Assembly: GCA_015063085.1 (NCBI GenBank)
Contig: SUTD01000008.1
Coordinates: 1 to 50,969 of the forward strand
DNA from: Methanocorpusculum parvum
GTDB lineage: Archaea > Halobacteriota > Methanomicrobia > Methanomicrobiales > Methanocorpusculaceae
Reading direction: 5' to 3'
DNA: 50,969 nucleotides
Below are positions 1-50,969 of this stretch, piece after piece; position 1 is the first letter of the stretch; the number at the start of each line of letters is the position of its first letter. The translations under genes were made by a program, and so were the position numbers. A model generated the notes under the pieces. The model saw nothing but the letters and a program-made list of their open reading frames with translations, was not told the origin of the DNA and did no database searches.

Positions 1-2
1 CG

Positions 3-377
3 TCATCCACCTACCACAGCTTCTTAATGGGACTTCAGGGCGGCAAAATGTCCTCATCTGTCCCGGACAGCTTAGTCTGGTTCGATGACGCAGAAAAGGA
101 TGTCAAAAAGAAAATCATGAGCGCTGTAACCGGCGGCCGCCAGACCTTAGAAGAACAGAAAAAGCTCGGCGGAGAGCCGGAGAAATGTTCAATCTTCCAG
201 CTCAATAAATTCCATATGATGGAGGATGACAAAGAACTCAAGACCATGTGCGAAGCATGTAAAGCAGGAGAACTGATGTGCGGAACCTGTAAGAAGGAAA
301 CCTTAGAGCGCGTCCGTGCCTTCCTTGCCGAGTTCAAAGAAAAGCGTGACGAAACAGCCCATATGATTGAGTGGTAA
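3..377 (+). CDS. trpS: Tryptophan--tRNA ligase, C-terminal part (5' end outside window)
   Basis: Charges tRNA-Trp with tryptophan in the cytoplasm. The reading frame is open from the window edge, so only about the last 124 residues are present. Directly visible are the class I signature KMSSS, preceded by QGG, and a Cys-rich stretch (CEAC, CGTC) near the C terminus, typical of archaeal/eukaryotic-type TrpRS, ending in MIEW. An internal ATG at 27 lies within the conserved catalytic core and is not the true start. The stop is 3 nt before pheS, so the gene leads a tRNA-synthetase operon with pheS and pheT. The family call is secure; the full length cannot be judged. Confidence 0.93.
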   Translation, partial: SSTYHSFLMGLQGGKMSSSVPDSLVWFDDAEKDVKKKIMSAVTGGRQTLEEQKKLGGEPEKCSIFQLNKFHMMEDDKELKTMCEACKAGELMCGTCKKETLERVRAFLAEFKEKRDETAHMIEW

Positions 378-380
378 ACA

Positions 381-1811
381 ATGGATTTAACAGTAAACGA
401 AAAACGTGTTCTCGCCAGCCTTGCAGGAAAAACCTCCTGCACTGACGCAGAACTTGCAGCACTTCTGGAATCTCCGGCAGAATCTGCCGTCCAGTGGTCT
501 CACTTATGCGCAGACCGCGGCCTTGCAGTTGTTGAAAAGCAGGTCGAAAAGACCGCAAAACTCACCGAAGAGGGAGAAAAATATGCCGCAGAAGGCCTTC
601 CGGAACGCCAGGTCTTATCCGTCATTGACGGCACTATCCCGATGAAGGAGTTAACCGCTCACCCGCTGTCGCGTATCGCAATCGGATGGCTTCGCAAGAA
701 GAACTGGATTGTCATGGACAAAGGCATGGTCTCCGTCAACCACGAAGCAGCAGATGTCATCGGAGACGACGAGAAGGCACTCAAAGAGCTTGACGTGAAT
801 GCAGCAGGTACCGCAGACTTAGTAAAACGCGGCCTTGCCGTCATCGAAGAGACGGTCTCCTGGAACATCAGAATCACTCCGGAAGGAAAAGCCTTAGCTG
901 ACGCAGGCCTTGACCTCCGCGAAGAGGTCGGAACCCTCTCCCGCGACCAGATTTTATCCGGCGAGTGGAAGAACTTACCGCTTCGCAGATACAGCGTTGA
1001 CAAACTCCCGAAGAGAATCTACGGCGGACGCGTTCACCCGAACCAGCAGATTTTAGACGAAATCCGCGACCTCCTCTTCGAAATGGGCTTTACCGAGTTC
1101 CACGGCTCCATCATCCAGAACGCCTTCTGGAACTTTGACGCACTCTACCAGCCGCAGGACCACCCGGCACGCGAAATGCAGGACACCTTCCACTTAGCCG
1201 AAGAACTCCCGCTCCCGGAAGGCTGGGAACAGGTTCGCGAGATTCACATGAACGGAGGCGCAACCGGCTCTACCGGATGGGGTGGAGACTGGAACCCGGA
1301 GATTTCGAAGAAATGCGTTCTTCGAACCCACTCCACCTCCTTATCCATCCAGCACCTCGCAAAGAACCCGAACCCGCCTCTGAAAGCATTCTCCATCTCC
1401 CGCGTTTACCGAAGAGAGACCATCGACCCGACACATCTTCCGGAGTTCGAACAGCTCGAAGGAATCGTCATGGACGAGGGCCTGACCTTCGGACACCTCC
1501 TTGGATTCTTCAAAGAGTTCTTTGGAAGAATGGGATTCGAAGAGGTTCGCTTCCGCCCCGGATACTTCCCGTACACCGAGCCGTCTGTCGAGCCGGAAGT
1601 CTGGGTTGACGGCCTTGGCTGGGTTGAACTTGGAGGAGCCGGTATCTTTAGAAAAGAAGTTACCGAGCCGTGGGGAATCAAGTGCCCGGTTCTTGCCTGG
1701 GGACTTGGCGTTTCCCGCGTGTCCATGCTTAGAATGGGCTTAAAAGACCTGCGCCAGCTTTACAAGAGCGATATCGACTGGATTAGAAACAGCCCGGCAC
1801 GGAGGGTGTAA
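381..1811 (+). CDS. pheS: Phenylalanine--tRNA ligase alpha subunit
   Basis: Catalytic alpha subunit of the alpha2-beta2 class II PheRS, 476 aa, a normal archaeal length. The first ~170 residues look like the winged-helix tRNA-binding repeats of archaeal/eukaryotic PheS. The catalytic core follows from about residue 215, with the FEQLEGIVMD stretch and the motif-3 sequence GLGVSRVSML near the C terminus (about 445-454). The gene starts 3 nt after trpS and ends 2 nt before pheT, so alpha and beta are very likely translated from one mRNA. Nothing is missing or truncated. Confidence 0.96.
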   Translation: MDLTVNEKRVLASLAGKTSCTDAELAALLESPAESAVQWSHLCADRGLAVVEKQVEKTAKLTEEGEKYAAEGLPERQVLSVIDGTIPMKELTAHPLSRIAIGWLRKKNWIVMDKGMVSVNHEAADVIGDDEKALKELDVNAAGTADLVKRGLAVIEETVSWNIRITPEGKALADAGLDLREEVGTLSRDQILSGEWKNLPLRRYSVDKLPKRIYGGRVHPNQQILDEIRDLLFEMGFTEFHGSIIQNAFWNFDALYQPQDHPAREMQDTFHLAEELPLPEGWEQVREIHMNGGATGSTGWGGDWNPEISKKCVLRTHSTSLSIQHLAKNPNPPLKAFSISRVYRRETIDPTHLPEFEQLEGIVMDEGLTFGHLLGFFKEFFGRMGFEEVRFRPGYFPYTEPSVEPEVWVDGLGWVELGGAGIFRKEVTEPWGIKCPVLAWGLGVSRVSMLRMGLKDLRQLYKSDIDWIRNSPARRV

Positions 1812-1813
1812 TT

Positions 1814-3439
1814 ATGCCGATTGTAAAACTCAACAATGAATACTTAACCAGACTCACCAGAGTTGACATCCAGACCATCCGCGACAACCTGCCGATGATG
1901 GGCTCCGAAGTCGAGCGCGAGGAAGAGGAACAGACCGACGTCCAGTACTTCCCAAACCGCCCTGACTTATACAGTGCTGAAGGAACTGCCCGCGCACTTC
2001 GCGGATACTTAGGCGTTGAGACCGGTCTTCCGCAGTACTCGGTCAAACCGTCCGGAATCACCTTCACCGTTGACGAAAATCTGAAAAACATCCGCCCGTA
2101 CTTAGGTTCTGCTGTTATCCGCAACATCCACATGGACAATGCAATGATTGAGTCCATCATGGGACTGCAGGAGTCTCTCCACTGGGCAGTGGGCCGCGGC
2201 AGAAAGAAGGTGGCTATCGGAATCCACGACCTCGACAAAATCGAAGGCCCGTTCTCCTACAAGGTAGCAGAGAAGTCCTTAGAGTTCGTCCCGCTCGACT
2301 ATGATGTTCCCATGTCTATGGAGCAGATTTTAGATGAGCACCCGAAGGGAAAAGCATACGCAAAGATTGTCCGCGACTTCCCGCTCTATCCGTTAATCGC
2401 TGATGCGAAAGGAAACGTCTGCTCCTTCCCGCCAATCATCAACGGAGAGCTTACCCGCGTTACCGAAGAGACGCACAACATCTTACTCGATGTTACCGGA
2501 ATCGAGCCGAGAGCAGTCATGGTTGCGGTAAATATTCTCTGTGCCGCATTCGTTGAGATGGGCGCAGATGTCGAGACCGTTGAAGTGGACGGCGTTGTTA
2601 TGCCGACCATGGCTCCGGCAGAGCGTGTTGTATCCGTTGATGCATGCCGCAAACTTACCGGCATCTTTGAGCTGACTGCTCCAATGATGGCAGAGCTTTT
2701 GGAGAAGATGCGTTTCGGCTGCGAAGTAATCGACGAGGATGCAGTCCGCGTGTTTGTTCCGTGTTACCGTTCCGACATTATGCACGACTGCGATATCTAT
2801 GAGGATGTTGCAATCGCATACGGATACGATAAAATCCCGGCAACCCTTCCGCCAAGCTTTACTGTGGGCAAACCGCACCCGGTTCAGAAGCTGTACTCGA
2901 CGGTCAGAAACGTGATGGTGGGCTTACAGTTCATCGAAAACACCCCGTTCACCTTAACGAGCGAGACGGTATCCTATGCAATGATGAACCGCGAGGAGAA
3001 CAAGAAGGCACTCCACGTTCTCCACCCAATCAGCGAGGACCAGACGATTATCAGAACCGACATCCTCCCGATGCTGATGGAGTCCTTATCCATCAACCGT
3101 TCCCGCGAACTCCCGCAGAAGATTTTCGCCTGCGGAGATGTTGTCGAGGACATGGAGACCTACCCGAAGATGGCAGCGGCCTCCATCCACGCAGGCGCTG
3201 ACTTCTCGGAGATTTACGCAGTCGTCGACAGCTTCTGTCAGATGATGTCCATCCCGTACGAGGTAAAAGAGGGCGACGACCCGGCATTTATCCCGGGAAG
3301 ATGCGGAGCAGTCTTCTGTGAAGGCAAAGAGATTGGTGTCTTTGGAGAGATTAGTCCGGTTGTACTCAATGCCTTCGGTTTAGAACAGCCGACCTGCGCA
3401 TTCGAGCTTGATCTCCGCGGATTCGTGGAGACTGAATAA
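1814..3439 (+). CDS. pheT: Phenylalanine--tRNA ligase beta subunit
   Basis: Beta subunit of PheRS, 541 aa, the short archaeal/eukaryotic form that lacks the long bacterial anticodon-binding tail. The N-terminal region has the YFPNRPDLYS motif. A B3/4 editing-type region lies in the middle, followed by a B5-like domain and the conserved YGYDKIPATLP string (about residues 337-347). A catalytic-like core with PFTLTSETVSYAMMN follows. It sits directly downstream of pheS and is followed by a run of nine T residues that probably ends the trpS-pheS-pheT transcript. Confidence 0.96.
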   Translation: MPIVKLNNEYLTRLTRVDIQTIRDNLPMMGSEVEREEEEQTDVQYFPNRPDLYSAEGTARALRGYLGVETGLPQYSVKPSGITFTVDENLKNIRPYLGSAVIRNIHMDNAMIESIMGLQESLHWAVGRGRKKVAIGIHDLDKIEGPFSYKVAEKSLEFVPLDYDVPMSMEQILDEHPKGKAYAKIVRDFPLYPLIADAKGNVCSFPPIINGELTRVTEETHNILLDVTGIEPRAVMVAVNILCAAFVEMGADVETVEVDGVVMPTMAPAERVVSVDACRKLTGIFELTAPMMAELLEKMRFGCEVIDEDAVRVFVPCYRSDIMHDCDIYEDVAIAYGYDKIPATLPPSFTVGKPHPVQKLYSTVRNVMVGLQFIENTPFTLTSETVSYAMMNREENKKALHVLHPISEDQTIIRTDILPMLMESLSINRSRELPQKIFACGDVVEDMETYPKMAAASIHAGADFSEIYAVVDSFCQMMSIPYEVKEGDDPAFIPGRCGAVFCEGKEIGVFGEISPVVLNAFGLEQPTCAFELDLRGFVETE

Positions 3440-3456
3440 ATCTCTTTTTTTTTTGG
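3440..3456 (+). terminator. Poly-T terminator after pheT
   Basis: Immediately after the pheT stop codon the plus strand reads TCTC followed by nine T. Oligo-T runs terminate many archaeal transcripts without needing a hairpin. A small perfect stem (TCCAGT / ACTGGA, 3485-3507) lies just downstream. Confidence 0.55.
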
Positions 3457-3528
3457 AATTAGTTTAACCGCGAATCAGCGCGAATCCAGTGAATAAACAT
3501 AACTGGATGGCGTGTGTGCTCGGAAAAG

Positions 3529-3731
3529 AACGCAGACCACGCAGACAGCGACCAGTCGCTTTCGCTCCCGTTGGTCGCGAACTGCTGCCGCAGCCGCTTT
3601 GTGGTCGCCAAATCATATTTGCAAATCCCAAACCAAAGCAACGCCAAAGCGGCTGCGGGAGCAGCTCGCGAGCTTGCGAGCGAGAGCGACGCGTTGCTGC
3701 AGCCGTAGGCTGCGTCTGCGCGGTCTGCGTT
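3529..3731. repeat. Large imperfect palindrome (cruciform-like element) in the pheT-exporter gap
   Basis: Two nested pairs of arms are visible. The outer arm 3529-3546 matches the reverse complement of 3714-3731 at 17 of 18 bases. The inner arm 3583-3600 matches that of 3646-3663 at 17 of 18. Within each arm are local stems, such as GCGAC/GTCGC and GCTCGC/GCGAGC. The whole block is GC-rich against AT-rich flanks and carries no plausible gene; the overlapping short Arg- and Cys-rich frames on both strands are by-products of the palindrome. It could be a repeat element of the genome, a structured RNA, or the scar of a mobile element. Confidence 0.7.
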
Positions 3732-3804
3732 ATTTTTCCAGAGGCAGCCGGTGAGGACGCAAACCCTATTTATCCCTCCACGTCTTATCTATAGAACAGA
3801 ACTC

Positions 3805-4704
3805 ATGAAGAACACCTCCGGCATTTACGCAGCGCTTTTCCTCGGCGTACTTGCTATCTCGACGTCTGCGATTTTTGTAAAGTTTGCAGACGCTCCGTCT
3901 TCAGCGATTGCCTTTTATCGGCTGGGAATCACTGCCCTTGTTCTTCTGCCGTTTCTTCTCTTCAGCAGAAAGCGCCTGAGAGAAGCAGCATCACTCTCCG
4001 GAAAGCAGCTTCTCCTAATCGCTGCGTCCGGCATTCTCTTAGGCGTGCATTATGTGATGTGGTTCGAATCGCTTCGCTACACATCTATTGCCAGTTCGAT
4101 TGTTCTGGTCTGCCTTCAGCCGCTGTTTTCTCTGGTCTTTGCGCTTCTGCTTTTCCGCGAAGTGCCGAGGAAAAGTGCGGTTGTCGGATGCCTTGTCTCA
4201 ATATCCGGCTGTGTAATTATTGGCATGACGGACTTTCGGATTGGCGGCATGGCTCTCTTCGGCGACATCTTAGCCTTCCTTGCTGCAGGGGTTGTCGCTT
4301 TGTATTTTATCGCAGGGCAGGCAGTCCGCAAAACCACCGGGCCGGTTACTTATACAGTGTTCAGTTATGGAATCGGAACTGCGTTTCTCCTTGTCTACGC
4401 CCTGCTTCGCGGAGATGCCCTGTCAGGCTTTTCTCCTTCAACCTGGGCGGCACTGCTCGGTCTCGCTTTGGTGGCAACGGTCGGCGGGCAGTTCCTGTTC
4501 AATATCCTCTTAAAGCGGGTTTCCGCGACGGCTGTGACGATGAGTATTTTAGGAGAGCCGGTAGGTACCTGTATCTTAGCGTACTGTATTTTCGGAGATG
4601 TTGTCTCGCTTCAGCAGTTTTTGGGAATCTGTGTGATTCTTACCGGACTTGCCATATACTTCCTGTGGCCTGCACTGAGGGAGCATTTTGAGAGGAGGCA
4701 GTAG
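3805..4704 (+). CDS. DMT-superfamily (EamA) transporter
   Basis: A 299-aa integral membrane protein of the drug/metabolite transporter superfamily, expected to export small metabolites or amino acids; the substrate is not known. About ten hydrophobic helices form two EamA repeats. The first contains AFYRLGITALVLLPF, a typical EamA signature, and the second includes LGEPVGTCILAYCIFGD. The ATG at 3805 is chosen rather than the upstream in-frame ATG at 3751, because the extra 18 residues are polar and family members begin just before the first helix. A TATA-like CTATTTATC at 3766-3774 also suits a start at 3805. The gene stands alone between the palindrome and a long gene-free stretch. Confidence 0.9.
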   Translation: MKNTSGIYAALFLGVLAISTSAIFVKFADAPSSAIAFYRLGITALVLLPFLLFSRKRLREAASLSGKQLLLIAASGILLGVHYVMWFESLRYTSIASSIVLVCLQPLFSLVFALLLFREVPRKSAVVGCLVSISGCVIIGMTDFRIGGMALFGDILAFLAAGVVALYFIAGQAVRKTTGPVTYTVFSYGIGTAFLLVYALLRGDALSGFSPSTWAALLGLALVATVGGQFLFNILLKRVSATAVTMSILGEPVGTCILAYCIFGDVVSLQQFLGICVILTGLAIYFLWPALREHFERRQ

Positions 4705-5368
4705 GATAAAATCTTGTCTGCTGTCTTTATTTTTTGATTGCAGGGTTTTTGGGGTGCGCATGTGATTTAGGCTTTGTTTTGAGGTTTTTTTGTTTTGGAT
4801 GTTTTTCGCGAATGCTGTTTTTGGTGGTTTCGCCTGTGAATAGAGTTAATAAGAATAAAAAAAGTGTCCCCGGAAGCATTTGTGTGTATATGTGCGGCAC
4901 ACAAATTCTCAGTAAGTATTATATTGTTGTAAATCCATAAAATAACAACAAGAAAACGTTGTTTTAGAATAGTTTATCATTCTCTGGAAAGATAAACTGT
5001 TTTCCAAAAAGCTTTTTGTTAATTGATTTCATTTTACTTTTGGGTTTGTGTGTATGTGTGCATAAACTCCCTGAGGGTTATCTTCTCAAATGTTATTAAA
5101 TATTCGGGGGTGTGAATATTGGGATTTTCTGTGTGGTTTTTGAGGAGGCGGGGAGCAGTTTCGAGTGTGACTATGAGAATTCCCTGCGTGATTTCGCCAG
5201 TTATCATATCATCCCGCAAAACACACTCAAAAGAAATTCCTCCAAAACCGCGCCTGAATATCGCACGCAAATCTGTTAAAAAAAGTCTAATAGGAATACA
5301 TTCGTCACGATGTTATATATACTTTTCCCGAATTCTGCTTTTCGAAGAGTTTCACAACGTAAATACAA
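4705..5368. other. Gene-poor, AT-rich intergenic stretch with three perfect stem-loops
   Basis: I see no convincing gene here. Three perfect hairpins are present. One is 4878-4906 (ATTTGTGTG / CACACAAAT), another 4944-4963 (AACAAC / GTTGTT), and the third 4971-4998 (AGTTTATC / GATAAACT). A minus-strand frame of 78 codons (5034-5270) begins with TTG and has plausible composition, but I recognise no family. A strong TATA-like TTATATATAC occurs near 5314. The stretch may be a decayed gene region or carry small RNAs. Confidence 0.5.
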
Positions 5369-5376
5369 TTATATAC
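5369..5376 (+). promoter_or_regulatory. TATA box (box A) for the structured leader / DUF4013 gene
   Basis: TTATATAC lies about 26 nt upstream of the point (about 5398-5402) where the block of stem-loops starts at 5408. That is the usual archaeal box A to start-site spacing. It is assigned by spacing and sequence only. Confidence 0.5.
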
Positions 5377-5399
5377 TATGAAATACACTGTTACTTGTA

Positions 5400-5590
5400 T
5401 GAAGAATACACTGTTATCCGCACGGGATATCAGATGCGGATAAAGCAGTGTCCCTCTGTTGGAATTCCAATGGGAGGGGGGACTTCTTCTAGTGAAGAGT
5501 CCTTACGTTACCTGGGACAACTTCACGCATTGGAATATCTCGGTGAATTCCTGAATGAAGCAACTCGCGGCCGAAACGGCAGCTTCCAAA
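5400..5590 (+). ncRNA. Structured leader RNA candidate upstream of the DUF4013 gene
   Basis: Consecutive stem-loops can be drawn by eye. P1 5408-5451 pairs ACACTGTTATCCGCA with TGCGGATAA-AG-CAGTGT, 15 pairs with a two-base bulge. P2 5452-5478 pairs CCCTC/GAGGG around the palindrome TTGGAATTCCAA. P3 5480-5502 pairs GGACT(T)CTTC with GAAGAGTCC. P4 5532-5551 pairs GGAAT/ATTCC. P5 5557-5586 pairs GAAGC/GCTTC enclosing GCCG-AAA-CGGC. The block lies between a TATA box and the ribosome-binding site of the DUF4013 gene. It could be a riboswitch-like leader or an independent small RNA. I match it to no known family. Confidence 0.5.
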
Positions 5591-5631
5591 AGTATTCACT
5601 GCAAAAATAAAACGCATGAGGTGAACAAAAA

Positions 5632-6201
5632 ATGGCATTACCAATCGCAGACAATGTAAAGCAGTCATTTGGATACGCAAAGGACACGCTTGTCGGAAAG
5701 TGGGTTGACTGGCTCCTCTTAATCGTCTTCACGATTATCCCGGTAGTCAACTTCATCGGAGTCGGCAGATATCTGAAGATCCTGCGCGGACAGGATCCAG
5801 GAATGGATGATATCGGAAAATGCTTCATGGACGGTCTGATGGTCTTCATCATCGCCTTCGTCTACATGATTATTCCGGCCATCATCCTCATCATCCCAAT
5901 CATCGGATGGATTATCGGATTCATCCTCATGATCGCAGTAGCCCTCCTGCTTATCCCGGCAATCTACGGATTCGCCAACAACGGCAGCTTAGGAGGAGCA
6001 TTCGCATTCAAGAACCACCTTGAAACCATCAAGAGAATCGGCTGGGGAGAATACATCATCGCAGTAGTCGTCTTCATGCTCATTCTCATCGTGCTCTCGA
6101 TCGTAAACATCATCCCGGTACTCGGAACGATTCTGTGGATCATCGCTTTACCGTTCGCACTGATCATGACTTTCAAGTTCATCGCAAACGTACTCGCATA
6201 A
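5632..6201 (+). CDS. DUF4013-family integral membrane protein
   Basis: A 189-aa, very hydrophobic protein with about five to six predicted membrane segments (residues 26-45, 70-120 and 140-188), rich in Ile. The N-terminal pattern (DNVKQSFGYAKD, VGRYLKILRGQ) matches my recollection of DUF4013 proteins, which are common in methanogens and haloarchaea and have no assigned function. The start is supported by GAGGTG at 5618-5623, eight bases before the ATG. It is followed after 20 nt by a lipoprotein gene and then a zinc-ribbon gene on the same strand, so the three may form an envelope-related operon. The long structured leader suggests post-transcriptional control, which is inference. Confidence 0.8.
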   Translation: MALPIADNVKQSFGYAKDTLVGKWVDWLLLIVFTIIPVVNFIGVGRYLKILRGQDPGMDDIGKCFMDGLMVFIIAFVYMIIPAIILIIPIIGWIIGFILMIAVALLLIPAIYGFANNGSLGGAFAFKNHLETIKRIGWGEYIIAVVVFMLILIVLSIVNIIPVLGTILWIIALPFALIMTFKFIANVLA

Positions 6202-6221
6202 CCGTATAAGAAAAGCAAAAA

Positions 6222-6617
6222 ATGAATCGGAAAATCATTGTCACGGGTATCATCTGTGTTATCCTGACGGTCTTTTCCGCAGGATGCATCGGCCTCCCGT
6301 TTGGAGGTTCAGATGATGAGGGAGGACTCTCCTCTCTCGCTGCTCTTGCCGCTCTCTCCGGAGAAGAAATAAGCGAAGAAGATTTAGCCGTCCTCGCTGC
6401 CTTAATGGGCGGAGGCACTGGCGGATTTGACATGTCAGCCTTAATGGCCATGTCCGGTGAAGAAATGAGCGAAGAGGACATGGCTGCATTCTCTGCCTTA
6501 ATGGGCGGAGGAGGCATGGGCGGATTTGACATGTCAGCCTTAATGGCCATGTCCGGTGAAGGCATGAGCGAAGAAGAGCTTGCAGAATTCGAACAACTGA
6601 TGGCGGCATACTCCTGA
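6222..6617 (+). CDS. Small repeat-containing lipoprotein
   Basis: A 131-aa protein with a hydrophobic signal (residues 4-22) ending in the lipobox FSAGC, so it is probably anchored by a lipid-modified Cys outside the membrane. The rest is acidic and made of tandem repeats of roughly 33 residues containing GGFDMSALMAMSGEEMSEED. Two copies are nearly identical at DNA level (about 6399-6498 and 6499-6600) and a more diverged third precedes them. The high Met and Gly content is unusual. I do not recognise a family. It lies between the DUF4013 and zinc-ribbon genes with short spacers. Confidence 0.75.
   Translation: MNRKIIVTGIICVILTVFSAGCIGLPFGGSDDEGGLSSLAALAALSGEEISEEDLAVLAALMGGGTGGFDMSALMAMSGEEMSEEDMAAFSALMGGGGMGGFDMSALMAMSGEGMSEEELAEFEQLMAAYS
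6399..6600 (+). repeat. Intragenic tandem repeat, about 100 bp per unit
   Basis: Two adjacent units begin with GCCTTAATGGGCGGAGG and share a long identical core (GGCGGATTTGACATGTCAGC and on through AGCGAAGA), differing mainly by a few codons at the junctions. The near identity at synonymous sites indicates a recent duplication inside the lipoprotein gene. Confidence 0.8.
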
Positions 6618-6644
6618 CCGCCGCCAACTATGAGGTGATAGAAA

Positions 6645-7475
6645 ATGGGATTTCTCGACCGTGCAATCAGCCGCGGAGTAAGCAACGCAATCGGTGACGC
6701 CGTACAGCAGGCAATAGCACCCAAAGTAGAGCGTGTTGCAAACAAAGCTGCTGACGAGCTCGACAAAGCAGCCGCCGCTGCCGCAGAAGAGCGCGAAGCA
6801 CAGCAGAAACAGCGGGCATCCACCGGCATGTTTGCCAATCTCCAGAAGTCCGCAGAAAACTACGCAACCGAGATGTCAAAGAACATCAAAATCTGCCCGC
6901 AGTGCGGGGAGTCATCTCCAAAAGAGAAGGCATTTTGTCCCCACTGCGGAGCAAAGCTGCCGGACAAAACTGCCGCTGATGGCTATGTCTGTGCATCCTG
7001 CGGAGTGCAGAACACTGTAGGCACCAAGTTCTGTTCAGGATGCGGAGAAAAGCTTCCGGCAGCCATCGAAGAGGAGGAAAACGCAAAACGGGCTGACGAA
7101 CGCGTCCTTGGAGAAGACTGGGACACGTACCTTGCCCCGTATCCGAAATGGCAGAACGGAGGCTCTAAATTCGATATCGAAGAACAGGGAGACGACGGAG
7201 GATATCCGGCATACTCCTTTAGAGCATCCGGTGTCGGAAGAAATGATCTCCTCGACTACAAGGAACTCTTAAAGCAGAACGGCTTTACCCGCCCGCCGGG
7301 ATGGAGTTCGGATGAGGAGCTCTACAAAGTAATCGACGGAGTGAGCCGCAGTGTAAACTTCTCCGAGCCGTTCCCCGCAGAGCCCGGAGAACTTCACATC
7401 TGGTTCCATGTCCGTGAATTCAAGCCGCCGGAGCAAAAGAAGGCAGGAGGATTACTTGGAGGATTGTTCAAATAG
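6645..7475 (+). CDS. Double zinc-ribbon protein
   Basis: A 276-aa cytoplasmic protein. Residues 1-80 are Ala- and Lys-rich and helical (possible coiled coil). Two treble-clef zinc ribbons follow, with CxxC pairs at C84/C87 with C98/C101 and C116/C119 with C130/C133, the DZANK-type arrangement. The C-terminal part (about 155-258) is a mixed globular region without a family I can name, ending in a Gly-Leu tail. Start ATG at 6645 follows GAGGTG with good spacing. Third gene of the DUF4013-lipoprotein-zinc-ribbon group. The function is unknown; zinc ribbons here are more likely structural or protein-binding than catalytic. Confidence 0.8.
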   Translation: MGFLDRAISRGVSNAIGDAVQQAIAPKVERVANKAADELDKAAAAAAEEREAQQKQRASTGMFANLQKSAENYATEMSKNIKICPQCGESSPKEKAFCPHCGAKLPDKTAADGYVCASCGVQNTVGTKFCSGCGEKLPAAIEEEENAKRADERVLGEDWDTYLAPYPKWQNGGSKFDIEEQGDDGGYPAYSFRASGVGRNDLLDYKELLKQNGFTRPPGWSSDEELYKVIDGVSRSVNFSEPFPAEPGELHIWFHVREFKPPEQKKAGGLLGGLFK

Positions 7476-7546
7476 CGAGAATCGAAACTATTCCAGTAGA
7501 CATTCAATACCATTCCAATATCCGAGATATAATACCCACCACTCTT

Positions 7547-7568
7547 TTGGATGGAGAAACCCATCCAA
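7547..7568 (+). terminator. Hairpin after the zinc-ribbon gene
   Basis: A perfect 8-bp stem (TTGGATGG / CCATCCAA) with a six-base loop lies 70 nt after the zinc-ribbon gene, in the gap between two convergent genes. No T-run follows on the plus strand, so its role as a terminator is only likely. Confidence 0.4.
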
Positions 7569-7589
7569 CCCCTTCTAACACTATTTGAA

Positions 7590-7616
7590 AAAAAAGAGAA
7601 TATCCGTATTCGGATA
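7590..7616 (-). terminator. Terminator of the aIF2-beta gene
   Basis: Read on the minus strand, a TATCCG-AATA-CGGATA stem begins directly after the stop codon of the aIF2-beta gene and is followed by TTCTC and a run of eight T, a classical terminator arrangement. Confidence 0.6.
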
Positions 7617-7617
7617 C

Positions 7618-8235
7618 TTATAATATCTTCTGGGTAAATGCGACCTGACCGGAGATTCTGGTAATTCTAACCTTTACCTTCTGTCCGACCTTGACTCCGG
7701 AAACATAGAGGATGTATTTTCCAACGTGTGCAACACCGTCTCCCTTCTTACTGATGGAATCGATGTTTACCTCCATCTCCTTTCCTTCCTCAACAGCAGA
7801 GGCAGAAGAGGTATCAATCTTACCCTTTCTCTTTCTAATCGGACGCTTCGAACCGCATGCCTCACACAGAAGCATTAACACACGCTCATCCTTGACGAGG
7901 ATAGTATCCGGTCTGCCGCACTCGGTACAGATAACATAGTCTGCGACATAGCCCTTCAGAATTGCCTCAAACTGGGAAAGCTCAAACTTACCGTTAAAGA
8001 CTGCACGAACTCCGTCAGTCTTTCCTGCCGTACCCAGCTCACCTAAGATATACTTCATGAAGTGGTCGGGTTCACGGTTTAAGGTATCAACAATGTCTCC
8101 GAAGTTTTCCAGAACAGTGGTCTTACCCTCAAGATAGACACGGGTTTTCGGGACCTGGAAACGTTCACCGGTGTCAGTCGGCTCATCGATTCCTGCATAT
8201 GCCTTCTGCAGCATCTCTTCGTATGACTCAACCAT
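7618..8235 (-). CDS. eif2b: Translation initiation factor aIF2 beta subunit with C-terminal TRAM domain
   Basis: Beta subunit of the heterotrimeric initiation factor that brings Met-tRNAi to the archaeal ribosome; 205 aa. The core alpha-beta domain (residues about 30-100, with LENFGDIVDTLNREPDH) is followed by a C4 zinc ribbon (CTECG and CEACG). A TRAM RNA-binding domain (about 147-205, starting at KEMEVNIDSISKKGDGVAHV) closes the protein. The TRAM extension is seen in methanogen versions. It is a monocistronic minus-strand gene converging on the zinc-ribbon gene, with its own terminator. Confidence 0.95.
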   Translation of the reverse strand: MVESYEEMLQKAYAGIDEPTDTGERFQVPKTRVYLEGKTTVLENFGDIVDTLNREPDHFMKYILGELGTAGKTDGVRAVFNGKFELSQFEAILKGYVADYVICTECGRPDTILVKDERVLMLLCEACGSKRPIRKRKGKIDTSSASAVEEGKEMEVNIDSISKKGDGVAHVGKYILYVSGVKVGQKVKVRITRISGQVAFTQKIL

Positions 8236-8302
8236 AGTACAATACTTTTGGTTTTATGAACGTATATAGGAATTGTATCCGGCTTTGAAAAAAAGAAGCT
8301 GT

Positions 8303-10177
8303 TTAGATAAACAGCATAAACCCGAGATTACACAGCGCCCCGATGATAATTCCAAGCGACACCGTAAAGAGCGAGATTCCAATTGCTGTCTTTGCTCCAA
8401 GCTGTTTTCCAAGAACCGCGATTGTTGAGATGCACGGAACAAACAGCACGCAGACTAAGGCAAAGATATAGAGCTGCGGGGCAGTCATAATTGTCAGCAG
8501 ATCAGCAGAACCTCCCATGACAGCCAGGGTTTCGAATGCCATCTCTTTTCTAAGAATTCCAAACAGCAGCGCAGTAAATGCAAAGCCCGGAATGCCTAAG
8601 ACCACCTCGGATACAGGGCCTATGAAGGATTCGAAGAGCTCCACCCATCCCCAGTGCTCGAAGAGACCAAGGAAGATGCTGCTCACCAGAAGAAGCGGCA
8701 TGGCGATGTATAAGAACTCTTTCAGCCTCAGCCATGCCTTCTTGAAGACATACTTCGGAATCGGACGGCGGAGCTTTGACATCTCCAGAATCATGCCGAA
8801 CTGCTCTCCGGGCGTTACCTTCGAGAGCACACAGCCGGCGATAAATACCAGAACAAATACGATTGCATAAATCGAAAATGCCGCGCCGATGCCGATGAAG
8901 GATGCGACAACTCCGGAGATGACAACCGTTCTTGCAGAGCAGGGAAGCATGGTGACCAGAACCGAGGAGATGAATCTGCTGCGTTTTGTCGGAAGCAGAC
9001 TGGTACTCATCACGGCAGGGACAGTGCAGCCGAACGAGAGAACAAACGGAATAATTCCCTGTCCGTGCAGACCTAAACGGTGCATGAAACGGTCCGCTAA
9101 GAATGCCGCACGCGTCAGATAGCCGGTGTCTTCCAGGATTGAGATGAAGATGAAGAAGAGGAAGACGTAGGGGAATGCGATTCCAAGACCGGCAGTGATT
9201 GCCAGAATAACAGAGCCGCCGACGGTGTCTACAATTGCCGGAAGGCCTAACGCATGGAACGGCTCTTCGATGTAGGTTGTCATGAGCGTGACAATGCTTT
9301 CCTCTAAAAATCCGCCGACTTTGAACACAATCAGCAGAACAGCAAGCATGGTCAGAATCAGAATCGGGATGCCAGGAAAACTTCTGGTCAAAAGCGAGTC
9401 AAGGTCGCGGCGTTTCTTTTTCGGGATGTCTGAGGTTACTTCTTTTGCAATTCCGGCTGCGGTATAGTATCGGTTTTCGCGGACAATCTGCAGCGGAGAC
9501 ATCGCATGGAGTTTTTCAATCTCCTCTCCCATGACCCCTGCGATGTCGCAGATTTCTTCCGGGATTGTGGAAAGACTGATTCCTTCCAGTGCAAAGAGTG
9601 CTTCCGCATCGGATATGGGCTGAATTTCCTTTAGAGAATCTTTTGCCGCTTTGATGTGCTCATCTAAGCTTGTTGCCTGTTTTGCCGGCTTGAGGTTTCC
9701 TTTGACGATGGTTTCTGCTAAGACATCCAGGTTCTTTCCTTCGGTTGCGACCGTTTTGATGAAGGGTATGCCGAAGATTTCGGTCAGGCGGTCTGCGTCA
9801 ATCAGTTTTCCTGCCTTTTCCGCATCATCGGTCATGTTGAGGACGGCTAAGACCGGTTTTCCAAAGTCTGCGACCTGCAGGAGGAGGAAGAGGTTCTTTT
9901 CAAGCGCTGCCGAGTCGAGGATGACGACAAAGAGGTCGGGATTTTCCGATGCGATGTACTCTCTGACCATCTGTTCTTCAACCGAGTCTCCGGCAAGCGA
10001 GTAGATTCCGGGAAGATCGGTGACGGTGAACTCCTCTCCCGCATGTTTTACCGGCCCCGTCTGAACGGTTACGGTGGTTCCCGGGTAGTTGCTGATTTCA
10101 ACGCCAAGTCCGGTTAAGGCGTTGAAGATAATGGATTTTCCGACATTCGGGTTTCCCAGAAGAACTGCTTTTTTCAT
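8303..10177 (-). CDS. feoB: Ferrous iron transport protein B (FeoB)
   Basis: GTP-gated ferrous iron uptake permease, 624 aa. The N-terminal G domain shows G1 GNPNVGKS, G3 DLPG and G4 NMTD. The C-terminal half has the Gate domains with conserved Cys/Pro stretches (FGCTVPAVMSTSLLP and MLPCSARTVVISG) and about ten membrane segments. The ATG at 10177 is chosen because it places MKKAVLLGNPNVGKS at the start as in the family. It also overlaps the stop of the upstream regulator gene (ATGA), which indicates translational coupling. No free-standing feoA is present; the FeoA fold is supplied by the C-terminal domain of the adjoining regulator. Confidence 0.96.
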   Translation of the reverse strand: MKKAVLLGNPNVGKSIIFNALTGLGVEISNYPGTTVTVQTGPVKHAGEEFTVTDLPGIYSLAGDSVEEQMVREYIASENPDLFVVILDSAALEKNLFLLLQVADFGKPVLAVLNMTDDAEKAGKLIDADRLTEIFGIPFIKTVATEGKNLDVLAETIVKGNLKPAKQATSLDEHIKAAKDSLKEIQPISDAEALFALEGISLSTIPEEICDIAGVMGEEIEKLHAMSPLQIVRENRYYTAAGIAKEVTSDIPKKKRRDLDSLLTRSFPGIPILILTMLAVLLIVFKVGGFLEESIVTLMTTYIEEPFHALGLPAIVDTVGGSVILAITAGLGIAFPYVFLFFIFISILEDTGYLTRAAFLADRFMHRLGLHGQGIIPFVLSFGCTVPAVMSTSLLPTKRSRFISSVLVTMLPCSARTVVISGVVASFIGIGAAFSIYAIVFVLVFIAGCVLSKVTPGEQFGMILEMSKLRRPIPKYVFKKAWLRLKEFLYIAMPLLLVSSIFLGLFEHWGWVELFESFIGPVSEVVLGIPGFAFTALLFGILRKEMAFETLAVMGGSADLLTIMTAPQLYIFALVCVLFVPCISTIAVLGKQLGAKTAIGISLFTVSLGIIIGALCNLGFMLFI

Positions 10178-10818
10178 GGAGCCGAGCACCTCTCGACCAT
10201 GATGCTGGATGCAACCTCCGGACTTAAGGCGATTTCGCACTCTTTGACTTTGACGACCACTGCATTGTTTCCAAGCCTTCTGCGAAGCGTAATCAGTTCT
10301 CCGGGGATGATTCCCATGTCAAGGAGTCTGCTGTGTTTTCCAAACTCCTGAATGGATGCGACATGTAATAGTGCGCCTTCTGCGCATTCCACAAGCGGTA
10401 CCAGCGGGCTTTTTTCGGTGAGTTTTTTGTGATCGGTATACTCGGCATCTCTGTTCTGCGGGACGGTTTTGTCGAGGAAGGAGTCGAGTTTGTTGATGGT
10501 TTCAGTGGATATTTTATGTTCGAGCCGGCAGGCTTCTTCAGATGCAGCATCCGGTTTGTGTCCAAGGACGTTTGTGAGGAAGTTTTCGAGAACCGCGTGT
10601 TTTCTGGCAACGGATTCTGCTTTTTTCTGGCCGGTTTCGCTGAGATAGAGTCCTCTGTCGTCTTCTAAGAGACAGCCGTTTTCCTTGAGTCTGGACAGCG
10701 CGGAGTTGAATGCTTCTTTTCCGCGGGATTCGAGTTCTGCAAGGTCTGCCCTGCTTGTCCGTTCCTTTTTGAGATTGAGGATTTCTTCTAATATATCTTC
10801 GGGAAGGTCTGCCCGCAT
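10174..10818 (-). CDS. DtxR/MntR-family metal-dependent regulator with C-terminal FeoA domain
   Basis: A 214-aa predicted iron- or manganese-responsive repressor. Residues 1-70 form a winged helix, 70-140 a dimerisation/metal-binding region with EEACRLEH-type ligands, and about 142-212 an SH3-like FeoA domain (LLDMGIIPGELITLRRRLGNNAVVVKV). It overlaps feoB by four bases (ATGA), so it probably controls its own operon in response to Fe(II). The FeoA domain may also act in cis on FeoB, which is inference. Which metal it senses cannot be read from the sequence. Confidence 0.9.
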   Translation of the reverse strand: MRADLPEDILEEILNLKKERTSRADLAELESRGKEAFNSALSRLKENGCLLEDDRGLYLSETGQKKAESVARKHAVLENFLTNVLGHKPDAASEEACRLEHKISTETINKLDSFLDKTVPQNRDAEYTDHKKLTEKSPLVPLVECAEGALLHVASIQEFGKHSRLLDMGIIPGELITLRRRLGNNAVVVKVKECEIALSPEVASSIMVERCSAP

Positions 10819-10840
10819 GATACAGTATTAGCAGTGAATC

Positions 10841-10850
10841 CTTATTAATC
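10841..10850 (-). promoter_or_regulatory. TATA-like element of the dtxR-feoB operon
   Basis: On the minus strand GATTAATAAG lies about 26 nt before the regulator's ATG, so the transcript would start at or next to the start codon (leaderless). The intervening CACTGCTAATACTG could include an operator, but I see no clear palindrome. Confidence 0.35.
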
Positions 10851-10857
10851 CGTGCAG

Positions 10858-11547
10858 TTACTTCTTTTTCAGCCGGTCAAGCAGTGTGTGCGGGCGTTCT
10901 AAAGGTGTGCAGTTCTCCGCAAATCTGCATCGTTTGCATTTGTCGCCTCTGATCGGACGCGGGATTTCCCCGCGCCGGACTTTTTCTACTTCTTTGAGCG
11001 CGGTTAAAAACAGCCGTTTGTCCGACGGCGAGAGCACAACACTTCTGACAGTGCCGGAGCCTAAGTATTCGATTCTGCCGTAGAACTCTTTTCCGTACAT
11101 CTCCTCTAAGCAGATTGAGTAGCAGACTGCCTGAAGTCTGTCTGAGGCATATACTCCGTGGGTTGGGGCTTTTCCGCCTTTTACAATCGAGAAGCTGTCA
11201 TCAAAAACCCGGTCGACACGCCCGTGTATATTGTATTTCCCGGAATCCACCTGCATGTCATAGGTGAGTGCCTGCCGCCACATGACTTTGCTGCAGACCT
11301 CTATCATTTCGTCAAGGACACGGAATGCTTCATCTCCGCAGTCTTTGATTGTCAGTTTCAGTTCTTCACGGATTTTTTCCCGGTCGAATTCTTCGTCTCC
11401 TAAATGGTAGGAGAGCTGTTTTGCAACTGAGTATCGAAGCGGTTCGGAAAAATACGCAGGGGATGACTTTGCGAGGTAGAGCTGCATGGGGCACACTGAT
11501 GCTCTGAGGATGTCGCTGACGGAGACGGAGTTTTCAGGCATATCCAA
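10858..11547 (-). CDS. Cas4-like PD-(D/E)XK nuclease, stand-alone
   Basis: A 229-aa protein of the Cas4/RecB-like (DUF83) nuclease family. The four iron-sulfur cysteines are present: C19 near the N terminus and C204, C207, C213 at the C terminus. Nuclease motifs are H48, D112 (in GRVDRVF), K123 and Q139xxxY143. The acidic residue normally two before the Lys ([DE]xK) is replaced by Ile121, so activity may be reduced or use a shifted acidic residue (D116 or D117). No CRISPR array or cas1/cas2 genes are visible in the window, so a repair role or a defence role without CRISPR is more likely than spacer acquisition. It lies downstream of tRNA-Thr on the opposite strand. Confidence 0.78.
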   Translation of the reverse strand: MDMPENSVSVSDILRASVCPMQLYLAKSSPAYFSEPLRYSVAKQLSYHLGDEEFDREKIREELKLTIKDCGDEAFRVLDEMIEVCSKVMWRQALTYDMQVDSGKYNIHGRVDRVFDDSFSIVKGGKAPTHGVYASDRLQAVCYSICLEEMYGKEFYGRIEYLGSGTVRSVVLSPSDKRLFLTALKEVEKVRRGEIPRPIRGDKCKRCRFAENCTPLERPHTLLDRLKKK

Positions 11548-11654
11548 TGATGATATTTTATTTGCTGTATGGTATTAATGATTTTGGCGGGAGCAGTTTT
11601 TGAGTTAGGCAATCTATTTATTCTCCCGAAGTTAATGTGTATAAGCAACTTTTT

Positions 11655-11726
11655 GCCGTTGTGGCTTAGCGGTATAGCGGCTGATTCGTAATCAGCAGGC
11701 CGGGGGTTCAAGTCCCCCCAGCGGCT
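11655..11726 (+). tRNA. tRNA-Thr (anticodon CGU)
   Basis: A full cloverleaf can be folded. The acceptor is GCCGTTG/CAGCGGC with one G-U pair, the anticodon stem GCTGA/TCAGC carries loop TTCGTAA, and the T stem GGGGG/CCCCC carries loop TTCAAGT. The anticodon CGT reads ACG. Length 72 with discriminator U and no intron; CCA is not encoded. Confidence 0.93.
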
Positions 11727-12157
11727 CTTTTCTTAAACTCAATTTGTTCTTAAGGTACTTTCATAATCATCCAATTATAATGTAATAATGTCCTCTCTTT
11801 TTCACTTGGAAAATGAGTGGGCAAAAACTGCAAAGGTTTCAGAGTTATGAAATCCTCTGACAAATACTCACTCAATCTTTCGATAAATTTGGAATTAGTC
11901 ACTCCAAATCCGGAAGACGTAACGATGTTGACTAAGATGATTTTCTGGAGAATTCTTCTCCCCATAATCATCTTTAGTCAATGTCTGTGGAAAAAAGATA
12001 TTTATCTCTTGAAGACAATAGTATCTTGAGTATTTGTTACGCAGTTAAGGAGCGGGGGTTTGACTAACCCCAAATTCCTGACTTTTTCCAAGTCCATCTA
12101 TTTTCTTATCTTCTTAAAAGGAAATCTACAATACATTGCAGACGAATATTACTATCA
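11727..12157. other. AT-rich intergenic stretch after tRNA-Thr
   Basis: There are 431 bases without a secure gene. Two overlapping frames exist, minus 11750-11971 (73 codons) and plus 11817-12029 (70 codons), but neither has a recognisable family or ribosome-binding site. The AT-rich composition next to a tRNA gene could reflect a decayed insertion. A stem GGGGTT/AACCCC (12055-12071) lies about 90 bases before ycaO. Confidence 0.45.
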
Positions 12158-13378
12158 ATGATAGAGCTGCATTCTTCTCCGAAGGTCTATCGCGGATGGA
12201 CCGAGCGGAGCTGTACTCCAGAAGAAACTCTTAAACGCATTGAACAGTTCGTCCCGGACGCAGGAATTACCCGTGTGGCAGACATCACAGACCTTGACCG
12301 CATTGGAATTCCGGTCTACTCCTGTATCCGGCCTGCGGCAGCCGAGGGAGCTATTTCCGTGTACAATGGAAAAGGCGGAACCGAAGCGGAGGCAAAGGTT
12401 GCCGGAATTATGGAGGGAATCGAGCGGTACAGCGCAGAGGCTATTCCCCGCGATATTTCTACTGTGTCCTATGCGGATATGCGAATCAACGGGCAAAACC
12501 CGATTAATCCGGAAGACCTCATCTTACCGGTGACCGCTGATTCGACACAGGATCTTCCGTGGGTTAAGGGATGGGATCTTGTAAACAACGAGGAGGTGGC
12601 TGTCCCGTTCTGTGCAGTTGTGCATCCGAATCCGTACTATATGCCGACTCTTTTCCGCTCAAGCTCGAATGGCGTTGCTTCCGGAAACACGCTGGAAGAG
12701 GCAATCTTCTATGCCTTAACCGAGGTTATCGAGCGTGATTCCTGGTCTCTTGTCGAGACTACCAGAAACACCGGAAAGAAGCTGACCGACCTTCCGCCAC
12801 GGGTTGCCGAGATGGCAGAGAAGTTTACCAAAGCAGGAGTTGAGGTAACACTTCGAAACATTACCTCCGATATCGGCATTCCCACAATCGCTGCAGTTGC
12901 AGACGATGTGCAGATGAAAGATCCGCGTCTTTTGATGATCGGCATGGGAACTCACACGAATCCGGAGATCGCAATGATTCGTGCTCTCTCCGAGGTTGCA
13001 CAGAGCAGGGCTACGCAGATTCACGGTGCCCGCGAGGATGCAACGATTGCTCAGTTCCGCGAGATGATGGGCTATGACCGCGTCAAGCGTATGAATGCCT
13101 ACTGGTTCAAAGGGGATGAGTATGAGCCGGCATCGGCTGTTGAGTCCTGTGCAACGGATGATTTCAAGACTGATATCGAGGAGATTGTCTCGCGTCTTGC
13201 AGCAGCAGGTCTTGACCGGGTGATTGTCTGCGATTTAACCGATCCGGAGATTCAGATTCCGGTTGTCCGCGTAATTGTGCCGGGTCTGGAATGCTTTACG
13301 ATTGATAACGAAAGAAGAGGCCAGAGGTGCCGCGATGCCGAATATCGTCATTTTCACCGCGCCAAGTCTTCCGCCTGA
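12158..13378 (+). CDS. ycaO: YcaO-type McrA-glycine thioamidation protein
   Basis: An ATP-dependent cyclodehydratase-fold enzyme, 406 aa. In methanogens the YcaO-TfuA pair is needed to make the thioglycine of McrA, the catalytic subunit of methyl-coenzyme M reductase. Visible ATP/Mg-binding YcaO motifs include AEAKVAGIMEGIERYSAE (about 78-95), EEAIFYALTEVIERDSW (about 180-196) and IRALSEVAQSRATQ. The family normally ends soon after VPGLE; here about 25 extra residues run 44 bases into tfuA, an unusually long overlap. The ATG at 12158 gives the usual short N terminus before SSPKVYRG. Confidence 0.9.
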   Translation: MIELHSSPKVYRGWTERSCTPEETLKRIEQFVPDAGITRVADITDLDRIGIPVYSCIRPAAAEGAISVYNGKGGTEAEAKVAGIMEGIERYSAEAIPRDISTVSYADMRINGQNPINPEDLILPVTADSTQDLPWVKGWDLVNNEEVAVPFCAVVHPNPYYMPTLFRSSSNGVASGNTLEEAIFYALTEVIERDSWSLVETTRNTGKKLTDLPPRVAEMAEKFTKAGVEVTLRNITSDIGIPTIAAVADDVQMKDPRLLMIGMGTHTNPEIAMIRALSEVAQSRATQIHGAREDATIAQFREMMGYDRVKRMNAYWFKGDEYEPASAVESCATDDFKTDIEEIVSRLAAAGLDRVIVCDLTDPEIQIPVVRVIVPGLECFTIDNERRGQRCRDAEYRHFHRAKSSA

Positions 13379-13976
13379 GGAAGCACGGGAATATCTGCCG
13401 GATGCAGATATCCGCCCTCCTGCAAAACGCGGGGATGTAACGGCAGCCGCAGCTTCCGGAGCTGAGGTTATCGTTATTATAGACGGCGTTTTCTTCCAGA
13501 ACGAGTCGGTTGGACACAAGGAGATTTTAGCAGCTCTCCGCTCCGGTGTCAAATTTTACGGCTCGTCATCGATGGGCGCACTTCGTGCCGCAGAGATGGA
13601 GACCTTCGGTATGGTCGGTGTTGGAAAAATCTTTGAGGCCTACAAGTCAGGAAAAATTGTGGCCGATGATGAGGTTGGCCTTCTCTATGATCCGGAGTCC
13701 GGCATGGCCTTGTCGGATCCGATGGTAAATATGCGGGCGAGTTTTGCCCGCGGTGTAGAGGAGGGTTTCCTCACTTCCGAAGAGGAAGCAGCGCTTCTGA
13801 AAACCTGTAAGGGAATCTACTATCCGGACAGAACCTACCGGCGGGTAATCAAGGAGTCTCCGCTTGATGAGGAGAAGAAGAAGGCGCTTCTTTCCTGGCT
13901 GAAGACGAATGCGGTTGACCAGAAGCATGAGGATGCAAAGGCCTGCCTTTCGCTTGTGAGGGAAATCTATGCCTGA
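13335..13976 (+). CDS. tfuA: TfuA-related McrA-glycine thioamidation protein
   Basis: Partner of YcaO, 213 aa, thought to deliver or activate sulfide for thioamide formation on McrA. The family core is visible: DGVFFQNESVGHKEI, then YGSSSMGALRAAEME (about 76-90), then DDEVGLLYDPESG. The ATG at 13335 is chosen because it begins directly at the conserved PNIVIFTAPSLPP strand; an upstream frame extends 20 codons further but lies wholly inside ycaO. It overlaps ycaO by 44 bases and thiF by 8 bases, so the three genes are very likely co-translated. Confidence 0.9.
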   Translation: MPNIVIFTAPSLPPEEAREYLPDADIRPPAKRGDVTAAAASGAEVIVIIDGVFFQNESVGHKEILAALRSGVKFYGSSSMGALRAAEMETFGMVGVGKIFEAYKSGKIVADDEVGLLYDPESGMALSDPMVNMRASFARGVEEGFLTSEEEAALLKTCKGIYYPDRTYRRVIKESPLDEEKKKALLSWLKTNAVDQKHEDAKACLSLVREIYA

Positions 13977-14685
13977 GCGCTATGCACGGCAGATTCCGTT
14001 AATCGGAGAAGAGGGGCAGCGCCGCCTCGCTGAGGCAACGGTCTTCATTGCCGGAGCAGGCGGGCTTGGCTCTCCGGTTTCCATCTATTTAGCCGAAGCG
14101 GGCGTTGGCGGGATTCGCATCGCCGATTTGGATGTGGTTGATGAATCCAATCTGAATCGGCAGATTCTGCATCCGGCAGACCGGATTGGGATGCTTAAAG
14201 CTGAGTCTTCGAAGAAAACGCTTTCTGCTTTGAATCCTGAGTGCACGGTTACGGCATTCGCGGAAAAGATTGATGCGGATTCCATCCTCCGCATGGCAGA
14301 AGGGGCGGATTTAATCATCGACTGCATGGATAACTTCGAGACGCGCTATGTCTTAAACGAAGCATCCCGGAAGCTGAACATCCCGCTTCTGCACGGTGCG
14401 GTTACGGGTTTTTCTGGGCAGATTACGCTTATCATTCCAAATGAGACGCCGTGTCTTTCCTGTATCTTCCCGAAGGCGGAGACCGCTTCCTCTGCTCCGA
14501 TTCTTGGAGCAGCGGCAGGCGTTGTCGGCAGTATGCAGGCTTTGGAAGCAGTCCGCTTCCTTGTTGGGAAACCAACCCTTGCCGGAAAGCTTCTGCTCTA
14601 TGACGGGGCATCAAATGCGGTTGATATCTTTTCGGTGAAGAAGAGTCCGCGGTGTCAGGTGTGCGGAGAAACTGAAAACTTATAG
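13969..14685 (+). CDS. ThiF/MoeB/HesA-family adenylyltransferase
   Basis: An E1-like enzyme, 238 aa, that adenylates the C-terminal Gly of a small sulfur-carrier protein. Seen: the ATP-binding GAGGLGS (about 31-37), LNRQILH, the conserved DCMDNFETRYVLN, and two zinc CxxC pairs (PCLSC and RCQVC). It overlaps tfuA by eight bases. Family members serve thiamine, molybdopterin or tRNA-thiolation pathways. Its place here suggests instead, or in addition, sulfur supply for McrA thioglycine, which is inference from context. No ThiS/MoaD-like small carrier gene is visible beside it. Confidence 0.9.
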   Translation: MPERYARQIPLIGEEGQRRLAEATVFIAGAGGLGSPVSIYLAEAGVGGIRIADLDVVDESNLNRQILHPADRIGMLKAESSKKTLSALNPECTVTAFAEKIDADSILRMAEGADLIIDCMDNFETRYVLNEASRKLNIPLLHGAVTGFSGQITLIIPNETPCLSCIFPKAETASSAPILGAAAGVVGSMQALEAVRFLVGKPTLAGKLLLYDGASNAVDIFSVKKSPRCQVCGETENL

Positions 14686-14709
14686 CCTCAGGGGAAAAAA
14701 TAGTAAGGT

Positions 14710-14964
14710 ATGGCAAAAAAACTCACCCGTTCCCCAACTCACCGGTTAATCGGCGGAGTGTGCGGAGGGATTGCGGATTACGGCGGAATTTCTCCGTGGA
14801 TTATTCGTCTGATATTCATTATCGTTTTCATCCTCCCGATTCCGTTCAGCCGTTTTGTGGTGCTTGCGGCATATATTGTTCTCTGGATTGCCCTTCCGCT
14901 TGGGACTTCCAGAAAACAGTTGGATCCAAATACTATTGATGCGGAGTTTGAGGTTAAAGAGTGA
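14710..14964 (+). CDS. PspC-domain membrane protein
   Basis: An 84-aa protein with one PspC domain: a basic N terminus (KKLTRSPTHR), the signature LIGGVCGGIADY, then a hydrophobic hairpin (about residues 32-60). PspC proteins take part in envelope-stress responses in bacteria; the archaeal role is unknown. Its stop overlaps the GTG start of the next gene (GTGA), so the two are coupled. Confidence 0.88.
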   Translation: MAKKLTRSPTHRLIGGVCGGIADYGGISPWIIRLIFIIVFILPIPFSRFVVLAAYIVLWIALPLGTSRKQLDPNTIDAEFEVKE

Positions 14965-15566
14965 AACCTCCAAGGGATGATAATGATTTAACGGATCCGC
15001 CGTTTTATCTGCCGCAGTTTGAGGAGGCTTACCGCTACATCATCGATAAATATGCGATAGCTCCGCGTGATGTGGGAATCTTTATTCCCTGTGCTGTTCG
15101 AAAACCGTACAGCGCAAGCCCTTCGCATCAGCTTTTCCATAAGCTGTTTGCACAGGTTTTTCCTGATTCGTCAAAATATCATGTGACGATTTTCGGCACC
15201 TGCGGAACTGTTCCGGCAGAGCTTGAACTGATGTATCCGTTTGCGCATTATCATTATATGCTTGGAAATGTGAAGGATCAGAAGATAAAAGACGATTTCC
15301 TGGAAATCGAGACGCGGCGTCTAATCGGCTATCTGGAAAAGACGAAGGATGTCTATGCACACCGGATTGCGTACTGTATCGGGGTTTTCCGAAGAGCCAT
15401 GGAGGCTGCAGTTGAGGCAACCGGAATCAATGTGGAGATTTATCCAACCCAGCCGGTTATCGATAAGCTCTATGATGCTGACTGTCCGTTTCCGGAGGGC
15501 AGTCTTTCAATGCAGGCATACTTGGATGAGTTCCGCGCAGCACTGACAGAGATGAGGGATAGATAA
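14961..15566 (+). CDS. Stand-alone ArcS-type (DUF5591) domain protein, probable archaeosine synthase part
   Basis: A 201-aa protein starting at GTG. It contains PCAVRKPYSASPSH (about residues 34-47), an exact fit to the PCx3KPYx2Sx2H motif that marks archaeosine synthase, the enzyme that converts preQ0 at tRNA position 15 towards archaeosine. In many archaea this domain is part of a larger TGT-like protein with a PUA domain; here it stands alone, so a separate gene may supply the tRNA-binding part. It is coupled to the PspC gene by a four-base overlap and is one base from the following IMPACT gene. The function is inferred from the motif. Confidence 0.75.
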   Translation: MKPPRDDNDLTDPPFYLPQFEEAYRYIIDKYAIAPRDVGIFIPCAVRKPYSASPSHQLFHKLFAQVFPDSSKYHVTIFGTCGTVPAELELMYPFAHYHYMLGNVKDQKIKDDFLEIETRRLIGYLEKTKDVYAHRIAYCIGVFRRAMEAAVEATGINVEIYPTQPVIDKLYDADCPFPEGSLSMQAYLDEFRAALTEMRDR

Positions 15567-15567
15567 T

Positions 15568-15945
15568 ATGGCAGTTCGTGAAGTATCGGTTGTCCGTCTG
15601 GACGAGAAGAAGTCGAAGTTTTATGCACATCTCTATGAGATTGATACGCCGGATGATGTGATGGAGGTCAGAGCAATCCACGATAAGCTCTACAAGAAGG
15701 CGGCACACCACTGTTATGCGGTTGTGTGCGGAAATTTTACGGACAGCAGAGCTGACGGAGAGGTAGGTTCTCCGGGGCGTGCTTTGGCTGAAGTGATGGA
15801 GCGGCATAATTTAGGCTCTCATGTGCTGATGGTGTCCCGGATTTTCGGCGGCATTAAGCTTGGGCCGGCAGGGGTTGCCAGGGCTTTTCGCGAGGCAGGC
15901 AACGGAGCTGTTGTTGAGTATCAGGCTCACCGCCCGAAGTTATAA
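15568..15945 (+). CDS. IMPACT/YigZ-family protein, N-terminal domain only
   Basis: A 125-aa protein with the UPF0029/Impact N-terminal fold: KKAAHHCYAVVCG, then DGEVGSPGRALAEVMERHNL, then VSRIFGGIKLGPAGVARAF. Bacterial YigZ proteins are about 200 aa and carry a second ferredoxin-like domain, which is absent here. Eukaryotic IMPACT affects translational control through Gcn2; no such role is known in archaea. It starts one base after the ArcS-like gene. Confidence 0.87.
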   Translation: MAVREVSVVRLDEKKSKFYAHLYEIDTPDDVMEVRAIHDKLYKKAAHHCYAVVCGNFTDSRADGEVGSPGRALAEVMERHNLGSHVLMVSRIFGGIKLGPAGVARAFREAGNGAVVEYQAHRPKL

Positions 15946-15970
15946 ATTCTTTTAACCACTATTTTTCTGT

Positions 15971-16159
15971 ATGACAAATACGCTTCTGACCTGTCCGTTA
16001 TCAGGAAAGACCTGTTCTGCAAATGAATGTATGTGGTGGGATGCCGAGTGGAAGGACTGTTCGGTGCCGGTGCTTGTAAAATATTTGCGGGCTGCGGATG
16101 TCCGGGCAACGTTTGACCACAATGTGCCGGCGGAGTTTTTGGAAGGCGAGAGGAAGTAA
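15971..16159 (+). CDS. Small Cys-rich hypothetical protein
   Basis: A 62-aa protein with four Cys in the first half (LTCPLSGKTCSANECMWW and DC), compatible with a small metal-binding fold. It follows the IMPACT gene by 25 nt on the same strand and shows normal codon use for the region. I do not recognise a family. Confidence 0.55.
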   Translation: MTNTLLTCPLSGKTCSANECMWWDAEWKDCSVPVLVKYLRAADVRATFDHNVPAEFLEGERK

Positions 16160-16265
16160 TTTATCTCTTGTTCCTTCTTTTTTGAAAAGTGGTTTCCTGT
16201 TGTGGTGTGCGTTCTCTTTTTTTGTTTTTGTATTCAGATGTTTTCTAAATATTTTTGGGAAAATT

Positions 16266-16322
16266 GGGGTGCGGGGCGGCGACTCCGGCGCGGAGCCGCC
16301 CGCGGTGGGGATATCTTCTGCA
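16266..16322 (+). repeat. Inverted repeat, left copy, bounding the McrBC cassette
   Basis: A 57-bp GC-rich sequence in AT-rich surroundings, from GGGGTGCGG to GATATCTTCTGCA. It matches the reverse complement of 19648-19704 at 51 of 57 positions. The centre is itself palindromic (GCGGAG / CTCCGG-type pairing). It lies 37 bp beyond the mcrC stop codon. Confidence 0.85.
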
Positions 16323-16358
16323 AAGCTAAGATTAGACTCTTATCTCCCTCATCTCAGA

Positions 16359-17375
16359 TTAAAAATGCTCATCTACAATATCATCAAGCTGTTTTGCAAT
16401 CTCTGAAAAACCGCAATCCAGATTCAATGTACGAACACTGATTTTATTTCCGCTCATTTGGTAGACAGTGTCCGGAAGAATTACTTCATCTGTTTTTGCA
16501 TACAGGAGCATTCCTGATACATCTCCACCACCCTCAGCTTTGTTTTTAACATAGGTGAAAATCTGGTAGAGATTTCCGGAATGAAGCGTGTGGACATCAT
16601 ACTGAACCTGTGTAGTACGACTGTAGTATTTTGCATCGACAATGAGTGTTTTCTCATTTGATGACAGCATGATATCAGACTGCATTGTTGGAAGCATGAA
16701 ATTCATTCCATCATCCAATGCCCAGGGAATCTGTGATGCTGAGACGTGAATTTCCGGGTGTTCTTTCCTGTAGTATTCCAGAATAAACTTCTCGTAAAGA
16801 CGAGACATGCGTTGTTCATCCAAGAACTGCATCATCTTTACTGAACCATCAGACGTTGTTTGCAGCAAGCCTTTCAAAACCAGATGGCAGATGGAGAGAA
16901 GCATCTGGTATGTCTGATTCTGCCGGTTAAAGTGTAGATTCCAGTCTATCTCATGGGGTTGAAGTGTTCCTATATCCTTAAAGTAAATCAACAAATTCCG
17001 CAATCCCTTCTTCCGTTGCTTGGGGATATCCGCTTTCAGCAGTGATTCAAGTGTTGTTTTAAGAATCCTATTATGATAGGAGTCAGCAGAGAAGTCATCG
17101 AATCTGCATACCAACTGTTGCTTTGTTATGCTCTGCTGTTTAATCGATTCAGATAACGAAATCTTTCCGCGAATACAACTTAGGGAATCATGCTGTTCTT
17201 TGTACTCACGGACAAGCCCGCGCTTAATCTGTGTGGTAATTCCTTTGGTAAGAATTGCCGAGAGAAGGTCAGCAGTATTTTCAAACTCTTCAGACGCACA
17301 GCTCGTATATCCACCTTCTTTCAGAATCTGAAAGGCATAGCTTAGCATGTAGTAGATATTCTGAATACGAATCAT
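16359..17375 (-). CDS. mcrC: McrC-family restriction endonuclease subunit
   Basis: A 338-aa nuclease subunit of a McrBC-type, modification-dependent restriction system that cuts foreign DNA carrying modified cytosine. It begins with IRIQNIYYMLSYAF, typical of McrC. The PD-(D/E)XK core is visible as D234 (in SDIML), D247-A-K249 (in LIVDAKYY) and the helix with Q271 (NLYQIFTYVKNKA). Its start overlaps the mcrB stop by four bases (ATGA). Codon use is visibly more AT-rich than in flanking genes, which with the bounding inverted repeats suggests horizontal acquisition. Confidence 0.92.
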   Translation of the reverse strand: MIRIQNIYYMLSYAFQILKEGGYTSCASEEFENTADLLSAILTKGITTQIKRGLVREYKEQHDSLSCIRGKISLSESIKQQSITKQQLVCRFDDFSADSYHNRILKTTLESLLKADIPKQRKKGLRNLLIYFKDIGTLQPHEIDWNLHFNRQNQTYQMLLSICHLVLKGLLQTTSDGSVKMMQFLDEQRMSRLYEKFILEYYRKEHPEIHVSASQIPWALDDGMNFMLPTMQSDIMLSSNEKTLIVDAKYYSRTTQVQYDVHTLHSGNLYQIFTYVKNKAEGGGDVSGMLLYAKTDEVILPDTVYQMSGNKISVRTLNLDCGFSEIAKQLDDIVDEHF

Positions 17376-19528
17376 TGAATGGAACTTCTAAGAGTGTGCT
17401 CCCAACTTTTCACCTTACTTGGCTCATCAAACCAATATTCGCTTAAGAGTGGCAGAATCTCATAGGTGATGACTGAGTTCAGCCACATGTCATCAACATC
17501 CTGTTTCGTGCAGAAGTAGCTGTGACCAATACGGAATCCGCGTCCAAGTGAGTCATCATTCTCAATTACTTTGTTCAGATTTTCGATAGAATCAATCAGG
17601 CGGTCAAACTTCGGATTATCTATCTCTTCACGATATTTTCTAAATCCTTCTGATGAGAATGCCGGAGACAGTTCATAGAAGGCAAACCGACGACGCAGAG
17701 CATAATCAAGGATGGCAAGACTTCGGTCTGCCGTATTCATCATACCGATTATGTACACGTTCTCCGGGACATCAAATTTCTCATCAGAGTAGAGAAGTTG
17801 GAGAGATACTCCGCGTTTGTCATTTTCGATAAGCATGAAGAGCTCACCGAAAATCTTGCTCAGATTTCCTCTGTTGATTTCATCGATGATGAAGAAGTAA
17901 TCATTCTCTTTGTCCTCATTTGCTTTCTTACAGAAGTTGTAGAATGGTCCTTTCTTCAATTCAAAGCCGGAAGCTGACGGGCGGAATCCCATGATAAAAT
18001 CTTCATAACTGTAGTTCTGGTGGAACTGTACCATCATTACCCGATTCGGGTCTTTGATGCCCATCAAAGAATATGCCAGCCGTTTGGCGGCAAAGGTTTT
18101 ACCAACTCCCGGAGCTCCCTGCAGAATGACATTCTTTTTGTTTCTCAGGAGGGTGGTGAGAATTTCATAATCGGATTTGCCCATGTAGACTTCTTTGAGG
18201 AAGTCTTCTTCGGTGTAAGATGGATGTTGAGGAGATGTTTCTTCGATTTCCTCTTCTCCTTCTTCCTCAAAGAGGGTCTTTAATTTCTCGATGTAGTCAG
18301 TATATTGCGTAATATCCGTAAGTCTCTTCGTAACAGCTTTACCCGGGTGTTCCCACTCACCTTTGTGCGTCCACTTTATCCTACGATAATACTTGAACTC
18401 TGTTGGTTTTGTATCATCGTAAATGAACTCTGAAGTAACAACACCGCGCCCAATTACAGAGCTCATACCCCTTTTGGCGAAGATAACATCTCCAGGTTTG
18501 ATGTCATGAACGAACTGCCAAACCTCCAATGAGGCGTTTCTGTATGAGGTGGTATATTTCTCCGTTCCGCATTCGAGCATTTTTGCCTGCATAGCACTTT
18601 TTGTGGCATATTGTAATGGATCTCCAAGATAATCTCTGCCAATAGTGATTATTCCATCCTCATACATCTCATCCCAGTCATCATATGGAGAATAAATCCA
18701 GTAATGTACGGACGTCACATCTTTATCCCCAATGGCTTCCCCAACCTCTGTACGATCCAATTGTTTTCCACGATATCTCTCCTGTTCATTTACAGCTTCA
18801 GATACTTCCCATGCAGAACTTGAGAACTCCGGGAAACTCTTGTACTTGAAAGAACCCTCTGCAAAGTATGTCCGACACTCATGTATCATTTCAAGATATT
18901 CGGTACCGGAGAGTGGAGTTGAGAAGTCATGGTATTTCTGAGCAAAGGAGGCAGGAATAATCTCTGGGTTCACCAGATACCAACGGTTTCTGGAATCCAG
19001 ATTCAAATATTCATAGGGACGAATCCAGAATAATCCCATGGTGAGATTCCATTTTACTCCCTTCTGTTGAATTGCCTTATCGAAATATTCTATGAAGGAC
19101 AAACGACTTTCAGCGGAGTGTGTATCTGCATAATCAAGAGCTGCAAGGAAAATACGCCAGAGATTATCAATATCATCTGCGTTACGTTCACCAAGGAAGA
19201 AATAGAATGTTGCCTTCTGATTATTTACACAAGGTACACCATCAAAGTCTTTTGGAATAGTGGATGTGACATCAAACTCCTGAGCAAAAACTGACACCAA
19301 AGCCAGTCGATTATTGTGTCGGATATGTTTATTGAATAACCCAAATACGGTAAATGGGTCAATATCAACAGGATTTCCATCAACCTCAAGTTTTGGAAGG
19401 GTCATCCCTGCGGCATCAAATACCTGCTTGATTTTTTCAATAAGAAAGATGCGATTTTCCGCAAACGGACGGAGTTTATCTGCAAACTCCATATAGAAAT
19501 CAACCCATGATAATTTTGTATTTTCCAT
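17372..19528 (-). CDS. mcrB: McrB-family GTPase with EVE-like modified-base-binding domain
   Basis: Motor subunit of the McrBC restriction system, 718 aa. Residues 1-230 are an N-terminal region of unknown fold. About 272-425 resemble an EVE (PUA-like) domain (VHYWIYSPYDDWDEM, then IKPGDVIFAKRGMSSVIGRG), expected to bind modified bases. The AAA+ GTPase follows with Walker A GAPGVGKT (471-478), Walker B FFIIDE (545-550) and the McrB-specific MNTADRS (597-603). The ATG at 19528 is preferred over an upstream in-frame start at 19642, because the extra 38 residues reach almost to the terminal repeat and look non-coding. Confidence 0.92.
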   Translation of the reverse strand: MENTKLSWVDFYMEFADKLRPFAENRIFLIEKIKQVFDAAGMTLPKLEVDGNPVDIDPFTVFGLFNKHIRHNNRLALVSVFAQEFDVTSTIPKDFDGVPCVNNQKATFYFFLGERNADDIDNLWRIFLAALDYADTHSAESRLSFIEYFDKAIQQKGVKWNLTMGLFWIRPYEYLNLDSRNRWYLVNPEIIPASFAQKYHDFSTPLSGTEYLEMIHECRTYFAEGSFKYKSFPEFSSSAWEVSEAVNEQERYRGKQLDRTEVGEAIGDKDVTSVHYWIYSPYDDWDEMYEDGIITIGRDYLGDPLQYATKSAMQAKMLECGTEKYTTSYRNASLEVWQFVHDIKPGDVIFAKRGMSSVIGRGVVTSEFIYDDTKPTEFKYYRRIKWTHKGEWEHPGKAVTKRLTDITQYTDYIEKLKTLFEEEGEEEIEETSPQHPSYTEEDFLKEVYMGKSDYEILTTLLRNKKNVILQGAPGVGKTFAAKRLAYSLMGIKDPNRVMMVQFHQNYSYEDFIMGFRPSASGFELKKGPFYNFCKKANEDKENDYFFIIDEINRGNLSKIFGELFMLIENDKRGVSLQLLYSDEKFDVPENVYIIGMMNTADRSLAILDYALRRRFAFYELSPAFSSEGFRKYREEIDNPKFDRLIDSIENLNKVIENDDSLGRGFRIGHSYFCTKQDVDDMWLNSVITYEILPLLSEYWFDEPSKVKSWEHTLRSSIQ

Positions 19529-19647
19529 GATGAAATACTTACTCCAAAGCTCAGATGATAGGTAATAGGATATCTGAAACAATAAGGATATCGAAGGGTC
19601 AGTCTTGGTGTATACGTACAAAACGGACGTGAGATGCCGCACTTACC

Positions 19648-19704
19648 TGCAGAAGATATCTCCACCGCGAGCCGCTCCGCGCCGAAGTCGCGGCTCCGCA
19701 CCCC
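19648..19704 (-). repeat. Inverted repeat, right copy, bounding the McrBC cassette
   Basis: The mirror copy of 16266-16322 (51/57 identical on the opposite strand), 120 bp upstream of the mcrB start and 71 bp from tRNA-Gln. It keeps the GATATCTTCTGCA end facing the cassette and the GGGGTGCGG end facing outward, exactly as terminal inverted repeats would. Confidence 0.85.
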
Positions 19705-19774
19705 GAATCAAAATAACGTAATATCACTCTAACACTGAGTACATTTATCCAAAAGAATCTAATCTAAAAAACGA

Positions 19775-19847
19775 TACTCCTAGGCGGGTTCGAACCGCCG
19801 TCTCCGGCTCCAAAGGCCGGAATGATTGACCACTACACTATAGGAGT
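19775..19847 (-). tRNA. tRNA-Gln (anticodon UUG)
   Basis: On the minus strand the acceptor is ACTCCTA/TAGGAGT, the anticodon stem CCGGC/GCCGG carries loop CTTTGGA, and the T stem GGCGG/CCGCC carries loop TTCGAAC. The D arm contains GTAGTGGTCAATC. Length 73 with discriminator A and no intron. It lies between the McrBC cassette and tRNA-Leu. Confidence 0.93.
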
Positions 19848-19981
19848 TTCTGCCATACATTATCAGTCTGCAAAGTATTTCTAGATTTTTGAATTTCACG
19901 ATGCGCCGTCCCGCGCCGGCTTCCGTGATATTTGTTTGGAGAGCATTTCCTGCCGGTTTTCTGCGTGTCCAACCGCGTAGT

Positions 19982-19990
19982 TTTATATCT
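19982..19990 (+). promoter_or_regulatory. TATA box of tRNA-Leu
   Basis: TTTATATCT about 30 bp upstream of the mature tRNA-Leu 5' end, standard box A spacing for an archaeal tRNA gene with a short 5' leader. Confidence 0.55.
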
Positions 19991-20018
19991 TGTAGGTACA
20001 ATGTAATAAGGTAGTTGG

Positions 20019-20103
20019 GCGAGGGTAGCCAAGCCAGGCCAACGGCGCCAGACTTAAGATCTGGTCTATAAGTAGTTCATGGGTTCGAATCCCACCCCTC
20101 GCA
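20019..20103 (+). tRNA. tRNA-Leu (anticodon UAA)
   Basis: Acceptor GCGAGGG/CCCTCGC, anticodon stem CCAGA/TCTGG with loop CTTAAGA, a long class II variable arm (about TCTATAAGTAGTTCA) and T loop TTCGAAT. Length 85 with discriminator A. The outermost T-stem pair is A-C. The 3' end is directly followed by tandem degenerate repeats. Confidence 0.93.
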
Positions 20104-20254
20104 TGTCTTTTTTCACTTCGTTCAAAAATCCATGCTCAATCTTCGAGTCGCCTTCGGCGCCTCTCGAACCTCGCATACTTCTTCTTTTCACTCACTTCGT
20201 TCATTCAAATCAGAATTATGCTCGATTTTCGCGTCACTTTGTGCCGCTCGAACC
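20101..20254 (+). repeat. Two degenerate tandem repeats (about 72 and 82 bp) after tRNA-Leu
   Basis: Units 20101-20172 and 20173-20254 share the order GCAT, TCTTTTTTCAC, TTCGTTCA, AATC, ATGCTC, TTCG.GTC and finally CTCGAACC. A partial third unit may follow to about 20290. The end of each unit (CTCGAACC, then TCGCAT after the first) resembles the 3' end of tRNA-Leu (TTCGAATCC..CCTCGCAT), as expected if tRNA-end attachment sites had been duplicated by successive insertions and then decayed. No integrase gene remains nearby. Confidence 0.6.
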
Positions 20255-20329
20255 GTGTGTTTTTTCGTTTCGTTGTATTTTTCTTCGCGTATTCAGCACA
20301 GCAGATGTTCTGGAAAAGAGGAAAAAAAG

Positions 20330-21124
20330 TCAGCGGTTGATTTTCTCAACCATATTTTTCAGGGCATCACAGGCAGAGTATGCCGTGTTGTCCATCGTTA
20401 AGGGAGTAATTGTTACGTATCCGTCCTGAATTCCGGAAACATCTGTTCCCTCCTCATTTAAGTGAATGACATCTCCGCAAATCCAGTAGTACGGTTTTCC
20501 GCGCGGATCGGTTCTGACCTCGACATAGGTGTCAAAAAGGCGGGAGCCGAGCGTTGTCACCCGGTATCCGTTTACCGCGCCTGCCGGGATGTTGACATTA
20601 ATCAGGTCTGCGCCTGCCGGCAGTCCTTCCTTCAGAAACACCGGGATAAGATCACGGATTGCCGCCTTTGCCGCGGAGAAATCAATCACATGTGCCCGCG
20701 GATCGGTGAACTTGTCCCCGTGGTTTGTCATCTGCAGGGAAAACGCAGCAGCAGGCACTCCCTGATTTGCGGCCTCCATGGCTGCGCCGACTGTACCGGA
20801 TGTTGTTATCGACTCGCAGGAGATGTTCTCCCCTAAGTTAATGCCGGAGACAACCATGTCCGGTTTGACGTCCAATGCGTAGAGACCAAGAAGCAGCGAA
20901 TCGGTAGGTCTTCCTTCCACAATATGGGCTGTGTGTCCGTTAATCTGCACCTCGTTCATGCGAAGCGGTTCAAAAATAGAAATGGAACGGCCGACAGCGC
21001 TCTGCTGAACAGCCGGAGCAGAGATAACCACCTCTGCAAACTCTGAGAGCGCTTCGAATGCTGCCCAGAGACCGACAGAGTTTACCCCGTCATCATTCGT
21101 CAGAAGGATGACCGGTTTGCTCAT
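20330..21124 (-). CDS. surE: 5'-nucleotidase SurE
   Basis: Metal-dependent phosphatase of the SurE family that removes phosphate from nucleoside 5'-monophosphates, 264 aa. The N-terminal metal site LTNDDGV (Asp-Asp pair at residues 10-11), SAPAVQQSAVGRSIS, and the VSGINLGEN loop with the second-shell Asn are all present. It is last in the mrp-mfnD-mfnF-surE run and overlaps mfnF by four bases, so it is co-translated with methanofuran biosynthesis genes. A role in that pathway would be inference. Confidence 0.95.
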   Translation of the reverse strand: MSKPVILLTNDDGVNSVGLWAAFEALSEFAEVVISAPAVQQSAVGRSISIFEPLRMNEVQINGHTAHIVEGRPTDSLLLGLYALDVKPDMVVSGINLGENISCESITTSGTVGAAMEAANQGVPAAAFSLQMTNHGDKFTDPRAHVIDFSAAKAAIRDLIPVFLKEGLPAGADLINVNIPAGAVNGYRVTTLGSRLFDTYVEVRTDPRGKPYYWICGDVIHLNEEGTDVSGIQDGYVTITPLTMDNTAYSACDALKNMVEKINR

Positions 21125-22050
21125 TCCATCTCCTTTGCAAGCTGGAGAACTGCATAGGCAGGAAGAGCATCCGCGTGGATGCCGGTCGCGGAGGTTAATT
21201 CAATACCGGAAACGAGCGGAGCAAAGGTCGGAGAACCGATTCCGCCGACAAGAATAGTGTCAGCGCCTGCTTCTTCTTTTGCTTTTGCAACTGCATCGCA
21301 GACCAGTTTCTGCTGAGCTTTGCAGAATGCTTCAGCGATAGATACTGCACCTGCTTCACCAATCTCCTCTAAGTCTGCGCAGACAGTTCTTGCCAGTCGG
21401 CGCAGACATGCCTCGCGGGAAACCTCTTTTCCGTCCGGCGTTGCTGCTGTGTACTCCTCGTCTCCGATGTTTCCTAAGACATAGTTTGCATCCCCGCTGC
21501 ATGCGAAGTACTCGGTGGAGAACGGAGTTACTTTTCCATCGATAACTGCTTCTGATGCAAGCGTTGCAACCGGAGTTCGAAGCATTCCGGTATAGACTAA
21601 ATATCCTGCCTGAAGGCGGAGCGTATCAGTCATGCCGATGAGCTTCTCGAAATCCTTGAACGGCACAATATCTGCGGTCGTGCTTCCGATATCAAGCATC
21701 ATCCCGTTTGGATACTGCTGTTTCAGATACGCAACCGAGGCAAGCCAGTTTGCTGCGGCAAGCTCGCGGCATGCTTCGGTGTGGAACGTTCCATCCATGC
21801 CGTAAAAAATTGCGTTCGGGAAGGACTTCTTCACTGCATCAACAATGAAGGCGATTCCCTCATTTTTATCAAAGAATCCGTCAGCAAGCTCTCCGCTCAT
21901 GACAACAGCAGCGTTGTCTGCTCCGGCGTTTTTGTATTCAGCGATGATTTCTGCAAGCGGCGACTCTTTCCAGAGCGGACAATAATGGATATGGACGCCG
22001 GATTCGTCAACGATTTTCAGATTGGCGCCGCCGACATCGATTCCAATCAT
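21121..22050 (-). CDS. mfnF: Methanofuran biosynthesis condensing enzyme MfnF
   Basis: A 309-aa protein of the hydantoinase/oxoprolinase-like ASKHA fold, matching the family that joins the activated aminomethylfuran unit with tyramine to give APMF, the core of methanofuran, the first C1 carrier of methanogenesis. Phosphate-binding segments are seen as GIDVGGANLKI (N terminus), MLDIGSTTADIVPF (about 200) and ILVGGIGSP near the C terminus. It overlaps mfnD by four bases. The adjacency of MfnD strongly supports this assignment over a generic oxoprolinase. Confidence 0.88.
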   Translation of the reverse strand: MIGIDVGGANLKIVDESGVHIHYCPLWKESPLAEIIAEYKNAGADNAAVVMSGELADGFFDKNEGIAFIVDAVKKSFPNAIFYGMDGTFHTEACRELAAANWLASVAYLKQQYPNGMMLDIGSTTADIVPFKDFEKLIGMTDTLRLQAGYLVYTGMLRTPVATLASEAVIDGKVTPFSTEYFACSGDANYVLGNIGDEEYTAATPDGKEVSREACLRRLARTVCADLEEIGEAGAVSIAEAFCKAQQKLVCDAVAKAKEEAGADTILVGGIGSPTFAPLVSGIELTSATGIHADALPAYAVLQLAKEME

Positions 22051-22952
22051 TCGACAGTCACTCCGCCTTTTGCATCATACTTTGCGGTCTTTCCGTTGTA
22101 GTGAACACCTTCCGGCGGAAGACCTACGGTTGCTTTGAGGAGAACCTCTGCGATTTCCTCTTCAATGACCTCAACGATTCCGACAAGGCTCATGGTCGGT
22201 CTTGAGTTTACATCAACCACGTAAATCTCATCTGAAACAATCATATCGATTCCGGTATATCCCTGACATCCGAGCGTTTCGATGGTCTTCTTGGCAACCT
22301 CAATCATCTCGGCTTCACGCTCCGGATGAACCGGAGTAACTCCTCCTTCATAGACGAAGTTTCCGTTCTCGTCAGGATAGGAGTTCTGCTTGTTGATGGT
22401 TAAGAATACCGGCGGCAGTCCGCTGTAGAATCCGCATGCTTCGCCGACAACACGGCTTCCGACAATGCTTACGCTGTAGTGTTCACCTTCGATGTACTCA
22501 ACAGACATCTCGCCTTCTTTCGGCTCTTCACCGTCTTTTGCGATGCGGACGCCAACTGAGCCCTCGCCTTTTACTGGTTTGATGACTCTCTTTCCGGCAA
22601 AGTCAGTACCTACTTCCTTTGGAACATTGATTCCGACATTTGCCAGAAGCTTGGATGAAAGTCTCTTGCTTGCGCAGACTGCAACGGCTGTGCTGTCGGT
22701 TCCGATGTTGTGCGTTGCAAGCTCTAAGGTGTGGGTGAACTTGGAAAGCATTGCATCCGGAGCAATGACGATTCCGTAATCGCACTCAGGAGCTAAGCGT
22801 TCAATTTCCGCATTGAAGTCTCCGCCCTGCGGGAGGATAACTTCATGTCCGCATTTTTCGAAGCTCTTTTTCAGAGCCGAGACCATGGCCCGTCCCTCCG
22901 GTGCGAGGTGCGGGTCGTGGAAGGTGGTGTATTCGGCGATTAAGACTTTCAT
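22047..22952 (-). CDS. mfnD: Tyramine--L-glutamate ligase MfnD
   Basis: An ATP-grasp enzyme, 301 aa, that attaches the first glutamate to tyramine in methanofuran biosynthesis. ATP-grasp features seen are the Lys-containing RVIKPVKGEGSVGVRI loop, the VEYIEGEHYSVSIV strand, and the Mg-binding YVVDVNSRPTMSL near the C terminus. It begins 2 nt after mrp and overlaps mfnF by four bases. Length and ATP-grasp layout fit the MfnD family. The substrate is inferred from family and neighbours. Confidence 0.88.
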   Translation of the reverse strand: MKVLIAEYTTFHDPHLAPEGRAMVSALKKSFEKCGHEVILPQGGDFNAEIERLAPECDYGIVIAPDAMLSKFTHTLELATHNIGTDSTAVAVCASKRLSSKLLANVGINVPKEVGTDFAGKRVIKPVKGEGSVGVRIAKDGEEPKEGEMSVEYIEGEHYSVSIVGSRVVGEACGFYSGLPPVFLTINKQNSYPDENGNFVYEGGVTPVHPEREAEMIEVAKKTIETLGCQGYTGIDMIVSDEIYVVDVNSRPTMSLVGIVEVIEEEIAEVLLKATVGLPPEGVHYNGKTAKYDAKGGVTVE

Positions 22953-22954
22953 AC

Positions 22955-23824
22955 TTATTCTTCGCGTTTTTCGACTTCTGCGATGAGGTTTTCCATGACC
23001 TTGTCAACAGCATCCCAGGTAACACTCTTTTCCTGTCCCGGTTTTCTGATGATGAACGGTCTTCCCTCGTCTCCTGCCTTTCTCATGTCGATATCGATTG
23101 GGATAGCGCCAAGGTACGGGACGTTGTACTTCTCTGCTGCTTTGACTCCTCCGCCTTTACCGAAGACTTCGAGGATTTCACCGCAGTGCGGGCAGACGAG
23201 ACCGGACATGTTTTCGATGATTCCCAGAACCGGCAGGTCCATCATTTCGATGAACTTGATTGCCTTGGTGGAGTCAAGGACTGCAACGTCCTGCGGAGTG
23301 GTGACAATTACTGCTCCTTCTACGTTTGGTGCAAACTGCACGATGTTGAGTGCCTCATCTCCGGTTCCCGGCGGAAGGTCAACGACAAGGTAGTCAAGCT
23401 CTCCCCAGTCAACATCGCCTAAGAACTGCTGAATGGCTGCTGCCTTCATCGGCCCTCTCCAGACGACCGGGCTGTCAGTCTCGTTTAAGAGAAGCGCCAT
23501 GGATACAGCTTTTAAGGAACCGGTGACTTTGATCGGCATAATCTTGTTTCCGATTGCCTGCAGTCTGAGGTCTTCGATGCCGAGCATCTTTGCAATCGAC
23601 GGGCCGTGGATATCAAGATCCATTAAACCGGTCTGGTATCCGTGGTTTGCAAGAGCGTATGCGAGGTTGACAGAGACAGTACTCTTTCCAACTCCTCCCT
23701 TACCGGATAAGACTAAGATGACATGGCGTACGCTGATGTCTGCTTTCTGTGGTTTCTGGCAGGAATCGGTCTTGGAGGTACATCCCTCACAGTTTCCGTC
23801 GCATCCTTCTGGTTTGTCACTCAT
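22955..23824 (-). CDS. Mrp/NBP35-family iron-sulfur carrier ATPase
   Basis: A P-loop ATPase, 289 aa, that binds and transfers [4Fe-4S] clusters to apoproteins. The N terminus has the NBP35-type Cys cluster (CDGNCEGC), then a deviant Walker A GKGGVGKST (about 40-48), the DLDIHGPSIAKMLG switch, and the C-terminal CPHC pair that bridges the cluster in the dimer. It is the first gene of the mrp-mfnD-mfnF-surE operon. Methanogens have many Fe-S enzymes, so its placement with methanofuran genes need not mean a dedicated role. Confidence 0.93.
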   Translation of the reverse strand: MSDKPEGCDGNCEGCTSKTDSCQKPQKADISVRHVILVLSGKGGVGKSTVSVNLAYALANHGYQTGLMDLDIHGPSIAKMLGIEDLRLQAIGNKIMPIKVTGSLKAVSMALLLNETDSPVVWRGPMKAAAIQQFLGDVDWGELDYLVVDLPPGTGDEALNIVQFAPNVEGAVIVTTPQDVAVLDSTKAIKFIEMMDLPVLGIIENMSGLVCPHCGEILEVFGKGGGVKAAEKYNVPYLGAIPIDIDMRKAGDEGRPFIIRKPGQEKSVTWDAVDKVMENLIAEVEKREE

Positions 23825-24001
23825 ATTTTTTTCATACTCCAGTTTGTGATTCTATTATATTTGTGAGGATGTACTATAGGTCTTTTGGATTGGGATTGTC
23901 TGTATGCTTTGAGTCACATCGTGATACTTTTGCCGCATTCCCGATTTATTTATATTTACGAAACCTAGTTTCACTGTTATTATAATCAGGAGATGAGTTC
24001 C

Positions 24002-24844
24002 ATGCTCTATCAAATCCTTATGGAAAACCGCCTGCAGAGAAATTCCGGCTTTTCTGCCGTCTGCACAGGCACTGCCGCACAGCTTCTGAAAACGGTGCTC
24101 TTTGTACTGATCATAGCCACTTTGTTCTTTACTGTCCCGGGTGCGGCACACTCTGCGGACGCTGGCTTTGGGGCAGAAGCTGAAAGAATCTCTTATGACC
24201 TGACTCTTGGATTGGACAGGAACGGAGATCTCCTCCTGAAAAAATCTGCAGAGAACAATCCCTGCACGGTTTCTACTGTGCGTGAGAAAAAATCGCGGAA
24301 CTCATCAAAGAAGAACCAGAAAATCCAGCCTGACTATCTGGCTTCTGCAGATAAAAGCGGAGACGCATACTTTATCGAAAGTCCGGTTGTTACCGGAATC
24401 CACCTGCCCGACGGAGTCAGCGGATTGGTTTCACTGACTATGGAGCCGCAGAGTGCCGGGCCGAACTGCCGGGAAGTATACACGGTCTTCAGCCTCGCAG
24501 TCGAAGACTATCCTGCAGGACAGGAAACGATTATCCGGTATACGCTGCCGCTCACAGAAATCGAAGACAAAGGTCACTCTCCGGAAGATATCCAGCTCAT
24601 CCTCAGGGAGAACGGTTCGTGGACAAAGCTTTCCACACAATATTATATGGATGATAAATCCGCATTCTTCGAATCCCTTACCACCGCTCCCGGTCTCTTT
24701 GCAATTGTCTCTGAAGACTGTATCCGAAAAACCGAGCCGGTAACCATTCGCTCGAACTTCCTTGAATCAGGGCCGGTCACTCTTGAAATTACGCCGGTCT
24801 CAATTCTTACTCACCCGGTATCCTACACAACTCCGGCAGGATAA
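24002..24844 (+). CDS. Secreted protein with PGF-pre-PGF-like domain
   Basis: A 280-aa predicted extracellular protein. A hydrophobic signal or anchor segment (about residues 29-47, LLKTVLFVLIIATLFF) ends at an AHSADA-type site. A basic Ser/Lys-rich linker follows, then a domain whose end (ENGSWTKLSTQYYMDDKSA, then FFESLTTAPGLFAIVS) resembles the PGF-pre-PGF domain of archaeal surface proteins. The C-terminal PGF-CTERM anchor seen in many relatives is absent. The ATG at 24002 is preferred because AGGAG (23988-23992) sits nine bases before it but touches the alternative ATG at 23993. Function unknown. Confidence 0.7.
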   Translation: MLYQILMENRLQRNSGFSAVCTGTAAQLLKTVLFVLIIATLFFTVPGAAHSADAGFGAEAERISYDLTLGLDRNGDLLLKKSAENNPCTVSTVREKKSRNSSKKNQKIQPDYLASADKSGDAYFIESPVVTGIHLPDGVSGLVSLTMEPQSAGPNCREVYTVFSLAVEDYPAGQETIIRYTLPLTEIEDKGHSPEDIQLILRENGSWTKLSTQYYMDDKSAFFESLTTAPGLFAIVSEDCIRKTEPVTIRSNFLESGPVTLEITPVSILTHPVSYTTPAG

Positions 24845-24994
24845 CTCCTGCTGATTTTTTCTGACATTTCCGCGCACCTTTATGCACAGGTGATTACCTT
24901 TTCAAAATGATAATCTGATTTGATTAACTGGTTCTGTCAAATGTCACAAAACAACCCACAGATATTTTTCAAAACCGGCTGTGAGGGAGACAGG

Positions 24995-25003
24995 GTTAAA
25001 TAC
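24995..25003 (+). promoter_or_regulatory. TATA box of the fdhAB operon
   Basis: GTTAAATAC-type box A placed so that transcription would start near 25022-25026, giving a leader of about 15-19 nt that carries GAGG (25029-25032) eight bases before the fdhA ATG. Confidence 0.5.
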
Positions 25004-25040
25004 TCTCCAAACTGAAAATAATGTATCCGAGGTTTTATCC

Positions 25041-27104
25041 ATGGAAATTAAGTTTGTTACAACAACCTGTCCATACTGTGGATCCGGATGTTCTTTCAAC
25101 TTAGTCGTAAAAGACGGAAAGATCATCGACACACAGCCATGCCAGAGAGGCCCGGTTAACGAGGGTAAACTCTGTCCGAAAGGTGTATTCGGATTTGAGT
25201 TCATCAACTCTCCAGACCGCCTGACCACTCCGCTCGTTCGTAAGAACGGCGAGTTAGTTCCGGCATCCTGGGACGAAGCACTCGCAGTCATTGCAGAGAA
25301 CTTCGCAAAGTACCAGCCGGATGAGTTTGCAGTTATTTCTTCTGCACGCTGCTGTAACGAAGACAACTACGCAATGCAGAAATTCGCACGTATTGTCTTA
25401 AAGACTCCAAACATCGACCACTGTGCACGTCTCTGCCACGCACCGACTGTCGCAGGTCTCGCAAAGGTCTTTGGATCTGGTGCATCCACCAACTCCTTCG
25501 ATGACCTTGCAATCGCAGACCTCGTCTTCATCATCGGTTCCAACAACTTCGAGGCACACCCGCTTGCAGCACGCAGAATCATGCAGGCAAAGGAAAAGGG
25601 AGCACACATCATTGTTTGTGACCCGCGCCGCACCCCGACTGCAAAGCAGGCAGAACTTCACATCCAGCACAGACCGGGAACTGATATCCAGCTCCTCAAC
25701 TGTCTCATGAAGAACATCATCGAGAACGACTGGATTGACCACGAATTCGTCGAGAACAGAACTCTCGGATACGAAGACCTCAAAGCATGTGTCACTCAGG
25801 ACAAATACTCCATCGAGAACACCGCAAAGGTCTGTGGAATCCCAGAGGAGTCCATCAAGCAGGCTCTTGAGTGGCTCCACGAGTGCCAGCACAAGACTGC
25901 ATTCGTCCACTGTCTCGGTATCACCCAGCACACCGTTGGTGTCGACAACGTTCGTTCCATCGCATTCGTCCAGACTCTCCTTGGAAACATTGGAAAGCCG
26001 GGATGTGGTGTCAACGCACTCCGTGGACAGAACAATGTTCAGGGATCCTGTGATATGGGAGCACTGCCGAACGTATACGCCGGCTACTTCTCTGTCATGA
26101 ACCCGGACCTCGCAAAGAAGGTCGCAGACTACTGGGGCGTTGAGTCTGTCCCGCAGGGCAAGCTCGGTCTTCACATCCCGGAGATGCTCGACACTCTCTA
26201 CGAGCACCCGGACCAGGTCAAGTGTATGTACCTTATGGGTGAGAACCCGGTTATCTCTGACCCGAACTCCAAGATGGTCGAACAGGCAATGGAGAACTGT
26301 GAGTTCTTAGTTGTCCAGGATATCTTCGAGACCGAAACCTCCAGATACGCAGATGTTGTCCTTCCGGGATCCTGCTACGCAGAGGAAGACGGTACCCAGA
26401 CCAACGCAGAACGCCGTGTCCAGAGATTCAGAAAGGCACAGGATGCACCAGGAGAGTCCAAGCTCGACTGGGAAATCATGAAGATGATTGCAGAGAAGAT
26501 GGGCTACGGCCAGTACTTCCAGTGGGAGACCTCCGAGGATGTCTTCAACGAGATGCGCGGAATCACCCCGCAGTACGCAGGTATCACCTACGCAAAGCTC
26601 GAGGGTGACGGTATCCAGTGGCCATGCCCGACTGAGGACCACCCGGGAACTGCAATTCTCCACATCAAAGAGTTCGCAGGCATGCCGGAAGGCAAGGCAG
26701 CACTCGAGGCAGTCGAACACCGCGAGCCGGCAGAAGTTGTCGACGAGGAATACCCGATCTGGCTCACCACCGGTGCAACCATCTGGCACTGGCCAAGCGG
26801 ATCTATGACCCGCAGATGCGAACAGCTCGACAAGGATGCACCAACCGCATGGCTCGAGATCAACGTCAAGGACGCAGAGAAATACGGCGTCAAGGACGGA
26901 GAGGTTGTTGTACTCTACTCCCGCCGTGGAGAAGTCGAAGTCGCAGCACGCGTTATTCCGGACATCAAGGAAGGCGTTTTCTTCATGCCGTTCCACTTCA
27001 CCGAAGCACGTGCAAACTTAGTTACGAACACTGCATACGACCCAGTCTCCAGAACTCCGGAGTTCAAGGTCTGTGCTGTTAACATCAGAAAGAAGGAGGC
27101 CTAA
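25041..27104 (+). CDS. fdhA: Formate dehydrogenase (F420-dependent) alpha subunit
   Basis: Catalytic molybdo/tungstopterin subunit that oxidises formate to CO2 and passes electrons through FdhB to coenzyme F420; 687 aa. C10, C13, C17 and C45 hold the [4Fe-4S] cluster. The active-site ligand is Cys132, with His133 (HCARLCHAPTVAGL), where some methanogens use selenocysteine; no in-frame UGA occurs. Bis-MGD-binding stretches include GSNNFEAHPLAARR, CDPRRTPTAK, MGENPVISDPN and the C-terminal molydopterin-binding barrel. The ATG at 25041 follows a GAGG ribosome site; a frame 20 codons longer has no such site and overlaps the TATA box. Strong codon bias (few rare codons) points to high expression. 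Confidence 0.96.
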   Translation: MEIKFVTTTCPYCGSGCSFNLVVKDGKIIDTQPCQRGPVNEGKLCPKGVFGFEFINSPDRLTTPLVRKNGELVPASWDEALAVIAENFAKYQPDEFAVISSARCCNEDNYAMQKFARIVLKTPNIDHCARLCHAPTVAGLAKVFGSGASTNSFDDLAIADLVFIIGSNNFEAHPLAARRIMQAKEKGAHIIVCDPRRTPTAKQAELHIQHRPGTDIQLLNCLMKNIIENDWIDHEFVENRTLGYEDLKACVTQDKYSIENTAKVCGIPEESIKQALEWLHECQHKTAFVHCLGITQHTVGVDNVRSIAFVQTLLGNIGKPGCGVNALRGQNNVQGSCDMGALPNVYAGYFSVMNPDLAKKVADYWGVESVPQGKLGLHIPEMLDTLYEHPDQVKCMYLMGENPVISDPNSKMVEQAMENCEFLVVQDIFETETSRYADVVLPGSCYAEEDGTQTNAERRVQRFRKAQDAPGESKLDWEIMKMIAEKMGYGQYFQWETSEDVFNEMRGITPQYAGITYAKLEGDGIQWPCPTEDHPGTAILHIKEFAGMPEGKAALEAVEHREPAEVVDEEYPIWLTTGATIWHWPSGSMTRRCEQLDKDAPTAWLEINVKDAEKYGVKDGEVVVLYSRRGEVEVAARVIPDIKEGVFFMPFHFTEARANLVTNTAYDPVSRTPEFKVCAVNIRKKEA

Positions 27105-27106
27105 AA

Positions 27107-28363
27107 ATGTCAGCAAAAGGCGATATGTTCTACGCATGGACTACCGATGCGGGAATCAAAGGCGAATGCGGAGGAGCTGTCACTGCAATCCTCAAGAACC
27201 TGCTTGCATCTGGAACTGTTGACATGGTCTTAACCGTCAAGAAGGGTGTCGATGTATACGACCCGGTTCCGGCATTCATTACCGACCCGGCAGAACTTGA
27301 CAAGTGCGCAGGATCCCTCCACTGTGGTACTCTGCTTCTCCCGAAGCTCATCAAGAAGTACTTAAACGGTGCAAAGGACATGAAAGTTGCAGTCACCTGC
27401 AAGGGCTGTGACGCAAAAGCAATGTACGAGCTTGCAAAGCGTAACCAGATCAACATGGACAACGTTGTCATGATCGGTCTGAACTGCGGTGGTTCTATCC
27501 CGCCGATGCAGGCACGCCGCATGATTGCAGAGAAGTACGGTGTCAACCCGGACACAGTCTTCAAAGAGGAAATCGACAAGGGACAGTTCATCATCGAATA
27601 CACCGACGAGAATGGTGCACACCAGTCCAAGGGTATCAAGATCGACGAGCTCGAGGAAGAAGGCCTCGGCCGCAGAAAGAACTGCCAGCGCTGTGAAACC
27701 AAGATCCCGCGCCAGTGCGACCTCGCATGTGGTAACTGGGGTGTCTTCGGCGAGAAAGCAGGAAAGGCAACCTTTGTTGAAGTCTGCTCCGAGAAGGGTG
27801 CAGCAGTCTTTGACGCAGCAGTAGGTGCAGGTGTCATCCAGACCTGTGCACCGGAAGCAAAGGGTCTTGAGATCCGCGCAAAGATCGAGAAGACCATGGT
27901 CAACATGGGTAAGAAAGGACAGGAAAAGCAGTTCGCAGAACTCGGCGAGGGTCAGGAGAGACTCGAGAAGATTATGCGTGCAACCAGCAAGTGTATCAAG
28001 TGTTACTCTTGTATCGAAGCATGTCCAATCTGCTACTGTGTCGAGTGTTCCACCAAGAAGCCGCACCTTGTCCGCCCAGGAATTGTCCCGCCGGACTTCA
28101 TGTTCCAGATGATCCGCTTCGCACACATCGCAGACTCTTGTGTCAACTGCGGTCAGTGTACCGAACTTTGTCCGATGGACATCCCGAACTCCCTCTTCAT
28201 GCACGCCCAGCAGGTCGAGCTTGAGAAGATGTTCGGTCACAAGCCGGGATACGACATGGAGCTTCCAGTCCTCGCCTTCGCAGAAGAGATGGACGAGCGT
28301 GCAAGACTCAATGCAACCGGCTCCGACATGATCTACGAGAACGTGTTCGGACAGGAAGAGTAA
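27107..28363 (+). CDS. fdhB: Formate dehydrogenase / F420-reducing beta subunit
   Basis: Electron-transfer subunit, 418 aa, that binds FAD and Fe-S clusters and reduces F420. The N-terminal FrhB-like region (GECGGAVTAILKNLLASG, then CKGCDAKAMYEL) is followed by a Cys-rich middle (NCQRCETKIPRQCDLACGNWG). Two C-terminal 4Fe-4S motifs, CIKCYSCIEACPICYC and CVNCGQCTELCPMDIP, complete it. It starts 2 nt after fdhA. It has the same highly biased codon use, which also opens long spurious frames on the opposite strand. Confidence 0.96.
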   Translation: MSAKGDMFYAWTTDAGIKGECGGAVTAILKNLLASGTVDMVLTVKKGVDVYDPVPAFITDPAELDKCAGSLHCGTLLLPKLIKKYLNGAKDMKVAVTCKGCDAKAMYELAKRNQINMDNVVMIGLNCGGSIPPMQARRMIAEKYGVNPDTVFKEEIDKGQFIIEYTDENGAHQSKGIKIDELEEEGLGRRKNCQRCETKIPRQCDLACGNWGVFGEKAGKATFVEVCSEKGAAVFDAAVGAGVIQTCAPEAKGLEIRAKIEKTMVNMGKKGQEKQFAELGEGQERLEKIMRATSKCIKCYSCIEACPICYCVECSTKKPHLVRPGIVPPDFMFQMIRFAHIADSCVNCGQCTELCPMDIPNSLFMHAQQVELEKMFGHKPGYDMELPVLAFAEEMDERARLNATGSDMIYENVFGQEE

Positions 28364-28414
28364 ACGGGAATACCCGTTCACCCTCTCTAATTTAATTTTT
28401 ACGTGAAACCTCAC

Positions 28415-28475
28415 CAGATTGCCGCATCGATGAGCGATAGCTCTCAAAGACGGCAATCTGTCTTTCGTTTTTTCC
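28415..28475 (+). terminator. Hairpin terminator of fdhAB
   Basis: A perfect 10-bp stem CAGATTGCCG/CGGCAATCTG (28415-28424 with 28451-28460) with a 26-base loop, followed by TCTTTCGTTTTTT, about 50 bases after the fdhB stop. Confidence 0.7.
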
Positions 28476-28551
28476 TCCTGATTGAAATGAACGTTTCAGC
28501 AGAGATTCGAAATCAAAGGAATAAAAAATAAAAAAAGTGTTTTAGAGTATT

Positions 28552-29475
28552 TTAGAGATTTCCGGAGCATCCGCCGCCGGAACCGTCACCCTTGCCGCAG
28601 CAGCCGAATTCATTCTGAACATCTTTTCCCAGAAGTCCGACAGCATCGGCACGGCATCTCTGACAGTGTCTCATCTGGCGAACATACGGAGCACAAAGCT
28701 CGTGCATCTTTGCCTTCTCTGCAGGTGTCGGCGGGACAACATCTTTGAACTTATACTGCGGGATGACCGGGATAATATTGTAGTTGAAGACGCCCATTGC
28801 GCCAACCTTCTTTGCAATATCCGGAATGTGATGGTCGTTGATTCCCGGAATGTAGACAGTATTAATCTTGACAAGCATGCCGCGCTTTACTGCCTCTTCA
28901 ATTCCCTTTAACTGCTGGGATAAGAGAAGCTCCGCTCCCTCGATTCCGTGATACTTCTTTCCTTCATACTCTACAAAGGAGTAAATCTTCTCGCCAATCT
29001 CAGGATTGATAGCGTTTAATGTCACGGTAATATTCTTGACATTGTACTTTTCCAGAAGGTCAATCTTGTCCGGTAAGAGAAGACCGTTGGTACTGATGCA
29101 GAGAATCGTCTCCGGATATTTCTCGTGCACGAGGCGCAGTGTCTCGAAGGTCTCCTCGTTTGCGAGAGGGTCTCCCGGTCCTGCAATACCAACGACCTTG
29201 ATGTGCTTCATACGGTCAACGACTTCGTCGATTCTTGACAGAGCATCTCCCGGCTTTAAGATTTCGCTTGCAACACCCGGTCTTGACTCGTTTACACAGT
29301 CAAAATCACGGACACAGTAGTTACACTGAATGTTACATTTCGGAGCAACAGCTACGTGACAGCGGCCGAACTTGTGGCGTGCATCCTGACTGTAGCACGG
29401 ATGCTCGTTAATTCTCCGCAGGGTATCCGGATCATAGGGGAGGGATGCTGGATCCTGCTGTATTTTCTCGTCCAT
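28552..29475 (-). CDS. nifB: NifB-type radical SAM protein
   Basis: Radical SAM enzyme, 307 aa, that builds the NifB-co iron-carbide cluster used for nitrogenase FeMo-cofactor. It begins with the NifB signature HPCYSQDARHKFGRCHVAVAP and has the SAM cluster CNIQCNYC plus the FDCVNESRPGV segment. The C-terminal CQRCRADAVG and a GCCGKGDGSGGGC tail supply further ligands. The NifX-like domain of bacterial NifB is absent, as in archaeal short forms. The ATG at 29475 is chosen because family members start just before the conserved block; an upstream frame adds 18 unlike residues. No nifHDK genes are in the window. Confidence 0.9.
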   Translation of the reverse strand: MDEKIQQDPASLPYDPDTLRRINEHPCYSQDARHKFGRCHVAVAPKCNIQCNYCVRDFDCVNESRPGVASEILKPGDALSRIDEVVDRMKHIKVVGIAGPGDPLANEETFETLRLVHEKYPETILCISTNGLLLPDKIDLLEKYNVKNITVTLNAINPEIGEKIYSFVEYEGKKYHGIEGAELLLSQQLKGIEEAVKRGMLVKINTVYIPGINDHHIPDIAKKVGAMGVFNYNIIPVIPQYKFKDVVPPTPAEKAKMHELCAPYVRQMRHCQRCRADAVGLLGKDVQNEFGCCGKGDGSGGGCSGNL

Positions 29476-29583
29476 ACTATTCCTATTTGGTTTACAGGTA
29501 TTTAATGGATGTTTTTGGGGCATCTGCAACGGGATACTCTTTATACCTGCAGAAGAAATACTTACACAGTAGGAGATACCAAA

Positions 29584-32500
29584 ATGGCGGGATTCTTCAG
29601 CAAAGGAGATAAACAGAATCAGTGGATAGCTAAGGCTGAGCAGGCATATGAAAAAGGCTTTTTTGAGGATGCCGCAGACCTCTTTTCCAAAGCTGCCGAA
29701 GCGGAGCCGAATAATGCAAACCTCTGGATAAAACTTGCTGCATCACAAAAATACAACGGGAAATACGAAGCGGCCGTTCGTTCCTATACCAAAGCAGTCG
29801 AAGCAAATCCGGAGGCATCTCATGCCTGGATTCAGCTCGCTCTGCTTTTGGGCGACAGCGGAAAATGCGAGGAAGCACTTTCTGCTCTGTCCCACGTTTC
29901 CGTTCCGGAAAGTGAGATTTATCTCCGCGACAGAAAATGCGAATGGCTCGAACGGGTTGGAAAGTATGCAGAGGCCTCTGCTGCAGCATTGTCTCTTTGT
30001 TCATCGGTTCCAACCAGCAAAGCATACCGCATACGGGCCGCAGACCTTCTGCTTCGGGCGGGAAAATACTCTGAGGCACGGGAGATTTATGACGAACTCT
30101 CCCGTTCATTTGATGAAAACGCATCAGAGTATACTGCATCTGCCGCTCTTTGCTGTGAACTTGCCGGAGATGCCTCGGGTGCTCTTTTCCGCTACAAGAA
30201 CGCCGGAGAAGAGGATTTCCTCTCCTGGTACCGCCGTGCCCGCTTGGAAGAGGCTGCCGGAGAGTTCAAAGAAGCTGCTGCTTCCTATGCAAAAGTTCAG
30301 CAGGGAGTTGCCGCAGATGACATCTCCGTCTCCTTCCGCAGGGCTTTATCGCTTTTCTTCTCCGGAAGCGGCAAGGAGGCCGCAGCACAGTTAGAGAAGA
30401 TTATCTCCCGGCAGAACTCGTCTGCGGATTTATGGTATCTCTTAGGGGCAGTGTCATTTATGAACGGCTCGCTGAAGCGTGCTGTAGAGGCATTTGATAC
30501 GGTCATTCGCATCGGCTCGCCGGCTCCGTCCATCTGGTATATGAAAGGAGCTGCCGAGTTCCTTTCCGGAAAGTATAAGGAGGCTGTTGAGAGCTTTGAA
30601 AAGACCTCGCGGATGACCGGCGGCAGTTCTGTTACCCGTTCCTCGATGTTTGATGAGGGCGATATTCTCTTTGACTCCCGGGAGAAGGAGCCGGCAAAGG
30701 TCGAGTTCGGCACCGTAAATATCGGCCTTCTCTCTATGCAGGCAGTCTCACTTGCGGCTCTTGGACGCTACGCTGAGGCGGACAAGGCTGCCCGGATTGT
30801 CCTTGATTCTGCTCCTGACCGATATGATATGGAGCTTCTCCGCCTCCGCTGTCTTGCAGGACAGGGGAAGTACCGGCAGGCTTCCGATGCGTTTTCCCGC
30901 GTATCTTCCCGGATGCCGGAGGACTATCTGCTGCTCTTTGAGCATGCCGAACTGCTGATGCTTGCAGGGGACTATGGGAAGGCTGCAGAGACCTGGGAGC
31001 ATCTGCTCTCCTTCTGTCCGGGAAACACACTGGTCTATTCACGGCTGGTACAGTCTGCAGTCTCAGACGGAAACTTTGCGGATGCAAAGCGTGTAGCTGA
31101 TCTGCTCCTGACCGATTCCGGCGAGGATCTCTTCTCACTTCTTGCGGCAGGCGATGCCTCGTATGCGGATGGTTCGTATGCGGATGCGGAGCAGTATTAT
31201 GCAAAAGCCTGTGAAATCCAGGCAGAGAATCCTGCAGCGCTCGTCGGGCTCGGCCGTTCGCGTTCCCTGCAGGGAAAGTTTGCCGAAGCAAAGGCTGCAC
31301 TCTCTTCTGCGGCTGAAATCACAGGAGGAGCACCCGGTATCCGGATTCTGGAAGCAAAAGCGGCAGCAGAGGCTGGAGAGTTTGATGAGGCAATCTCACT
31401 GTACATGGATGTTATCAATGCCAATCCGGAGATTCGCGGAGTTTCCGGCGAGGTTGCCCGGCTTGCCTTCTCGCTTGGCAGATTTGCTGATGCCGCGGAT
31501 GCGGTCTCATACGCTGTCTCGCAGAATGATGCCGGATACGCCCTTCTCCGGTTAGGCGGAGACGCCTGTATGCGTGTTGACCGTATCGATGAAGCTGTCT
31601 CCTACTACACGCAGGCACTCGAACTCGAGCCGGAAAGCATTCCGGCAGCTGCTTCTCTTGCTCATGCCGAGCTGTTCCTTGGCGAGTATCAGAAGGCTCT
31701 TGCAAACTTAAAGCGGGTATGCTCTGCGGATGCAAAACCGGAGAGCTACTACGACAAGGCTCTCTGCGAAATTAATCTGGGAAAGCTTGATGACGCAGAA
31801 GAGAGTTTACGTATTCTCTGCGATCTCGATGCGGAAAATCAGGCAGCACTCCTGCTCTTAGCTGACGTCTTCGAGCGGAAAGGAGATTTCGACAGCATGC
31901 TTGATGTGTACGGACAGTATCTGGAACTCAACACGGAAAACATGGAGGTCTTCCGCAAAGCCTCTGCAGTATACCGCATGAGAGGAGAGACCGAGGCTGC
32001 CTTAAACGGTTACGAGATGATTCTCGAAAGAAACCCGAAAGACCGGCTCACTCTCCGTTTCAAGGCCGAAGCCCTCTTTGCCTGCGGAGAGTTTGCCGAG
32101 GCAGCCGAAGTCTGTGCCGTGCTGCTGGAAGACGAGGATGATTCCTCGATTAAGACGCTCTATGCCGAGGCGCTTGCCAATGCCGGAGATGCAGAGTCTG
32201 CCCTGCAGGTGTATGAAGCTCTCGTAAAAGACGGTCTTTCGAATGCCGATGCATTCTTAATGTACGCAGACCTGCTTTCGAGAAACAGTGAGTATGCTAA
32301 GGCAGAGAAAGTTTATGCCCGTCTGGTTCAGGCGTTCCCGAAGAATGAACGTGCCTTCCTTGAGCGTGCGGCAAATGCGGTAAAGATTGGAGACCAGGCA
32401 GCGCTCCTCTCCGCTCTTCGCGATGCCGCAGCGGTTAATCCGAAGAATCCGTACGTTTTAGCCGGCGTTGCCTATCTCTATGCAGCCTCCGGACACCCGA

Positions 32501-32880
32501 ACGAGGCGCTTTCCTTCTTCGACAAAGCAGAAAGTGCCGGATGCAGAGATGCGGATGTGTACTGCTCGCGTGCGGTCATTTACTTATCCCAGAGCCGGTT
32601 CGATTTAGCAGACAAGGCTGCTTCCGAGGCAGTGCGCCGCCGTCCGGCAAACAGAACTGCTCTTCGCTTAAAGGCAAAGGCGCTGGAAGGCTTGGGACAG
32701 CTGGAAGAAGCGGTATCCTACTACAACAGAATGCTTGAGGCTGAGGAGTTCGATGAGGAAGAGGATATTCCGCTTCCGGCAGTCGAAGAGAGAAAGCCGG
32801 AACCGAAGAAAACCTACAGCGAAGAGTCGTACGGCGAGCGCCGCGAGAAGAGCGGTTACCGGGATATGATTATCAACTAG
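29584..32880 (+). CDS. Giant tetratricopeptide-repeat protein
   Basis: A 1098-aa cytoplasmic protein built almost entirely of TPR helical hairpins, roughly 30 repeats with the W/LxLGxxY/F..A pattern (for example AYEKGFFEDAADLFSKAAEA at about 16-35), with no signal peptide or enzymatic domain. The last 50 residues are charged (EEFDEEEDIP, then KPEPKKTYSEESYGER) and probably disordered. TPR arrays serve as binding scaffolds; the partner is unknown. The ATG at 29584 follows TAGGAGAT with good spacing. It ends 2 nt before rlmH and diverges from nifB. Confidence 0.9.
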   Translation: MAGFFSKGDKQNQWIAKAEQAYEKGFFEDAADLFSKAAEAEPNNANLWIKLAASQKYNGKYEAAVRSYTKAVEANPEASHAWIQLALLLGDSGKCEEALSALSHVSVPESEIYLRDRKCEWLERVGKYAEASAAALSLCSSVPTSKAYRIRAADLLLRAGKYSEAREIYDELSRSFDENASEYTASAALCCELAGDASGALFRYKNAGEEDFLSWYRRARLEEAAGEFKEAAASYAKVQQGVAADDISVSFRRALSLFFSGSGKEAAAQLEKIISRQNSSADLWYLLGAVSFMNGSLKRAVEAFDTVIRIGSPAPSIWYMKGAAEFLSGKYKEAVESFEKTSRMTGGSSVTRSSMFDEGDILFDSREKEPAKVEFGTVNIGLLSMQAVSLAALGRYAEADKAARIVLDSAPDRYDMELLRLRCLAGQGKYRQASDAFSRVSSRMPEDYLLLFEHAELLMLAGDYGKAAETWEHLLSFCPGNTLVYSRLVQSAVSDGNFADAKRVADLLLTDSGEDLFSLLAAGDASYADGSYADAEQYYAKACEIQAENPAALVGLGRSRSLQGKFAEAKAALSSAAEITGGAPGIRILEAKAAAEAGEFDEAISLYMDVINANPEIRGVSGEVARLAFSLGRFADAADAVSYAVSQNDAGYALLRLGGDACMRVDRIDEAVSYYTQALELEPESIPAAASLAHAELFLGEYQKALANLKRVCSADAKPESYYDKALCEINLGKLDDAEESLRILCDLDAENQAALLLLADVFERKGDFDSMLDVYGQYLELNTENMEVFRKASAVYRMRGETEAALNGYEMILERNPKDRLTLRFKAEALFACGEFAEAAEVCAVLLEDEDDSSIKTLYAEALANAGDAESALQVYEALVKDGLSNADAFLMYADLLSRNSEYAKAEKVYARLVQAFPKNERAFLERAANAVKIGDQAALLSALRDAAAVNPKNPYVLAGVAYLYAASGHPNEALSFFDKAESAGCRDADVYCSRAVIYLSQSRFDLADKAASEAVRRRPANRTALRLKAKALEGLGQLEEAVSYYNRMLEAEEFDEEEDIPLPAVEERKPEPKKTYSEESYGERREKSGYRDMIIN

Positions 32881-32882
32881 AT

Positions 32883-33356
32883 ATGCAGATTCAGATTCTT
32901 TGCATTGGAAAAATCAAGGATTCATGGATAGCATCCGGCATCGCAGAGTTTGACAAACGCCTTCGTCCGTACGCGAAGGTCTTTGTAACCGAGCTTGCCG
33001 AAGTCAGAATCCCTGACAATGCATCCGGGACCGAAGAGATTCGCGTAAAGGAAAAAGAGGGCGAACTGCTTCTTTCAAATATCAAAAGCGGATTTCGCGC
33101 AATCGCTCTCGATCCGAAAGCTCCGCTTATCTCAAGCGAAGAGCTTGCAAAAACCATCGGCGATGCAAAAATTGTTGGGGACAACCTCTGTTTTATAATA
33201 GGCGGTCCGCTTGGTCTGTCTCCGGCTGTTCTTTCGGCAGTGAAAAAAGTCTCTTTTTCGAAGATGACCTTTACACACACCATGTGCCGCCTGATTCTCT
33301 TCGAGCAGATTTACCGCGCGTTTCGCATCGTAAACGGTGAACCGTATCATAAATAA
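32883..33356 (+). CDS. rlmH: 23S rRNA (pseudouridine-1915-N3)-methyltransferase RlmH
   Basis: A 157-aa SPOUT-class methyltransferase acting on 23S rRNA helix 69. It starts with IQILCIGKIKDSWI; the SAM-binding knot is seen as FIIGGPLGLSP (about 103-113), and the conserved tail is SKMTFTHTMCRLILFEQIYRAFRI and NGEPYHK. Length is standard. It lies 2 nt after the TPR gene, so translation is probably coupled. Confidence 0.95.
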   Translation: MQIQILCIGKIKDSWIASGIAEFDKRLRPYAKVFVTELAEVRIPDNASGTEEIRVKEKEGELLLSNIKSGFRAIALDPKAPLISSEELAKTIGDAKIVGDNLCFIIGGPLGLSPAVLSAVKKVSFSKMTFTHTMCRLILFEQIYRAFRIVNGEPYHK

Positions 33357-33434
33357 TTCCGCATGGATTTTTTTCCCTGCGGCACCGTTTTTGCAGGGAT
33401 TAAAAATATAAAGTATTTTGTCAAATCTCTAAAT

Positions 33435-34115
33435 ATGAATCTGGTATACTCCGGTAAAACCAAGGATGTCTTCGCACTTGAAGACGGTAACTATCTGTTA
33501 AAGTTTAAAGATGACTGTACCGGAGCAGACGGTGTGTTCGACCCGGGAATGAATACTGTCGGTTTAACGATTGACGGAGCAGGAAGAGCAGGTCTTCGCC
33601 TTACCCAGTACTTCTTCGAGATTTTAAACGAGAAGGGTATCAAGACGCACTATGTCAGTGCAGACATCGACAACGCTACCATGACCGTCAAGCCGGCAAA
33701 GACCTTCGGCAAGGGACTTGAAGTTATCTGCCGCTTCCGTGCTGTAGGCAGTTTCTTCCGCCGCTACGGAGACTACTGCGAAGAAGGCATGCCGCTTCCG
33801 GCATTTGTCGAGACCACCTTTAAAGACGATGCAAGAGAAGACCCGCCGGTCACAAAAGACGCACTCGTTGCCCTTGGTGTCATGTCCGAGGATGACTACG
33901 AGAACCTCAAGAAGGCAACCCAGGAGATTGCAACTGTCATCAAAGACGAGCTTGCAAAGAAGGGAATCGAACTCTACGACATTAAGTTCGAGTTCGGTAA
34001 AGTTGGAGACGATGTTTACTTAATCGATGAGATCTCCGGCGGAAACATGCGCGCATTCAAGGACGGCAAACACATTATGCCGCTTGACTTATGCCGCATG
34101 GTCTTAGATGAATAA
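33435..34115 (+). CDS. purC: Phosphoribosylaminoimidazole-succinocarboxamide synthase
   Basis: Purine-biosynthesis enzyme that joins CAIR and aspartate, 226 aa. Seen are the N-terminal YSGKTKDVF phosphate loop, [28 protein letters not shown] and [20 protein letters not shown]. The ATG at 33435 is chosen because the conserved block begins directly there; the upstream in-frame ATG adds 24 unrelated residues and overlaps a TATA-like AAAAATATAAAG. Confidence 0.95.
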
Positions 34116-34138
34116 CTCTAAGACTCAGCATCTTTTTT

Positions 34139-35164
34139 TTATTCTCTTAAACATTCAGCAATCCACTTCAGCGTTTCCGGATAGTGGAGAAGGTTGGTAT
34201 GCCGAACCGGGAATTTTCTCACCCGTACATTTCCTTTTGCGTCAGTTCCGATATTTTCCAAGTCTCCCCCCATCATCGCAGATGCAGTCAGCACCAGACT
34301 GTCCCCTTCTGTACTTTCGATTCTGACCGGTGCTGTGCCGTTGTCCGGAATCGAGATACTCTGGAGTGTGGTTTTCCCAACGCCGACACCAAACCAGCAG
34401 TCCGGTTTTTCCCGCAGCAGCTCCATTCCGCGGCGTATCCGGCTCTGGACTTCCCGTGCGGAATCATAGGTGTCCGGGATGAGAGAACGAATGAATGCTT
34501 CCTGAATATTTTCAGCGAGCGGTATTCCTCCGGACTGAATCGGGCAAGCGGAAAGCAGGCGTTTTGTGGGAATCAGTTCAGCAAGTCCCGGATACCCTGC
34601 CATCATTTCGCGGGTGAGCCCAACCGTCTCGACAATCAGGTTTGGGATCTCAAGCAAATCTCCGGTTAAATAAATGCGGAGCACTTCGTACGAACCTTCA
34701 AACGGAACGCCGATCATCATAATTTTGTTCAGCAGATCACAGCCGAACTCTGTGACGTACGCGGAAGTGACCAGTCCTCCCATACTGTGGCAGACAATGT
34801 TTACCTTCTCTGCCCCTTCGAGAATGAGCGTATCTATCTGCTGTTTCAGTTCATCTGCGGCATCTATGACAGACTTTCTGAAATCATAGGAGAAGAAGTA
34901 GACCGGCGTCTCCGGGAAGGTCATGCAGAGCCACTCGATTAGGATAATATCAGTTTTCAGCACTCCGTGCTCGCGCTGAAGTGTTTTTCTCGTCTGCAGA
35001 TTGATTCCGTTATTTTTCACAGAAAGAGGGGAGGAGATATCCAGACGCTCGGTATCGGTTAAGAATGCGGCAGGGGAAAACCAGATTTTCCTCCCGTCTT
35101 CGGGGAGATAGAGCTGGCTTCCCATAATTCCCGGGATATAGATAATTGGTGTGCCGCCTGACAT
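34139..35164 (-). CDS. LCAT-like alpha/beta hydrolase
   Basis: A 341-aa protein with the lecithin:cholesterol acyltransferase / lipase fold. It starts with IIYIPGIMGSQLYLP (oxyanion region), has the YDFRKS segment typical of LCAT-like proteins, and carries the nucleophile elbow CHSMGGL (Ser about 121). A late His in RHTNLLHYPE could complete the triad. No signal peptide, so it is probably cytoplasmic or membrane-associated from inside. Substrate unknown; an ester or lipid is likely. It faces purC tail to tail. Confidence 0.85.
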   Translation of the reverse strand: MSGGTPIIYIPGIMGSQLYLPEDGRKIWFSPAAFLTDTERLDISSPLSVKNNGINLQTRKTLQREHGVLKTDIILIEWLCMTFPETPVYFFSYDFRKSVIDAADELKQQIDTLILEGAEKVNIVCHSMGGLVTSAYVTEFGCDLLNKIMMIGVPFEGSYEVLRIYLTGDLLEIPNLIVETVGLTREMMAGYPGLAELIPTKRLLSACPIQSGGIPLAENIQEAFIRSLIPDTYDSAREVQSRIRRGMELLREKPDCWFGVGVGKTTLQSISIPDNGTAPVRIESTEGDSLVLTASAMMGGDLENIGTDAKGNVRVRKFPVRHTNLLHYPETLKWIAECLRE

Positions 35165-35210
35165 ACGAATAGATTTTCCGTCAGGACATAAATTCTTTTT
35201 TGAATGGGTA

Positions 35211-35915
35211 TTACCCCTTCGTAATCAGATTTACATCCACCTTGGCCGGAACAATTTTTGGAAGAATGCCAAAGCGTCCAATCCAGTCTTTGGATACTGC
35301 ATACACTCCGCAAAGCGAGGACGTCTTCGGCACAACATCTTCAAAGGTTTCCGGAGTAATGACATTGCACAGAGATGTTGCCCAGGCATCTGCCCGAGAT
35401 GGATTTCTCGAAAAGCAGACTACGGCATCGGCTGTTCCGAACGAGACCGACGGGCCGACCGTTGCTGATGATGTGCAGATTCCAAGAATTTCTTTTTGCG
35501 GGGGGACAATAAAGGCAAACTTCCCGGAACTTTTTGCGTTGCCGGCAAAGATTCCAACCCGCACATCCCGGTCTGAGATAAGCACGATGTCTCCTCCGTT
35601 GTCGATTAATCCAAAGGAGGCTCCAGCCTCCTGCATGGCCTCAATTCCAGCCCATGCAACAGTTGCGGCAACCGATGCCATCGGGCCTACTCCTGCTTCG
35701 CTTCCGGCGTCTGCCATGCGGGAAATTGTGAGTGCTGAGTTTTCCGGCACCGGAAACGGTTCATAGGTCATCTGGAAATACGGTTCGTTTCGGATGAACT
35801 CTTCTATGTCGGTTCGGGCGGCAAGCATACCTTCCTTTGCCGCTTCGATATGCTCCTTTGAATCTGCTAAAATAGTGGTGATGGTTTCGCGAAACGCGAA
35901 ATGTTCGCGAATCAT
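35211..35915 (-). CDS. UPF0280 (COG2122) protein of the homocysteine synthesis cluster
   Basis: A 234-aa member of UPF0280, related in fold to ApbE flavin transferases. Seen are SRMADAGSEAGVGPMASVA, LIDNGGDIVLISDRDVRVGIFAG and SSATVGPSVSFGTADAVVCF. In methanogens this family is genetically linked to the sulfide-dependent route that makes homocysteine from aspartate semialdehyde. The ATG at 35915 overlaps the last stop codon of the ferredoxin gene by one base; the longer frame would run inside that gene. Third gene of the operon. Confidence 0.88.
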   Translation of the reverse strand: MIREHFAFRETITTILADSKEHIEAAKEGMLAARTDIEEFIRNEPYFQMTYEPFPVPENSALTISRMADAGSEAGVGPMASVAATVAWAGIEAMQEAGASFGLIDNGGDIVLISDRDVRVGIFAGNAKSSGKFAFIVPPQKEILGICTSSATVGPSVSFGTADAVVCFSRNPSRADAWATSLCNVITPETFEDVVPKTSSLCGVYAVSKDWIGRFGILPKIVPAKVDVNLITKG

Positions 35916-36301
35916 CACTTCAGAATACTTAATGCACGCTGCGGGCAGAACTCTGCACAGCGTCCGCATAAGACACAGCGCTCCGGCTCAACAACAAGTT
36001 TCCAGTCTTCATCAAAGGAAAAGACCTTCTTCTGACAGATGCTGATACACAGACCGCAGTCAACACACTCGGTGATATTGTGCGATACTGCATTTTTCTG
36101 AATGCGGATGGAGACTCCCGGTTTGGAAAGGGCCGCAATGAACCGCTCTGCATCTTCATCGGCAACACTGATAAGTGTCCACCCCTCGTCTCCGTCGATT
36201 ACTGCCCGCTCAATATTTGCCGGAATTCCTGTTTCGAGGATTGCGAGTGCAATCCCCGGCTCCTGAACGCCTAAGCGGTCAAATTCAACCTTCAGTTTCA
36301 T
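35915..36301 (-). CDS. NIL-domain 4Fe-4S ferredoxin of homocysteine synthesis
   Basis: A 128-aa two-domain protein: an N-terminal NIL (ligand-binding ACT-like) domain of about 70 residues and a C-terminal 2x[4Fe-4S] ferredoxin (CVDCGLCISICQ and CVLCGRCAEFCP). With the DUF39 protein it forms the L-aspartate semialdehyde sulfurtransferase system of methanogens, supplying electrons. It starts 3 nt after the DUF39 gene. Confidence 0.92.
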   Translation of the reverse strand: MKLKVEFDRLGVQEPGIALAILETGIPANIERAVIDGDEGWTLISVADEDAERFIAALSKPGVSIRIQKNAVSHNITECVDCGLCISICQKKVFSFDEDWKLVVEPERCVLCGRCAEFCPQRALSILK

Positions 36302-36304
36302 GGA

Positions 36305-37807
36305 TTATCCCCTCCTTCCGACAAGGTCGCCTAAGTCATAGGAGTTTAAGAGACCAAGCACACGGCGGTTTTTATCGACTACAACGAGAGATCCGATGTT
36401 GTGTTTCTGCAGAGCACGTGCCGCGAAGTCGACCGGAGAGTCCGGGCTGATGGTGATAACGTTGCGGGTCATAATCTCTGCGACCGATAAGTCCTGCTCG
36501 TCATTTGCGAATGCTTTTGAGACATCGTAGGTGGTTACAATTCCGATAACCCGGTTCTCGGCATCGATTACCGGCAGGTGGTTGGTTTCTCCGACCAGGA
36601 GTCTCTTTGCAGCCTCTTTGACGCTTTCCTGACCGGTGATGGTGACAAACTTCGTCTCCATCAGTTCAGAGACATAGACGGTATTTCCTTTCTCAGCCAT
36701 CGGGCGGTTGCGCTTTACGGCATTAATCGGACGGGTGGCAAGAGCCATCGTGAAGGTACCGTTTTCGATTCTCTTTCCAAGTTCGGCAGCGACTTCACGT
36801 GCCTTCTTGAAACTTGAAACAGGAGAGGTTCTGACCTCTTCTCCGTTAATCTCAACCGATCCGCTCTTGAGTTCTGCGTATGTGACCTTGCGGACAGCCG
36901 GTCTGTCGCGGGACGGCGTTCCGTAGTCAACGATTTCTGTAACTAAATCTTCATCGCGAACCGCAGTGTGTTTTACAATATCTTCATTTAAGAGCGGGAT
37001 TGGGATACCGATACCGACATACATGGTAACTCCGTAGCCGGTCATGGTTGCGGCACGGATGTAATCGGTTGACATCTCTTTCATATTTCCGGATGTCATC
37101 AGCGTTCCAAATCCTGCACCCGGGGAGTGCTGGGTTCCTTCGCCGATGACGATACCATTTGCTCCTCCGATGAAAATCGGTGTTCCGGAACCGATTACCG
37201 AGTAGGTTGGATCATTCGGCAGCGGGGATAAACATCCGGCACCGGAATAGGTGATGTTTCTGTGTCCGGGGAGCAGATAACCCATGTAGGTCTTAATCGG
37301 TCTGCTTCCCATATTGGTTGCGGCATTATAACTCTGGTACGAGTTTCTCGGGTTTACCATGATTGCCTGGTTGAGCTCGTCTAAGGTAAACTCATTGGTG
37401 ATAGATTTTCTCGGATAGCAGTCCGTACCCTTTGCCCGTGCTTCGAGTTCAACGGATTTTCCGCTGATGAAATCCTCGATGACGTGTGCTCCTCCGTAGT
37501 CGGAGTGGAGAGTTTCAGACTCCTGGGTTGCTCCAAGATAGCAGTCAACCGCGGCAACACCGGCATATGCCTCGACACCGTTCAAGAACATCTTTTCCAT
37601 ACGGATCGGCAGTTCCGGATGTCCGAAGTTGAAGAATGCACCAGAAGAACACATAGCGCCGAAAGTACCCGTTGTAACAACGTCTACTTCCTTCAGAGCG
37701 CCTGCAGTGCCGAGTTCATCGACAATATCGGGCATTTCTTCAGCCGTTGCCACACGAACACTTCCATCACGAATTCTTTCGTTAATTTCGTCGATGGATT
37801 TGTACAT
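36305..37807 (-). CDS. DUF39 homocysteine biosynthesis enzyme with C-terminal CBS pair
   Basis: L-aspartate-semialdehyde sulfurtransferase (COG1900), 500 aa. The DUF39 core (1-370) shows GAMCSSGAFFNFGH, VDCYLGATQ, CYPRKSITNEFTLDELNQA and YSGAGCLSPLPNDP, which carry its conserved cysteines. Two CBS domains follow (about 380-495), which may sense nucleotides or S-adenosylmethionine. A TATA box (TTTATATAG, minus strand, near 37836-37844) lies only a few bases before the first in-frame ATG (37831), so the second ATG at 37807 is the better start. First of a three-gene operon. Confidence 0.9.
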   Translation of the reverse strand: MYKSIDEINERIRDGSVRVATAEEMPDIVDELGTAGALKEVDVVTTGTFGAMCSSGAFFNFGHPELPIRMEKMFLNGVEAYAGVAAVDCYLGATQESETLHSDYGGAHVIEDFISGKSVELEARAKGTDCYPRKSITNEFTLDELNQAIMVNPRNSYQSYNAATNMGSRPIKTYMGYLLPGHRNITYSGAGCLSPLPNDPTYSVIGSGTPIFIGGANGIVIGEGTQHSPGAGFGTLMTSGNMKEMSTDYIRAATMTGYGVTMYVGIGIPIPLLNEDIVKHTAVRDEDLVTEIVDYGTPSRDRPAVRKVTYAELKSGSVEINGEEVRTSPVSSFKKAREVAAELGKRIENGTFTMALATRPINAVKRNRPMAEKGNTVYVSELMETKFVTITGQESVKEAAKRLLVGETNHLPVIDAENRVIGIVTTYDVSKAFANDEQDLSVAEIMTRNVITISPDSPVDFAARALQKHNIGSLVVVDKNRRVLGLLNSYDLGDLVGRRG

Positions 37808-37835
37808 AATATCTGTATTCTTTCTTTTCATTCTA

Positions 37836-37844
37836 TATAAAATG
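37836..37844 (-). promoter_or_regulatory. TATA box of the homocysteine operon
   Basis: TTTATATAG on the minus strand; with usual spacing, transcription would start near 37811, just before the preferred start codon at 37807, giving a nearly leaderless mRNA. Confidence 0.5.
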
Positions 37845-37908
37845 GCTTGTTCACATCATCTGATACAGAAAACCTTTATCCTCTAATGAACAATGATTAT
37901 GAATCTGT

Positions 37909-38850
37909 ATGCCTGAATATACTGCAAATGATATCTCCTATGCGGTGTCCCGCTGCGGTCTCTCGAAAGCACAGGCCGATGAACTGGTAACGCAGGTAAA
38001 CGCGGTTGGAGACAGGGTGTCTTTGGATTTGCTGTTCCAATATGCGGATTTTATGGTGCAGGCAGCAGGAGAGGCATACACGCCGAAAATTGATTCCTGT
38101 GAAATTCCTGCAGGCAGGCTCTGGTATATCGAGCCGTTTTGCGGAAGCACAACCTATGTTATCGAAACTGCAGAACAACTCGTAATCGTAGACTCCGGAT
38201 TTCCCTGCTATCAGGATGAGCTTTTGTCCGTTCTTCGCTCACTCTTTCCGGACTATGATTCCCGGCGAAAGGATCTTATCCTAACGCATATGGATATGGA
38301 TCACGCAGGCCTTCTTGCCGGTTTTGATACCATCTGGATGAGTCAGACATCATACGATGATTTCTTGGGGCGTGCAGAAGGAAAGCCGAATCTTCGCGAA
38401 AGACATCCGGTCCGCACTCCTGTTTACCGTATCAGCAGTCTGCTCTCCCGCGATATTTCTGCAGATACTGCTCATATGCGTGCGCTGAACACGTTTTCGC
38501 CTGACAGCAGCGCTCCGCTTTCCTATATCGGGACCCTAAACCTCGGTTCTCTTTCCTTTGCGGTCTATGAGACCTCCGGCGGACATGTTGCAGGCTCGAT
38601 TATTCTCTATGAAAAAGAGAACCGGATTGTCTTTACCGGAGACACACTGGTAAACCCTGCGGACATGGCAGACAGCCAGAAGATGTTTATCGAGATGGGA
38701 ACAAAGATGCTCGGCACCATGAATGAGGATTCAAAGAAAGCAAAAGAGGAACGAGTAGCACTTTTCGCTCTTCTTGATTCAGGCGGCTGGATTCTTTGTC
38801 CGGGACATGGATTCCCTATCCGCTATCAGGCAGAACCGCGGGAATCTTAA
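37909..38850 (+). CDS. Metallo-beta-lactamase-fold hydrolase with HxDxDH motif
   Basis: A 313-aa MBL-fold protein. The metal motif reads H127-M-D129-M-D131-H132, so the second His of the usual HxHxDH is Asp. The other ligands look intact: the His of TSGGHVAGS, the Asp of FTGDTLVNP and the His of CPGHGFPIRY. The N-terminal ~60 residues are helical and unrelated to the fold. Replacement of this ligand is known in flavodiiron proteins (Glu) and suggests iron rather than zinc; no flavodoxin domain is fused here. Substrate unknown. Confidence 0.85.
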   Translation: MPEYTANDISYAVSRCGLSKAQADELVTQVNAVGDRVSLDLLFQYADFMVQAAGEAYTPKIDSCEIPAGRLWYIEPFCGSTTYVIETAEQLVIVDSGFPCYQDELLSVLRSLFPDYDSRRKDLILTHMDMDHAGLLAGFDTIWMSQTSYDDFLGRAEGKPNLRERHPVRTPVYRISSLLSRDISADTAHMRALNTFSPDSSAPLSYIGTLNLGSLSFAVYETSGGHVAGSIILYEKENRIVFTGDTLVNPADMADSQKMFIEMGTKMLGTMNEDSKKAKEERVALFALLDSGGWILCPGHGFPIRYQAEPRES

Positions 38851-38876
38851 TCATCTTTTCCGTCCAATATACACAT

Positions 38877-39281
38877 ATGGCATTAATTACTCCAGAACTG
38901 AAAGAGCAGATGGCACAGGCTGGTGTCCTCCACTTAGCAACTGCATCCAAAGCAGGCGTCCCAAACGTTGCACCAATGGGTGCTGTCTTAGTTGAAGATG
39001 ACTCCATCTTAATCGCTAACAATTTCATGAACAAGACCATGGCAAACATCTTAGAGAACCCGCAGGTCTCCGTTCTTGTCTGGAGCCGCGACATTGGAAA
39101 CTGTTTCCAGCTCAAAGGAACTGCAGAAATCATGAAAGACACTGCAGAGCACCAGAAGATGCGTGACATGCTTGAAGCAAAGAAGCCGGGGGCATACCCA
39201 TGCCATGACCTTGTTGTCATCTCGGTAAAGGAGATTTTCACCTGCATGCCGGGAGCAAACGCAGGCGCAAAGATTGCATAA
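38877..39281 (+). CDS. Pyridoxamine 5'-phosphate oxidase-like FMN-binding protein
   Basis: A 134-aa protein with the split-barrel FMN-binding fold (GVLHLATASKAGVPNVAPMGAV, then NKTMANILENPQVSVLVW). Such small methanogen proteins bind FMN or F420; the reaction is unknown. The ATG at 38877 is chosen as the fold begins there, and the longer frame overlaps the preceding gene. Codon use is strongly biased, pointing to high expression. Confidence 0.88.
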   Translation: MALITPELKEQMAQAGVLHLATASKAGVPNVAPMGAVLVEDDSILIANNFMNKTMANILENPQVSVLVWSRDIGNCFQLKGTAEIMKDTAEHQKMRDMLEAKKPGAYPCHDLVVISVKEIFTCMPGANAGAKIA

Positions 39282-39301
39282 TTCCGGTATTTTCAAAACG
39301 C

Positions 39302-39336
39302 CTAAGGGGTATGCGGCGGCACAGCCGCAGCCCTTC
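39302..39336 (+). terminator. GC-rich hairpin after the FMN-binding protein gene
   Basis: TGCGGC-GGCACA-GCCGCA stem inside AGGGGTA..AGCCCT-type flanking pairing, about 20-50 bp after the stop codon, followed by TTCGGTATTTTTCC. Confidence 0.5.
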
Positions 39337-39457
39337 GGTATTTTTCCCGCTCTTTTGACGTATCTGCACATTTTCCAAAACCCCGGTTTTCCGTCGTTCT
39401 TTACTCAGTGTTGGAACATTGCTTTTTTAAGATAAAAAGTCCTAAAGTAGTATATAC

Positions 39458-40099
39458 ATGGCTGCGAAGAAAAGCAAGAAAAGCAGCGAGCCGGAAGAGG
39501 CTCCAAAGCTGTTCTACATATTCTACAACCAGGAACGCTGGGAAAACTGGCTTCGGACCTTAAAGGAAGCTGACTGGGAAGGAGACCCGGACTCAGATGA
39601 TATGCCGGAAGGATTCAGAATCTTAGACGGCTTATCTGATGATATCACCTTAGCAGTTATCAAAATCATCCGTCTGTATCAGAACGAGCGCTTCACTGTG
39701 GAAGAGGCGCGCACAAAGATTGCTGATGTTGAGGCAATTGTTATGGGCGAGGTTGCAGATGAAGAGGTCAGCGAAATTATTGCCTCGATGCAGATTTCCA
39801 TGATGGTTCTCTTTACCGCTGCCCAGAAGTATCTCGAAGCAGACTATCCGGAGGCAACCGAAGTCAAGAACCTTGTAAAAGACGGAAGAAAGGTTGTCGA
39901 TGACGATCCGGAGAAGGCATTAGAGTTTGCATCTTCGATTGGATCTGCTGTTATCAACGGTGCATCCTGCTGCGGAAAGTATGTTAAGGACACGGATGAC
40001 CCGACTCTCTTCGATGAGTGGCTCGTTGAAGTAGAGCGTATTGCTGATGCCATGAAGTCCTTAAAGGACTTTGACGAGGTAGGCGGAGAAGCAGCGTGA
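39458..40099 (+). CDS. DUF2150-like conserved archaeal protein
   Basis: A 213-aa acidic, mostly helical protein with a short basic N terminus (KKSKKSS). Segments FYNQERWENWLRTLKEADW and EVSEIIASMQISMMVLF match my recollection of DUF2150, a methanogen and haloarchaeal family without assigned role. It overlaps the next gene by four bases, so the pair is coupled. Confidence 0.7.
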   Translation: MAAKKSKKSSEPEEAPKLFYIFYNQERWENWLRTLKEADWEGDPDSDDMPEGFRILDGLSDDITLAVIKIIRLYQNERFTVEEARTKIADVEAIVMGEVADEEVSEIIASMQISMMVLFTAAQKYLEADYPEATEVKNLVKDGRKVVDDDPEKALEFASSIGSAVINGASCCGKYVKDTDDPTLFDEWLVEVERIADAMKSLKDFDEVGGEAA

Positions 40100-40548
40100 T
40101 TGCAGGGCGTGCCCGGTTTCGCTACATAAAAAAACTCCAGCGGGCAGCAGGCTACCGTCTTCCGGATGCAGCCTTTCACCCCGCAAACCTTGAAGCAATC
40201 ACCGGTTCGATGAACATCGACGGTCTGGATCCGGGAACCCGTGATCAGGTTATGCGGTTCTTCAAGGACTTTCTGGACTGCAAATGCCGTGACTCTCCGC
40301 TCTGCGGCTGTCCGGAACGGAAATTTGTTGTCTGTCTCTTAGAGCTTCGGGAGCTCGGCTTAAATCATAAAGAGATTTCCCGCCATTTAATCGATGAGTA
40401 CGGAATCGAGCTCTTCCCGGCAGATATCTTAAGTTTCCTTGAAGACTCGGTGCATCTCTTAGAAGCGGTCCGAAGCGTTGCGGACCTGGCAGGAGAAACG
40501 GAACTCGTTAAAAAAACCGACAAACATATCCGGGAAATCTCCCGGTAA
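40096..40548 (+). CDS. DUF5814-like protein with CxC..CGC motif
   Basis: A 150-aa protein starting with a GTG. The CKCRDSPLCGCPERKF block (about 62-77) has four closely spaced cysteines that could bind zinc, followed by helices (LELRELGLNHKEISRHLIDE). A similar block occurs, as I recall, at the C-terminal end of some archaeal superfamily 2 helicases (DUF5814), so this may be the free-standing form. The assignment is tentative. Confidence 0.55.
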   Translation: MIAGRARFRYIKKLQRAAGYRLPDAAFHPANLEAITGSMNIDGLDPGTRDQVMRFFKDFLDCKCRDSPLCGCPERKFVVCLLELRELGLNHKEISRHLIDEYGIELFPADILSFLEDSVHLLEAVRSVADLAGETELVKKTDKHIREISR

Positions 40549-40628
40549 CTTTTTCTCAACTATTTTTCCCGCCTCCCTCTCTGTGAAAGGTTATATTCAC
40601 TGACAGCGAATAGTACAATGATTTATTC

Positions 40629-41459
40629 ATGCCGATATCAAGAATCTATACCGCAGCCTCTGCCTCGAGGAGAAAACGTGCTCTCTCGTACAGCAAAGGC
40701 GAATCCGTCTCCGGCATCTCCTTTGACTACGGCAAGTTCACCTTTGATTACTCAATAAACTTCCAGGGCTTAAAGATAGGATTCGAAGACAAAAACGGCA
40801 TGTATCACTACAAACGCGACATTATCGGATGGAAGCATGAATCCAATATCGCATCGCAGACAGGAACCTTCTACCTCCAGCCAATCGAACCGTTAAACCT
40901 CCCGGACAACGTCACCGATTTTATTGAAATCGAGTTTACGGAAATCACTATCGAACCAAACAGCACAACGGTCGTCTTCCTCACCATGCCGATTGAAATC
41001 GGCGTCTTCCTGGAATCCAAAAACGGAGAACGCAGCCTTCTTGATATCGTAACATTCTGCCACCCGAAGTTCTCCCTCTACGGTGCTGCATCGCGCGGAG
41101 TAATCACCCGATTCCATAAAAGTCAGGTCTATGCAATGCCGCCGTCTGTGGAAAATTACCGGGAAGGACTCTTACGGCTCGAAATCGAAAACGACTCCAG
41201 TGAATGGGCAACCATCGGACGTGTTGTCATCTATCAGAAAGGGCTTACCCTCTACTATGACGAAACAACCGTTTCTGCCTGTGCTAAAATGATTGTCAGA
41301 ACCCGTGATGTTGCCGATGTTGTCGGAATCGACCAGCCGATTAGAGAGGAAATGACCGAATCCATCCCGGTCTTTGAATCGCGAAGAACAACGCCCTTCT
41401 GCAACATCGATGGCGCACTTCTTGACTCAACCTTTACCATGGATATGGGGATGAGATAA
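40629..41459 (+). CDS. DUF432 protein next to MscS
   Basis: A 276-aa protein without membrane segments, mainly beta strands (FYLQPIEPLNLPDNV, EIEFTEITIEPNSTTVVFLTMP). It resembles DUF432, a family commonly found beside MscS channels in methanogens. Its stop codon directly touches the mscS start, so the two are likely a functional pair in osmotic response. The fusion or regulatory role is inference. Confidence 0.75.
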   Translation: MPISRIYTAASASRRKRALSYSKGESVSGISFDYGKFTFDYSINFQGLKIGFEDKNGMYHYKRDIIGWKHESNIASQTGTFYLQPIEPLNLPDNVTDFIEIEFTEITIEPNSTTVVFLTMPIEIGVFLESKNGERSLLDIVTFCHPKFSLYGAASRGVITRFHKSQVYAMPPSVENYREGLLRLEIENDSSEWATIGRVVIYQKGLTLYYDETTVSACAKMIVRTRDVADVVGIDQPIREEMTESIPVFESRRTTPFCNIDGALLDSTFTMDMGMR

Positions 41460-42383
41460 ATGGCGGAAATTGACACCAATGGAATTCTGGAGACCTTTGT
41501 CTATGGTCAGTTAACTGTTGGAAACATCATCCTCTTCATCCTGTTTCTTGCTGCAACCTTTGTCCTTGTCCGCCTCGTCTCCGGATTTCTGCGAAGAACC
41601 CTTGCCGGAAAAACCGAGGCAAAGACCATCGACATCACGGTCAAAAGTGTTCGGACAATCATCTATGTGATTGGTATCATTGTTGCCTGTACCCAGCTCA
41701 AAATTGACCTCTCCGGTCTTCTCGTTGCCGGAGGAGTTGTCGGAGTGGCCGTTGGTTTTGCCAGTCAGAACACCTTATCGAACCTTGTTGCCGGAATCCT
41801 TTTGATGTTCGAGCGGCCGGTCAATGTCGGAGACAGCATTGTGGTAAACGGAACCGAAGGATATGTCGAAGGCATCGGACTGCTTTCCACCCGTGTTCGA
41901 ACCTACAGCGGCTTGTATGTGAGAATCCCCAATGATTCTCTCTTCACCTCCGAGATTACCAACATGGTCTCAAACGTTGCCCGGCGTTTTGACTACAACA
42001 TCAGTATCCGTTACTCTGATGATGCAAAAAAGGCCATCAAAGCCGTAAAGCGGGTAATCAACGAACACCCGTATGCATTAAAAAATCCTGCACCGTCTGT
42101 GTATGTGGATAATCTTGGAGCACACGGAATCGAACTGAAAGTTCGTATCTGGTCACCATCCGGATTCTGGTGGGATGCAAGAACCGAACTGCTCTGGACC
42201 ATCTTCAAGGTTCTGCGTCAGGAAGACATTGATGTGCCGTTTGACCAGCTCACCGTCTGGTTTGGACAGGAAGACGCCGAAAAACTGTCAAACAGTCTGG
42301 AGTCAGGTTCAGACATGACCGTTGAAGAAATTCTCGGGAAAAGCGAAAAGTCCCCGGAGAACGCAAATTCAGGAAGGGTATAA
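41460..42383 (+). CDS. mscS: MscS-family small-conductance mechanosensitive channel
   Basis: A 307-aa channel that releases solutes on hypo-osmotic shock. Three N-terminal membrane segments are followed by the pore-lining TM3 (LLVAGGVVGVAVGFASQNTL, about 80-100). The beta domain follows (RPVNVGDSIVVNG, with RIPNDSLFTSEITNM), then a C-terminal alpha/beta domain and a Ser/Glu-rich tail. Its stop overlaps the next ATG by one base (TAATG). Confidence 0.95.
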   Translation: MAEIDTNGILETFVYGQLTVGNIILFILFLAATFVLVRLVSGFLRRTLAGKTEAKTIDITVKSVRTIIYVIGIIVACTQLKIDLSGLLVAGGVVGVAVGFASQNTLSNLVAGILLMFERPVNVGDSIVVNGTEGYVEGIGLLSTRVRTYSGLYVRIPNDSLFTSEITNMVSNVARRFDYNISIRYSDDAKKAIKAVKRVINEHPYALKNPAPSVYVDNLGAHGIELKVRIWSPSGFWWDARTELLWTIFKVLRQEDIDVPFDQLTVWFGQEDAEKLSNSLESGSDMTVEEILGKSEKSPENANSGRV

Positions 42384-42850
42384 TGGAAGAGTTATTCAAA
42401 GCAATTAAAGCAGAAAATCTTGATGACCGCCACGCAGCCGTCGATACGATGGTACTCCGCGCTCAGAAAAATCCTGAGGTAATCCCGCAGATTATTGAAG
42501 CTCTGCGTGAATCCGACATGAGCGGACGCTGGTATCTTGGACGGGCACTTCTCAAAACCGGACCGTCTGTCATCCCGATTCTCATCGAAGAAGCAAAAAC
42601 CGAAACCCGGGCTGACGTGCAGAAATATTTCGGCGCAGTCCTTGCAGCGTTCGGTAAAGAATCGGTATCTTCGCTTGTCGAACTCTTCGCATCCGAAAAT
42701 GCCGCAGCCCGAGGCATGGCAGGCGCTGCCCTTGAAAAAATCGGCGAACCGGCACTTGATGCATTGTTACATGCAGCAAAGTCTGAGAATCAAACCGTAA
42801 AAATCTGTGCCGGCATTGTCCTGATGAAACTTGGAGTGTACCGTTACTAA
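42383..42850 (+). CDS. HEAT-repeat protein
   Basis: A 155-aa all-helical protein of about four HEAT repeats (for example AARGMAGAALEKIGEPALDALL). HEAT repeats bind proteins. It sits between mscS and polC with one-base overlaps on both sides (TAATG each time), so it is co-translated with the replicative polymerase subunit. The partner is unknown. Confidence 0.85.
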   Translation: MEELFKAIKAENLDDRHAAVDTMVLRAQKNPEVIPQIIEALRESDMSGRWYLGRALLKTGPSVIPILIEEAKTETRADVQKYFGAVLAAFGKESVSSLVELFASENAAARGMAGAALEKIGEPALDALLHAAKSENQTVKICAGIVLMKLGVYRY

Positions 42851-45800
42851 TGGCAGAACTTGCAGCCTCTCCCCGATACCGTGCGTACCTTGACTCCTTA
42901 ACAGCGGAGCTTGCCCGTATCATGGAGATTGCAAAGGCCGCAAAAGCCAAAGGCTTCGATCCGCGAACCGAGGTCGAAGTCCCGATTGCGTCTGACCTCG
43001 CGGGACGTGTGGAGGCACTCTTAGGATACAAAGGGGTTGCCGCAGAGATTCGTCGTCTTGAAGAAGAGATGTCCCGTGAACTTGCGTCTTTAAAAATCTG
43101 CGATGCCTTTGTTGCCGGAAAGTTCGGCGAGACCAAACGCGAAGACATCGTAGATCACGCAATCCGTACCTCGATGGCTATATTGACTGAAGGAGTTGTT
43201 GCCGCACCAACCGAAGGTGTCGGACAAATCAGCATCCGCAAAAATGATGACGGTTCTGACTACCTCTCCATCGCCTATGCAGGACCAATCCGTTCTGCCG
43301 GAGGAACAGCGCAGGCATTATCTGTTCTTGTCGGCGACTATATCCGCCGTCTCTTAAAGATGGAGCGTTACAAACCCCGGGTAGAAGAGATTGAGCGCTA
43401 CGTTGAAGAGATTAAGCAGTACAACAACATCCAGAGTATGCAGTACCTGCCAAAGGATGATGATATCAGAATGATTATCAAAAACTGCCCGGTCTGCATC
43501 GACGGAGAGCCGACGGAGCAGGAGGAAGTATCCGGATACCGCAATCTGGAACGGGTTGAGACAAACACCGTTCGCGGGGGAATGTGTCTGGTTGTGGCAG
43601 AGGGTATCGGCCTCAAAGCACCAAAGATTCAGAAAAATGTCGCAAAGATGGAGCTTGACGGCTGGGAATGGCTTGAAGATCTCATCAACGGAACAACTCC
43701 GGCAGCGCCTGCCGCAGAGGAAGAAGAGGAACCGGGAATCCATCCAAAGGACAAATACATGCGGGATATGCTTGCGGGACGTCCGGCATTTTCGTACCCG
43801 ATGCGAAAAGGCGGTTTCCGCCTCAGGATGGGCCGCGGGCGAAACACCGGGTTTGCCACCTGCGGTTTCAATCCGGCAACGCTGCATATATTAGGAGACT
43901 ATCTCGCGGTTGGAACGCAGATGAAGGTTGAGCGTCCCGGAAAGGCCTGTGGTGTTGTTCCGGTGACAACCATTGAAGGACCAACAGTCCGCTTAACCTC
44001 CGGAGAGGTTCGCCGGGTTGACGACATGAACGAGGCAAAAGCCCTCCTTGCCGCAAATGAGATTGAGTACATCTTCGACATCGGCGAGATTTTAATCTCC
44101 TTTGGCGAGTTCCTCGAAAACAACCATGTCTTAGCCCCTCCATCCTATTGCGAGGAGTGGTGGATTCAGGAAGGCGGCCCCCGTCACCCGGAGAGTGAAA
44201 CCGAAGCGCTGCGCTTCGTTGCAGAAGGTGCATACCTTCACCCGGACTACACCTGGTTCTGGGATGACTGTACCGAGGAGCAGATTGTCACTCTTTCAGA
44301 CATCGTAGAGCAGACCGGACGATTCGAAGGAGGCGTTCTCTTCATCCCGCAGAATCCGGATGCAAAAGCTGTCCTGGAGGAACTCCTTGTCCCGCACACG
44401 GTTGAAAACGGCGAGTATGTCATCCGCATCCCGCTCGCCTTAATCGCGGGCCTTGGTCTTTCCCCGGAACTGAAGAAACTTGGCACCTGGGATACCTGCG
44501 GGGAGTTTACCAATGGTCTCTCCCTTGCCTCGCACCTTTCGGGAATTAAGATGCGGTCAAAGGCAGGAACCCGTATCGGAGGCCGTATGGGGCGTCCGGG
44601 AAAGTCTGCCCCGCGAAAGATGAAGCCGCCGGTTCATGTGCTCTTCCCGGTTGGAAAGAGCGGAGGGGCCAGACGCTCGGTTGATGCGGCTGCCAAAGCC
44701 TGTGTGGGCGATGAAACCCAGCTCTTCGGCGGAGGGCCTGCCGCAAAGCAGATTGAAGGCTTAATCCATGTGGAGACCGGCGAGCGGAAATGCTCCCGGT
44801 GCGGGACGGTCACCTTCAAGAGTAAGTGCCCGGACTGCGGATCGCACACGGATGCCGTCTACCGCTGTCCTCACTGCGGAAAGATTGGCGAACCGGGAAT
44901 GACTGAGTGTCCGGTCTGTAATGCCGGTCTTGTCTGCTCCAAGGAGAGCATCTTCTCCATGAAGGCGGAGTATGAGACAGCCGTTTCCCGTGTGGGTATT
45001 GAGTATGCCCGCGATATCCCGGAGGTCAAAGGCGTTCAGGGATTAATCTCCAAAGAGCGTGTGGTTGAACCGCTCGAAAAGGGACTGCTTCGCGCAAAGC
45101 ACAACGTCTATGTCTTCCGTGACGGAACCATCCGGTATGATATGATTGACCTGCCGCTGACGCACTTCAAACCGAAGGAAATTGCCGTCTCGGTTGAAAA
45201 GCTCCGCTCAATCGGCTACACGAAAGATACATATGGAAATGAGCTGACCGAGCCGTCACAGGTGGTAGAACTGCTTCCTCAGGATATTCTGGTTTCCGAG
45301 GACTGCGGAGAGTATCTGGTCAGAGTTGCTCAGTACATTGATGAGCTGCTGGTTCATCTCTATGAGCTTGAACCGTTCTATAATGCAGAAAAGCCGGAGG
45401 ATTTGGTCGGGCAGCTCATTATGGGCCTTGCTCCGCACACGTCTGCCGGTGTTCTGGCACGGCTCGTGGGCTTTACAAAGGCGAAGGCAGGGTACGCACA
45501 TCCGTATTATCACGCGGCAAAACGCAGAAACTGTGATGGTGACGAGGATTGCGTGATGCTGATGATGGATGGTCTGGTAAACTTCTCCCGTTCCTTCCTC
45601 CCGAGTACCCGCGGAGGAACGATGGATGCTCCGCTTGTTCTGACCACTACGCTGAACCCGAAGGAGGTTGACAAGGAGACCTTGAACGTGGATATTATGC
45701 CCCGCTATCCGCTCGAGGTCTATGAGGGATGTCTGACGTACACAGCGCCAAAGAATCTCACGAAGTATGTGGACTACGTGGAGGCAAGAGTCGGAACCGA

Positions 45801-46290
45801 GGGACAGTTCGAGGGCTTCCTTTTTACCCATGATACCGATGATATCTCTGCGGGCCCGCTTGATACAATGTATACGAATCCGATGTTCAAGGGAACCGGT
45901 GAGAAGATTATGGCAGAGCTTGACCTGGCGGATAAGATTCGTGCGGTTGATACCGATGATCTGGCAGAGCGTATCTTAAACAGTCACTTAATGCCTGATA
46001 TGATTGGAAATCTGCGGTCGTTTTCGAAGCAGTCGTTCCGCTGTCCGAAGTGTAAGACGAGTCACCGAAGGATGACGCTGTCGGGTAAATGTCCAAAATG
46101 CGGCGGTCCTCTGAAAGCAACTATGCACAAAGGAAATGTCACGAAGTATCTGGATATTGCCAAGTATATGGCTGACAATTATGCGCTTTCCGATTATACC
46201 CGGCAGAGAATCGAGGTGGTCGAGATGAATATCCTGTCGACGTTTGGTGAGGAGGAAAAAGTCCAGATGGATTTATCGGACTTTTTCTAA
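42850..46290 (+). CDS. polC: DNA polymerase D large subunit (DP2)
   Basis: Catalytic subunit of the archaeal replicative DNA polymerase PolD, 1146 aa, full length. The N-terminal domain (AELAASPRYRAYLDSL) is followed by the conserved GPIRSAGGTAQALSVLVGDY (about 141-160). Two zinc modules follow (CSRCG..CPDCG and CPHCG..CPVC, about 644-700). The active-site Asp loop is NCDGDEDC (about 897-904), followed by SRSFLPSTRGGTMDAPLV, and a C-terminal zinc finger is formed by CPKCKTSHRR and CPKCGG. No intein interrupts the gene, unlike in many archaea. The small subunit is not in the window. Confidence 0.97.
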   Translation: MAELAASPRYRAYLDSLTAELARIMEIAKAAKAKGFDPRTEVEVPIASDLAGRVEALLGYKGVAAEIRRLEEEMSRELASLKICDAFVAGKFGETKREDIVDHAIRTSMAILTEGVVAAPTEGVGQISIRKNDDGSDYLSIAYAGPIRSAGGTAQALSVLVGDYIRRLLKMERYKPRVEEIERYVEEIKQYNNIQSMQYLPKDDDIRMIIKNCPVCIDGEPTEQEEVSGYRNLERVETNTVRGGMCLVVAEGIGLKAPKIQKNVAKMELDGWEWLEDLINGTTPAAPAAEEEEEPGIHPKDKYMRDMLAGRPAFSYPMRKGGFRLRMGRGRNTGFATCGFNPATLHILGDYLAVGTQMKVERPGKACGVVPVTTIEGPTVRLTSGEVRRVDDMNEAKALLAANEIEYIFDIGEILISFGEFLENNHVLAPPSYCEEWWIQEGGPRHPESETEALRFVAEGAYLHPDYTWFWDDCTEEQIVTLSDIVEQTGRFEGGVLFIPQNPDAKAVLEELLVPHTVENGEYVIRIPLALIAGLGLSPELKKLGTWDTCGEFTNGLSLASHLSGIKMRSKAGTRIGGRMGRPGKSAPRKMKPPVHVLFPVGKSGGARRSVDAAAKACVGDETQLFGGGPAAKQIEGLIHVETGERKCSRCGTVTFKSKCPDCGSHTDAVYRCPHCGKIGEPGMTECPVCNAGLVCSKESIFSMKAEYETAVSRVGIEYARDIPEVKGVQGLISKERVVEPLEKGLLRAKHNVYVFRDGTIRYDMIDLPLTHFKPKEIAVSVEKLRSIGYTKDTYGNELTEPSQVVELLPQDILVSEDCGEYLVRVAQYIDELLVHLYELEPFYNAEKPEDLVGQLIMGLAPHTSAGVLARLVGFTKAKAGYAHPYYHAAKRRNCDGDEDCVMLMMDGLVNFSRSFLPSTRGGTMDAPLVLTTTLNPKEVDKETLNVDIMPRYPLEVYEGCLTYTAPKNLTKYVDYVEARVGTEGQFEGFLFTHDTDDISAGPLDTMYTNPMFKGTGEKIMAELDLADKIRAVDTDDLAERILNSHLMPDMIGNLRSFSKQSFRCPKCKTSHRRMTLSGKCPKCGGPLKATMHKGNVTKYLDIAKYMADNYALSDYTRQRIEVVEMNILSTFGEEEKVQMDLSDFF

Positions 46291-46335
46291 GCGATTCTGT
46301 GATACAAGTATAAAAAAACGGGTGCGTCCGGGATG

Positions 46336-46962
46336 TTACTGTTCCGGATGCTTTTCCTGATATGATGCTTCAGGCCCCATGGCCAGAAGCTCGTCTAACG
46401 TGTTTACATTTCTAAAGGATTCCAGTTCCGGGTCAACCCCGCGGAACTCTTCCGGCGATACCCGCTTTGTGTTTAACGAAAGAATCATTGCATGAAGCGA
46501 TGCATCGCTGTGCGTTTTCAGATACTCGCGAACAGCGGACACGCGGTATACTGCATGAAGCGGCTCCATGTATGAGTTTTCCCATTCCGGGATAATTACG
46601 TCATACTCTCCGATGTTTTCGAAGAGGTAGGAGACGATTGGTTTGTGAATGGTCGGCATGTCACATGCTGCAATAAAAACCAGTTCGCCTTTTACTTCAT
46701 CAATTCCTGATGCAATTCCGCCGATTGGTCCCAAACCCGGTTCTTTGTCCCAGGTACAGCGGACGATATCAGGGAGTCCGGCAAAATGTGCCGTCTGCTT
46801 TTCATTTTTTGCAACAATGACAATCTCATCTGCGATGCCGGAGAAGGTCATAACGAGGCGGGAGATAAAGGAACATCCTTTGTATGAGAAGAAATACTTT
46901 TCACGGCCGTTGACACGCTTTGCCTCCCCTCCTGCCAGAATCATGGCAGACCTTATCGACAT
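46336..46962 (-). CDS. mobA: Molybdenum cofactor guanylyltransferase-like nucleotidyltransferase
   Basis: A 208-aa GT-A-fold nucleotidyltransferase. The N-terminal loop MILAGGEAKRVNGREKY, GLGPIGGIASGI and the metal-binding FIAACDMPTI match MobA, which attaches GMP to molybdopterin to form the MGD cofactor used by FdhA. It overlaps the upstream ketopantoate reductase gene by ten bases. Other methanogen NTP transferases share the fold, so the substrate is likely rather than proven. Confidence 0.82.
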   Translation of the reverse strand: MSIRSAMILAGGEAKRVNGREKYFFSYKGCSFISRLVMTFSGIADEIVIVAKNEKQTAHFAGLPDIVRCTWDKEPGLGPIGGIASGIDEVKGELVFIAACDMPTIHKPIVSYLFENIGEYDVIIPEWENSYMEPLHAVYRVSAVREYLKTHSDASLHAMILSLNTKRVSPEEFRGVDPELESFRNVNTLDELLAMGPEASYQEKHPEQ

Positions 46963-47867
46963 CTCAGTCCCTCCGCGAAGTGTGTCAGATGGACAATTGT
47001 CTCGTTAACCGGTGTTGAAATCCCGTGTTTTTGTCCCAGGCGAACAATTGCACCATTAATATAGTCAACTTCGGTCAGCCGTTTTGCTGTGATATCCTGA
47101 TACATTGAGCTGTAGTGTGCGGCCGTCGGCGGGATTTTCTGTGTCCTTAAATATTCAAGATATTCATCTGCACTCTTCTGCGGAAGGACAACTCCTTCGG
47201 CCGCGGAGACTGCAAATGCTTCACGGACAATTCCCTCGATGATATGCCATGCAGGCTCCTGCAGAAGCTCTCCATATGGGCATTCCATGACTGCTCCAAG
47301 CGGGTTTAAGGAACAGCTGTAGAATGCTTTGCCCCATACTGCTCCGCGGGCATTTTCTGAAGATACGGAGCGCATGCCGCACTTGTTGAAGAGATCTGTC
47401 AGGGCAGTTACCTTCTCGTCGATGCCTGACGGGAAGCGGCCGAAAACCGTTTCTCCTCCATCCACAGAGACGTGAATCGCGGAATCAGACACCCATTCAA
47501 AGCCGGTAATAATCATCGCGCCGATTACATTGTCTGTATATTCTGCGATAATTTCTTCGTTTCCTATGCCGTTTTGGAGACTTACAACCTCCGCATCTCC
47601 AAAGATTCCCTGATATTCTTCACAGATATCGCGTGTTGCAGCGGATTTAGTGGAGATGATAATATAGTCCCACGGACCTTCCGGAGGCTTCGTTCCGACA
47701 GAAAGAGGCATAGTCTCCTCTCCCCAGATTCCTGTCATCGTAAAGGCATTTCTGGTAATCGCCGAGACACAGCGCTCACGGCAGACGGCAAACACTTCTG
47801 CATGCTTCGAAAGCTTTGCCGCAACTGTCAAACCCACTGCCCCTGCACCAAGTATTAAGATTCGCAT
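46953..47867 (-). CDS. panE: 2-dehydropantoate 2-reductase
   Basis: Ketopantoate reductase, 304 aa, for coenzyme A biosynthesis. Rossmann motif LGAGAVGLTVAAKL at the N terminus, LQNGIGNEE (about 97-105), the catalytic Lys region NARGAVWGKAFYSCSLNPLGA, and the C-terminal TEVDYINGAIVRLGQKHGISTPVN. It is divergent from the ABC transporter operon and overlaps mobA. Confidence 0.93.
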   Translation of the reverse strand: MRILILGAGAVGLTVAAKLSKHAEVFAVCRERCVSAITRNAFTMTGIWGEETMPLSVGTKPPEGPWDYIIISTKSAATRDICEEYQGIFGDAEVVSLQNGIGNEEIIAEYTDNVIGAMIITGFEWVSDSAIHVSVDGGETVFGRFPSGIDEKVTALTDLFNKCGMRSVSSENARGAVWGKAFYSCSLNPLGAVMECPYGELLQEPAWHIIEGIVREAFAVSAAEGVVLPQKSADEYLEYLRTQKIPPTAAHYSSMYQDITAKRLTEVDYINGAIVRLGQKHGISTPVNETIVHLTHFAEGLRCR

Positions 47868-48054
47868 TCTTCTCTATACATGTGCCGTACAATACAATAA
47901 AAGAACTGATTGGACGGCGGTGAAATTTCTTCCCGGTTTTATCCGCTGAATTTATACAGGCGATTTTGCAGAACGATGTATTGGATTCTGAAAGATTTTA
48001 AAAATATACATCTCGTCAGAAGTGTTTATATCAGATTCAGTCATATTTAGAAGT

Positions 48055-49272
48055 ATGCAGAAAAAGCACTTTGTACTTGCCGCAGCAGTACTCCTTTGTG
48101 CTGCAGTCGTCTTCTCAGCCGGCTGTATTGATGAGGGAGATTCTGATGTAAAAGTTGAGCTCCTGTATGTGGTCCCGGCAAACATGCCGCTGCTCTTAGA
48201 TTCCGGAGCTGTTGACGCAGCAATTACCTGGCAGCCGTTTGTCGCAGGTATTGAAGAAGCAAAGATTGGAAAAGTCATTTCTTACTCTGAGGACCTTCCG
48301 CCGGAAGGCAAATGGGAAGGACACACCTGCTGTGTGTTCGGTGCAAACTCCAATGCTCTGGCAAACCCTGAAATTGCCGCAGACATGACTGCACTGATGA
48401 TTCTTGGAAATGAATACATCACTGACAATCCGGCAAAGGCCGCAGATCTTATTGCAGACTGGCTCTTTGCAAAAGATGATTTAACCTACGGCGGTGTTAG
48501 TGTCAACTCTGTTGATGTCATGAAAGCATCGATTCCGACAATTCTCTTCTCCGGAGAGGTTACTGATGCATGGATTCAGAGCAACGAAGACTTCGTCCAG
48601 TCTCAGCGTGACTTAGGATTAGTTACCGGAAAGCTTGCAAACACCAACAGCGAAGAGACTGAAGCTCTGCTCTTTGACTTCTCTGCCTATGATGCAGCAC
48701 AGGACATTTTAGCGTCCGGCAAATTCTTAGAGCCGAAGACTGCAGTGAAGGAAATTTCCATCGGATACCTCGCATCTGACCACGACGGACCGCTCTTTGT
48801 CCTCTTAAAGGACTGGAAGTTCTTCAAGGACAACTACAACACCTACTTAAAGCCGGTCTCCGAGAAGGTTGGAAAGATTGACAAGGCAGAACTCTACGTC
48901 AACGGAAAGAAGGTCTGTGATGTAAAACTCATCGAAGGAAGCGCAGGTCCGCAGCTGATGACTCTTCTGCAGCAGAACCAGATTCAGTATGCTGTTGCTG
49001 GAACTCCGCCGTTTGTCTCCGCAGTCGACAAATCCACCAGCGCTGTTGACATCAAAATCTTAGCCCCGATTATGATGAACGGTTCCGGTCTTCTCGTCGA
49101 TGATGAATCCCCGGCAGATGACTGGGACAGCTTTATTGAATGGGTTAAGGAACGCAGTGCCGCAGGAAAACCTGTTGTAATCGCAGATCCGCAAAAAAGT
49201 TCTATTCAGGATGTCCAGTTAAAGGCAGCTCTTGACTCTGCCGGTATTGGTTATTCGGTAAAAGCCGCATAA
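48055..49272 (+). CDS. NitT/TauT-type ABC substrate-binding lipoprotein, apparently circularly permuted
   Basis: A 405-aa predicted lipoprotein (signal 1-23, lipobox SAGC with Cys24). Residues about 31-212 (VKVELLYVVPANMPLLLDSG, DAAITWQPF, SYSEDLPPEGKW, ALLFDFSAYD) look like the second half of the usual family. Residues about 232-405 (KEISIGYLASDHDGPLFVLL, YLKPVSEKV, GPQLMTLLQQNQIQYAVAGTPP, SIQDVQLKAALDSAGI) look like the first half. The sequence would read as one normal domain if the two were swapped. The ATG at 48055 directly precedes the basic signal start; TTTATATC at 48025 gives a short leader. It precedes permease and ATPase genes. Confidence 0.85.
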   Translation: MQKKHFVLAAAVLLCAAVVFSAGCIDEGDSDVKVELLYVVPANMPLLLDSGAVDAAITWQPFVAGIEEAKIGKVISYSEDLPPEGKWEGHTCCVFGANSNALANPEIAADMTALMILGNEYITDNPAKAADLIADWLFAKDDLTYGGVSVNSVDVMKASIPTILFSGEVTDAWIQSNEDFVQSQRDLGLVTGKLANTNSEETEALLFDFSAYDAAQDILASGKFLEPKTAVKEISIGYLASDHDGPLFVLLKDWKFFKDNYNTYLKPVSEKVGKIDKAELYVNGKKVCDVKLIEGSAGPQLMTLLQQNQIQYAVAGTPPFVSAVDKSTSAVDIKILAPIMMNGSGLLVDDESPADDWDSFIEWVKERSAAGKPVVIADPQKSSIQDVQLKAALDSAGIGYSVKAA

Positions 49273-49337
49273 CCTCTTCTTTTTTCCTGCATATTCCGTA
49301 TAGTTGATTACAACTGACAACATCTATATAAGTAGAA

Positions 49338-50099
49338 ATGAAATGGTATACGAAGCTCATTCTCCCGATACTTGCTGTGGTTATCTGGGAGATTGCAGCG
49401 GTTCTGGTAAATAACCCCTATATTCTTCCGCGGGTTGAAGATGTATTCGCGGTTTTCTTAACTCCGTTTGCTGATATTTACGGAAGCGGGAGTTTAATCA
49501 GCAACGCGGTTGTCAGTATCACTCGTGTTGTAACCGGCTTTGTTATCGCATGCGTGATTGCTGTCCCGCTTGGAATTATTCTCGGACGCTATCCGAGACT
49601 TGAGAACTTCTGTGACGGATTAATTCAGATTCTCCGCCCGATTCCTCCTATGGCATGGGTTCCGCTTTCCCTCGCCTGGTTTGGAATCGGCATGACCTCG
49701 ATTGTGTTCATCATCGTGATTGGATGTTTCTTCCCGATTCTGGTAAACACCATCGACGGAGTGTCCCGTGTTAAGAAGAGCTGGCTTGAAACCGCAAAAA
49801 TCTATCAGGCAAATGACCGCCAGATTTTATCCAAGGTTCTCCTGCCGGCAGCAGGTCCTGCTATCTGCAACGGTCTGCGCCTTGGATTTGGTATTGCCTG
49901 GATGAGTGTGGTGGCCGCTGAAATGATGCCGGGAGCATCGTCCGGTCTTGGATACTTAATTATGTACACCTACAACTTCGGACAGGTTCACATCATTATC
50001 GCAGGAATGATTGCAATTGGTATCATTGGAATCGCTGCAGATCAGTTATTCCGCATTCTGCAGAAGAAGAAGTTCGCATGGGAGGCACTTGACAAATGA
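49338..50099 (+). CDS. ABC transporter permease (SsuC/TauC type)
   Basis: Membrane permease subunit of a NitT/TauT-family importer, 253 aa, with about six helices. The cytoplasmic coupling loop is visible around KSWLETAKIYQANDRQILSKVLLPAAGPAI (EAA-like loop, about 150-180). It stands 65 nt after the binding protein and overlaps the ATPase gene by four bases (ATGA). The substrate (nitrate, sulfonate, thiamine-precursor or other) cannot be told from sequence. Confidence 0.92.
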   Translation: MKWYTKLILPILAVVIWEIAAVLVNNPYILPRVEDVFAVFLTPFADIYGSGSLISNAVVSITRVVTGFVIACVIAVPLGIILGRYPRLENFCDGLIQILRPIPPMAWVPLSLAWFGIGMTSIVFIIVIGCFFPILVNTIDGVSRVKKSWLETAKIYQANDRQILSKVLLPAAGPAICNGLRLGFGIAWMSVVAAEMMPGASSGLGYLIMYTYNFGQVHIIIAGMIAIGIIGIAADQLFRILQKKKFAWEALDK

Positions 50100-50884
50100 C
50101 CGAAACCGATTGGGACAAAGTATGGGTGAAGGTGGAACACGCAACTAAGCAGTTCTTCACCAAGAAAGGTACGGTAACCGCGCTCGAAGATGTGAACTTA
50201 GAGGTTCATGACGGAGAGTTTGTCTGTCTGCTTGGCCCTTCCGGATGCGGCAAGACCACGCTTCTTCGCATGATTGGCGGTCTCGACGCTCCGACTGCCG
50301 GAACCGTTGAGATTGACGGGGAAATTGTAGATAAGCCGTCTCCGATGATGACTATGGTTTTCCAGGAGTATTCCCTTTACCCGTGGAGAACCATTGCAGA
50401 GAATGTCGGCTTTGGTCTTGAGATGATGAAGGTGCCAAAGGAACAGCGCCAGGCAAAGGTACAGGAGTATCTGGAGCTTGTCGGTCTTCAGGAGTTTGGC
50501 AACAGTTATCCTTATGAGCTTTCCGGCGGTATGCGCCAGCGCGCGGCAGTTGCCCGCGCTCTTGCAAGCGAGCCTGCTGTCATGCTCATGGATGAGCCGT
50601 TTGGCGCGCTTGATGCTCAGACCAGAAACAAGATGCAAAGAGAGCTTCTCGAAATCTGGGAGAAAACCAGGAAGACGATTCTCTTTGTCACCCACAGTGT
50701 TGACGAGGCGGTTTTCCTCGCAGATAAAATTGTGATTCTAACTCCAAGACCGGGCAGAATTCACGAGATTTACGAAAACCCGCTGCCGCGTCCGCGTGAC
50801 AGAACCAGTGTTGAGTTCGCAAGCCTCCGCAAAAAAGTTCTGCAGGTTATCGAGGAACTTGAGCAGGAGAATGCGAACCTTTAA
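50096..50884 (+). CDS. ABC transporter ATP-binding protein (SsuB/TauB type)
   Basis: ATPase subunit, 262 aa, with Walker A GPSGCGKTT (about 48-56), Q-loop VFQEYSLYPW, signature LSGGMRQRAAVARAL, Walker B VMLMDEPF and H-loop FVTHSVDEA. Typical of NitT/TauT importers. It is the last gene of the transporter operon and is followed by the ribosomal protein gene after 56 bases. Confidence 0.95.
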   Translation: MTETDWDKVWVKVEHATKQFFTKKGTVTALEDVNLEVHDGEFVCLLGPSGCGKTTLLRMIGGLDAPTAGTVEIDGEIVDKPSPMMTMVFQEYSLYPWRTIAENVGFGLEMMKVPKEQRQAKVQEYLELVGLQEFGNSYPYELSGGMRQRAAVARALASEPAVMLMDEPFGALDAQTRNKMQRELLEIWEKTRKTILFVTHSVDEAVFLADKIVILTPRPGRIHEIYENPLPRPRDRTSVEFASLRKKVLQVIEELEQENANL

Positions 50885-50889
50885 TATGA
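50880..50889 (+). promoter_or_regulatory. TATA-like element for rpl10e
   Basis: TTTAATATGA overlapping the ATPase stop codon, about 30 bases before a likely start site; a strong ribosome-binding site AGGAGG (50925-50930) then precedes the ATG at 50941. Confidence 0.4.
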
Positions 50890-50940
50890 TACTCGTCTAA
50901 CATAGTTAGCACATTTAGAGAGCTAGGAGGATACTAAAAA

Positions 50941-50969
50941 TGGTAAGAAAGCCAGCAAAGATGTACCGC
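50941..50969 (+). CDS. rpl10e: 50S ribosomal protein L10e, N-terminal start only (cut by window edge)
   Basis: The last 29 bases encode MVRKPAKMY and two bases of the next codon, the highly conserved N terminus of archaeal L10e (L16 homologue). The strong AGGAGG ten bases upstream fits a ribosomal protein gene. Most of the gene lies outside the window. Confidence 0.8.

Follow-up and report, generated by a model that had tools for sequence, protein, structure and literature searches.

The window, a stretch of 50,969 nucleotides from Methanocorpusculum parvum, encodes a lipoprotein of the NMT1_2/SsuA-TauA family, with a type II (Venus-flytrap) fold, whose halves, judged from its sequence, stand in circularly permuted order. 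The genus Methanocorpusculum belongs to the Methanomicrobiales. We consider, with a probability of about 0.93, that the product is a lipid-anchored, permuted type II binding protein with a linker of some 20 residues, serving the permease and ATPase encoded downstream (Table 1). This explanation is backed by the exchanged halves, by a structure model that confidently shows a single fold, by conservation over great distances, by purifying selection and by linkage to the operon; parent family, operon and anchor together predict a receptor for an ABC importer.

Table 1. Coordinates of the permuted gene, its parts and neighbours in the window, and of permuted loci elsewhere
Feature	Position	Strand	Basis
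Circularly permuted NMT1_2/SsuA-type substrate-binding lipoprotein, 405 aa	48055..49272	+	Profile, homologue and model evidence
Predicted signal peptide, residues 1-24, with lipobox SAGC at 21-24	48055..48126	+	Lipobox pattern
Segment forming the second half in ordinary relatives (residues ~27-210)	48133..48684	+	Profiles and homologue alignment
New linker between the former C terminus and the former mature N terminus (~residues 211-231)	48685..48747	+	Homologue alignment and model
Segment forming the first half in ordinary relatives (residues ~232-405)	48748..49269	+	Profiles and homologue alignment
ABC permease, BPD_transp_1; top NCBIfam model SaoP, under cut-off	49338..50099	+	ORF and profile match
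ABC ATPase, NitT/TauT type; top NCBIfam model SaoA, under cut-off	50096..50884	+	ORF and profile match
Recent permutant with a different cut (L101; G266, contig 93), compared with L124 (G239)	3371-4456		
Second-clade loci L094-L099, L113, L118, L119, L125, L128, L134, L145, L147-L149			

The reading frame runs from an ATG at 48055 to the stop codon at 49270-49272, and a start at the in-frame GTG at 48022 would lengthen the protein by 11 residues. The first-pass annotation, which placed the lipobox at the start of the mature protein, where we also find it, had proposed that the halves are swapped relative to NitT/TauT-type relatives and that the protein ends exactly where the old second half would continue; profiles and homologues agree on both points. 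PF13379 (NMT1_2) scored 74.8 bits, passing its gathering cut-off of 24.7 bits, with the best hmmscan stretch pairing residues 231-398 with profile positions 5-148. On the genome contigs, profile positions 150-247 fell at 48133-48450, upstream of positions 36-148 at 48919-49248, and a colinear match failed. TIGR01728 (SsuA_fam, 290 positions) covered residues 27-141 with its positions 125-235, at 48.9 bits and below its curated cut-off of 163.5; NF040735 (SaoX) also stayed below its curated cut-off (30.5 against 300 bits), as did the permease with SaoP (183 of 295 bits) and the ATPase with SaoA (271.8 of 360). In the ordinary-order Aegiribacteria protein L036, query residues 231-404 aligned with amino acids 47-210 and query residues 27-210 with amino acids 209-383; these halves adjoin, so that query residue 404 meets residue 27, and L037 has the same arrangement.

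Swapping the halves back in silico, a check that the annotation had itself proposed, raised the PF13379 score of the window protein to 84.1 bits and merged its two stretches into one (profile 6-247 of 252). Two other permuted proteins gained likewise (L094, from 116.3 to 129.8 bits; L101, from 117.3 to 122.5 bits), and in the control the same cut lowered the score of the ordinary L100 from 160 to 140 bits and split its match in two. Against profiles of solved structures, positions 36-130 of A1, a permuted profile, aligned with TauA 129-218; a second permuted profile, A2, aligned with TauA 23-117 (A2 238-331) and NrtC 416-521 (A2 22-126); and A3, the profile of ordinary archaeal relatives, was colinear with NrtC, SsuA and others. 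Both segments thereby belong to one family, stand in swapped order and have the old termini joined, as in a natural type II permutant, and the contrary outcome, halves colinear with ordinary members, did not occur. The cut lies between two elements that are consecutive in ordinary relatives, directly behind the helix next to the SIQD motif on its C-terminal side and ahead of the following strand. The old C terminus is retained as LLFDFS (residues 205-210), and the linker anticipated at about residues 212-232 does exist, although its limits shift slightly and it is partly helical in the predicted structure (helix 210-221).

The single-chain structure model is confident, with fold elements matching in swapped order. 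It matched type II proteins weakly in sequential comparison, Foldseek listed four PDB rows at E ≤ 0.001, namely OpuAC and three chains of NMDA receptors, and a single-sequence search of the PDB with the window protein returned one chance-level row only. The model agrees with the complete fold that had been anticipated, and a fold without one lobe was not predicted; the permuted chain would most likely fold into two lobes around a single cleft, as is usual for such proteins.

Common to many methanogens and joined to a complete transporter operon, the window product is probably a working protein, and the earlier suggestion that it may be functional is favoured by its conservation, by purifying selection and by the conserved operon. 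Pairwise dN/dS values (NG86, five close relatives) ranged from 0.13 to 0.21 over residues 27-231 and from 0.07 to 0.13 over residues 232-405. That the permuted protein has become a relic, degenerate or regulatory, with no remaining role in the transporter is very improbable: dN/dS is low in both parts, permease and ATPase are retained in nearly all permuted loci (see below), and a profile search found no other PF13379 gene in the window's genome (assembly 79.77% complete), so that no replacement receptor of the family was seen.

The permuted order is an old trait of many genomes, extending beyond the single gene described at first pass, which had suggested looking for the same order in relatives. 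A class-level search gave matches in 140 of 232 genomes; at least 111 of the 232 carry the same order, in one match over at least 300 of the 405 residues, among the matches listed, which excludes chance. By family code, the spanning matches among those listed number 31 (f1), 1 (f2), 8 (f3), 12 (f4), 59 (f6) and 0 (f5), and five genomes of the window's own genus have a match (G018, G010, G007, G002, G023). The window's genome is fragmented (36 contigs) and 79.77% complete, which speaks for an assembly or annotation artefact, but we reject this explanation with near certainty because the same order recurs in so many genomes, including the single-contig genomes G014, G016, G040 and G060; the downstream genes are also conserved across permuted loci. 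Family f5 (G036, G041, G046 and others) had no permuted match among the matches listed, each of the other five codes having one, possibly through lineage-specific loss.

The transporter operon noted at first pass was recovered as a permease and an ATPase gene on the same strand as the receptor gene. Matches to both lie on one strand in 33 of 34 permuted loci (34 genomes, several of one genus), the exception being L110; that they stand directly downstream of the binding protein was read by eye, its place in L099 and L113 coming from a separate reading. Ordinary archaeal relatives have the same two neighbours. The lipobox pattern occurs in 36/37 rows of A1 and 12/16 of A2, and an H[PTA]CC motif in 34/37 (A1), 16/16 (A2) and 28/29 (A3) rows, indicating that the motif is common to permuted and ordinary forms. 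In the window it reads HTCC, within the old second half (residues 90-93, bases 48322-48333), and its neighbouring cysteines might form a ligand or metal site. Permuted genes also occur as tandem pairs with 46-55% identity to the query, in L052:6070-8642 (G024) and L053:516-3194 (G022); the former pair stands upstream of a permease and an ATPase.

Searching the phylum with A1 gave matches at E ≤ 1e-8 in 195 of 294 genomes and revealed, in family codes f9, f26, f28 and f31, a second permuted clade that shares the main cut and has proteins of about 330-400 residues. We classed 82 ORFs as permuted, all but L101 having the main cut (81), with 39 as ordinary and 2 as partial, in a set biased towards relatives of the query, and noticed no two-copy intermediates among them. 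An 802-residue ORF (L136:1193-3601, G411), considered as a two-copy form, instead consists of a single NMT1-like domain in ordinary order and, after it, an additional stretch that carries a PEGA domain. In a tree of 79 rows built on the un-permuted blocks (41 same-cut permuted, one other-cut and 37 ordinary, after removal of near-copies from 136), the same-cut rows need two changes and L101 one more. A single clade of same-cut rows was not rejected by the AU test (p = 0.121, with long branches flagged), and long ordinary branches make the tree uncertain, such that the main cut would have had one or two origins. Outside the class, a 6.5 kb contig of G368 (L093 and L112, family f10) carries a Methanomicrobiales-type permuted gene, either by transfer or by contamination.

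Among bacteria, one-piece matches were obtained in two of the three genomes searched (two Aegiribacteria and one Kiloniellaceae, G473, the latter presumably belonging to the Pseudomonadota). A search of Pseudomonadota with A2 gave matches at E ≤ 1e-8 in 96 of 299 genomes. From these we read 30 loci and found the permuted order in none: 16 were ordinary, and 14 matched the back-half block alone, located no earlier than residue 163, as it is in ordinary proteins. Plasmids contributed 93 matching records, all below 60% identity and counted irrespective of the order of the halves.

The clearest case on mechanism is L101, whose mature part begins just before GIKTIADLKG, a cut other than the main one. 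It is permuted in one of the four genomes of its family, G266 alone (220 contigs); G239, from the same genus and complete in one contig, has the ordinary order, with 70 and 84% identity. At the DNA level, the two parts of L101 are exchanged in place relative to the ordinary gene, with conserved flanks and about 31 unaligned bases before the parts and between them. At the middle junction, the old C terminus is followed by GTPKVKDTVKVGW, resembling GTPGVKDLVKIGW, the mature start of the ordinary gene. Such an old-C-to-old-N junction looks like the scar left by tandem duplication and loss of the outer parts. By analogy, the route proposed at first pass is likely for the window gene as well; in our version, an in-frame tandem duplication would have been followed by loss of the front half of copy 1 and the back half of copy 2.

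Fission and fusion, a main model of circular permutation according to PMC3320104, would instead derive the halves from separate half-genes, or from two binding proteins, fused in opposite order. Extra binding-protein genes do occur in such clusters, and in G355 a 292-residue NMT1-like protein, by eye without a signal peptide, adjoins the permuted gene. However, that protein is colinear with the SsuA model (2-289 of 290) and is therefore not a half, the recent L101 is an in-place swap, and L100 is the closest ordinary row to either half, albeit in short alignments; we accordingly judge unrelated halves, and fission and fusion at large, unlikely. On balance we favour repeated permutation in archaea, with an old cut, made once or twice, that runs through Methanomicrobiales and Archaeoglobus-type families, and a recent second cut in G266, where the recent pair keeps the duplication junction.

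In operation, the receptor would be lipid-anchored and would bind a small ligand outside the cell, possibly a sulfonate or another anion, for delivery to the permease and ATPase of the two adjoining downstream genes. The hint of a sulfonate comes from G355 (L204:8615-15463), where the permuted gene lies in a same-strand cluster with genes for cysteate synthase, a fused sulfopyruvate decarboxylase, the second, ordinary-order NMT1-like protein, permease, ATPase and S-methyl-5-thioribose-1-phosphate isomerase. Cysteate synthase and the decarboxylase alpha model scored over their cut-offs in this cluster, and the beta model under. Cysteate synthase passed its cut-off in 12 of 19 genomes searched, but was not seen adjoining the binding-protein gene in the other 11: in eight the two genes share a contig at a great distance, and in three (G028, G257, G360) they lie on separate contigs, where closeness is possible. 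The sulfonate stays a hint since, among the genomes searched, the linkage was found in G355 alone.

Binding proteins with a natural permutation have been published before, and what appears new, from the sequences compared here, is a permuted NMT1_2/SsuA-type family. The published cases are TpMglB-2 (PMC4990184) and the glycine betaine-binding proteins OpuAC/ProX, which are reported to form a circular-permutation family together with CysB and molybdate-binding proteins (PMC2395249); the matching passage in PMC9732360 deals with engineered GFP. Among the titles and abstracts of the open-access matches listed, we found no paper on the present family, although others may exist. The matches to PF13379, TIGR01728 and PDB profiles identify SsuA, TauA, NrtA and CmpA (NitT/TauT-type) as the parent family, from which the window protein differs in its swapped halves, its termini, its new linker and its scores below the NCBIfam cut-offs.

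The closest parallel is TpMglB-2 (Tp0684), a glucose-binding lipoprotein of Treponema pallidum designated 'Type Ic / Cluster Bc', likewise a natural circular permutation of a membrane-tethered, bilobed ABC substrate-binding protein (PMC4990184). According to the same paper, TpMglB-2 has a type I fold and a sugar ligand, its homologues come mainly from treponemes and Gram-positive bacteria, and its last 100 residues share only 13% identity with the first 100 of EcMglB, whereas sequence profiles recognise both halves of the window protein. Its authors proposed the suffix c and suggested that permutation possibly suits tethered proteins; if our reading is true, membrane tethering may, as proposed for TpMglB-2, favour or tolerate an anchor at another place on the fold.
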